DNA of 39,431 bases, taken from a bacterium. Its GTDB lineage: Bacteria; Actinomycetota; Acidimicrobiia; Acidimicrobiales; CATQHL01. Position numbers and translations under genes: made by a program. This document shows positions 1-39,431 of this stretch, in pieces. How positions within the stretch are numbered: position 1 is the stretch's first letter; the number at the start of each line of letters is the position of its first letter. The notes under the pieces are model-generated. The model did not search any database and was not told where the DNA came from. It saw only the letters and a program-made list of their open reading frames with translations. Where the stretch lies: the NCBI GenBank assembly GCA_026708055.1, contig JAPOVS010000036.1:1-39431 (forward strand), in the 5' to 3' direction.

Positions 1-83
1 GACAGGTTCGGGCGGCGGACCCGGTTGTAGCGGTGCTTGACCGCCTCGGAGACGATGAGGTTCTCCAACAGGAACCCGCGCAT
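1..83 (-). pseudogene. Fragment of a DUF4143-type ATPase, C-terminal part, cut by the window edge
   Basis: Read on the minus strand from an ATG at 83, the frame gives MRGFLLENLIVSEAVKHRYN followed by R-V-R-R-P-N-L, running off the window. This matches the conserved segment 'G-x-L-F-E-N-x-V-x-S-E-x-x-K-x-x-x-N-x-G' of the DUF4143 domain of AAA_14 ATPases, close to their nuclease-like C-terminus. Upstream of the ATG the same frame is arginine-rich and not protein-like, so the ATPase core is not in this window in frame. It is therefore probably a 5'-truncated or frameshifted remnant. The rest of it, if any, lies left of base 1. The family assignment rests on about 25 residues. Confidence 0.4.
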
Positions 84-236
84 GCAGAATCGGACTCTGC
101 ATCGAGCCAGCCAATCAGCTCTTCGACCGGGTCGGCAGCGTGCAGTTCGACGCCGAACCGCCTGCGTTCGAATGGAGCGATGACACTACTGCAGTTTGAT
201 GCTGTATCTGCCGCATCAGGATGTTAGGCTCCCGAC

Positions 237-470
237 GTGCGCACGACACTGACACTGCAAGCAGACGTGGCCGCTGCCGTGGAGCGACTGCGGCGATCCG
301 ATGGCATCGGCGTGAGCGAGGCCGTCAACCGCCTCGCCCGCGAGGGCCTGACGAAGGCGCAGGCTTCTTCGTCGTACGAACATGACTCCTACGACATGGG
401 CCAGAAGCTCGATGTCACCGATATCGGCGACGTGATCGGCCTGCTGGATGAGACCGATCCGCCGTGCTGA
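237..470 (+). CDS. vapB: VapB-like ribbon-helix-helix antitoxin
   Basis: A 77-residue protein starting at GTG 237. The N-terminus (R-T-T-L-T-L-Q-A-D-V-A-A-A-V-E-R-L) is the beta strand plus first helix of a ribbon-helix-helix DNA-binding fold, and 'G-V-S-E-A-V-N-R-L' is the second helix. The C-terminal 35 residues are acidic and low in structure, as expected for the toxin-neutralising tail of antitoxins. Its stop overlaps the start of the PIN-domain toxin by 7 bases, the usual vapBC arrangement and a sign of translational coupling. By analogy with the family it should bind VapC and repress its own operon. No clear operator was identified upstream. Confidence 0.85.
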   Translation: MRTTLTLQADVAAAVERLRRSDGIGVSEAVNRLAREGLTKAQASSSYEHDSYDMGQKLDVTDIGDVIGLLDETDPPC

Positions 471-892
471 TCGATGCCAACCTGCTGCTGTACGCCACCG
501 ACGGTTCCTCGCCGCACCACGAGCGGGCGGCGCGATGGCTGGTCGCGGTGCTGAACGGCCGCCGCAGGGTGGCGCTCCCGTGGCAGACCATCGGAGCGTT
601 CCTGCGTATCGGCACCAACCCGCGCATCTACTCCAATCCCCTGACCACCGCGCAGGCGTGGGGCTGCGTGCGGCGCTGGCTCGACGCCGAACCCACCTGG
701 ATCCCGCCGCCGACGGCACGCACCGCCGCCATTCTGGGCGACCTTGTTACCGAACACCACGTGACGGCCAACCTGGTGCCGGACGCCATGCTGGCCGCAC
801 TGGCCATCGAGCACGGCCTCACGGTCATGAGCGCCGACACCGACTTCGCCCGCTTCGCCGAGACCCGCTGGGAGAACCCACTCACTGCGTGA
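464..892 (+). CDS. vapC: VapC-like PIN-domain ribonuclease toxin
   Basis: A 142-residue PIN-domain protein starting at GTG 464 inside the end of the antitoxin gene. PIN acidic residues are visible at D4 (L-I-D-A-N), D107 (V-P-D-A-M-L-A-A-L-A) and D125/D127 (S-A-D-T-D-F-A-R-F). The middle segment 'F-L-R-I-G-T-N-P-R-I-Y' is typical of the actinobacterial VapC subgroup with TNPRI/TNRRI signatures, in which the usual mid-domain Glu is replaced. VapC toxins are Mg-dependent endoribonucleases that cut tRNA or rRNA and are held inactive by VapB. Length and residues look intact, so the module is probably functional. The RNA target cannot be read from the sequence. Confidence 0.88.
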   Translation: MLIDANLLLYATDGSSPHHERAARWLVAVLNGRRRVALPWQTIGAFLRIGTNPRIYSNPLTTAQAWGCVRRWLDAEPTWIPPPTARTAAILGDLVTEHHVTANLVPDAMLAALAIEHGLTVMSADTDFARFAETRWENPLTA

Positions 893-1065
893 CCGCCGTG
901 CCCTCCCCGGGTCCGTGTGCCCGGAATGCGGTCCCCCTGCCTCACCCGTCAGCCCGGAGAAGCATCTCGGCGTCACCCACCGTGGCCGCGGCGGCTGAGA
1001 AGTAGCCGGCGCCCTACTGGTCACTCGCGTGCCGCGCAGCCAACTTGGGGCACTCCCGGAACGGC
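893..1065. other. Intergenic, convergent 3' ends
   Basis: This 173-base gap lies between the 3' end of vapC and the 3' end of the macroglobulin gene on the other strand. I see no convincing gene, and no hairpin with a T-tract that I would call a terminator. Confidence 0.5.
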
Positions 1066-4000
1066 TCAGCGGCTGTCCTGGACGATCACCCTGTCGGTGG
1101 CGGAGCGGCCGAAGACTTCTGGTGCGTAGATCTCCTCGGCTCTGGCGGGGGGTACGACGAAGGAACCCGGCGTGGTGGCTCGGACGACGTAGCTGTACTC
1201 GTGGGTTCCCGCCCAGAGATACGACGCGAAGGCCTCGGCACGGTCGTCGCGCAGGTTCTGGTGCCGGTACCAGGTCCACCACCACCAGCCGCTGTCGTCA
1301 CGGACGTCGACGTCGCCGGTCACCGCGAGCGCCGGGTTGAGAGGCTCGAAGCCGGCGGCCAGGGGGTCGATCAGCGCCATGTTGGTGCGCCGGCTGTCGT
1401 TCACCATGGTCACGTTGACCCGCACCTCGGTGCCGGCCCGGACATGCCAGACGCCGTCGTCGTCGAGCCGCACGTCGCCGGGGTCGCCGACCGCCTCGTA
1501 GCTGCGCTGCACCACGAAGCCGCGGTCCAATGGTTCCAGATCCAGGTCGTCGGGGGCGTAGCGCAGGCCGAGGCGGTAGTAGAGGCGGCCCTCGCCGACC
1601 TTCTGGACGACGAGATCGGTGTCGCCCGCGTCCAGCAGCTCGGCCATCGGTATCAGCGTGGCGCCCCGATCGGTGCTGCGCCCGGCGAAGGTGTGCTCGG
1701 CCGCGTAGAGGTCGCCGAGCCACACCCGGGCGACGAATTCGGGATCGGTCGCCTCGAACGTGTCGAAATACCGTTCGAGGGCCAACAGGATGAACGTGTT
1801 CTCCTGGATGTTGTTCCAGCGTCCCCGGACCCGGTGGCCCAGCAGACCCGCCACCACCTTGGGGATGAGATCCGACACCGGCGCCATCGTGATGAGCGCA
1901 TCGAGCACGATGCCGTCGGTGCGCCGGTCGGAGTGCAGCAGCAGGTAGGCGTCCTCGCCGTAGTCGGTGGCGAACGTGGCCGCCCCGGCACCCTCGACGG
2001 CGCGGTTGTTCACGATTCGCCCGATCTCGGCTTCGATGCCGCCATCGTCGACCACCGGCCAGATCCAGGCCAGCGCGTCCAACGGCAGAGCCTCGCCCCG
2101 GCGGCCCCAGAGGGCGCGGGCATCGTCGGCCACGCGCTGCCGGTCCAGTGAGCGCACATGCAGCGCGTAGGCCAGCAACATGTCCCCGCTGCGCCGGCTG
2201 TAAAATGCCGGGATACGGCTCTCGATGTCCTGCAGGTACCGGCGCCCGTCCTCCATCACCCTGGCCTGAACGTCGAAGCCGTTGTTCTTGGCAACGACGA
2301 GCGCGTGCATCGCCTGGATCGACGAGTACGGGCGTGAGTCATGGTCGCGCCACAACCACCCGAAGCCGCCGTCATAGTTCTGGAGAGACGACAGTTCGGT
2401 GATGTCGCGGCGCACTGTGGCGTCGAGTTCCTCCGGGCCGGGGAGACCTTCGGCCTCGAAGGCCCCCAGCACGTCCCGAAGCGCGGAGACAGCCATGATG
2501 CGGCCCGCGTAGGCGTCGGAGCTCGCATACCTGTAGTCGGCGAGGTACAGCACAGCGTCGGTGAGGGCGGACAGCGCGGTCGAGGAGGTGTTGACCTCGA
2601 GTCCGCCGAACTGCGGGATCACGTCTTCGGGGGCGGCTATCGGCTGGATGACCGCGCCCCGGTCGACCACCCCGTAGGTGGCGAAGGCCTCGCTGGTCGC
2701 CGGGGTGTACACGGGCAGGGACACCTCTTGGGCGTCGGCGTGAGCGGCTGAGACCGCCGCGGCGCGGAGCCGGGCCACCCCAGGTGCGTTCGTCCGGGCC
2801 GGGAACCGCACCTCGACCCGATCGTTGGCCGGAACTGTGATCCGCCTTCCCGCCGACCCCACAAGTTCCAGGTTGGAGGTCTGCACGACCACATCGACCT
2901 CCACGGCGGCGTCGGTCTGGTTGTGAACCACAACCGGCAACTCGAAGCGGTCGCCGTAGTTCAAGAACCGGGGCGCCGAGGGCCGAACCTGCAGCGGCAG
3001 CCGCGCCGTGATGGCCGACTCGGCCGAACCGAAGCGCTTGGCGCCTTCGACCGCCACGGCCATCACCCGGTAACGCGTCAGATTGTCGGGCAACTCGAAC
3101 TCGACGGTCACCCGCCCCTCGGCGTCGGTGACGGCGTCCGGGTCGAACAGCGCCAGAGCATCGAGGTTCCGGCGGACCTCGACCAGGGGTCCGGAGGCCC
3201 CGTCTGCGACGGCGCGAGGTGCCGGAGCGGGAGCCGCCGCGGCCTCTGCCTGGGCGACAGTGGCCTCATCTTCGGCAGCAGCGGCCTCGATCCGGTCCTC
3301 CAGCCCCTCGGGGCTCTCGAGCAGGATCGTGCCCCTGATGATGCGCGCCCCCAGCAGGCGCACGGACCGGGGACGGTAGAAGACCTCGATGGGATCAAGC
3401 AGTTCGTATCCCGCGACGGCCAGCACCGCCTCGTCCACGGCAATCAGAAGGACGTTGGCACCCTCGACCGGATCCCCGCCGGCATCGTTGACCTCCACCG
3501 CGATGCTCGTGGAGGCGCCGGGCCGAACCACCGCCGATGCGGGCGTGGCGGTGACGTCGAGGGTCCGCTGCACGGGTGGGACCCGCAGCACGATCTCCCC
3601 GGACGCGTGGGCAGGTCGGGGAGGTGCGCCGGCAAGGACCGAGCCGTCGTCGGCGGTCCTGTCCGTCGTGGCGACGAGATCGACCCGCAGCCGGAGTTCG
3701 GGGACGTGCTTGTCGCTGATCGGCACTTCCAGAACCGCGGCGTGGTCGGTCACCTCGAACGTGCGCAGCTCGACGATCCGGTTGTGCGTCACGGTCATCA
3801 GCCCGGTAGCCGAGGCGAACGGTGAGGCGACGAGGATCTCCGCCACGTCACCGGCTGCGTGGGTCTCGGCGTCGGGAATCAGTTCCACGGCCTCGAGTTC
3901 GACGTTGCGGCTCGGCACGCCGGCCAACCCGCCGGTCACCCAGCGGGTCACCTCGGTGCGGCTCGTTCGCCCCGCGTCATCGACGACATGCGCGGAGATG

Positions 4001-7000
4001 CGGTAGCGGCCGCCCGCCGCCGCCTCGAACTCGCAGCTCACCGGCTCCAGCCGGGAGGTGGTCTCGCAGGATTCGGCGTCCAGAGCCTCCTCCACCCACT
4101 CGCCGGCGACGTACTTGTGGACGATGCGCGCCGCTGTCACCGAGACGGCTCGGTCGGCTATCGGATTGCCGTCCACGTCGGTGACGACGGCCTCGATGTC
4201 GATCCCATCTCCGATCCTCACGAAGGTGCGGTCGGAGCGAACACCCACATAGCGGGTCGAGGAATGCACCAACAGGTCCGTCGCCGACGCCCACCGCTGG
4301 CGGTTCACATCGAGCACCTGCGCCTGGGCGTTCACCGCCGTGGGGAGACCGTCGCCATCGCCTTCGAAATCCATGCGCAGGTAGTGGCTCCCCGTGGAGT
4401 CGGTGGTCCCGGAGAAGTACTCCACCTCCGGCGCGGTCCAGTCTCGGTCGAGATGCCACCATGGCCGCCATACGCCGAACGTGAAGTCGTTCCAGTTGGG
4501 CGGGGAGTACGACGCCTGCCGGGCGGTGACGGTCCATATGACCTCTGCGTTGGGGAGGGCGCCACCGGAGAAGTACCGGGCATCGACCGCCACCGCCGCC
4601 GGCTCGTCGATGAAGTGCGGGTCCGCCGACTCGGTTCGTGCCTCCACCTCGAACTCGGAGCGGCGGAACTCCTGCACCTGGAACGAGTGGGTGTGGCAGC
4701 GACTGGTGTAGTAGTAGCAGCGATCGGTGGTGCCCGGGAGCCGTAACTCGATCGAGCTCCAACCCAGGTTCGCGCCCTCACTCAACTCGACGGTGAGATC
4801 GAATCCGCCATGGCCATCGGTACGGATCTCACCGCTGCCGAGATCGTTGCCGCGCGGGCCGACGGCCGTGTAGGCGATCAGAGTCCCGCTGGGGAGGAAC
4901 TCCAGATCGCCATCGCCGCTCCAATCGAGATTCCGCACCCAGCCCTTCAGGTGCAGAGTCTCACCGGGGCGGTACATGCCGCGATCGTCGGTGGTGTACC
5001 AGATGACTTGATCTGCGGGCGGGCTCTCCTGGATGCGCACGGGTACGAGCGCCCGGTCATCGCCCAGGGATGCGACCGCCGTCCGGACGTCCACCGAGTC
5101 GGAGGACACCAGAGCGATGCCGTTGGCGTGGCTGACGAGCCCGATGTCCCGGGAATCGAGTTGGATCTCCACTCCGGGCAGCGGGTCGCCGGAGCGCAGA
5201 TCGGTTGTCCACACCGCCAGCGTGCGGCCGTCGGTGACGAGGTCGACGCCGATGTCCGTGTCCTGAACCCAGGCGACCGCCCGAGATCTGCTCGGATCGC
5301 CGTCCGATTTCCCTCGGGGCCTGCCGACCCCTTCGACGGTCACGACCACGTGACCGTGCTCACCCTCGAGGGCACTGGAGAGATCCAGCCGAACCTCGGT
5401 GAGAGCGCTGCCGTCGATCCCGGTGTCAACGGTCTCTTCCGCCGTCAGCGGCCACGGAGCGTCGACCAGCGTGAGGTCGTTCGCGTCGAGGAACTCCCGC
5501 CCGAAGTCCTCGAACCGCTCGTACGACCGGTAGTCGCTCGGATCCACGGCATAGAGACGCACGCGGAGCCGCTCCCATTGGCGCACGATGACCGGGGTGG
5601 TCTGCTTCTCCGCGAACGGGTCGAGCGTGACGAAGTGCCCTCCCGGCGACCAGATCAGCGGGCTCGCCTCTTGGATCTCGAACTCGACCGTCTCGGGCTC
5701 CCCCAACGTCTGACCGAATACGTCGCCCAGCGTCGCGGGGATCACCACCTTGTAGACGGTGCCGCGCACCGTCGGACCGCTGACGGACAACTCGTGCCCG
5801 AAGACCGAGATCGTGGCACCCGGGATTTCAGGCGTTACGGAGAACTCGTCGGCAACCAGAGTTGCCGGGTCGAGCGGATTGTTGAACCATGCATCTAGGG
5901 GTTCGCCCGGCCAACACGGCCATCTCGCACAGCTGCTGTCCAGTATCCGCAACGGCGCGTAGGTTCGGGCCTCGGTGGTCGACGAGTCCCCGCTGAGGTT
6001 CGGACCCTCGGCCGACGGCACGTTCGGGCCGACGGTGATCCGGATCGCCGAGTCGGGCTCGAGCGGCGAGACCGGCCCGAACGCCACCCACGTGCCCTCG
6101 AGCGCCTGCTCGACGTAGTACCTGACGGATTCGTCGGCCTCGATCTCGGCGGCGGTGGCCAGGCGGATCTCGCGCTCCTCGCCGCCGGCGACCAGAGTGA
6201 CGGCTCCGAGCACCTCGGCGGGTTCGACTCGCTGGTCGAACACGGCCACGAACACCGGTTGAAGGCCCAGGGACTCGTGCTGCGGCTCGAGCCGCACCAG
6301 GCTCGGAGTCGGCGTCTCGAAGGTGGCCCGGAACGCCGTGGCCAGCTCACCGCCCGACTGCGACCTGGTCCCCGCCGGAACCTCGACGGTGTAGCTGGTC
6401 GCCATGGGCAGGCGATCGAGGATCTCCTGGTCGTGCTCGAAGCGGAGCGTGCGGGTGCCGATCCACTGCCAGCGGCCCGGCAGCGACGGCGTCATCCTCA
6501 CAGGAACGTCGAGGACTTCGATCTGGCCGAGCGTCGTCAGCGGGACCATCGGCTGGTTGAAGGTGATGCTGACGAAGGGGGCGATGCCCACCTCACCCTC
6601 GGGCTGGACCCTCAGGACCTCCAGCGGTCCCGGATCGACAGCCGGTGCTGCGATGTCCGGCCCGGCCGGGAACGGCTGATCGACGGTCCGGCCGGTGCGG
6701 GGCGGCGGTAGCGATGCGGCCGGACGGTTGAAGTCAACTGCGCCAGAGTCGTCGCCCTCCCACGAGGGCAGCCGGTCGATCACCGCGCGGATCTCCTCGT
6801 CTCCCAGCACGAGGCCCTCGGCTCGCCTCACCGTCGGCGGATCCTCGCCGTCGCTCTGCCTGCCCTCGCTCAGGTGAATCGTGAAAGGATCGTCCTCCTC
6901 AGTTCCGGCGTCGCCATGAGTCGCAGGTCTGGTGACTCCCGGAGCCACGAGTGTCGGAGCTGCCGGGGCCGTGAGTGTGGAAGCCGCCGCTACCGGCTGC

Positions 7001-7146
7001 AGGGGAATTTCCGGAGCCGGAGGTGGGGACGCGCCGGCCAGCCCGCCGCCCTCATCGGCGGCCTGCTGCCCACCGTCTGAACAGGCACCGGCCAGCAGCG
7101 CAGCCACCAGACCGATCACCATCCGACGCCGCAGAGAACCCCTCAT
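1066..7146 (-). CDS. Bacterial alpha-2-macroglobulin-like lipoprotein, thioester apparently lost
   Basis: A 2026-residue protein. Residues 9-22 form a lipoprotein-type signal (hydrophobic stretch then L-L-A-G-A-C, Cys22), followed by a disordered Gly/Ala/Pro linker, so it is probably anchored outside the membrane. Middle parts carry macroglobulin (MG) domains, including 'D-R-G-M-Y-R-P-G-E-T-L-H-L-K-G-W' (family: Y-R-P-G-E-x-V-x-x-K). Later come the A2M core (A-L-F-D-P-D-A-V-T-D-A-E-G) and the alpha-helical TED region with 'N-Y-D-G-G-F-G-W' near residue 1590. Where thioester members have C-x-E-Q, near residues 1530-1545, this protein reads Y-R-Y-A-S-S-D-A-Y-A-G-R, without Cys or Gln. Family members are thought to trap attacking proteases; without the thioester it would act non-covalently. 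No penicillin-binding protein gene, a common partner, is adjacent. The ATG lacks a strong ribosome site; ATG 7122 (residue 9) is an alternative start. Confidence 0.9.
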   Translation of the reverse strand: MRGSLRRRMVIGLVAALLAGACSDGGQQAADEGGGLAGASPPPAPEIPLQPVAAASTLTAPAAPTLVAPGVTRPATHGDAGTEEDDPFTIHLSEGRQSDGEDPPTVRRAEGLVLGDEEIRAVIDRLPSWEGDDSGAVDFNRPAASLPPPRTGRTVDQPFPAGPDIAAPAVDPGPLEVLRVQPEGEVGIAPFVSITFNQPMVPLTTLGQIEVLDVPVRMTPSLPGRWQWIGTRTLRFEHDQEILDRLPMATSYTVEVPAGTRSQSGGELATAFRATFETPTPSLVRLEPQHESLGLQPVFVAVFDQRVEPAEVLGAVTLVAGGEEREIRLATAAEIEADESVRYYVEQALEGTWVAFGPVSPLEPDSAIRITVGPNVPSAEGPNLSGDSSTTEARTYAPLRILDSSCARWPCWPGEPLDAWFNNPLDPATLVADEFSVTPEIPGATISVFGHELSVSGPTVRGTVYKVVIPATLGDVFGQTLGEPETVEFEIQEASPLIWSPGGHFVTLDPFAEKQTTPVIVRQWERLRVRLYAVDPSDYRSYERFEDFGREFLDANDLTLVDAPWPLTAEETVDTGIDGSALTEVRLDLSSALEGEHGHVVVTVEGVGRPRGKSDGDPSRSRAVAWVQDTDIGVDLVTDGRTLAVWTTDLRSGDPLPGVEIQLDSRDIGLVSHANGIALVSSDSVDVRTAVASLGDDRALVPVRIQESPPADQVIWYTTDDRGMYRPGETLHLKGWVRNLDWSGDGDLEFLPSGTLIAYTAVGPRGNDLGSGEIRTDGHGGFDLTVELSEGANLGWSSIELRLPGTTDRCYYYTSRCHTHSFQVQEFRRSEFEVEARTESADPHFIDEPAAVAVDARYFSGGALPNAEVIWTVTARQASYSPPNWNDFTFGVWRPWWHLDRDWTAPEVEYFSGTTDSTGSHYLRMDFEGDGDGLPTAVNAQAQVLDVNRQRWASATDLLVHSSTRYVGVRSDRTFVRIGDGIDIEAVVTDVDGNPIADRAVSVTAARIVHKYVAGEWVEEALDAESCETTSRLEPVSCEFEAAAGGRYRISAHVVDDAGRTSRTEVTRWVTGGLAGVPSRNVELEAVELIPDAETHAAGDVAEILVASPFASATGLMTVTHNRIVELRTFEVTDHAAVLEVPISDKHVPELRLRVDLVATTDRTADDGSVLAGAPPRPAHASGEIVLRVPPVQRTLDVTATPASAVVRPGASTSIAVEVNDAGGDPVEGANVLLIAVDEAVLAVAGYELLDPIEVFYRPRSVRLLGARIIRGTILLESPEGLEDRIEAAAAEDEATVAQAEAAAAPAPAPRAVADGASGPLVEVRRNLDALALFDPDAVTDAEGRVTVEFELPDNLTRYRVMAVAVEGAKRFGSAESAITARLPLQVRPSAPRFLNYGDRFELPVVVHNQTDAAVEVDVVVQTSNLELVGSAGRRITVPANDRVEVRFPARTNAPGVARLRAAAVSAAHADAQEVSLPVYTPATSEAFATYGVVDRGAVIQPIAAPEDVIPQFGGLEVNTSSTALSALTDAVLYLADYRYASSDAYAGRIMAVSALRDVLGAFEAEGLPGPEELDATVRRDITELSSLQNYDGGFGWLWRDHDSRPYSSIQAMHALVVAKNNGFDVQARVMEDGRRYLQDIESRIPAFYSRRSGDMLLAYALHVRSLDRQRVADDARALWGRRGEALPLDALAWIWPVVDDGGIEAEIGRIVNNRAVEGAGAATFATDYGEDAYLLLHSDRRTDGIVLDALITMAPVSDLIPKVVAGLLGHRVRGRWNNIQENTFILLALERYFDTFEATDPEFVARVWLGDLYAAEHTFAGRSTDRGATLIPMAELLDAGDTDLVVQKVGEGRLYYRLGLRYAPDDLDLEPLDRGFVVQRSYEAVGDPGDVRLDDDGVWHVRAGTEVRVNVTMVNDSRRTNMALIDPLAAGFEPLNPALAVTGDVDVRDDSGWWWWTWYRHQNLRDDRAEAFASYLWAGTHEYSYVVRATTPGSFVVPPARAEEIYAPEVFGRSATDRVIVQDSR

Positions 7147-7162
7147 TATTCAGCGCAGTCTT

Positions 7163-7303
7163 GGGAGAGTGCTGAGCAATCCACTGGAAGCGCTGGTCGG
7201 GCGGCTGAACCTTGGAATCCGGCCCCGGATCGAGTCCGGCGCAGGCTCTTCGCCGGAATGACGGGGAGGGCCCTCCGCGGCATTGCTCATCGGGCTCCTA
7301 GCC
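7163..7303. repeat. MITE-like unit with terminal inverted repeats and a palindromic core (copy 1)
   Basis: The left end GGAGAGTGCTGAGCAATCC (from about 7164) and the reverse complement of the right end, GGAGCCCGATGAGCAATGC (7281-7300), match at 14 of 19 bases. Just outside the right end is CTAG. Inside is a longer palindromic repeat core (7214-7263). The unit fills the gap between the macroglobulin and isomerase genes and overlaps the last bases of the isomerase gene. A related unit with a better-matched pair of ends lies at 21264-21375. No coding capacity was seen. It looks like a small non-autonomous element, but no matching transposase is recognised in this window. Confidence 0.55.
7214..7263 (-). 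repeat. Dispersed palindromic (REP-like) repeat, long form
   Basis: The arms GGAATCCGGC and GCCGGAATGACG enclose the block CCCCGGATCGAGTCCGG-CGCAGGCTCTTC. The same unit, arms and internal palindrome included, occurs in the opposite orientation at 24832-24881. Shorter forms are at 11413-11438 and 21300-21327. Confidence 0.75.
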
Positions 7304-7588
7304 CGGGTCGTTGGGGTGACCGGCGAGGGGAATGACTTGGATGTCGAGCCAGGGAAAGAAGGGCAGTGAGGCCAGGGCGGCGTGGAGTTCGTCGGGCGAG
7401 TCGGCGCGCCAGACGCCCCAGTTGGCCCATTGGCCCGGGACGCGCCAAAGCCGCCGGATGACGCCCGCTTCGACGAGTTCCCGGCCGCGCGCCCGCTCGG
7501 CGGCCATGAGCTCGTCACGCCGGACGGGGTCGCCGTCGGGCGGCCAGTCGACCTCGATGTGGACCAGGTACTCGGCTGCGTCACTCAT
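7298..7588 (-). CDS. Muconolactone delta-isomerase-like protein
   Basis: A 96-residue protein matching the muconolactone isomerase (CatC) family in length and pattern. 'Y-L-V-H-I-E-V-D-W-P-P' is the first strand, 'A-A-E-R-A-R-G-R-E-L' the helix, 'L-W-R-V-P-G-Q-W-A-N-W-G-V-W' the core, then 'L-P-F-F-P-W-L-D-I-Q-V-I-P-L' and 'H-P-N-D'. CatC makes 3-oxoadipate enol-lactone in the catechol branch, but no other catechol genes are nearby, so the substrate here is probably another lactone or enol. The start overlaps the end of the CoA-transferase gene by 8 bases (ATGAGTGA), which indicates co-translation. Small ferredoxin-like (dimeric alpha-beta barrel) proteins of other kinds can look similar, but the HPND tail favours this family. 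Confidence 0.78.
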   Translation of the reverse strand: MSDAAEYLVHIEVDWPPDGDPVRRDELMAAERARGRELVEAGVIRRLWRVPGQWANWGVWRADSPDELHAALASLPFFPWLDIQVIPLAGHPNDPG

Positions 7589-8801
7589 CGGTGGCCTCCT
7601 TCACGTGGCCGGACGGCGGGGTCTCGCCGGCCGGATTCTCGCCGGCCAGTTCGGCCAGCACGTCGTCGGTGTCGGCTCCCAGCGGGCGCCCCGCGAAGTT
7701 CACCTTGCCGGGCGTGCGCGACAGGCGCGGCGACACGGCCTGCATGACGATGTCCTCGACGGTCGTGAACAGGCCGCGCTGGGTGAAGTGCTCGTCGGCG
7801 AACAGATCCGCCATGGTGTAGACGGGGGCGATGGCGGCGTCGGCCTCCTCGAAGCGCCGGATCACCTCGGCCGCGGGTCGCTCGGCGATCCAGCCCGACA
7901 CGAGAGCCTCCAGGGCGTCGCGGTTCTCGAAGCGCCCGTTGAACGTGACGAAGCGCTCGTCGTCGCCGGTGCCGATGAGATCCAGCACCCGGTTCGCCAC
8001 CGTGTCGCTGGAGGCCGAGAGCGCCACCCACTCGCCGTCGGAGCACCGGTAGGTGCCCCGCGGCACCGAATAGGGGATGCCGGCGCCCAGGCGCGGCTGC
8101 TCATAGCCGAGGTGGGCGAACGCCGAGGGCAGCGGGCCCATGACGTGCATCAGTGCCTCCACCAGCGAGAGGTCCACCACCTGACCCTTGCCGCTGCGGC
8201 GCGCCTCCCACAGCGCCGCCAAGGCGCCGAAGGCCCCCAGCGTGCCCGTGAGTTCGTCGGTGAGCGCGACCGGCGGCAGGAGCGGCTGCCCGCCGGCCTC
8301 GCCGCTGATCGCCGCATAGCCGCTGAGCGCCTCGGCGAGGGTGGCGAAGCCGGGCCGCTGGGCGTAGGGGCCTTCCTGGCCGAAGGCGGTGACGCGCAGG
8401 ATCACCAGCCGCGGGTTGCGCGCGAGCAGCACATCGGGCCCGAGGCCCAGAGCCTCCAGCTTGCCGGGCCGCAGGTTCTCGACGAGCAGGTCGGCACCGT
8501 CGATCAACCCGAACATGGCCTCGAGGCCCTCGGGGGTCTTGAGGTCCAGCACGACGGCGCGCTTGTTGCGCCCTGCCAGCTTCCAGAAGTAGGAGTCGCC
8601 GTCGCCGTCGGGCGGCATCCACCCCAGCCGGCGGACCGAGTCGCCGCTCGGCGACTCCACCTTGATCACGTCGGCTCCGAAGTCGCCGAACAGCCGGGCG
8701 GCGCCAGGGCCGGCCACGACCGTCGCCATGTCCACCACCCGGACGCCCGCCAGCGGCCCGGCGCACTCCCCGGCCCCGGGCGCGGCCCCCTCAGCCGCCA
8801 T
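7581..8801 (-). CDS. Class III CoA-transferase (CaiB/BaiF family)
   Basis: A 406-residue protein, normal for the family. Recognisable parts are 'L-A-G-V-R-V-V-D-M-A-T-V-V-A-G-P' (residues 17-32), 'L-F-G-D-F-G-A-D-V-I-K-V-E' (37-49), 'N-K-R-A-V-V-L-D-L-K' (79-88), 'E-N-L-R-P-G' (108-113) and the presumed catalytic Asp in 'A-L-T-D-E-L' (D182). These enzymes move CoA between carboxylic acids through a mixed anhydride on that Asp. I chose ATG 8801 because it overlaps the MaoC stop by 11 bases; the open frame extends further upstream only inside the MaoC gene. With the MaoC hydratase it resembles CoA-activation/hydration pairs such as those for itaconate or mesaconate, but the substrate is unknown. 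Confidence 0.88.
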   Translation of the reverse strand: MAAEGAAPGAGECAGPLAGVRVVDMATVVAGPGAARLFGDFGADVIKVESPSGDSVRRLGWMPPDGDGDSYFWKLAGRNKRAVVLDLKTPEGLEAMFGLIDGADLLVENLRPGKLEALGLGPDVLLARNPRLVILRVTAFGQEGPYAQRPGFATLAEALSGYAAISGEAGGQPLLPPVALTDELTGTLGAFGALAALWEARRSGKGQVVDLSLVEALMHVMGPLPSAFAHLGYEQPRLGAGIPYSVPRGTYRCSDGEWVALSASSDTVANRVLDLIGTGDDERFVTFNGRFENRDALEALVSGWIAERPAAEVIRRFEEADAAIAPVYTMADLFADEHFTQRGLFTTVEDIVMQAVSPRLSRTPGKVNFAGRPLGADTDDVLAELAGENPAGETPPSGHVKEATDE

Positions 8802-9312
8802 CTGTGGATCGGCGCGGCAGCAGCACCGAGCGCTTGTAGGTCGTGACCACCTCGCCGTCCTGGTTGCGGCCGACGGTCTCGACGGTGACGATGCCGGCGT
8901 CGGGACGCGATCGGCTGGCGCGGGTCTCGAGCACGGTGCTGGCACCGTAGAGGGTGTCGCCGGGGTATACGGGCGCCGTGTGGCGCAGGTCGGTGGTTCC
9001 CAGGTTGGCCAGCGCCCGCCCCGAGATGTCCGGCACGCTCATGCCCAACAGCAGTGAGTACACGTGCGGGCCGGCCACCACCGGGCGCTCGAACGGGCCC
9101 TGGGTGCCGTCGAAGTGCGCCGAGTCCACGTGCAGGGGGTGCACAGCCAGGGTCAGCATGCAGAACAGGTGGCTCTCGGCCTCGGTGATGGTCTTGCCGG
9201 GCCAGTGGCGGTACTCGTCGCCTACCTCGAAGTCCTCGAAGCAGCCCCCGAAGCGCCGCTCACGCGCCTCGAAGACCCGGCCGCCCGCGGGGCTCGCCAC
9301 AACGTTCATCAT
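8791..9312 (-). CDS. MaoC-like acyl-CoA hydratase/dehydratase
   Basis: About 173 residues with a hot-dog-fold MaoC pattern: 'F-E-D-F-E-V-G-D-E-Y-R-H-W-P-G-K-T-I-T' near the N-terminus, then 'H-P-L-H-V-D-S-A-H-F' and 'P-V-V-A-G-P-H-V-Y-S-L'. The latter two are the usual site of the hydratase Asp/His pair, here in the variant form seen in mesaconyl- or itaconyl-CoA hydratase-like proteins. The start is taken at the tandem ATGs 9312/9309, directly behind GGAGGA. A GTG at 9342 would add ten residues but lacks a comparable ribosome site. It overlaps the CoA-transferase gene downstream. It probably hydrates an enoyl-CoA made by that transferase. Confidence 0.82.
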   Translation of the reverse strand: MMNVVASPAGGRVFEARERRFGGCFEDFEVGDEYRHWPGKTITEAESHLFCMLTLAVHPLHVDSAHFDGTQGPFERPVVAGPHVYSLLLGMSVPDISGRALANLGTTDLRHTAPVYPGDTLYGASTVLETRASRSRPDAGIVTVETVGRNQDGEVVTTYKRSVLLPRRSTDGG

Positions 9313-9412
9313 TCCTCCGGTGCCGCCGAACCCGGCGCACACTCCGTCGATCCCACAGCGCGTCCCGACGAGGCCGGGTCACACCGCACCGGTCCCCGCA
9401 GGTCGCGCTCCA

Positions 9413-10564
9413 TCAGCCCTCCAGCGCCGCGGCCTCGTCGATGATGCCCGCCGGGTCGTGGTGGGGCACGCTGCGCAGCCAATCGGGGTTGACGAGCCGT
9501 CCGAAGCCGGGCTCGTCGGGCAGCGGATCCATGAGTCCGTCGCGCACCACCGGCTGCCGCAGCGAGTCGGCGAACTGATCCACGCCGCTGCCGACGATGC
9601 CCCACTCCAGCGGAAGGTCGGGGCGGCCCAGGCCACCGAAGATCTGGGCGTGCTCGAGGGCGTTCATGTGCGGGGCGACCTGCATGCCGGCCGCGTCCGC
9701 CTGCGCCAGGATGTCGCCGATCGAGGTGATCCCGCCCATCGTCGTGACGTCGACCCGCACGAAGTCCACCGCGTTGTGAGCAACCAGCGACTCGGGATAG
9801 TGCGCCCCGCCCTGCTCGTCGCCGAAGGCGATGGGGAACGGTGAGCGCTCTCGCAGCGCCGCGATGATGCGAGCGTTGCCCGGTGCGAAGGCGTCCTCGA
9901 ACCAGCCCAGAGTCATGTCCAGGCTCTCCAGGAAGGCGACGGCATCGTCGACGGCGTTGAACACCCAGGCCCCGTCGCACCCCACCCAGAGGTCGTCGGA
10001 CACCGAGGCGGCCGCCTCCAGCCGGGCCTTGGAGCGCACGACATCGGGCGCCATCGGCAGCTTGACGCGCCGGTAGCCCCGCTCGTACAGGTCGGTGACC
10101 TGATCGATCACCTCGGCGGGGCCGATGGAGGGCGGGTAGCCGGCGATACCCGTCACCGGCATCGCCACGTTCGAGCCGCCCAGCATCTGCGCGATGGGCA
10201 GGCCGCGGCGCTTGGCCTCGGCATCCCAGACCGCCAGGTCGACGATCGACAGCGCCCGCAGGCCGATCCCCCCGACCAGGCAGGACAGGTTGGAGCGCTG
10301 CACCGAGGCGAACGCCGCCTCGGGCGCATCGGTGGGGCGTCCCACATAGCGCGGCCCGATGTAGTCATGGATCATATCCGCAATCGGGCCGTCGCGGCTC
10401 AGCGTGAAGCCGTACCCGCATACGCCGTCGCGGGTCCGCACCCGCACCAGGCCGAACTCCCGGTACTCCATGACCCAGTCGCCGAAGCGGATCACCTCCG
10501 GCACCGGGGCGCGCACCGTCAGGGCGTCCACCGCTTCGATCTGCCGTCCTCGTTCGTCGCTCAT
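9413..10564 (-). CDS. Enolase-superfamily (mandelate racemase-like) sugar-acid dehydratase
   Basis: A 383-residue protein with the two-domain enolase-superfamily layout. The capping domain covers about 1-130, followed by a barrel. Visible barrel residues are K168 in 'Y-R-R-V-K-L-P', metal ligands D197 (V-G-C-D-G-A-W), E223 (W-F-E-D-A) and E250 (F-G-D-E-Q-G-G), D272 (R-V-D-V-T-T-M-G-G-I) and H299 (A-P-H-M-N). This is the mandelate racemase-type acid/base set, with a general Lys and a His/Asp dyad. Many relatives dehydrate aldonic or aldaric acids. ATG 10564 overlaps the stop of the upstream SDR gene as ATGA, so the two are coupled. With the SDR and the SMP-30 lactonase it fits an oxidative sugar-acid route. 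Confidence 0.88.
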   Translation of the reverse strand: MSDERGRQIEAVDALTVRAPVPEVIRFGDWVMEYREFGLVRVRTRDGVCGYGFTLSRDGPIADMIHDYIGPRYVGRPTDAPEAAFASVQRSNLSCLVGGIGLRALSIVDLAVWDAEAKRRGLPIAQMLGGSNVAMPVTGIAGYPPSIGPAEVIDQVTDLYERGYRRVKLPMAPDVVRSKARLEAAASVSDDLWVGCDGAWVFNAVDDAVAFLESLDMTLGWFEDAFAPGNARIIAALRERSPFPIAFGDEQGGAHYPESLVAHNAVDFVRVDVTTMGGITSIGDILAQADAAGMQVAPHMNALEHAQIFGGLGRPDLPLEWGIVGSGVDQFADSLRQPVVRDGLMDPLPDEPGFGRLVNPDWLRSVPHHDPAGIIDEAAALEG

Positions 10565-11370
10565 ACGCAGAGATACCCCCCGTCGACGCTCAGTATGTGC
10601 CCGGTCACCATGGATGCGGCATCCGACGCCAGGAAGATGGCCGGGCCCACGATCTCCCTCGGCAGTCCCCGGCGGTCGATGGGGGTGCGGGCGGCGATGA
10701 ACTCGCTGGTGTAGCTGCGCTTGCGGTCCGAGGCCAGCACCAGCGGCGTCTCGAAGATGGACGGCGCCAGGGCGTTGACCCGCACCCCGTGGCGGATCCA
10801 CTCCAGGGCCAGGCTGCGGGTCATCTGGATGACGCCGCCCTTGCTCTGCAGGTAGGCGGTCGTCTCGGGATAGGCCCGGCTGCCGCCGATGGAGGCCATG
10901 TTCACGATGGCGCCCCGGCCCCGCTGGATCATCGTGCGCCCCACGATCTGGCACGACAGGAAGGTGCCCCAGAGATTCAGCCGCACGACCCGCTCCCAGA
11001 CCTCGTCGGGGAAGTCCTCAGCGGGGTGCCGGGCGGCCGTGCCGGCGCAGTTCACCAGGATGTCGATGTGGCCGTGGGCCGCCAGCACCTCGGCGACTGC
11101 GCTCTCCATGTCTTCCCGGCTGGTGACGTCGGCCTCGATGAACCGCAGCCGCCGGCCCTGCTCGGCGGTGGCGGCCACCAGCCGCTCGGCCCGCGCCGCG
11201 TCCACGTCCAGGAACGTCACCTCGGCACCGCAGTCGGCGAACCCCACGGCGATCGCCTCGCCGAGCCCGCTGGCCCCGCCGGTGATGAGCGTGACCTTGC
11301 CCGACAGGTCGAACAGGCCGCCCACGTAATCCGTGGGGACGGTGACGGCGACAGCGTCGGGATCGCTCAC
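10561..11370 (-). CDS. Short-chain dehydrogenase/reductase (SDR)
   Basis: A 269-residue classical SDR. It has a nucleotide-binding 'T-G-G-A-S-G-L-G', an acidic residue after the second strand (F-L-D-V-D, favouring NAD), 'N-C-A-G-T' in place of NNAG, the catalytic Ser in 'N-M-A-S-I-G-G-S', 'Y-L-Q-S-K' as the YxxxK motif, and 'S-V-D-G-G-Y' near the C-terminus. GTG 11370 is chosen because GGGAGGAC lies just upstream; the open frame extends further but through a palindromic repeat and is not protein-like there. It overlaps the dehydratase start by 4 bases. By context it could be the sugar or keto-deoxy-acid dehydrogenase of the pathway. Confidence 0.88.
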   Translation of the reverse strand: MSDPDAVAVTVPTDYVGGLFDLSGKVTLITGGASGLGEAIAVGFADCGAEVTFLDVDAARAERLVAATAEQGRRLRFIEADVTSREDMESAVAEVLAAHGHIDILVNCAGTAARHPAEDFPDEVWERVVRLNLWGTFLSCQIVGRTMIQRGRGAIVNMASIGGSRAYPETTAYLQSKGGVIQMTRSLALEWIRHGVRVNALAPSIFETPLVLASDRKRSYTSEFIAARTPIDRRGLPREIVGPAIFLASDAASMVTGHILSVDGGYLCV

Positions 11371-11412
11371 GGGTCCTCCCTCGTGTCGGTCCAGGACGGG
11401 CGGCCGGACACT

Positions 11413-11438
11413 GGATTCCGGCCTGCGCCGGAATGACG
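11413..11438. repeat. Dispersed palindromic (REP-like) repeat, short form
   Basis: The inverted repeat GGATTCCGGC-CTGC-GCCGGAATGACG sits in the 111-base gap between the lactonase and SDR genes, within the presumed operon. It may act as an mRNA hairpin that stabilises or attenuates the transcript. It has the same core as the repeats at 7214, 21300 and 24832. Confidence 0.7.
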
Positions 11439-11481
11439 GATCTTCAGTGATCCGAACAAGCAAGCCATTCGGGACGACTCC

Positions 11482-12354
11482 CTACTCGTCGCCGTCGATG
11501 CGGGCGACGCTGGGGTAGAAGCAGCCCACGCCCCGGTACGGGGTGCGTAACCTGCTGAGGTGCCAGCGCCCCAGGTTGGGGAACACGAGCACGTCGCGGT
11601 CGTCGCCCGTGAACACGCAGTTGGTCGGAGCGGCGATGATCGCGCCCCGGGGGTCGGTCGCCAGCACCTGCAGCCCCGTCTCGGCGTGCCACACGAAGAT
11701 GGTGTCGGGCCGGTAGCAGGACACCACGAGCGACCCGTCGGTGGTCTCCACGATGCCGTCGGGGACCGCCAGCCCCAGGTCGCACAACTCCCGCCGCGCC
11801 CCGGCCGATCCGCCGGCCCCGATCGGGATCTCCACGATGGCGCTGGGGTAGCTCTCCACAATCCACAGGCGCGAACCGTCGGCCGACACGGCGCAGCCGT
11901 TCGGGAAGTTGACCGACTCGGTGCTCCACACCTCGGCTTGCGCGCCGGGGCGTTGCACCCACACGAAGCCGTTCTGCTCGCCCCAGCCGCCGGAGTCGGT
12001 GAGGTAGTAGTTGCCGTCGGCGTCGAAGGCCCCCCAGTTGGGTACCCCGAGCGACTGCTCGTCGTTGCCGGTGCAGAAGGCGCTCCGCTCGCTGCCGTCG
12101 GGGCTGAATCGCCACACCGTGCTGTTCACCAGGTCGATGGCGTAGACGTTGCCGTCGCCGTCGGCGGCCAGCCCCAGCATGAAGCCGCCCGTGTTGGCGA
12201 TCTCCCGCGGCGTGTCGTCCGGCTCGATCACGTAGAGCTGGCCGGCCTCGCCCCCGCAGTAGATGGTGCCGTCGGGCGCCGCGCAGATGCCCTCAGCGTG
12301 ATCGAGGCCCTCGGCGAAGTTCTCGACATCGGTCAGCGGCACGATGGGTTCCAT
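11482..12354 (-). CDS. SMP-30/gluconolactonase-family lactonase
   Basis: A 290-residue six-bladed beta-propeller of the SMP-30/gluconolactonase/LRE family. Typical parts are 'A-E-G-I-C-A-A-P-D-G-T-I-Y' near the start (Glu metal ligand), 'V-P-N-W-G-A-F-D-A-D-G-N-Y-Y-L-T-D' and 'F-P-N-G-C-A-V-S-A-D-G' (Asn ligand), and 'V-P-D-G-I-V-E-T-T-D-G' (Asp ligand). Such enzymes open sugar lactones in a Ca- or Zn-dependent way. Two ATGs occur (12360 and 12354). The second is preferred because AAGGAGG lies six bases before it, while the first abuts that site. It is placed between the VOC and SDR genes, in line with lactone hydrolysis after sugar oxidation. Confidence 0.88.
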   Translation of the reverse strand: MEPIVPLTDVENFAEGLDHAEGICAAPDGTIYCGGEAGQLYVIEPDDTPREIANTGGFMLGLAADGDGNVYAIDLVNSTVWRFSPDGSERSAFCTGNDEQSLGVPNWGAFDADGNYYLTDSGGWGEQNGFVWVQRPGAQAEVWSTESVNFPNGCAVSADGSRLWIVESYPSAIVEIPIGAGGSAGARRELCDLGLAVPDGIVETTDGSLVVSCYRPDTIFVWHAETGLQVLATDPRGAIIAAPTNCVFTGDDRDVLVFPNLGRWHLSRLRTPYRGVGCFYPSVARIDGDE

Positions 12355-12392
12355 GTGCATCCTCCTTGGTTGGCCCGGACAGAGCGTGCGCG

Positions 12393-12905
12393 TCAGCGCG
12401 GCGTTCCGTCGAGATTGCGCTTCGTCTCCACGAGTTCCACCCGGTAGCCGTCGGGGTCGATGAGGTAGATGGCCAACGCACCCTTGTTGGGTCCGACGGT
12501 CGGCGAGACCGGGTCGCTCACGGACTCCACGCCGGCAGCCTTCAGGCGCTCCCACAGCGCCTCGAACCCCTCCACGAACAGGCAGATGTGGGCGGTGCCG
12601 GGGTTGCCGTTGGACGGGTCGATCTCGTTTCGCTCGATGTTGCGGTACTCCAGGAGCTCCAGGAACACGCCCACCCTGTCGTGGCGGAGCACCGCGGCGT
12701 GCATCTCGACGGTCGGGTAGCCCACGAGCTCCCGCAGGTACTCCTCGGTGCGGACCCAGCGGGCAATGACCTCGTAGCCCAGCAGGCCGTAGAAGGCGAT
12801 GGAGCGATCCAGGTCGGCCACGGTGACACCCGCATGGGAGAAGCCGCAGACGGCGCCTTCGGGAGCCTCGGTGGCGGGGTCGGTCATGGTCGCAGCGGTT
12901 GTCAT
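12393..12905 (-). CDS. VOC (glyoxalase/dioxygenase-fold) family protein
   Basis: A 170-residue vicinal-oxygen-chelate protein with two beta-alpha-beta-beta-beta modules: '[18 protein letters not shown]' and '[18 protein letters not shown]', ending in '[11 protein letters not shown]'. The two His and the terminal Glu are plausible metal ligands, as in lactoylglutathione lyase or methylmalonyl-CoA epimerase. The ATG overlaps the ABC ATPase stop as ATGA. Function could be isomerisation, epimerisation or C-C cleavage; nothing in the sequence settles which. The position between transporter ATPase and lactonase ties it to the same substrate. Confidence 0.85.
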
Positions 12906-14047
12906 CGGATTGTCCCTCCCGACTCGATGTCGAACAGATGCAGGCCGGTGCCGCCGATCTCCAGCGCCACCTCCTCGCCCGGCGTGAAGACCCGATCCGA
13001 GCGCACCCGCGCCACAAGTGTGTCACGGGGCGGCGCATCGGGATCTCCCGGATCCACGCCGGAGAAGTCGCCGGCCAGATGCACGTAGGTCTCGGGCTCG
13101 ACGAGCTCGGTGAAGCGCACCCTCGCCCGGGGCAGGTCCTTCGAGGACACCGCCGGGTCGCGCAGCAGCAGCGACTCGGGCCGGATGCCGGCCACCAGAT
13201 CGGCGCCCTGGGGCGCCGAGGCGCACAGCTCGGCCGCCGCCTCGGGAACGGCGACGGAGCCGGCCGCCCCGAAGTCCAGCATCGGGCCGCCCGCGGCTCC
13301 CGCGCCCACCTGTGCCTTGAGGAGGTTCATGGAGGGGCTGCCGATGAAGCCGGCCACGAACAGGTCGGCGGGGCGGTGGTACAGCTCCTGGGGCGTGCCG
13401 ACCTGGCGCAACTCGCCGTCGTTCAGAACGGCCACGCGCTCCCCCAGCGTCATGGCCTCGGTCTGGTCGTGGGTCACGAAGACCGTGGTGACGCCCAAGG
13501 TGGCGTGCAGTTGGGCCAGCTCGCCGCGCATCTGCACCCGCAGCTTGGCGTCGAGGTTGCTGAGCGGCTCGTCCAGCAGGAAAGCCTTGGGCTGGCGCAC
13601 GATGGCCCGGCCGATGGCGACCCGCTGGCGCTGGCCACCCGACAGCGCCGCCGGGCGCCGCTTCAGATGCTCGCTGAGTTCGAGGGTCTCGGCGACCTCG
13701 GTCACCCGCCTGGTGATCTCGGCGGACGGCACCTTGGTCTGGCGCAGCGGGAAGGCGATGTTGGCGAAGACCGTCATGTGCGGGTACAGGGCGTAGTTCT
13801 GGAACACCATGGCCACGTCGCGGTCCCGGGGATGCACCTGGTTCACGATCTCGCCGTCCACGAGGATCTCTCCGGCGGTGATGGCCTCCAGGCCGGCCAG
13901 CATCCGCAGCAGCGTGGACTTGCCGCAGCCCGAGGGCCCGACCAGCACGACGAACTCCCCGTCGGCGATGTCCAGGCTCAGCGAGGTCACCGCCTCGGTG
14001 CCGTCGCCGTAGACCTTGGTGACGTCGCGGAAGGAGATCTCGGCCAT
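12902..14047 (-). CDS. ABC transporter ATP-binding protein, MalK/UgpC type
   Basis: A 381-residue ATPase with Walker [10 protein letters not shown] (37-45), Q-loop Gln83, signature L-S-G-G-Q (135-139), Walker B F-L-L-D-E (156-160), H-loop His193, and a C-terminal OB/TOBE-type regulatory domain of about 140 residues. This is the architecture of MalK-like subunits that drive carbohydrate importers and may be shared among several. It is separated from its permease genes by an SDR gene but lies on the same strand. It overlaps the VOC gene by 4 bases and follows the SDR gene by 10. It almost certainly powers the importer encoded at 15034-18404. Confidence 0.93.
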
Positions 14048-14057
14048 GAAGGGGTCC

Positions 14058-14846
14058 CTAGAACGCCTTGACGGCTGTGAAGCCGGCGTCGATTGCGATG
14101 TTGACGCTGCTGATGTAGCTCGAGGCGTCGGAGGCCAGGAACACCACAAGGGCGCCGACCTCCTCGACCGTGCCGACCCGACCCAGCGTGTTGGCGGCGT
14201 TCACCCGATCCATGAAGTTGTCGGCCTCGTCCACGTTCATGTCCTCGAGATCCCGCGTCAGCATGGGCGTATAGATCGTTCCCGGCGAGATGGCGTTGAC
14301 CCGGATGTTGTCGCGGCCCACCTCCAGTGTGAGCGAGCGGGCGGCCGCCACCACCCCCGCCTTGGCGGCCGCGTACACCACGCAGCCCGGCAGCGAATGG
14401 GACGCCTGCACCGAGGACGTGAAGATCATCGAGCCGCCGCCGCGGGCCCGCATCGGGTTGATGCTGTACTGGGCGCACAGCAGCACGCCCTTGAGGTCCA
14501 CGTCGAGGAGCAGGTCCATGTCCTCCTCGGTCATCTGCTCGAGGTCCACGTAGCGCTCCACCCCGGCGTTGGCGTGCAGCACGTCGAGGCCGCCGTAGCT
14601 GTCGACGGCGCACTGGATCATCGCCTTGACGTCGGCGGTGACCGAAACGTCGCCGCCGTCGGCGACCGCCGTCCCCCCGGCAGCCTCGATCTGTGCCACC
14701 GTCTCGGCGGCCGTCTCCGTGTTGATGTCGTTGGCCACCACGGCCGCGCCGGCTCCGGCGAGCGCGATGGCGCTTCCCCGGCCGATTCCCGACCCGGACC
14801 CGGTGACGATGGCCACCTTGCCAGCCAGCACTCCATCGGTCGTCAT
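14058..14846 (-). CDS. Short-chain dehydrogenase/reductase (SDR)
   Basis: A 262-residue classical SDR with 'T-G-S-G-S-G-I-G' (nucleotide binding), 'N-D-I-N' after the second strand (Asp, NAD preference), 'A-N-A-G-V' in the NAG position, 'T-S-S-V-Q-A-S' (catalytic Ser) and 'Y-A-A-A-K' (catalytic Tyr and Lys). The C-terminus 'A-I-D-A-G-F-T' replaces the usual VDGG. ATG 14846 follows GGGAGGAACACCCC. It sits directly before the ABC ATPase, with a 187-base gap upstream that contains a strong hairpin, so it may start its own transcript. It is likely the second oxidoreductase of the sugar-type route. Confidence 0.88.
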
Positions 14847-14948
14847 GGGGTGTTCCTCCCTGCTGTCATGTTCGTTCGTCCTGCCCGCTCCGTCCATTCC
14901 GGCCCTCGCCCATCTTGGACGTCCGGGCGGGGATGCCGGTGGCGCTCC

Positions 14949-14971
14949 GGCGGCCTCTGAAAATGGCCGCC
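14949..14971. terminator. Hairpin between permease and SDR genes
   Basis: GGCGGCC-TCTGAAAAT-GGCCGCC is a perfect 7-bp stem with a 9-base loop in the 187-base gap. On the minus strand it follows the end of the permease gene by about 60 bases. There is no T-run after it, so it could be a partial terminator that reduces read-through from the abundant binding-protein/permease transcript, or an operator. Confidence 0.45.
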
Positions 14972-15033
14972 TACGGCGTCCACCGCCACCCCCGCCCTCG
15001 CGCTCGCCTCTTTCGCTCGACCATTCGAGCCAC

Positions 15034-15864
15034 TCAGCCCTTCAGTGCGCCCGCGGTCACGCCCTGCTGGAAGCGGCGCTCCAGCACCAGGTACAGGATG
15101 AATACGGGCACAGATCCGATGATCGAGGCCGCGGCGATCAACTCGTGGGGCGTGGCGTACTGGCCGATGAACTGGCTGATGCCCACCGGCAGCGTGTAGG
15201 TGTCGGCGTCCCGCATCAGCACCAGCGCCAGGATGAAGTCGTTCCAGTTGGCGAGGAACAGCAGGATCGTCACCGTCACCACGGCCGGGCGCGCAACCGG
15301 GACGATCACCCGGAACAGGATCTTCCACTCGCGGGCGCCGTCGAGGCGCGCCGATTCCACCAACTCGCCGGGGATGCCGGCGAAGAAGCCGCGGAAGATC
15401 AGGATCGAGATGGGCAGGCCGAACGCCACGTACACCAGGCTCAGCCCGAACAGGTCGTTGTAGAACCCCAGGTGGCGGGCCTCGATCAGCAGCGGCAGCA
15501 CGAGGGCGGCCGGCGGGATCATGATCCCCAGCAGCAGCAGGGTGAAGACGACGTCGGAGCCCGGGAACCGCAGCCAGGTGAAGGCGTGCGCCGCCAGCAA
15601 CGAAACCAGGATCGTGAGGACGACCGAGACCACCGTCACGAAGACGCTGTTGACGAAGTAGCCGCCGAGCCCGAACTCCTGCCAGGCGGTGATGTAGTTG
15701 CCCGGCACCCACTCGTCGGGGAGGAACTTCTGGTTGTAGACCTCCCGGCCGGTCTTGAGCGACAGTGCGCCGACCCAGGCCACCGGCAGCACGACGGTCA
15801 CGGCGATGACGACCGCCAGGATCGACAGCCCGGCCTTGGCCCACCCGGCGCGGAGCTCAAACAA
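15034..15864 (-). CDS. Carbohydrate ABC transporter permease, MalG type
   Basis: A 276-residue inner-membrane protein with about six hydrophobic segments, beginning 'A-G-L-S-I-L-A-V-V-I-A-V-T-V-V-L-P-V-A-W'. The EAA loop, which docks on the ATPase, is visible as 'E-L-V-E-S-A-R-L-D-G-A-R-E-W-K-I-L-F-R-V-I-V-P'. The family's end pattern 'R-R-F-Q-Q-G-V-T-A-G-A-L-K-G' closes the protein. It overlaps the partner permease gene by 8 bases. Together with MalF-like and binding-protein partners it forms a CUT1-type sugar importer. Confidence 0.92.
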   Translation of the reverse strand: MFELRAGWAKAGLSILAVVIAVTVVLPVAWVGALSLKTGREVYNQKFLPDEWVPGNYITAWQEFGLGGYFVNSVFVTVVSVVLTILVSLLAAHAFTWLRFPGSDVVFTLLLLGIMIPPAALVLPLLIEARHLGFYNDLFGLSLVYVAFGLPISILIFRGFFAGIPGELVESARLDGAREWKILFRVIVPVARPAVVTVTILLFLANWNDFILALVLMRDADTYTLPVGISQFIGQYATPHELIAAASIIGSVPVFILYLVLERRFQQGVTAGALKG

Positions 15865-16801
15865 GGCGCCTCGCCAACCGGAAGCGGGCCACGCTGGCGA
15901 TCACGGCCAACACCACGATCACCACGGCGATGGCCGAGGCCACGCCCATGATGCTGAAGCGGAAGCCCTGCTCGAACATGTAGGTGGCCAGCACTTCGGA
16001 ACTGCGGTTGGGTCCTCCCCTGGTCATCACGAAGACCACGTCGAAGATCTTGAGCCCGCCGATGATGTTCAGCAGCGCCACGACGCCCACGATGTGCCAC
16101 ATCGACGGGATGATCACCCGGAACACCGTGGCGGGAGTCCGCGCCCCGTCGAGGGCCGCCGCCTCCAGCATCGACCGGTCGACGCCCTGGAGGCCGGCGT
16201 AGTAGAGGATCATGTCGTAGCCGGCGAACTGCCAGACGGTCACCCCGATGATGGCCCAGAGGACGAACTGCTCCTCACCGAGGAAGAAGATGGGCTGATC
16301 GGCGACGCCGAGCCACTGCAGGATCTGGTTCACGAATCCGAAGGCGTCCAGCACCCGCTGCCACATGAGGCCCACCAGGACCGACGGGAGCAGTGCAGGC
16401 AGGAAGATGACGCCCCGCAGCAGGCCCGTGCCGCGCACCCGGGTGGAGATCAGCAGGGCGGCCCCGAACCCGATGATGTTCAGGAACAGCGTCGTGAGAC
16501 CCGTGAACAGCAGGGTGTTGCGCAGCGCCCGCCAGAAGATCTCGTCGCCGGCGATGGTGCGGTAGTTCTCGAGGCCCAGCCACTTGACGTCGGCGATGTC
16601 GAAGCCGGTCCAGAGCGACAGCGACACCAACCCCACCACGATGATGGGGACTGCGATGAGCCCCAGGAAAACGGCGAGACTCGGCGCCACCATGGCGACG
16701 CCGAGACTCGATGCGTAGTTGCCACCGCGGCGGCGGTCAGCGGCGCGGACGGCGCGCCGCGACAGGCTGGTCCCTGCCGCCGGCGCCGCCGCGGTTGACA
16801 A
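15857..16801 (-). CDS. Carbohydrate ABC transporter permease, MalF type
   Basis: A 314-residue permease with a charged cytoplasmic N-terminus, six predicted membrane segments and an EAA loop 'M-L-E-A-A-A-L-D-G-A-R-T-P-A-T-V-F-R-V-I-I-P'. It also carries 'V-F-V-M-T-R-G-G-P', typical of CUT1 permeases. The open frame begins at TTG 16801 and the next ATG would remove the charged tail, so TTG is accepted, although the ribosome site is weak. It lies 19 bases after the binding-protein gene and overlaps the second permease. Confidence 0.92.
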   Translation of the reverse strand: MSTAAAPAAGTSLSRRAVRAADRRRGGNYASSLGVAMVAPSLAVFLGLIAVPIIVVGLVSLSLWTGFDIADVKWLGLENYRTIAGDEIFWRALRNTLLFTGLTTLFLNIIGFGAALLISTRVRGTGLLRGVIFLPALLPSVLVGLMWQRVLDAFGFVNQILQWLGVADQPIFFLGEEQFVLWAIIGVTVWQFAGYDMILYYAGLQGVDRSMLEAAALDGARTPATVFRVIIPSMWHIVGVVALLNIIGGLKIFDVVFVMTRGGPNRSSEVLATYMFEQGFRFSIMGVASAIAVVIVVLAVIASVARFRLARRLV

Positions 16802-16820
16802 CTGTCCGTTGGGTGCCGGC

Positions 16821-18404
16821 CTAGCCGGCGTCAGCCATGGATGCGACCACCTCGGCCGGCGTGGTGGAGCCGCTGAGCAGACCCTGGACGCCGTTCATCA
16901 GCGCCGTGTACACCGGGGTGGTGTAGATCGTGCGGTTGCGGACGGTGGCCTGCGCCGCGATGAGGTCGCGGTAGAGGTCGCTCACGTCCGACGGCAGATC
17001 GATGCCCCACGACGGGATGAAATCGTTGGCCACCAGGACCGCCTCGCCGTCGGCGTTGGTCAGGTAGCGCATGAACTCGATGCCCAGGTCGACGTTGGCC
17101 GCATCGGACGGGATCGAGAACATCTCGGCCACGCCGCCGGTGGCGAAGCCCTCGCCGCCGTCGGGCGACGGGAAGGGGAACAGGCCCCATTCGAAGCTGT
17201 CCTCCACCTGCGCGGCGATGCCGCCGGTGATGAAGTTGCCGACCGGGTAGAACATCGCGGCCTGCTGGGCCACGAACAACTCCAACGCCCCCACGAAGGA
17301 GACCATGGAGTTGGCGCCCGGCGCGAACACGCCGTTGTCGATGAGGTCGGCCAGGTTCTCCGCCGCGCCCAAGAACTCCGCATCGTCCCAGGAGGCTGCG
17401 CCGGCGTCGGCCTGCACGATGATCGTGTTGGTCGGGTCGGTGTAGGCGAGCTGCGCGAAGAACAGGTCGGCACCGGCCCACATGTCGTTCGTGCCCACGG
17501 CCACGCCGAAGTAGCCGGCCTCGTCGAGCGCTGCCGCAGCGGCCTTCAGGGCATCGGAGGAGCGGGGCACTTCGAGGCCCAGCTCGGCGAAGATGTCCTT
17601 GTTGTAGGCGATCTGCAGCGAGTTCACGTCCAGCGGGATGGCGTAGGGCACGCCGTCCACGCTGGCGATGGAAGCGATCGGCGGGAAGAAGTCGGGGAAG
17701 CCGGTCGTGAACTCACCCTCCAGCGAGGCGAGCGCGCCGTTGTTGACCAGGTCGGTGTACTCGCCGGTCCACGGCACCTGCGCCACGTCGGGCGGCTCGC
17801 CGGCGGCGATGGCCGCCCGCAGGTTGGTCATGTAATCGGCGAACGGCGTGTAGGTGCGCACGACGTCCACGTTCGGGTGGTCCGCCTCGAAGAGCGCCTC
17901 GGCCTCCTCGTGGACGACCGGGTAGGCGCCCTCGTTGTTCCACGACCAGAACTCCAGCGTGACCGACTCGGCGGCGGGTTCGTCCGCCATCGGTGCGGCC
18001 GCAGCAGCCGCCTCGGCCTCTTCGGCCGCCTGCCGCGCCGCCGCGGCCTCGGACTCCGCCGCAGCCGCATCGCTGCGCGCCTGCTCGGCCGCGGCCTGCG
18101 CCTCGGCCAGAGCCGCCTCGGCTTCGGCGACCGCCGCCTGGTTGCCCTCAGCGGTGGCCTGCGCCAGATCGGCTGCGGCCTGCGCCGCGTCGGCCGCGGC
18201 CTGCGCCGCTGCCGCCGACGCCGAGGCCGACTGCGCGTCGCTCATCGCCACCCCGGCGTTCGCGGACGCGTCGGCGGCCATGTCCATGGCTGCCGCAGTG
18301 GTGTCCGCGCTCCCGTCGTCGCTCGCGCACGCCGCAGCCAGCAGCGCCAGCGCGGCTACGAGCACCGAGGCGCGCGCGAACGTCCCGCGTCGAATCGTTC
18401 TCAT
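16821..18404 (-). CDS. Extracellular sugar-binding lipoprotein with long alanine-rich coiled-coil spacer
   Basis: A 527-residue family-1 solute-binding protein. Signal residues 1-25 end in L-L-A-A-A-C (Cys26 would be lipidated). Residues about 36-138 are an extreme Ala/Gln/Glu-rich segment (repeats such as A-E-A-E-A-A-L-A-E-A-Q-A-A-A-E-Q-A) with heptad-like character. The binding domain starts near 147 ('V-T-L-E-F-W-S-W-N-N-E-G') and includes 'D-V-A-Q-V-P-W-T-G-E-Y' and 'Y-A-I-P-L-D-V-N-S-L-Q-I-A-Y-N-K-D'. It is therefore about 100 residues longer than usual. The spacer may hold the binding domain away from the membrane through a thick cell wall. A good ribosome site (AAAGGAG) precedes ATG 18404. 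It is probably the first gene of the importer transcript. Confidence 0.93.
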   Translation of the reverse strand: MRTIRRGTFARASVLVAALALLAAACASDDGSADTTAAAMDMAADASANAGVAMSDAQSASASAAAAQAAADAAQAAADLAQATAEGNQAAVAEAEAALAEAQAAAEQARSDAAAAESEAAAARQAAEEAEAAAAAAPMADEPAAESVTLEFWSWNNEGAYPVVHEEAEALFEADHPNVDVVRTYTPFADYMTNLRAAIAAGEPPDVAQVPWTGEYTDLVNNGALASLEGEFTTGFPDFFPPIASIASVDGVPYAIPLDVNSLQIAYNKDIFAELGLEVPRSSDALKAAAAALDEAGYFGVAVGTNDMWAGADLFFAQLAYTDPTNTIIVQADAGAASWDDAEFLGAAENLADLIDNGVFAPGANSMVSFVGALELFVAQQAAMFYPVGNFITGGIAAQVEDSFEWGLFPFPSPDGGEGFATGGVAEMFSIPSDAANVDLGIEFMRYLTNADGEAVLVANDFIPSWGIDLPSDVSDLYRDLIAAQATVRNRTIYTTPVYTALMNGVQGLLSGSTTPAEVVASMADAG

Positions 18405-18535
18405 CCCCTACTCCTTTCATAGGACCCCCGGACGGAGGTGGCCCGCAGTATGTCACATCGGGCTCCGCAGGCCGCAGTGGCGGCGATGGGGCGCGGCGCT
18501 CAGACGTTCAGCGATTGGGCTCCGGGTACGAGGGC
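18405..18535 (-). promoter_or_regulatory. Gap likely holding the importer promoter
   Basis: This 131-base gap between the hydrolase stop and the binding-protein start is one of the larger same-strand gaps in the cluster. It contains AAAGGAG before the start codon. I cannot name a clear -35/-10 pair, so promoter placement is inferred only from the spacing. Confidence 0.3.
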
Positions 18536-19339
18536 TCAGAGCCGGGCGCGGAGCCACTCCAGGGTGACCCGATTGAACTCGTCGGGGCTCTCCATGCCGG
18601 AGAGGTGACCGGCGCCTTCGAACACGTGGAAGTCGGAGCCACCGATGGCTTCGTGGATCTCCTCGGAGCATTGCACCGGGAGGACGACGTCCACCTCGCC
18701 GACGGTGACGAGCACCGGAGCGGAGACTTTGTGGGCCTCGCCGCGCATGTCGTAGGAGAGGTTGGCCTCGATCTGGCCCAGGAGACCGTCGTAGCTGGCG
18801 GCGTTCGCCCGCATGTGGTCGAGGATGTTCATGAGCATCTCGAAGTTGCGGGACATGAAGCCGGGGCTGATGAGCATCGGCATCGTGGCGGCGTAGTAGT
18901 GCTCGACCCCGCCGCTGACCAGGTGCGCCTTCAGCAGACCCAGCGAGAACTCGCTGAAGCCGTGGGTCCCCAGCCACGAGGAGTGCGTCTGCAGCGACAG
19001 CACGCGCCCGGGGGCGTCGGCGGCCATGCGCAGGCCGATGGCGCCGCCCAGCGACGAGCCCGACAGGTGCGCCGCCCCGATGCCGAGCGCGTCCATGAGG
19101 TCGAAGGTGTCGCCGGCCATGCTCTCGACGCTGTAGGGCGGCGGCGTGGTCTCGCTGCGGCCCACGCCCCGGCCGTCGAAGATCACGCAGCGCACCTCGG
19201 ACTCGTACGCCCGCACCTGCGGCAGCCAGCGAGTGCCGTCGGCGCCCGTGCCCCGGATCAGCACCAGCGCCGGCAGCGACTCGTCTCCGTGGCTCTCGTA
19301 GTAGATCTTGGTCCCGTCCCGGACGGTGACGTGCGGCAT
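18536..19339 (-). CDS. Alpha/beta hydrolase
   Basis: A 267-residue alpha/beta-hydrolase-fold enzyme. The nucleophile elbow is G-S-S-L-G with Ser96, preceded by 'F-D-G-R-G-V-G-R-S' (residues 54-62), a hallmark of the family. The acid is probably the Asp in 'T-V-G-E-V-D-V-V-L-P' and the His is in 'G-A-G-H-L-S-G'. It resembles 3-oxoadipate enol-lactonase/haloperoxidase-type hydrolases. It starts only 2 bases after the amidase stop, so the two are co-translated. An ester or lactone released from the imported compound is a reasonable substrate, but this is inference. Confidence 0.88.
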   Translation of the reverse strand: MPHVTVRDGTKIYYESHGDESLPALVLIRGTGADGTRWLPQVRAYESEVRCVIFDGRGVGRSETTPPPYSVESMAGDTFDLMDALGIGAAHLSGSSLGGAIGLRMAADAPGRVLSLQTHSSWLGTHGFSEFSLGLLKAHLVSGGVEHYYAATMPMLISPGFMSRNFEMLMNILDHMRANAASYDGLLGQIEANLSYDMRGEAHKVSAPVLVTVGEVDVVLPVQCSEEIHEAIGGSDFHVFEGAGHLSGMESPDEFNRVTLEWLRARL

Positions 19340-19341
19340 GT

Positions 19342-20784
19342 TCAGCCCCCTTGATTCGGTGTGACCGGCACCGTTGGTGCATCGGTTCCCAGTACGTGCT
19401 CCACCACCCCCGCCACGCGGATCGCCGTGTCCTCCCGCAACCGGCCGGCCGTGAACTGCACGCCCACCGGCAGGCCGTCGCCGTCGAAGCCCACCGGCAC
19501 CGCCACCGTGGGCAGCCCGGTGAGGTTCTGCGGCACCGTGAATCCCATCACGACCTCCCGCAGCGCCCGGTGCTCGCCGTCGACGAGCACCGAGTCGGGA
19601 TCCTCGACGGTCGACGGTCCGACCGCCGAGATGGGCGTGAGCAGCACGTCCAGCGACTCGAAGGCCTGGTCGAAGGTCCATATGAACTCCAGCCGGCGGC
19701 GCCGCGACGCCATGTAGTCGCCGATGGTCACCTCCGACGCCATCCGGAGACGTCCCCGGACATCGGAGCCGTAGTCAGCCGCGCGCCCGGGGTACAGGCC
19801 GAGTTGCCGGCTGTGGAAGTCGTAGGCCTCGGCCATCTGCAGGGGCACGAAGGCGGCCAACATGTCCTCCGCCGCCGGCAGGTCGACCTCCACCAGGGCG
19901 GCGCCGGCTGCGCGCAGCGCCTCGCAGGTGCGGTCGAACCCCGCCGACGTGCCCTCACCCCAGGGCACCGGTCCCGCCAGCGCGGGGGCGATGCCGACGC
20001 GCACGCCGGCCAACCCGTCACCGAACGACGCGGGATCGGGCGCAGGGGGCAGCGGCTCGGACAGCGTCGCCGGATCGCCGGCGTGCGGGCCGCTCATCGC
20101 CGCCAGCAGCGGCCAGAGGTCCTCGACCCGGCCCGCCACCACGCCCGGCGTGTCCAGCGAGGGAGCGAGTCCCACGCCGCCGGACCGGCTGATCCGTCCC
20201 AGGGTGGGCTTGATGCCGGCCACGCCGCAGAACGCCGCCGGGATGCGCACCGAACCGCCGGTGTCGCTGGCCACCGCCGCGGGCACCATCCCCGTGGCGA
20301 CGGCCGCCGCTGATCCGCCGCTGGAGCCGCCCGGCACTCTGTCGAGATCCCACGGGTTGCGGGGGCTGGATCTTGTGGCGTGCTGGGACGTGATCCCCCA
20401 GCCGAACTCGTGCGAGCGCGTGATGCCCACGATCACCGCACCCGCCGCCCGCAGGCGTCCCACCAGTTCGGCGTCGGCGGAGGACACGCGCCCCGCCAGA
20501 ACCTCCGAGCCGTAGTCGCCGACGGCTCCGGCCACCTCGAACAGCTCCTTGACACCGACCGGCACGCCGTGCAGCGGACCCCTCGTCTCGCCGCGGCGCA
20601 ACTCGGTGGTCCGCTCGGCCGCCTCCGCCGTCGCCCGTTCGGCGGTGACGTCGGCGAACGCCCCCAACGCTCCGTCCAGGCGATCGATCCGTTCCAGGGT
20701 GGCGGCGAGCACCTCAGAGGGATCCGTCTCGCCCGCGGCGTACAGCGAGCCGAGCCGCGCGGCGGAAAGGCCCGAGGCGTCCAT
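19342..20784 (-). CDS. Amidase-signature family amidohydrolase
   Basis: A 480-residue amidase-signature enzyme. The Ser-cisSer-Lys triad is visible: Lys79 in 'V-P-V-G-V-K-E-L', the cis-Ser in 'P-G-G-S-S-G-G-S-A' (around 154-155) and the nucleophile Ser178 in 'S-D-T-G-G-S-V-R-I-P'. The length is typical of GatA-like and aryl-amidase members, but no gatB or gatC is nearby, so a catabolic amidase is more likely than the tRNA amidotransferase. ATG 20784 is chosen because the open frame beyond it covers only the gap to the cupin gene. The alpha/beta hydrolase follows immediately. Confidence 0.9.
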   Translation of the reverse strand: MDASGLSAARLGSLYAAGETDPSEVLAATLERIDRLDGALGAFADVTAERATAEAAERTTELRRGETRGPLHGVPVGVKELFEVAGAVGDYGSEVLAGRVSSADAELVGRLRAAGAVIVGITRSHEFGWGITSQHATRSSPRNPWDLDRVPGGSSGGSAAAVATGMVPAAVASDTGGSVRIPAAFCGVAGIKPTLGRISRSGGVGLAPSLDTPGVVAGRVEDLWPLLAAMSGPHAGDPATLSEPLPPAPDPASFGDGLAGVRVGIAPALAGPVPWGEGTSAGFDRTCEALRAAGAALVEVDLPAAEDMLAAFVPLQMAEAYDFHSRQLGLYPGRAADYGSDVRGRLRMASEVTIGDYMASRRRRLEFIWTFDQAFESLDVLLTPISAVGPSTVEDPDSVLVDGEHRALREVVMGFTVPQNLTGLPTVAVPVGFDGDGLPVGVQFTAGRLREDTAIRVAGVVEHVLGTDAPTVPVTPNQGG

Positions 20785-20801
20785 GCCGGTGCCTGCTCGA
20801 C

Positions 20802-21230
20802 TCAGCCCGACGGGATCCCGGGGAGCTCGGGCACGGACTGGTACCCGGCGCGCTCGAGGGAGGGCACGCCGCCCAGCACCCACAGGATCACCATGTCCTC
20901 CTCACCGATCGAACCCGCGGAATGGGCGGCGTTGACGGGCACGAACACCACGTCGCCGGGGCCGATCTCGTAGTACTCGTCGCCGACCCGGTGCCATCCC
21001 CGCCCCGACAGCACGATCACGACCTCCTCGGCATCGGGATGCAGGTGGTGTTCGTGCGTGCCGCCGTTACCGGGGTAGACCGTGCGCCCCACCATGACCT
21101 TCTCCGAGCCCTGGCGGGCGTCGGAGACGAGCGTGCGCACGTCGAGATGGGCGAACGCGGTTCCGGTGAGGTCGTCGAGCGGTGTGGTGTCGGCGCGGGT
21201 GACGTACTCGGGGGCATCGCTCTCGATCAT
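20802..21230 (-). CDS. Single-domain cupin protein
   Basis: A 142-residue cupin. Motif 1 is 'G-T-H-E-H-H-L-H-P-D-A-E-E-V-V-I-V-L-S-G-R-G', giving His, His and Glu metal ligands. Motif 2 is 'G-P-G-D-V-V-F-V-P-V-N-A-A-H-S', giving the third His. Such small cupins act as isomerases or dioxygenases or as binding proteins. It is the first gene on the minus side of a divergent promoter region shared with the dioxygenase gene, so it probably heads the amidase/hydrolase transcript. The substrate is unknown. Confidence 0.87.
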   Translation of the reverse strand: MIESDAPEYVTRADTTPLDDLTGTAFAHLDVRTLVSDARQGSEKVMVGRTVYPGNGGTHEHHLHPDAEEVVIVLSGRGWHRVGDEYYEIGPGDVVFVPVNAAHSAGSIGEEDMVILWVLGGVPSLERAGYQSVPELPGIPSG

Positions 21231-21263
21231 GCGCGGAGTATAGAACTATGATTTTGCCCAGCT

Positions 21264-21375
21264 AGGAGACTGCTGAGCAATCCGGCGGACGCCCCGACCC
21301 GTCATTCCGGCGAAGGCCGGAATCCAGGGCCTGGTGCCCGACCGGCGTAGTCGGTGGATTGCACAACAGTCTCCC
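21264..21375. repeat. MITE-like unit with terminal inverted repeats (copy 2)
   Basis: The left end GGAGACTGCTGAGCAATCC (21265-21283) and the reverse complement of the right end, GGAGACTGTTGTGCAATCC (21356-21374), match at 17 of 19 bases. The centre holds the palindromic repeat 21300-21327. CTAG precedes the left end (21262-21265). It is about 112 bases long with no coding capacity. The ends match those of the unit at 7163-7303, so this looks like a dispersed non-autonomous element. Confidence 0.65.
21300..21327 (+). repeat. Dispersed palindromic (REP-like) repeat, short form
   Basis: CGTCATTCCGGCGAAGGCCGGAATCC is an inverted repeat with the same core as 7214, 11413 and 24832. Here it lies inside the MITE-like unit. 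Confidence 0.72.
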
Positions 21376-21400
21376 GAGGGGACACGACGAGGGGAGAGGT

Positions 21401-22483
21401 GTGAGGGCTCGCACGGAGGCAGGACCGCTTCAGGGCGGGCCGGCGCCCACCGCGCCCGGCCCGGGCAGCGCCACCGGTGTGCGCACCTCGCCGCTGACCG
21501 CCGAGGAGATCACCACCTTCTACACCAAGGGCTACCTCCGCCCCGGCAGGATCTTCAGCGACGAGCAGGTGGAGTTTCTGCGCGACCTGGTCGGGCGCCT
21601 CACCCGCCAGGAAGACGAGGCCGGCCGGCGCTACGACCTGCTGGACCCGGCTCTATGGCCCGACGTGGAGGATGGCAACGGCGAATCGCTTGACGGCGCA
21701 GAGCCGGTTGACGGCAGAAGGTCGCTTGACGGCGGCGAGTCGGTCGACGGCGGCGGCCCGGCCGGTGACGCCAACCGCGATCCGGCGCAGAGCTTCGACT
21801 TCCTGTTCAACATGTGGCTGATCGACGACGACTTCCGGGCCGCCGTGTTCAATCCCACGATGGCCCGCTGGGCGGCGCAGCTGCTGGGCACCACGAGTGT
21901 GCGGCTGCTGGAGGACAACGCCCTCAACAAGTCACCGAGCCCGCACGAATTGCGCTGGCACCAGGACTACTCCTACTGGCCCTTGGCCCAGGCCAACGCC
22001 GTGACCGCCTGGGTGGCCCTCGACCACACCAGCGCCCACAACGGCGCCATGCGGATGGCGTGCGGCAGCCACCACCTCGGCGAGCGCCTGCCCGTGGTCT
22101 TCGGCACCGGCACCCCCTACCTGCGCGAGTCCCGCCCGGCCAGCGTCGGGGAGGTCGGCGACCCCGAGGCGCTGGGGCTGCCGGTGGAGGTCGTGGAGTT
22201 GGCCCCCGGCGAGGTGTCGATGCACTCGGCGCTGACCTGGCACGCCTCGGGCCCGAACCTCTCCGATCGGGGGCGGCGAGCCATGGTGGTCCGCTACGTG
22301 GCCGACGGCACCATCTGGCTGGGCGCCCAGCGCTACGAGTACAACTACACCGACGAGGAGGTGGGCTTGGACCCCGGCGAGCCGATCGGGGGCCGCTACT
22401 TCCCCGTCATCGGTTTCCAGTACCACGAGGAGGACCAGTGCGACGACGGCGACTCGCGCGACGGCGCCTTGTCGTGCGACTGA
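21401..22483 (+). CDS. Phytanoyl-CoA dioxygenase (PhyH) family Fe(II)/2-oxoglutarate oxygenase
   Basis: A 360-residue oxygenase. The Fe-binding facial triad is His187 and Asp189 in 'R-W-H-Q-D-Y-S-Y-W', and His281 in 'L-T-W-H-A-S-G-P-N'. The downstream Arg in 'R-G-R-R-A-M-V-V-R-Y' fits 2-oxoglutarate binding. PhyH-family enzymes hydroxylate diverse small molecules, not only phytanoyl-CoA. GTG 21401 is chosen because GGGGAGAGGT precedes it; an ATT-type extension into the repeat unit is not credible. Residues 94-117 are a run of four hexapeptide repeats (GESLDG, AEPVDG, RRSLDG, GESVDG) that looks like a recent expansion. It is followed after 31 bases by the amidohydrolase gene. Confidence 0.88.
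   Translation: MRARTEAGPLQGGPAPTAPGPGSATGVRTSPLTAEEITTFYTKGYLRPGRIFSDEQVEFLRDLVGRLTRQEDEAGRRYDLLDPALWPDVEDGNGESLDGAEPVDGRRSLDGGESVDGGGPAGDANRDPAQSFDFLFNMWLIDDDFRAAVFNPTMARWAAQLLGTTSVRLLEDNALNKSPSPHELRWHQDYSYWPLAQANAVTAWVALDHTSAHNGAMRMACGSHHLGERLPVVFGTGTPYLRESRPASVGEVGDPEALGLPVEVVELAPGEVSMHSALTWHASGPNLSDRGRRAMVVRYVADGTIWLGAQRYEYNYTDEEVGLDPGEPIGGRYFPVIGFQYHEEDQCDDGDSRDGALSCD
21680..21751 (+). repeat. Four tandem 18-bp in-frame repeats within the PhyH gene
   Basis: Four 18-base units, each ending (C/G)(T)(T/C)-GAC-GGC, encode GESLDG-AEPVDG-RRSLDG-GESVDG. The following 18 bases (GGGPAGD) look like a decayed fifth unit. The repeat lies in a loop before the catalytic core. Confidence 0.8.
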
Positions 22484-22514
22484 TCCGGCGACTGTCCGCC
22501 GCGAGAGGAGCACC

Positions 22515-23861
22515 ATGACCGACACCCCCACTACCGGACCCGACGGGCTGCGGCGCTTCGACGCCGCCCGGGTGGTGCCGTGCGAGGACGAGACCACCCT
22601 CGCCGACGCCGCGGTCGTGGTTCGCGACGACCTCATCGAATGGGTCGGCGCCCGGGCCGAGCTGCCGGCCGCCTACCGCGACCCCGCCATCCCGGTGACC
22701 GACGCCGGGGAGGCCACGATCATCCCCGGCCTCGTGGACGGCCACATGCACATCAGCTTCGGCGAGCCGCGCACCGAGGAGGAACTCTTCATCTACACCC
22801 CGGCACCGTACCGGGCCATCCGCGCCGCCATCGACGCCGAGAAGGTGCTGCTGGCCGGTGTGACCGCCGCCTGCGACCCGGGCGGCCCCAACGGCGTAGC
22901 CCCCGCCGTGCGCGACGCCATCGACGGCGGCCTGATTCAGGGCCCGAGGTTCTCGGCCGCGGGACGCCAGATCACCACGCAACTCGGCATCGGCGACACG
23001 CTGCCCCGCTGGATCGACGTGCACGAGTCGTCCTTCGGCGCCCTGGTGCAGTGCACCGAGGACCTGCTGCAGGAGATCCGCAACCAGGTGAAGGACACGG
23101 TGGACCTCATCAAGATCGCGGGCTCGGGCCCCGGCACCACCGAGTACGCCGCCTTCAGCCGTGACGAGCTCGCCGTCGCGGTCGCCGAGGCGCACCGCCT
23201 GTGCCGGCCGATCACCATGCACGCCCGCTCACGGCAATCGGTGGCCGACGCCGCTGCCGTGGGCATCGACTGGATCATGCACGCCTCCTACATGGACCCC
23301 GCCACCCTGGAGGTGGTGCTGGAGAAGCAGATCCCGCTGCTGCCGGCCATGACCCTGCTGGTCAACAGCCTGGAGGCCCCGGGGCACCGGGGATTCGTGG
23401 CCGACGCCATGAAACACGAACTGGACGCGGCCGTGGCGATCCTGTCCAAGGCCCACGCCGCCGGCGCCACGCTCATCGCCGGCTCCGAGACCGGGTTCGC
23501 CATGACCCCCTACGGCGAGTGGCACACCCGGGAGATGGAGCTGTTCGTGAGCCATCTGGGCATGACCGACATGGAGGCGCTGCTGTGCATGACCCGCAAC
23601 GCGGCGCTGGCGGTGCCCCGTCACCGGGACATGGTGGGCACCCTGCGCCCCGGCAAGTTCGCCGACCTGCTGATCGTGGACGGGAGTCCGGACGAGGATG
23701 TGCGCATCCTGGGCGATCGCTCGCGACTGACGGCCGTCATCAAGGGCGGCCAGAGAGTCGAGCCCTCGGGACGCGGCAGCCAGACCCGGCAGCGCTTCGA
23801 GCAGGCACGCCGCTACACCCACCACCTGCACACCCGAGCCGCAGCCGAGTCCCTGCGCTGA
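22515..23861 (+). CDS. Metal-dependent amidohydrolase (imidazolonepropionase/prolidase-like)
   Basis: A 448-residue amidohydrolase-superfamily enzyme. The metal motif H-x-H is His77/His79 in 'V-D-G-H-M-H-I'. Other likely ligands are Lys200 (D-L-I-K-I-A-G-S-G), His236 (T-M-H-A-R-S) and His256 (I-M-H-A-S-Y). Where most members have Asp (G-T-D), it has Glu325 in 'A-G-S-E-T-G-F'. The C-terminal 'L-R-P-G-K-F-A-D-L-L-I-V-D-G' is the usual composite-domain closing segment. It starts with a good ribosome site (GAGAGGAG) 31 bases after the dioxygenase. It may cleave a cyclic amide or peptide-like bond after hydroxylation. Confidence 0.88.
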   Translation: MTDTPTTGPDGLRRFDAARVVPCEDETTLADAAVVVRDDLIEWVGARAELPAAYRDPAIPVTDAGEATIIPGLVDGHMHISFGEPRTEEELFIYTPAPYRAIRAAIDAEKVLLAGVTAACDPGGPNGVAPAVRDAIDGGLIQGPRFSAAGRQITTQLGIGDTLPRWIDVHESSFGALVQCTEDLLQEIRNQVKDTVDLIKIAGSGPGTTEYAAFSRDELAVAVAEAHRLCRPITMHARSRQSVADAAAVGIDWIMHASYMDPATLEVVLEKQIPLLPAMTLLVNSLEAPGHRGFVADAMKHELDAAVAILSKAHAAGATLIAGSETGFAMTPYGEWHTREMELFVSHLGMTDMEALLCMTRNAALAVPRHRDMVGTLRPGKFADLLIVDGSPDEDVRILGDRSRLTAVIKGGQRVEPSGRGSQTRQRFEQARRYTHHLHTRAAAESLR

Positions 23862-23918
23862 GCCTCGGTTCGCGGCAGGCTCTGGACGTTCCAGGATCCC
23901 TCCCCAGACCGGAGTCGC

Positions 23919-24767
23919 ATGAACGCTGAGCACCGCTCCCTGACCGAACTGGCCGACCTCGGCGGTCGCCTGGCCGTCGTCACCGGCGCCGCCCGCGGGT
24001 TCGGCGCCGCCATCGCGAACCGTCTCGCCGAGGCCGGGGCGACGGTGGTCATCGCCGACGTGCGACTCGACGATGCCGCAGCCACGGCTGCACGGATCGC
24101 CGACCGCACCGGCGCCAGGTGCGTCGCCGAGCGCCTCGACGTGACCGACGAGGCGGCTGTGACGGCGGCCTTCGCCGGCTGGCGTTCCGAGCACGGGCCG
24201 GTGGACATCCTCGTGAACAACGCCGGCGTGTTCTCGAACCACCTCGCCCACGAGATGCCGATCGCCGAGTTCGACCGGATCCTCACCATCAACGTGCGGG
24301 GCGCCTACCTGTGCTCGCAGGCCGCCCTCCGGCAGATGCGCGCCGCCGGGCGCGGGGCGATCGTCAACGTGGCCTCCGTGGACGCCTACTCGACCTCGGC
24401 GGAAGGGCTGACGCACTACACCACGTCCAAGCATGCCATCGCCGGCATGACCCGCTCGCTGGCCGTGGAGGCGGCTCCGATCGGCGTCCGGGTGAACGCC
24501 GTGTGCCCCGGTGCGGCCATGACCGAGGGCGCCGTGGAACTCGTGACAGGCGGCGAGGCCACCGGTATCGACGTGGAGGCCCAGTGGGACGGGATCGTGG
24601 ACCGCACCCCGCTGGGGCGGCTGTGCGACGTGGACGACGTGGCACGGGCCGTGACGTTCCTGGCCTCGGACCTGGCCGCCTTCGTGACCGGCGTATTGCT
24701 GCCGGTCGACGGCGGGATCCTCATCCAGCCGCTGGAGGGCTACGTCCCCCACACCGAGGACGCCTGA
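23919..24767 (+). CDS. Short-chain dehydrogenase/reductase (SDR)
   Basis: A 282-residue classical SDR with 'T-G-A-A-R-G-F-G' (nucleotide binding), 'A-D-V-R' after strand 2 (Asp, NAD), 'N-N-A-G-V', Ser in 'N-V-A-S-V-D-A-Y-S', 'Y-T-T-S-K' and 'P-V-D-G-G-I'. It could oxidise the alcohol made by the dioxygenase/amidohydrolase pair. It follows the amidohydrolase by 57 bases and precedes the lipoyl/E1 genes, with one palindromic repeat in between. Confidence 0.88.
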   Translation: MNAEHRSLTELADLGGRLAVVTGAARGFGAAIANRLAEAGATVVIADVRLDDAAATAARIADRTGARCVAERLDVTDEAAVTAAFAGWRSEHGPVDILVNNAGVFSNHLAHEMPIAEFDRILTINVRGAYLCSQAALRQMRAAGRGAIVNVASVDAYSTSAEGLTHYTTSKHAIAGMTRSLAVEAAPIGVRVNAVCPGAAMTEGAVELVTGGEATGIDVEAQWDGIVDRTPLGRLCDVDDVARAVTFLASDLAAFVTGVLLPVDGGILIQPLEGYVPHTEDA

Positions 24768-24831
24768 TGGCCCACCCTTCCACCAGGACCCACCAACGCG
24801 CCGCGCCCCACCCACTCGCCGCCCCTCGCCC

Positions 24832-24881
24832 CGTCATTCCAGCGAAGAGCCTGCCCCGGACTCGATCCGGGGCCGGAATCC
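24832..24881 (+). repeat. Dispersed palindromic (REP-like) repeat, long form
   Basis: The arms CGTCATTCCAGC and GCCGGAATCC flank the internal perfect palindrome CCCCGGA-CTCGA-TCCGGGG. It is the same unit as 7214-7263 in opposite orientation. It lies 26 bases before the lipoyl-domain gene, so it will form a hairpin in that leader. Confidence 0.75.
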
Positions 24882-24906
24882 AGAGCTTCCGGTCCCCGTC
24901 TGAACC

Positions 24907-25170
24907 ATGCTCGAGGTGATCCTCCCCAAGACGGGGATCTACGAGGGAGACGTCACGCTCATCGAGTGGCTCGTGGACGAGGGCGGTGAGGTGTCCATCG
25001 GCGATCCGCTCTTCCTGATGGAATCCGAGAAGGTGGAGATGGAAATCGAGTCGGACGTGGACGGTTGGCTCCACAGGGAGGCCGAGCCGGGACTCGAGGC
25101 GCCGATCGGAACCCGCATCGGCGTCATCGCCGAGACCCCGGAGGAGTGCGCGGCGCTGTTCGGCTCATGA
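24907..25170 (+). CDS. Free-standing lipoyl (or biotinyl) domain protein
   Basis: An 87-residue protein that is only a biotinyl/lipoyl-attachment domain. The modified Lys is Lys42 in 'M-E-S-E-K-V-E-M-E-I', a lipoyl-type context (E-x-x-K-V/A-x-x-E/D) rather than the biotin M-K-M. No E2 acyltransferase domain follows. The stop overlaps the E1 start as ATGA. It probably carries acyl groups for the E1 encoded next, either handing them to an E2 elsewhere or acting in a reduced system. Confidence 0.87.
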   Translation: MLEVILPKTGIYEGDVTLIEWLVDEGGEVSIGDPLFLMESEKVEMEIESDVDGWLHREAEPGLEAPIGTRIGVIAETPEECAALFGS

Positions 25171-27218
25171 CCACCGCCGGCATCACTTCCACGAACGACG
25201 GCGACCCCCCGGACGCGGCGGCCTCGGACCTCTCGGCCGTCAGCCGGGAAGCGCTGCTGGCGGGACTGGCGATGATGGTGCGCATCCGCAGCTTCGAGGA
25301 CCGGGTGCAGCGGGAGTTCGCCAGGGGCGAGATGCCCGGCTTCGTCCACACGTACCACGGCGCCGAGGCGATCGCCGCCGGGGTGTGCGCCCACCTCACC
25401 GATGCCGACCTGATCACCAGCACCCACCGCGGCCACGGGCACTGCATCGCCAAGGGATGCGACCTCGACGGCATGGTGGCCGAGCTGTACGGCCGGGAGA
25501 CCGGGCTTTGCGCCGGGCGGGGCGGCTCGATGCACATCGCGGACTTCAGCCGGGGCATGCTCGGTGCCAACGCCATCGTGGGCGGGGGCATCTCCCTGGC
25601 CACCGGCGCGGCGCTGGCCGCGGACGTGCTGGGCGACGGGCGGGTGGCAGTGGCGTTCTTCGGCGACGGTGCCGCCAACCAGGGCATCTTCCACGAGTCG
25701 CTCAACCTGGCCGCCATCTGGCGCCTGCCGGTGATCTTCGTCTGCGAGAACAACGGCTGGGCCGAGTCCACGCCGGCGAGCTACTCCACCAGCGTGGCCG
25801 ACATCAGCGCGCGGGCGGCCGCCTACGGGATCCCGGGCGTGACCGCCGCCGGGGAGGACTACGAGTCCGCGCACCGCGCCGCCGGGGAGGCCGTGCACCG
25901 CGCCCGCGCCGGCGAGGGGCCCACGCTGCTGGAGGTGAAGGTTGCCCGCATCCGGGGCCACTACATCGGCGACCACCAGCAGTACCGGCCCCGCGATGAG
26001 CGCCAGGAGGCGCGGGGCCGTGACCCGGTGGTACTGCTCGCCGAGCGGCTCGGCGAGGACCTGGCCCCGTATCGCGCCGCCGTGGCGGCCGAGATCGACG
26101 CCGCCTTCGAGACCGGTCCGCAGGGCGACTGGCCCGAGCCCGCCACCGTGGAGCGCGACGTCCTCGCCCCGGATCCGGCCGGCCCGCAGCCGGCTGTCGC
26201 GGCGCCGCCCGCCGAACGGGAGATCACGTTCCTGGAAGCGGTGAACGAGGGCCTGAACCAGGCCATGGCGGCCGACGACGCGGTGATCGTCCTGGGCGAG
26301 GACATCGCCGGGGGCGCAGGCCTGGGCGGCCGGCACGAGGGGGCCATGGGGGGCACTTTCGGCGCCACGCGGGGGCTGCTGGGGACCTTCGGGCCGGCGC
26401 GGGTGCGCGACACGCCGATCTCCGAGGCGGGCTTCGTGGGCGCCGCCACCGGCGCCGCCCTGGCGGGCCTGCGGCCGGTCGTGGACGTGATGTGGGCCAG
26501 CTTCGTGCCGTACTGCTTCGATCAGGTCTTCAACCAGGCCGCCAAGATGCGCTACATGTTCGGCGGCCAGGCCACCGTGCCGCTGGTGCTGCGCATGGCC
26601 GTCGGGGCGGGCCTGCGGGCGGCGGGCCAGCACTCCGACACCCTGTACCCGGTGTTCGCCAGCGTTCCGGGGCTGAAGGTGGTGGCACCGTCCACGCCCG
26701 CCGATGCCAAGGGGTTGCTGCTGCGGGCCATCGCCGACGACAACCCGGTGATGTTCCTCGAGCACATGGGCCTGTACCGCACGAAGGGACCGGTGGCGCC
26801 GGAGCCGTATGAGATCGCCCTCGGGCAGGCCGCCTGCCTCCGGTCCGGGGACGACGTCAGCCTCGTTGCCGTCGGCGAATGCACCCTGCGGGCCCTCACC
26901 GCCGCCGAGGAGCTCGCCGGGGAGGGCATCTCGGCGGAGGTGATCGACGTGCGCACCATCGCCCCGCTGGATGCCGAGACGATCTGCGCCTCGGTGGGCC
27001 GCACCGGCCGGGCGGTGGTGGTGGAGGAGAGCCCGCGCCGCTGCGGCCTCGCCGCCGAGATCGCCGCGGTCATCACCGAGAACACCTTCGCCAGCCTCAG
27101 CCACCCTGTCGCACGGGTGACCGCCGCCAACTCCCCCGTCCCCTTCAGCCCGCCCTTGGAGGACGCCTGGCTTCCCAGCGCCGCCGACATCGTCGCCGCC
27201 GTCCGGGCCATGGATTGA
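25167..27218 (+). CDS. Fused E1 alpha-beta thiamine-diphosphate dehydrogenase (acetoin/2-oxoacid type)
   Basis: A 683-residue fusion. Residues about 25-330 are E1 alpha, with the ThDP motif G-D-G-A-A-N (from 166) ending in E-N-N-G-W (near 195) and 'R-G-G-S-M-H-I'. Residues about 347-683 are E1 beta ('F-L-E-A-V-N-E-G-L-N-Q-A-M', 'E-D-I-A-G-G-A-G', 'D-T-P-I-S-E-A-G-F-V-G-A-A', 'Q-H-S-D-T-L-Y'). Pyruvate and branched-chain E1 enzymes usually have these as separate genes; fused forms occur in acetoin-dehydrogenase-like groups. It decarboxylates or cleaves an oxo-compound onto the lipoyl arm. ATG 25167 overlaps the lipoyl gene. No E2 acyltransferase or E3 dihydrolipoyl dehydrogenase gene is in the window. 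Confidence 0.9.
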   Translation: MTTAGITSTNDGDPPDAAASDLSAVSREALLAGLAMMVRIRSFEDRVQREFARGEMPGFVHTYHGAEAIAAGVCAHLTDADLITSTHRGHGHCIAKGCDLDGMVAELYGRETGLCAGRGGSMHIADFSRGMLGANAIVGGGISLATGAALAADVLGDGRVAVAFFGDGAANQGIFHESLNLAAIWRLPVIFVCENNGWAESTPASYSTSVADISARAAAYGIPGVTAAGEDYESAHRAAGEAVHRARAGEGPTLLEVKVARIRGHYIGDHQQYRPRDERQEARGRDPVVLLAERLGEDLAPYRAAVAAEIDAAFETGPQGDWPEPATVERDVLAPDPAGPQPAVAAPPAEREITFLEAVNEGLNQAMAADDAVIVLGEDIAGGAGLGGRHEGAMGGTFGATRGLLGTFGPARVRDTPISEAGFVGAATGAALAGLRPVVDVMWASFVPYCFDQVFNQAAKMRYMFGGQATVPLVLRMAVGAGLRAAGQHSDTLYPVFASVPGLKVVAPSTPADAKGLLLRAIADDNPVMFLEHMGLYRTKGPVAPEPYEIALGQAACLRSGDDVSLVAVGECTLRALTAAEELAGEGISAEVIDVRTIAPLDAETICASVGRTGRAVVVEESPRRCGLAAEIAAVITENTFASLSHPVARVTAANSPVPFSPPLEDAWLPSAADIVAAVRAMD

Positions 27219-27288
27219 GGGCTCCGGCAAGGGAGAGTCGCCGCAGCACACGCGGTTCCTAGGCTGGGGCGGCACCCGAGGAGGCTCC

Positions 27289-29004
27289 ATGCGCTGGTCC
27301 AACCTGTTCGTCCCCACCTTGCGCGAGGCGCCCGCGGAGGCGGAGGTGTCCAGCCACCGGCTCCTGCTGCGGGCCGGCTTCGTCCGCCAGCTGCACTCCG
27401 GGCACTACTCCCTGCTGCCACTCGGCCTGCGGGTGCACGACAAGGTGGCCGACATCGTGCGGGAGGAGATGGACGCCATCGGCGGCCAGGAGTTGCTGCT
27501 GCCGGCCATGCACCCCGCCTGGGTCTGGGAGCAGAGCGGTCGCTGGAGCTCGATGGGCGAGGAGATGTTCCGCCTCACCGACCGCAAGGGTGCCGACAAT
27601 GCCCTGGGCATGACGCACGAGGAGGTGATCGCCCTCCACGCCCGGGAGATCCACTCCTACCGCGAGGTCCCCCAGATCTGGTACCAGATCCAGTGGAAGT
27701 TCCGCGATGAGCCCCGGCCCAAGAGCGGCCTGCTGCGCGTCCGGGAGTTCGCCATGAAGGACTCCTACAGCCTGGACATCGACGACGCCGGCCTCGACCG
27801 TGCCTTCGACCTGCACCACGGGGCCTACACCCGCATCTTCGAGCGCATGGGCCTGCCCGCCATCGCCGTGGAGGCCTCCTCGGGCGCCATGGGCGGCAGC
27901 GCCAGCGTGGAGTTCATGGTGCCGTCGGACGCCGGCGAGGACGACATCGTGCGCTGCGAGAACTGCGGCTACGCCGCCAACGTGGAGCGGGCGGTGGCCG
28001 TCGTGGCGCCTGTGGACGACCCGCCGGGAGGCACGCCGGAGCGCTTCGCCACGCCGGGGATCCGCACGATCGCCGCCCTGGCGGCTGCGGAGGCGGAGGC
28101 CCCGCCCGAGCGCCAGATCAAGACGATGGTCTTCGTGCTGGACGGGCAGGTGACGCTCGTGCTGCTGCGCGGCGACCACGAGTTGAGCGTCCAGAAGCTC
28201 GTGGACAACACCGGGGCGGCGACCGCCCGTCCCGCGGGGGCCGAGGAGTGCGTGGCCGCCCTGGGCGCCGCACCGGGCAGCCTCGGCGCCGTCGGCGTGA
28301 CCGACCTGCCGGTGCTGGCCGATAGTGCCCTGGCCGGTCGCAGCAACCTCACCACCGGTGCGAACGTCGACGACTTCCACTTCCGCGGGGTGGACATCGA
28401 GCGCGACATCATCGTGGGCGAGTGGCTGGATCTACGCCAGGTGAGCCACGGCGAGCCGTGCACGGGCTGTGGGAGTCCGCTGGAGTTGCTCCGCTGCATC
28501 GAGACCGGTCACATCTTCAAACTGGGGCGGCGCTACGCCGAAGCCTTCGAGACGACCGTCATGGACGCCGACGGCACCCCTCGGACCCTCACGATGGGCA
28601 GCTACGGCATCGGCATCGGACGGGCCGTGGCCGCCGTCGCCGAGACGCACCACGATGAGCGCGGCCTCTGCTGGCCCGTCTCGGTGGCACCTTACGAGGC
28701 GGCCGTGGTGCCGATCTCAGGACGCGACGAAGCGGTGACCGAGGTTGCCGAGAGCCTCTACGGCGAGCTGCGGGCGGCCGGCGTGGAGGTGATCCTCGAC
28801 GACCGGGACGCCCGAGCGGGGGTCAAGTTCAGCGACATCGAACTGGTGGGCATCCCCTTCCGGGTGACCGTCGGCCCCCGAGGACTCGCGGCCGGCAACG
28901 TCGAAGTGACCGACCGCGCCACCGGCGAGACCACCAACGTCGGGGTCGAGAGCGCTGCCGAAGCGGTCACCACCGCACGCGACGCCGCCCTCGCCGCCCT
29001 CTGA
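27289..29004 (+). CDS. proS: Prolyl-tRNA synthetase, bacterial type with editing insert
   Basis: A 571-residue class II synthetase. The N-terminus is 'W-S-N-L-F-V-P-T-L-R-E-A-P', then motif 1 around 'Y-S-L-L-P-L-G', motif 2 'F-R-D-E-P-R-P-K-S-G-L-L-R-V-R-E-F-x-M-K-D', an editing insertion of about 160 residues, motif 3 'G-S-Y-G-I-G-I-G-R', and an anticodon-binding C-terminus. Two C-x-x-C pairs (C-E-N-C and C-T-G-C) flank the insert. It charges tRNA-Pro and clears Ala-tRNA-Pro. ATG 27289 has CGAGGAGG upstream. The 70-base gap before it is too short for a full T-box leader. It is a housekeeping gene marking the end of the catabolic region. Confidence 0.96.
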   Translation: MRWSNLFVPTLREAPAEAEVSSHRLLLRAGFVRQLHSGHYSLLPLGLRVHDKVADIVREEMDAIGGQELLLPAMHPAWVWEQSGRWSSMGEEMFRLTDRKGADNALGMTHEEVIALHAREIHSYREVPQIWYQIQWKFRDEPRPKSGLLRVREFAMKDSYSLDIDDAGLDRAFDLHHGAYTRIFERMGLPAIAVEASSGAMGGSASVEFMVPSDAGEDDIVRCENCGYAANVERAVAVVAPVDDPPGGTPERFATPGIRTIAALAAAEAEAPPERQIKTMVFVLDGQVTLVLLRGDHELSVQKLVDNTGAATARPAGAEECVAALGAAPGSLGAVGVTDLPVLADSALAGRSNLTTGANVDDFHFRGVDIERDIIVGEWLDLRQVSHGEPCTGCGSPLELLRCIETGHIFKLGRRYAEAFETTVMDADGTPRTLTMGSYGIGIGRAVAAVAETHHDERGLCWPVSVAPYEAAVVPISGRDEAVTEVAESLYGELRAAGVEVILDDRDARAGVKFSDIELVGIPFRVTVGPRGLAAGNVEVTDRATGETTNVGVESAAEAVTTARDAALAAL

Positions 29005-29268
29005 GCCCCCTGCGGGCCGGGCCCCTCCAACGGAGGCCATGAGGTTCTCGACATGACCGACCCGAGTCCCCCTGAAGGCGGGGCGATTCCCCGTCGTCGG
29101 TCTGCCTTCATCGCATCGTCGCCCGGCCGGATCCGTTGCCCACCGAGCCTCGGCCACATCGCCTCGCTCGGGGTCGCTTCGCGGCCACAACCATCCCAAG
29201 TGTGCGAAAACGGCAATCACTCCCGTGCTAACACGGCATCGACTGCCAGAGCGGCGAGGAAAGCGCAC

Positions 29269-29375
29269 CCCGTAACCGACACAAACCATCCTGCCCCACC
29301 GCCTCATGACACCGCTCGGAGGAGCCGACCGGGACGGTGTGCCCGTAACCGACATAACCATCCTGCCCCACCGCC
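29269..29375. repeat. Direct repeat of about 34 bp, spaced by 38 bp
   Basis: CCCGTAACCGACA-CA-AACCATCCTGCCCCACCGCC at 29269-29303 recurs as CCCGTAACCGACATAACCATCCTGCCCCACCGCC at 29342-29375, nearly identical. It may be a tandem duplication or a pair of protein-binding sites upstream of the ATPase gene. Confidence 0.7.
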
Positions 29376-29387
29376 CCTACCGATTTG

Positions 29388-29470
29388 AACATAACACGTC
29401 AATACATATTATATAGTAGTAGTGTACTAAATTATGTGCTAAAGCGGTAGCAGATCCTGTGCTAGAGCGG
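29388..29470 (+). promoter_or_regulatory. AT-rich probable promoter region
   Basis: The run AACATAACACGTCAATACAT-ATTATATAG is AT-rich in an otherwise GC-rich window and includes -10-like TATTAT and TATAGT. It is followed by two short direct repeats, GTGCTAAAGCGG and GTGCTAGAGCGG (29437-29448 and 29459-29470). The location upstream of the ATPase start fits a horizontally acquired promoter. Confidence 0.45.
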
Positions 29471-29502
29471 GAATCGTCGGTCTGGAGAGGTAGAGTTCGA
29501 GC

Positions 29503-30735
29503 GTGTCGGAGTATCTCCCCAGAATCCTCGACGAGTTGGTTGAGGAATACCTGACCGAGTTGCCGGCAATAATGCTCGTCGGGCCACGCGCCTGCGGGAA
29601 GACCACAACCGCCGCTCGCCACGCTGCGACCATCATCCGGTTGGATTCCGACGCCGATACCGCTGCCTTGGGCACCGACCCAGATGCGGCCCTGCGCGAC
29701 CGCACCGAACCTGTCCTCTTGGACGAGTGGCAGCTAATGCCAACCGTCTTGCGCGCGTTGAAGCGGGCCGTAGACACCGAACGCCGGCCCGGGCGCTTCC
29801 TGATCACCGGCTCGGCCCGAAGCGACACGGCCGACCGATTCTGGCCCGGAACCGGCCGGGTGGTGATGATTCCCATGTATCCGCTGACGATTGCGGAGCA
29901 AATGCAACGAACTGTCCGACCGATCGTGGACCGGGTCGTGGACGGGGAATCGCTGCGAGGCGACGTCGCTGCCCCGGACCTGCGGGGTTACCTGGAGCTG
30001 GCTCTTCGCGGCGGTTTCCCGGAACCCGCGTTGCATCTGGGCGATAGGTCCGCCAGGGACTGGCTTGAAAGCTACGCCGACCAGATCGCCTTCAGGGATG
30101 CCCGCTCCTACGGCGAAGTCCCGGACGCGGCGCGCATGCGCCGTTACCTGTCCTCCTTCGCCATCAACTCCGCAGGCACGCCCCAGGACAAGACCCTGTA
30201 CGACGCAGCAGGCATATCCAGAAAGACCGCTGCCGCCTACGAGCGGCGTCTGGTCGATCTTATGGTGATCGACAGGATGTCGGCTTGGTCCACGAATCGC
30301 CTCAAGCGTTTGAGCCGCACACCGAAGCGGTACGTGATCGACTCAGGGCTGCTTGCGGGCATCCTCCGCACAGATCTCGAAGACACCTTGAGCGACGGAG
30401 CGCTTCTAGGTGCCATGATCGACACCTTCGTCGTAGCTCAGCTACGGGCGGAGGCCGCTGTGGCGCGCACGCGCTACCGGCTCTCGCACCTGCGTGACCA
30501 GAACGGGCGACGAGAGGTGGACGTGATCGCCGAACTACCCAGGGGGCGCCTGATCGGCATCGAGATCAAGGCCGCCGCCGGGGTCAGGCGAGCCGACGCC
30601 CGCCATCTGATTTGGCTGCGGGACTCCGTGGGGGAGTCGTTCGTCGCAGGGGTTGTGTTCCACACCGGACGGGACACCTTCGAACTCGACGACCGGATCG
30701 TGGCCACCCCGATCTCGGCACTCTGGTCCGCGTAG
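29503..30735 (+). CDS. AAA_14/DUF4143 ATPase
   Basis: A 410-residue protein starting at GTG 29503 (GGAGAGG about 14 bases upstream). The N-terminal ATPase has Walker A G-P-R-A-C-G-K-T-T (27-35), Walker B V-L-L-D-E-W-Q (71-77) and 'L-I-T-G-S-A-R' (100-106). The C-terminal DUF4143 part contains 'Y-V-I-D-S-G-L-L-A' and, near the end, 'R-R-E-V-D-V-I-A-E' plus 'G-I-E-I-K-A', the pattern of a restriction-endonuclease-like (PD-D/ExK) fold. These proteins are common in mobile and defence regions, but their role is poorly defined. It stands alone between proS and tRNA-Leu. A fragment of a relative lies at the left edge of the window. Confidence 0.88.
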   Translation: MSEYLPRILDELVEEYLTELPAIMLVGPRACGKTTTAARHAATIIRLDSDADTAALGTDPDAALRDRTEPVLLDEWQLMPTVLRALKRAVDTERRPGRFLITGSARSDTADRFWPGTGRVVMIPMYPLTIAEQMQRTVRPIVDRVVDGESLRGDVAAPDLRGYLELALRGGFPEPALHLGDRSARDWLESYADQIAFRDARSYGEVPDAARMRRYLSSFAINSAGTPQDKTLYDAAGISRKTAAAYERRLVDLMVIDRMSAWSTNRLKRLSRTPKRYVIDSGLLAGILRTDLEDTLSDGALLGAMIDTFVVAQLRAEAAVARTRYRLSHLRDQNGRREVDVIAELPRGRLIGIEIKAAAGVRRADARHLIWLRDSVGESFVAGVVFHTGRDTFELDDRIVATPISALWSA

Positions 30736-30904
30736 CCTGCCGGTCCCTGATGAGGGCCGCGCCCCTCACACGAGAGTCCCCTCGAATCGGGCGATTGCGC
30801 CTGACTACCGTGGTGACACGGCAGTTGCTGCCGTCCAGAGACCGCCTTGGAGGTAGCCAGGAACACCGCTCGGCCAGCCCGCCCGGGGGCCCGACGCGAG
30901 ACTG

Positions 30905-30989
30905 TGCCCGGAGTGGGAATTGAACCCACACGCTCTTGTCGAGCCGAGGGGTTTAAGCCCTCTACGTCTACCTGTTCCGCCATCCGGGC
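30905..30989 (-). tRNA. tRNA-Leu (anticodon UAA)
   Basis: Read on the minus strand: 7-bp acceptor stem GCCCGGA/TCCGGGC with discriminator A, leucine-type D arm (GGCGGAACAGGTAGACGT), anticodon stem GAGGG/CCCTC with loop CTTAAGC (anticodon TAA), long variable arm typical of tRNA-Leu, and T arm GTGGG-TTCAATT-CCCAC. CCA is not encoded. It is 85 bases long and decodes UUA, a rare codon in a GC-rich genome. It sits at the start of the mobile region, and leucine tRNA genes are frequent integration sites. Confidence 0.95.
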
Positions 30990-31096
30990 CGCCCAGTCAC
31001 GTTACCCGTCCGGTAGTCCACGAACCCGAACCCGGCGAGGCACAGATCGGCCGAGCCGCGCTCGGGCGCGGCACTCCGCCGAGTGGCCCAGCTCGC

Positions 31097-31468
31097 TCAG
31101 GCGGCTTGTCGCACCTCGGTGTTCCCCGACAGCGGCAACTCGAGGCTCTCGGCCAGAGCCGTCGCCGGGGCGTCGATGTCCTCGGTGGCCTGCCAGAGTT
31201 CGTCCCGCACCCGGGCCGCTTCCGGCGGGTCCAGCCCGTTGGCGGCCACGACACCTTCGATCATGTCGGCCAGCACCGCCGGCCAGCGGCGGCCCCGGCT
31301 GCGCACCGACACCAGTGCCGATCCGTCGGGCCCACGCCGGATCGTGCGGTCCAGTCCGGCAACGCGCGGCGGCGTGCGGAACGCCGGAACGTCCAGTTCC
31401 ATCAGGGTGGCCGCCGCAGCCAGGCACCGTCCCGCCTCGGCGAACCGCCAAACGTGTCTCTCACTCAT
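31097..31468 (-). CDS. Unknown small protein next to the IS110 end
   Basis: A 123-residue protein starting at ATG 31468 (a GTG at 31474 would add two residues). The N-terminal half is helical and hydrophobic-rich (W-R-F-A-E-A-G-R-C-L-A-A-A-A-T-L-M-E-L), then 'F-R-T-P-P-R-V-A-G-L-D-R-T-I-R-R', then a helical segment with 'W-P-A-V-L-A-D-M-I-E-G-V-V-A-A-N-G-L'. I recognise no domain. Codon use (G/C third positions, few odd residues) supports a real gene. The mobile-element end lies 40 bases upstream, so any native promoter may have been displaced. Confidence 0.6.
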   Translation of the reverse strand: MSERHVWRFAEAGRCLAAAATLMELDVPAFRTPPRVAGLDRTIRRGPDGSALVSVRSRGRRWPAVLADMIEGVVAANGLDPPEAARVRDELWQATEDIDAPATALAESLELPLSGNTEVRQAA

Positions 31469-31507
31469 GCCCACAGTGTGTCCAGGGGGTGTGACAGCGA
31501 GCGGCGG

Positions 31508-31532
31508 CTAGCTGTGACAACCGGGGAGGTTG
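31508..31532 (+). repeat. Solitary IS481-type terminal repeat next to the IS110 element
   Basis: CTAG-CTGTGACAACCGGGGAGGTTG matches 24 of 25 bases of the left end, with its CTAG flank, of the IS481-family element at 34839-34863. Homology stops abruptly after GGTTG, where the IS110 right end begins (about 31533). No IS481 gene adjoins it, so it is a cut-off end. Confidence 0.75.
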
Positions 31533-31547
31533 ATGCTCCTATGTTTG

Positions 31548-32762
31548 TCAAGTCGTTTGTTGGCTGAGCCAGTTCTGGTAGTGGTTGGCGAGGTCGCGGT
31601 TGTGGTGGAGGCCTCGTTCGAGTTCTGAGACGCGGCTGGGGTTGGCGCCGATGGCGGCGGCGGTGGTGTGGATGGTGAGTCCGGCTTGTTGACGCCGGTG
31701 GCGTAGGCCCGCTCCCCGGGGAACGGCGGGCGGGTTGGTGAGCAGTTGGTGGATCTCCCGTGCGATGTGGCGTTTGAGGCAGCGGATGATCTCGCGGTGG
31801 GTCTTGCCCTCGGCGCGACGGCGTTCCGCGTAGTCGATGCTTCGCTGCTCGCAGCGCAGCCGAACCATGGCAATGCGCCACAGGGCGTTGTTGGCTTGGC
31901 GGTTGCCTCCTCGGTTGAGGCGGTGTCGCACCGTTTGGCCCGAGGACGCCTCAATGGGGCTCGCTCCGCGCAGCGCGGCGAAGGACGCCTCGCTGCGCAT
32001 CCGGTCGGGGTTGTCGCCCGCCGCGACCAGCAGCGCCGCGGCGGTGTCGGCGCCGACGCCGGGAGCGGCCAGCAGCGCGGGGTTGGCTCGCTCGCACAGG
32101 CGGAGCAGATCGACGTCGAGAGCGTCGATCTCGGCGGTGAGCGCCTGGTGGCGACGGGCCAAGGCCCGCAGCGCCGTCTCGGCGGCGCCGGTCACCGCGT
32201 CCGGGGCCGATCCGGGCCGCAGACGAGCGCAGGCATTGAGGAGGTCGCCGCCGCGCAGCCCGCTGAGGTGCTCTTTCATCCGGTCGGGGGCGGTGACGAC
32301 GATGCCGTGGATCTGATCGGCGGCCTGGGTGCGAGCCTTGATCGCGGAACGGCGAGCAGCCGCCAGCATCCTGATCGCCTCGACGGGCCCGTCGCCTGAC
32401 TTGGGCTGTGTGGCGGCTTCGCCGCTCAGCACCGCCCGCGCCGCCGCCTCGGCGTCGACGGCGTCGCTCTTGCCCCGGCGCCGCCGGTTCTGGCGGTTGG
32501 GGCGGTTCACCTCCACCACGAGCATGCCGCCTGCGGCGAGGCGGCGGGCGAGCCCGGCGCCGTAGGAGCCGGCGCCTTCCACGCCGACGGCCGCGACCGG
32601 GCCGTGCGACTCCATCCACACAAGCAGCTCCTCGCAGCCGGCGGCGTCCGCGCTGAACGAGGCTGCGCCCACCGCCCCGCCGACAGCGCCCACCGCGCAC
32701 GCCACGCGGACGTCTTTGCGGGCGCTGGCCCCGACGACGATTCCGGGTTGGTTCCCTGACAT
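31548..32762 (-). CDS. IS110-family transposase with C-terminal helix-turn-helix
   Basis: A 404-residue recombinase. The N-terminal DEDD domain shows Glu in 'V-G-V-E-G-A-G-S-Y' and two Asp in 'G-K-S-D-A-V-D-A-E-A-A-A-R'. The first Asp, normally in 'G-I-D-x-x-K', is missing: the protein reads 'V-V-G-A-S-A-R-K-D'. The Tnp20 domain is present ('A-P-G-V-G-A-D-T-A-A-A-L-L-V', 'A-S-F-A-A-L-R-G-A-S-P-I-E-A-S-S-G'), followed by 'R-G-G-N-R-Q-A-N-N-A-L-W'. The last 55 residues form an XRE-like helix-turn-helix (L-R-H-R-R-Q-Q-A-G-L-T to S-R-V-S-E-L-E-R-G-L). ATG 32762 with GAGGAGG upstream is preferred to TTG 32792. IS110 enzymes work with a bridge RNA. The missing Asp suggests reduced or lost activity. 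Confidence 0.9.
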   Translation of the reverse strand: MSGNQPGIVVGASARKDVRVACAVGAVGGAVGAASFSADAAGCEELLVWMESHGPVAAVGVEGAGSYGAGLARRLAAGGMLVVEVNRPNRQNRRRRGKSDAVDAEAAARAVLSGEAATQPKSGDGPVEAIRMLAAARRSAIKARTQAADQIHGIVVTAPDRMKEHLSGLRGGDLLNACARLRPGSAPDAVTGAAETALRALARRHQALTAEIDALDVDLLRLCERANPALLAAPGVGADTAAALLVAAGDNPDRMRSEASFAALRGASPIEASSGQTVRHRLNRGGNRQANNALWRIAMVRLRCEQRSIDYAERRRAEGKTHREIIRCLKRHIAREIHQLLTNPPAVPRGAGLRHRRQQAGLTIHTTAAAIGANPSRVSELERGLHHNRDLANHYQNWLSQQTT

Positions 32763-32983
32763 AATCGTGCTGCCCTCCTCGGAGCCGTCCAACGACAGCG
32801 GGCACCACCGGCGGGGGCGGCGGACAGGACACTCACGGCGTTCAGCTCAAGGCCCCTATCAGGTCACGTCCGCCCCTGCTGGCAGTGCTCGTCCCCGGCC
32901 AGCAGCAGGCCGACAAATCAACGTGAAGGCACAAGGCCGGTCCCTGGGTGAGTCAGACCCGCCCCAGCCGGGAACACCTCCAG
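32763..32983 (-). ncRNA. IS110 leader, candidate bridge (seeker) RNA region
   Basis: The 220-base untranslated leader before the IS110 transposase lies where IS110-group elements encode their structured bridge RNA. A hairpin CGGCC-TGCTGCT-GGCCG lies at about 32896-32912. The blocks CTGGGGCGGGTCTGACTC (32950-32967, minus strand) and the 24-base block at 32909-32932 recur in the fragment inside the IS481 gene. The call rests on position, hairpin and conservation. RNA boundaries and the two guide loops are not determined. Confidence 0.5.
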
Positions 32984-33108
32984 TGTGAGTGCCCCTGGGC
33001 GGTGGTGTGTCGCTCGGTGGGGGGGCCGTTGGGTGTCACCGGACGGTGTAGTGGACCTTCTAGGGCAGCAAGGTCCGGGCTGCCCGCTCGGCAGGGGTGC
33101 TGTTGGTG
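32984..33108. other. Gap between IS110 leader and RCC1-like gene
   Basis: This 125-base stretch holds no gene. GC-rich imperfect inverted repeats around 33067-33100 (GGTCCGGGCTGCCC-GCTCGGCAGGGG) could be the transcription end of the RCC1-like gene. Confidence 0.35.
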
Positions 33109-34530
33109 TTATCGGTCGGCGTAGTGGACGCCGTCGGGGGGCCAGGTGAACGGCCCCCAGCAGGCGATGGTGCCGTCGGCGCGCAGGGCGCAGGTGTGTT
33201 CGTCGCCGGCGGTGACGGCGGTGAAGTGCCCGTGCGGCACGGTCGGGTGGTAGTCCTCGAGGTCGCCCCAGCATTCGATAGTGCCGTGGGTGCGCAGCCC
33301 GCACGTGTGGCTCTCGCCGGCGCTGACGGCGGCGAATTGCCCGCCGGGCGTATCGGCCTGTCCGATGTAGACCACGCTGCGTGTGTAGTCGTCTTCGACG
33401 AAGTTGTTGTTGCCCCAGCAGGTGATGGTGGCGTCGGTGCGCAGCGCGCAGGTGTGGACCCAGCCGGCGCTGACGGCGGTGTAGGCGCCGGGGGGGCTGG
33501 TGGCTCGGCCGTAGGAGTTCTCGCCCCAGCAGGCGACGGCGCCGTCGGCGCGGACCGCGCAAGTGTGCCATTTGTTGGCGCTGACGGCGCTGTAGCGCCC
33601 GCTGGGGTTCGGCGCTTGGCCGTGGGAGTTGTGGCCCCAGCAGGTGAGGGTGTTGTCGGCGCGGATCGCGCAGGTGTGGCGGTTGCCGGCGTTCACGGCG
33701 CGGAAGCGCCCCGCGGGCGCCGCGGTGCGGCCGTCGTCGTCGTTGCCCCAGCAGGCGAGGGTGCCGCCGCTGCGGATCGCGCAGGTGTGCTCGTCGCCGG
33801 CGCTGACGGCGATGAAGGCGCCCGGTGGCGGGTCGGCCTGGCCGTCGTCGCTGTTGCCCCAGCAGGCGAGGGTGCCGTCGGCGCGCAGCGCGCAGGCGTG
33901 CTCGTCGCCGGCGCTGACGGCGGTGTAGGGACCGCGGGCGTCCCCGCCGGCCGGGGCGACCGCGAGGAGCAGCGGGGAACTCGCCAGCCAACGCCCTGCT
34001 GCGGTCGTGGCGGGCAAGAAGCGCCCGTCGGGCAGCCAGCGGCCGCCCCACGCGCCGTCGGGGCGCCGCTGCTGCACGCCGACCTCGACGCGCCCGTCGT
34101 CGAGCCTGCGCGCCGCGATCCGCACATCGCCCGCCGGTGTCACAAGCGGGGAACTCGCCAGCCAACGCCCGACGGCGGCGGTGGCGGGCAACGAGCGCCC
34201 GTCGGGCAGCCGGCGATCGCCCCAGGCGCCGCTGGGGCGCCGCTGCTGCATGCCGACCTCGACGCGCCCGTCGTTGAGCCTGCGGGCCGCGACCCGCACC
34301 TCGATGGCACCACCGGCGGTTTCCTCAGCGGCGGTGAGCGCATCGATGGCACCACCGGTGGATTCCTCAGCGGCGGCGGGCGCGGCGACCAGCGCCCCCC
34401 CCCCGGCGGCCGCCAACCCGACAGCGAGCACGGCCGCGGCCCGGCTGCGGCGCCAAAGACTCAACACTCCGCGGGTGCGTCGGCAGATCCCGAGACGCGC
34501 GACCACCCCGCCGGTTCGGAGAACGCTCAT
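33109..34530 (-). CDS. Secreted RCC1-like beta-propeller protein
   Basis: A 473-residue protein with a positively charged start and hydrophobic segment (residues 31-54, ending A-P-A-A-A-E-E), a likely Sec signal. Two copies of a ~58-residue unit follow (about 76-134 and 136-194: 'R-x-A-A-R-R-L-x-D-G-R-V-E-V-G-x-Q-Q-R-R-P' to 'G-R-W-L-A-S-S-P-L'). Then come seven ~37-residue RCC1-like units, each 'A-V-S-A-G-x-x-H-T-C-A-L-R-x-D-G-T-x-x-C-W-G', enough for a seven-bladed propeller with a conserved Cys pair per blade. Blade 5 has a 12-residue insertion. Such proteins are probably surface binding modules. ATG 34530 has a strong purine-rich site (GGGAGGGTGAGG). Partner and ligand are unknown. Confidence 0.88.
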   Translation of the reverse strand: MSVLRTGGVVARLGICRRTRGVLSLWRRSRAAAVLAVGLAAAGGGALVAAPAAAEESTGGAIDALTAAEETAGGAIEVRVAARRLNDGRVEVGMQQRRPSGAWGDRRLPDGRSLPATAAVGRWLASSPLVTPAGDVRIAARRLDDGRVEVGVQQRRPDGAWGGRWLPDGRFLPATTAAGRWLASSPLLLAVAPAGGDARGPYTAVSAGDEHACALRADGTLACWGNSDDGQADPPPGAFIAVSAGDEHTCAIRSGGTLACWGNDDDGRTAAPAGRFRAVNAGNRHTCAIRADNTLTCWGHNSHGQAPNPSGRYSAVSANKWHTCAVRADGAVACWGENSYGRATSPPGAYTAVSAGWVHTCALRTDATITCWGNNNFVEDDYTRSVVYIGQADTPGGQFAAVSAGESHTCGLRTHGTIECWGDLEDYHPTVPHGHFTAVTAGDEHTCALRADGTIACWGPFTWPPDGVHYADR

Positions 34531-34838
34531 ACCTCACCCTCCCGGCACAACCCGCACGACTGCGCCACGACGCGAACCCCGAACACTACAACGCGCGGGC
34601 CCATCGGGGGCTGGAGATCCTAAACAGCGAACCTGACGGCGGGGCTCGTGCTGTTGCTGCGACCGGCGCGTTCGCCGAGGCGGTAAACCCCCTCGCTCAC
34701 CCGTGCGGAGCGGGCAGAACCGGGCGATCCGTGGTCTCGGACAGAGCCGCGTCCTCCCTCGACGCCCCTCCCGCGCCAAGACGCGCCTGAACTTGGTATG
34801 TGAGAGGGCAGCGCGCCTCGGCAGTGCGCTCGTAGCTG
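34531..34838. other. Intergenic region upstream of the RCC1-like gene
   Basis: This 308-base stretch holds no supported gene; the open frames here are arginine-rich shadows. It must contain the RCC1-like gene's promoter on the minus strand, but no confident -35/-10 pair was seen. The right end is the CTAG flank of the IS481-family element. Confidence 0.45.
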
Positions 34839-34958
34839 CTAGGTGTGACAACCGGGGAGGTTGTCCCTGGGTTGAGGGGATCGGGGGGTCCCCGTTGGGG
34901 TGAGCCCTCCCGGCGATGCTGTGGGTCTGAAACAGTCCACGGCTCCCAAGGAGGGCTC

Positions 34959-35979
34959 ATGGCACAGATTAGACAGCACGCCAACGCGCGGCTCACGGTT
35001 CGCCAGCGCCGGGAGATGGTCTCGGCGATGCTCGATGAGGGTTGGCCGGTCGCGGCGGCCGCGGAGCGGTTCCAGGTCAGCGCCAAGACGGCGCGCAAGT
35101 GGCGCGACCGCTACGTCGCCGAGGGCCCCGGGGGCCTGGCGGATCGCTCCAGCCGGCCTCGCTCCTCGCCGACGCGCACACCCCCGGAGGTGCGCGCCAG
35201 GGTGGCCGAACTGCGCGCCCAGCGCCGCCGCGGCGCCGCCTGGATCGCCCACAAGACCGGCCTGGCGCCCTCGACGGTGCAGAACATCCTCAACGAGGCG
35301 GGCCTGGGGCGCCTCGACCGGGGCGACCGCGCCACCGCGAAGGCGCAGCGCTATGTGCGCGAAACCCCTGGTGAGCTGATCCACGTGGACGTCAAGAAGC
35401 TGCCGGGCATCCCCCCCGGCGGCGGCTGGCGGCACCACGGACGAGGCAACGCCCCCACGCCCGGCGCCAAAGCCGGCTACCGCTACCTCCACAGCGCCCT
35501 CGACGACCACAGCCGCCTCGTGTACAGCGAGATCCACGACGACGAGCGCGCCCAGACCGCCGCGGACTTCTGGCGGCGCGCCGAGCGCTGGTTCAACACT
35601 TGGGGCATCGCCTGCGAACGCGTCCTGACCGACACTCATACTGGTTGGGTGCCTGTCGGTCTGGGGCGGGCCTGACTCGCTGACTGACTGGCTTCGTGCC
35701 TTGCCGTTGATCTGTCGGCTCGTGCCGGGCCGGCGGGCGCGCACCAAGGTCAAGAAGACCCGCCCCTACCGGCCCCAGACCAACGGCAAGATCGAACGCT
35801 TCCACCGCACCCTCCTCCAGGAATGGGCCTACATCCGCCCCTGGCGAAGCGAAACCCAACGCGCCGACGCCTACCGCGGCTTCCTCCACTACTACAATTG
35901 CCACCGAACCCACGGAGCGCTCAACTGGAACACCCCAGCCTCCACCATCGGGAACAACCTCCCCGCACTACACACCTAG
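34959..35979 (+). pseudogene. IS481-family transposase, disrupted
   Basis: The N-terminal part (34959-35675) has two helix-turn-helix regions ('W-P-V-A-A-A-A-E-R-F-Q-V-S-A-K-T-A-R-K-W') and the DDE core start ('L-I-H-V-D-V-K-K-L-P-G-I'). It stays intact as far as 'C-E-R-V-L-T-D' and then reads into foreign sequence, ending 'T-H-T-G-W-V-P-V-G-L-G-R-A'. The core resumes in another frame at about 35742 ('K-V-K-K-T-R-P-Y-R-P-Q-T-N-G-K-I-E-R-F-H'), including the catalytic Glu, and runs to 35979. The usual 'N-G-S-x-Y-R-S' to 'G-I' segment (about 18-20 residues) is missing. The gene cannot make a full protein. Confidence 0.88.
35635..35738 (+). mobile_element. IS110-leader-like fragment inside the IS481 transposase gene
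   Basis: Starting at ACTGG (35640), this stretch aligns with the minus-strand leader of the IS110 element: CTGGGGCGGG(C/T)CTGACTC at 35661-35678, and GTGCCTT(GC/CA)CGTTGAT(C/T)TGTCGGC at 35696-35719, in the same order and with similar spacing. After that block a hairpin is retained with different bases (CGGC-TCGT-GCCG here, CGGCC-TGCTGCT-GGCCG there). No transposase part is present. Confidence 0.7.
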
Positions 35980-37001
35980 GCGGGCGTCACCGCTTGGGCG
36001 GCCAACGCGGCGAACGGCCCTTCGCAGCTGCTGAGGGGCGAACCCCAGGAAGGTTCCGGCTGGGACAGGTGGTCGCGGCGGACGCTTTCGAGCACAGGGT
36101 TCGGCGTTTCCCAGAGCATGTCCCAGAATCCGGACAAGTCCCGGAACGGCAGATTCTCGTTCATTTCCTCCGGCAGCGCGGCGTAGTCGCCCAGCCGGCG
36201 CGCCAGCGCCGCGGAGACGGCGAGCAGGCGGGCGTGGGGCGCCACGGTGCCGGTGATGATTTCCTGGCGCGGCAATCCGGAGGCGCCCAGGAACCACACG
36301 CCGCCGGGACGGTCGCGGGCGGCGTGTACGGCCGCGGTGAACTCCTCACTGTGCTCGCCGGCGTTGCCGGTGCGCATCGCTTCCTCGAATAGCCAGAGCA
36401 CCTCGGTGTCGGTGCGGGCACGCCACCGGTCGTCGGCCAGCATCTGCCAACCAGATCCCAGGGGGCTGTGCAGGAGACCGGGCAGCGCGCCGCATACACC
36501 AGCGGCGCGATCCACCACGAGGTCGCGGTCGGCGAGCAGGCGGACCGGGCCGAGGGCGGCCCAGTAGATCCGCGAGTCGGCGACGAAGCAGGCGGCGACG
36601 CCGTGGCCTGGCGGCGGTGGGGGAGAGGACCAGGAGGCGTGTCGGCGGCGGTGCAGTTCCGCCAAGCGCTCCGAGGCGTCGCACAGCAAGCCGGCCAGGT
36701 TCTCCCGATGCCCCTGCGCCAGATCCTCGAGCGCGGCGGCGATCTGTTCGGGCCATTCGCCGACCGCCCACAGAGAGCCCGTCTCGGCCGGCGGCGGGTC
36801 CTGGTGGAGGCGGGCCCAGACGGGAGCCGCCGGGGGGATCGGCACGCCGTCGATGAGCCACCCCGTGGCGCCACGGTGGCCGTGCAGCGCAGTTCGGCGA
36901 CCCTCCTCGGCGATTACGCCCGGCTGCGCGGCACCGCGGTAGGGGATTGCCCACTCCGTTACCGGCGGCGAGTCGCGGAGGCGGCGGTCGCCGTCTCTCA
37001 C
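35976..37001 (-). CDS. PP2C-like fold protein, probably degenerate
   Basis: A 341-residue protein starting at GTG 37001. The pattern fits actinobacterial PP2C-like proteins: 'T-G-W-L-I-D-G-V' (Asp51 in the first acidic position), a helical region (81-120), 'V-A-A-C-F-V-A-D-S-R-I-Y-W-A-A-L-G' (136-151), 'L-A-D-R-D', and 'A-A-R-D-R-P-G-G-V-W-F-L-G-A' (227-240), the usual R-N-R-P-G-G-Y-W-V segment. Where relatives have 'L-S-D-G-A' it reads 'A-V-S-A-A-L-A-R-R-L' (261-270), so a key acidic residue is gone. Catalysis is doubtful; a regulatory pseudo-phosphatase is possible. GTGA overlaps the upstream gene's stop. Its own stop codon lies in the CTAG next to the IS481 end. The family call is from memory of motifs. 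Confidence 0.55.
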   Translation of the reverse strand: MRDGDRRLRDSPPVTEWAIPYRGAAQPGVIAEEGRRTALHGHRGATGWLIDGVPIPPAAPVWARLHQDPPPAETGSLWAVGEWPEQIAAALEDLAQGHRENLAGLLCDASERLAELHRRRHASWSSPPPPPGHGVAACFVADSRIYWAALGPVRLLADRDLVVDRAAGVCGALPGLLHSPLGSGWQMLADDRWRARTDTEVLWLFEEAMRTGNAGEHSEEFTAAVHAARDRPGGVWFLGASGLPRQEIITGTVAPHARLLAVSAALARRLGDYAALPEEMNENLPFRDLSGFWDMLWETPNPVLESVRRDHLSQPEPSWGSPLSSCEGPFAALAAQAVTPA

Positions 37002-37471
37002 AGGTCGAGACCCTCCTGGTCGACGCCGAGGACTTGCGTGCCGGCCAGGGCCTTCTCCAAGTCCTCCAGTTCGGACTGCTTGTTGGTGACTCTCGAGTGG
37101 CGTTCAGGAATGTCGGCGTAGTCGTCCGGCGGCGCCGACAGGTCGGAGTGGCACTGCTCCAGGCGACGCTCGGCGCGGCTCGTGGCGTCGGGCAGGTTCT
37201 TGAGCATGTTCCGCACACGCTGCACCGGATGGTGCGAGCCGGCGATCTGGTGGGGGAGGGGCACGCCAGCGTGCAGCATGTCATGCACTGTCAACACCGC
37301 GGGACGCAGAGTCGCCGAGTCGGCTTCGGTGGGCAGCCGCGGCGGGCGCCGCACCGCCGCGATGTCCACACCTTGGATTCGCGCCACCATTTGCGGATCG
37401 TCGGGGCAGCCGCACGATGCGCGTCTGGGTGCCGTATCGGCGTCCAGGGAAGTGAGGTGGGTGGTGCCCAT
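36998..37471 (-). CDS. Unknown protein with C-terminal coiled coil, partner of the PP2C-like gene
   Basis: A 157-residue protein from ATG 37471. It has a Cys-containing N-terminal stretch ('A-S-C-G-C-P-D-D-P-Q-M'), a central 'L-T-V-H-D-M-L-H-A-G-V-P-L-P-H-Q' and a helical, coiled-coil-like tail ('R-V-T-N-K-Q-S-E-L-E-D-L-E-K-A-L'). I recognise no family. It overlaps the PP2C-like gene by 4 bases (GTGA), so the two products probably act together. Confidence 0.6.
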   Translation of the reverse strand: MGTTHLTSLDADTAPRRASCGCPDDPQMVARIQGVDIAAVRRPPRLPTEADSATLRPAVLTVHDMLHAGVPLPHQIAGSHHPVQRVRNMLKNLPDATSRAERRLEQCHSDLSAPPDDYADIPERHSRVTNKQSELEDLEKALAGTQVLGVDQEGLDL

Positions 37472-37727
37472 GGGGTGTCCGTTCTGCTCTGCGGACGGAC
37501 GCGTTGTATCTTCTACGGTACAGGTTGGCAGCGTTCTCCCCGTCGTCGGGTGGTGCGATAGCGGGGGCTTGGACGCAGGACTGGATCTCGCGGCGGGCGA
37601 GGTCCTCAGCGAGGCGCGGATCGGCGCCGGCTGGGGCGTAGCGGACCAACGCGGCCGACGCGCACGCAAACAGCGGTATCGTGCCGAGCACGATGCCCGC
37701 CCAGAAGTAGGCGGGGTCGGGGCGCAC
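37281..37727 (-). CDS. Possible small membrane protein (doubtful)
   Basis: From GTG 37727 the first 75 residues look protein-like: one hydrophobic segment 'Y-F-W-A-G-I-V-L-G-T-I-P-L-F-A-C-A-S-A-A-L-V', then an amphipathic part with G/C-ending codons. Beyond about 37500 the frame turns Arg/Pro-rich and overlaps the start of the unknown coiled-coil gene in another frame. It may be a truncated or frameshifted small membrane protein feeding the same operon. No ribosome site is convincing. Confidence 0.3.
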   Translation of the reverse strand: MRPDPAYFWAGIVLGTIPLFACASAALVRYAPAGADPRLAEDLARREIQSCVQAPAIAPPDDGENAANLYRRRYNASVRRAERTPHGHHPPHFPGRRYGTQTRIVRLPRRSANGGANPRCGHRGGAAPAAAAHRSRLGDSASRGVDSA

Positions 37728-37906
37728 GCCTTCCAGCTCGCGACTTGTCGGCTTGTGTACGTCGTGCGCGGCGTCGTCTACAATTGCCCCCGGCCGGAGC
37801 GCAGCGGGCCTTCGCGGTGCTGTTGGCTGCTCCTGCCGCCGTGGTCGTCGGCGGGACCGCCTCGGGTGCCTTGGCGCGGCCGGCTCGGCGAGCGAGGAGG
37901 GACGCC
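37728..37906. promoter_or_regulatory. Divergent gap before the nucleotidyltransferase module
   Basis: This region lies between the minus-strand pair and the plus-strand two-gene module. It contains GAGGAGGGACGCC directly before ATG 37907, which decides that start. Open frames extending upstream on the plus strand are Ala/Arg-rich and not credible. Exact promoter elements were not resolved. Confidence 0.4.
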
Positions 37907-38386
37907 ATGAGCGTTGAAGAGGCCCCTGCTGTCGCTGGGCGCCGCCGCTACGGCCGGGGCGCGGAGCGAGGTCCTGGCTATGGGTATGTCTCTGAGGACT
38001 ACCAGCCGCTGTTCGTCCGCGTGAGCGAGCTGCCTGCGGCGCTGGCCGAGGGGGGGCGCGGTGCCGGCTACCTGCCCCTCGTGCAGTTCATCAAGGACTG
38101 GAACCGCATGCCGTGGTGCCGCGGCGCCATGCTGGACGGCCCTCCGCCCGAAAGGACCGACCCGGAGGTTGCCGCCAAGATCGCCGCGGTGGTGCATGCC
38201 CTGTGCGACGTCGACGGCGAGCCGGTGCCGGACTGGGTCCCGGCGGCGGTGGCTTCCCGTGACGTCCCCCTGGTGCCCCGCCTCAACCTCGAGTCAGAGT
38301 TCGGCCGCCGCCTGCGCGCGACAGCGGCGCCGGCGTGCCGGCACCATCGGGTGTGGTTCTCGGCAGAACTGCTCGACTCCACCTGA
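37907..38386 (+). CDS. Unknown protein, probable antitoxin partner of a nucleotidyltransferase
   Basis: A 159-residue protein with a strong ribosome site. It shows 'P-L-F-V-R-V-S-E-L-P-A-A-L-A' near residue 35, a middle part with 'F-I-K-D-W-N-R-M-P-W', and 'P-V-P-D-W-V-P-A-A-V-A' to 'S-E-F-G-R-R-L-R-A-T-A-A-P-A-C-R-H-H-R-V-W-F' at the C-terminus. The last pattern resembles small proteins encoded just upstream of DUF6036-type nucleotidyltransferases in actinobacteria, as I recall it. It lies 7 bases before that gene. Function is inferred only from pairing. Confidence 0.62.
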   Translation: MSVEEAPAVAGRRRYGRGAERGPGYGYVSEDYQPLFVRVSELPAALAEGGRGAGYLPLVQFIKDWNRMPWCRGAMLDGPPPERTDPEVAAKIAAVVHALCDVDGEPVPDWVPAAVASRDVPLVPRLNLESEFGRRLRATAAPACRHHRVWFSAELLDST

Positions 38387-38393
38387 GCCCGCG

Positions 38394-39026
38394 GTGACGG
38401 CCGACGCCGCCCGACCGCTGAGCGCGGAAGTGCTCCGGCTGGTGTTCGACGACCTCTCGCGGCGTCTACGCGCCGCGGAGTCCTATAACCACCACATGAT
38501 GATCGCCGGCGGCGCGGCTCTGGCGCTGCGGTGGGATCATCGCCTCACCCGCGACGTCGACGTGTTGGAGCACCGCTTGCGGTGGCAGCACCGCCACGGC
38601 GAACGGCACACGGCGGCGGTGGACTTCATCTCGATGCGCTTCCCCGCGGCGCTGCACCGCGCCGCGGCCCGCACCGCCGAGACGTTCGGGCTCGCCGCGA
38701 ACTGGCTCAACAACGCGGCGGGCCTATACACTCCCCGCTGCGATCTCGACGCCGAGGTCCTCTACCGGAGCGACGCACTCGTCGTCGAGGCCCCCGCCGC
38801 CCGCGTCCTGTTGGCCATGAAGCTCTCTGCCCGCCGCGACAAGGACCTCGACGACGCGGCGCGCCTCATAGCCGAAACCGGCATCTCCGATCCCGCTGAG
38901 ATGATCGCCCTAGTTGTCGAAGCCTTCGGCGCCGACGACGTAACTGCGGAGACCTACCAGTTCGTTGACGAGTCTCTCGCCTACCTGCGGGCGCCCACGG
39001 AGCTTGAACCCGGCCTCGACCTCTAG
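38394..39026 (+). CDS. DUF6036-type nucleotidyltransferase (AbiEii/MenT-like)
   Basis: A 210-residue protein from GTG 38394. The nucleotidyltransferase motif is 'I-A-G-G-A-A-L-A-L-R-W' (Gly39-Gly40) plus 'R-L-T-R-D-V-D-V-L' (Asp54 and Asp56, the D-x-D metal pair). 'L-L-A-M-K-L-S-A-R-R-D-K-D-L-D-D-A' (about 140-156) is the helix common to minimal nucleotidyltransferase toxins and DUF6036 proteins. Related toxins (AbiEii, MenT) add nucleotides to tRNA acceptor ends or other targets. With the gene 7 bases upstream it makes a plausible toxin-antitoxin unit. Start choice: the frame upstream of the GTG overlaps the partner gene and is not protein-like. Confidence 0.8.
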   Translation: MTADAARPLSAEVLRLVFDDLSRRLRAAESYNHHMMIAGGAALALRWDHRLTRDVDVLEHRLRWQHRHGERHTAAVDFISMRFPAALHRAAARTAETFGLAANWLNNAAGLYTPRCDLDAEVLYRSDALVVEAPAARVLLAMKLSARRDKDLDDAARLIAETGISDPAEMIALVVEAFGADDVTAETYQFVDESLAYLRAPTELEPGLDL

Positions 39027-39431
39027 TTGTCCGGCATCGAGCAGCAGCTTCGGCGGGGTCCGACCGTGCCGACTGGCCGAGCGGCTCGGCGATCTCGCCG
39101 TGATCGGCTGATCCGACGTGGCCGCAATGCCGGCGGTGCTCGGTTCGACCTTGCCGGGAGGGTACGGAGTTCCGCTGGCCGCCACGGGGATTACCTTGGC
39201 CAGACGCTGGCCGCGACGGCCTGCTTCAGGCACGTCGAAGCGCGTCGGTTGGGTGCGCTGTCCGCGCCGCGCCCCGGGGCCGCGCTCCGGTGTGTGCCTG
39301 CGCACGCCAGGACTGCGGCGTGACCTCGCCTGGGGTCTGATCGCGCGCAGCGGGCGCGGTCAGGGGCCCAGATCGAGGCCCGGGTCCGGGGCTCGGGGCC
39401 GAGGTCGGCGCCGGTGAGGAGGTCCCGGCCG
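39027..39431. other. Right edge, no supported gene
   Basis: In these 405 bases all open frames are Arg/Gly/Pro-rich, and I could not support any of them. A gene running off the right edge cannot be excluded. Confidence 0.4.

Follow-up and report, generated by a model that had tools for sequence, protein, structure and literature searches.

An IS110 leader remnant with a predicted target-binding loop in an IS481 transposase gene of an Acidimicrobiales genome

We found that an IS481-family transposase gene is interrupted by about 110 nt of IS110 sequence in contig JAPOVS010000036.1 (GCA_026708055.1), the 39,431 nucleotides of which we refer to as the window. This insert, hereafter the scar, lies at 35633-35744 (+ strand, in sense orientation relative to the IS481 gene) and, judging from its sequence, is the first ~110 nt of an IS110 5' leader, comprising the left end, the 5' stem and the target-binding loop (TBL). 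It is a remnant and not a mobile mini-element. It is highly probable that a complete IS110 element was guided to the LTD|NG codons of the IS481 gene and that a deletion then extended into IS481, leaving the scar as the 5' remnant.

The scar and the interrupted IS481 element

The interrupted element (34839-35979, +) carries the leucine zipper/HTH and rve core of the IS481 family (Pfam LZ_Tnp_IS481, HTH and rve_3) and has terminal inverted repeats at 34839-34867 and 35951-35979, found by inverted-repeat search. The 5' part of its transposase gene runs to L-T-D (34959-35634, +; from the ORF list, Pfam and alignment to an intact copy), and the 3' part, which includes KVKKTRPYRPQTNGK, continues to the right end of the element (35746-35979, +; Pfam rve_3). 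The reading frame stops within the scar at 35675, so the gene is interrupted. At the corresponding place an intact copy in the same genome (G000:C4; 97% identical) has LTDNGPCYRSRAWHRACRRTGAKPKKTRPY, whereas the window has LTD, the insert and then KKTRPY. The 3' part of the window gene is 96.5% identical to this copy; the IS481 around the scar is a separate copy, 3-4% different from it. The insert was absent from the intact copy and from the relatives L216 and L217. IS481 resumes at KKTRPY after the scar, and the intact copy has ~19-21 more codons between, a number which, like the exact breakpoint, is uncertain because the codons next to the 3' junction read TKV in the window and AKP in the intact copy. 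This agrees with the initial annotation, which had counted some 18-20 missing IS481 codons and concluded that the insertion was not a clean one. The first base of the scar (35633) is the target C, common to both elements, and the 3' junction can be placed anywhere in 35739-35745.

The initial annotation had described an insert of about 100 bases after L-T-D resembling an IS110 leader, and the presence of an IS110 leader fragment in the IS481 gene is confirmed. The scar is identical at 84 of 109 positions (77%) to the leader of the complete IS110 element in the window (32880-32991, minus strand) and 80-82% identical to the leaders L037 and L058. Its alignment scores to leaders were 45-57, against a maximum of 7 for shuffled sequences (200 shuffles each), so the similarity tested well above chance. 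A profile HMM of 8 related leaders, from which the scar was left out, matched it (about 35633-35746; E=1.6e-16) from the left end over positions 1-111 of 176, the full IS110 5' leader being ~177 nt long. A covariance model of 17 leaders, again with the scar excluded, matched at 75.4 bits (E=4e-19); this match spanned positions 1-178 but was not read as full length, since the profile ends at 111-112. These models were our own, built because Rfam at gathering thresholds gave no bridge-RNA match in the window and returned only a tRNA.

Alignment with complete elements showed that the 5' edge of the scar is the exact IS110 left end, which reads CACTCATACTGG in the scar, CACTCACACTGG in the window IS110 and CATTCATACTGT in the second genomic copy. 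Searching the whole genome with the covariance model gave three matches only: the scar itself and the leader in each of two related IS110 elements. The best other match to the scar in the assembly had at most ~73% identity over the scar length, and the scar is single-copy.

The remainder of an IS110 element is missing. No donor-binding loop was found in the scar, where the profile match stops short; in relatives this loop carries a copy of the right end (ATAGGAGC) and is complementary to the left end (GTGAGTGT). The right end CATAGGAGCATC is absent, with no TAGGAG/AGGAGCAT sequence in 35746-36100. Only 110 nt separate the IS481 halves and they encode no DEDD recombinase, while a protein search of the genome found IS110 only at C36:31551-32792 and on C84. 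In the IS621 bridge RNA the target half is the first 104 nt and the donor half the last 73 nt (PMC11208160), and the similarity of the scar ends at position 111, near the boundary between these halves. At the deletion junction (35739-35745, +) lies the heptamer GCGCACC, which alignments also place in related IS110 leaders and in IS481. In a leader elsewhere (L136 1481-1631), an internal deletion beginning at the same conserved GCGCA has removed the linker together with most of the donor guide.

Predicted bridge-RNA structure, guides and insertion site

The two conserved blocks noted in the initial annotation hold the two arms of one covarying TBL stem. The 5' arm GGGGCGGGCCTGAC (35663-35676, +) is the core of the first block and the 3' arm GTCGGCTCGTGCC (35714-35726, +) overlaps the end of the second. 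Across 25 leaders, scar included, 96.5% of the cells in this stem pair and 27 are double-change cells, vs 10.4 in shuffles; shifting the partner by 1-3 columns destroyed the pairing. A single long hairpin is predicted for the scar (-65 kcal/mol, z=-4.8), and the earlier remark that a hairpin is kept although its bases differ therefore holds. Leaders L037, L058, L011 and L133 also fold as a long hairpin (z -3 to -6), and the window IS110 leader has this fold as well, but its z is weaker (-0.8). Variable stretches sit in internal loops of the TBL stem, as they do in the IS621 bridge RNA (PMC11208160, PMC11208158). We conclude that the scar keeps the 5' stem and the TBL of a predicted bridge RNA. 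A consensus 'helix' from RNAalifold between the left end and the RDG (columns 2-8 with 184-190) is donor-guide complementarity and was dropped from the model. No promoter-like site was found for the scar.

In complete relatives, the left flank of the insertion recurs in the ~9 nt ahead of a small stem-loop, the left target guide (LTG), and the right flank recurs as its reverse complement ahead of GATCTGTC, in the right target guide (RTG). For 14 leaders with mapped left ends the LTG matched its own flank at a mean of 7.3/9 vs 3.9/9 for swapped pairs (0 of 200,000 permutations reached 7.3/9), the table of guides and flanks being read by hand with up to 3 registers allowed, equally for own and swapped pairs. 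The corresponding permutation test for the RTG gave p=5e-6 (n=9 elements).

The guides of the scar match the place where it sits. Its LTG CTGACTGAC (35680-35688, +) agrees at 8/9 positions with CTGACCGAC (35625-35633, +), the single difference being a G-U wobble, and a match this good occurs at 7.7e-5 of window positions. The left target CTGACCGAC comprises the codons for LTD, its last C being shared with the IS110 left end, and the intact copy continues AACGG. The RTG CCGTT (35704-35708, +) is the reverse complement of AACGG (5/5), this right half of the site being read from the intact IS481 copy in the same genome. The insertion site is therefore CTGACCGAC|AACGG, in sequence form CTGACCGACAACGG, within the LTD|NG codons of the IS481 transposase, which we take to be the conserved motif with the catalytic aspartate of DDE transposases. 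As its guides match both its own flank and the site in the intact copy, the scar still bears the address of its own place. The initial annotation had overlooked this match; it had suggested a guide-RNA-bearing end, of which the target half of the guide is kept and the donor half is gone.

The complete IS110 element in the window (31532-32991, -), with mapped ends, was used for comparison. It consists of a recombinase (31548-32792, -; Pfam DEDD_Tnp_IS110 and Transposase_20), a bridge-RNA leader (32815-32991, -; covariance model 152.6 bits) and a right end (31532-31543, -; end mapping), and its named relatives are partly Acidimicrobiia metagenome assemblies, which points to a host that is probably of this class. 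It is housed in the end of another IS481 copy (31504-31532, +; a 93% repeat of 34835-34863). Its LTG CCCAGGGAC agrees at 9/9 positions with the sub-terminal left end of IS481, CCCAGGGAC|AACCTCCCC (34856-34880), which 6 IS481 copies in the genome carry. With the scar at LTD|NG and this element in an IS481 end, members of a single IS481 family have been struck at two different sites, by two IS110 relatives whose guides differ. Adjoining the IS481 end is an uninterrupted GGGTGTGACAGCGA (31487-31500), which resembles the site of a large group of related IS110 elements (left flank GGGTGTGAC, and right flank AGCGA in L180). A gene for a 473-aa protein with seven RCC1-like repeats (33109-34530, -; DNA period 111) lies between this IS110 and the interrupted IS481.

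Related elements, their targets and other leader pieces

Related leaders were present in 91 of 397 genomes of the order. The relatives described here were picked for similarity and mappable ends rather than by a designed survey, and the expected share of transposase genes lay outside the comparison. After rejoining the flanks, L043 proved to lie inside an IS110 gene (IIRCLK|RYIA) and L058 (just under the Pfam cut-off) and L097 inside ISL3 genes. L128 is inside an IS3 gene (GDSYD|NALAES), with domain matches running across the junction, and L053 is inside an IS5-type gene (VATRYD|KLA), while L037 and L038 lie at the 3' ends of an IS3 and a TnpB gene, respectively. In addition to L128, 7 other elements have their left end immediately next to the IS3 motif GDSYD. 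One candidate, L044, was not counted as its refined left end falls beyond the IS6-type gene concerned. Taken together, the flanking sequences suggest that this IS110 clade may be repeatedly aimed at conserved multi-copy transposase codons or at transposase ends. In the open-licence literature the described examples of IS110 targets are terminal repeats, REPs and attC sites, although an earlier report of aim at transposase codons may be missed. We also observed that L128, L151, L153, L122, L127, L129, L206 and L057 form an IS110 lineage in IS3-family genes at the catalytic GDSYD|NALAE, with the RTG GCGTT, complementary to AACGC.

The left end, 5' stem and TBL guides matching the flanks are shared by the scar with IS621 (PMC11208160, PMC11208158) and ISEc21 (PMC11187229). 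The relatives of the scar also have the donor loop, DEDD recombinase and right end in the order seen in these IS110-family elements, whereas the scar lacks all three. Its target is a set of transposase codons with a presumed catalytic motif, in contrast to the REP element targeted by IS621. The target lies inside transposase coding sequence; in IS1111-group elements there is a non-coding region downstream of the gene. Guided elements are known to land in other mobile elements, and the intact IS110 of the window, in its IS481 end, does likewise. L011, L034 and the remnant L003 are at REP-like palindromes (CCGGAATGAC), matched by the guides where guides are present, and in this they resemble the insertion sequences described in REP sequences (Tobes and Pareja 2006, PMC1525189); the scar, unlike these, is in a gene and not in a REP.

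Leader pieces without a recombinase were also found away from contig ends (L003, L133, L192, L197, L032, L189/L190, L191 and L199); those at contig ends (L187, L188, L149, L031 and L202) were set aside as assembly limits. L003 (1490-1542; G000:C14), in the window's own genome, is a 53-nt left-end remnant (positions 1-53) which ends at the left guide, this guide repeating the REP sequence. L133 (1501-1621) is a remnant of the left end and TBL (positions 1-118), the 3' side of which joins an ISL3 transposase gene. The left flank of L197 encodes PYRPQANGKV, a likeness in motif only, with no Pfam match. The 3' ends of the recombinase-less pieces are scattered between 53 and 147, a spread more in keeping with random decay than with a defined unit. 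As our models detect the target half more readily than the donor half, we draw nothing from the scarcity of donor-half pieces. L189 (1515-1712) and L190 (G107:C27:10346-10531) carry the same ~185-bp leader segment without a transposase (89% identity), in two families and with different flanks, but both segments have their 3' end at the same point, shortly after the donor guide; L190 directly follows the right end of another IS110. At first sight they resemble a mini-element running from left end to right end, but the shared 3' end falls inside the leader and each is single-copy in its own genome.

Origin and meaning of the scar

According to the history which we favour, a complete IS110 element, guided by the TBL of its bridge RNA, would have inserted at the LTD|NG codons. 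A later deletion would have started at the base of the TBL hairpin, near GCGCACC, and removed the donor loop, the recombinase gene, the right end and the following IS481 codons, leaving both elements dead. The occurrence of GCGCACC in both leaders and IS481 suggests that this deletion may have used microhomology. We infer the order of the two events. The deleted part is also something that we infer, since no complete ancestor with the exact guides of the scar was found in the 397 genomes. One of the two readings offered in the initial annotation, a remnant with its transposase deleted, fits the left end and leader that are left. The other, a non-autonomous IS110 derivative, finds no support; the leader end, the bridge-RNA structure and the unclean event named in that annotation stand.

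That other reading, in which a mini-IS110 moved into IS481 as a ~110-bp unit, is very unlikely because the right end is missing. The scar is short, starts at a true left end and lies at the target of its guide, and leader pieces without a transposase exist in other genomes, but a MITE-like derivative would have both ends and more than one copy, and here the donor loop is also gone, the scar occurs once in its genome and IS481 codons were lost at the 3' side, where complete relatives have clean target junctions. There is a small probability that an abortive one-ended insertion joined the left end and adjoining leader to the target and that repair of the break cost the IS481 codons in the same step. 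The exact left and ragged right junctions, and the similar shape of L133, would agree with this; however, known IS110 recombination uses a complete circular donor, with one-ended products not described (PMC11208160, PMC11208158), and a simple later deletion accounts for the identical sequence. It is extremely improbable that the scar reflects chance similarity or an assembly chimera. The G+C content is high and the genome is a draft (87 contigs, 96% complete) with many IS481 pieces, but the similarity far exceeds that of shuffled sequences, as the profile E value also shows, the surrounding IS481 is not the C4 sequence, and with no closer match elsewhere the assembly holds no source for a chimera.

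We regard it as unlikely, with only a slim chance, that the scar acts in trans as a free half guide. It would then be transcribed within the IS481 message, and its TBL hairpin, bound by the resident IS110 recombinase and combined with the donor loop of the resident IS110, would steer new insertions to other IS481 genes. IS621 recombined in vitro when TBL and DBL were supplied as separate molecules (PMC11208158), the hairpin and guides of the scar are intact, two IS110 leaders with donor loops are present in the genome, and other TBL-only pieces exist (L133, L192 and L197). Against this, the scar shows no promoter-like site, the natural promoter requires the right-end junction (PMC11208160), which is lost here, the genome has no second insertion made with the guides of the scar, and the varied 3' ends of similar pieces look like decay. 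If the idea were true, a dead insertion would keep aiming IS110 recombinases at the catalytic codons of further IS481 copies, and the TBL-only pieces of other genomes would count as further examples.

On the history of guided insertion and later deletion, the scar would record an RNA-guided insertion for which one genome shows the guide, the site and an uninterrupted version of the site. Transposase targets such as this one are abundant and harmless to the cell, and being hit disables competing elements.
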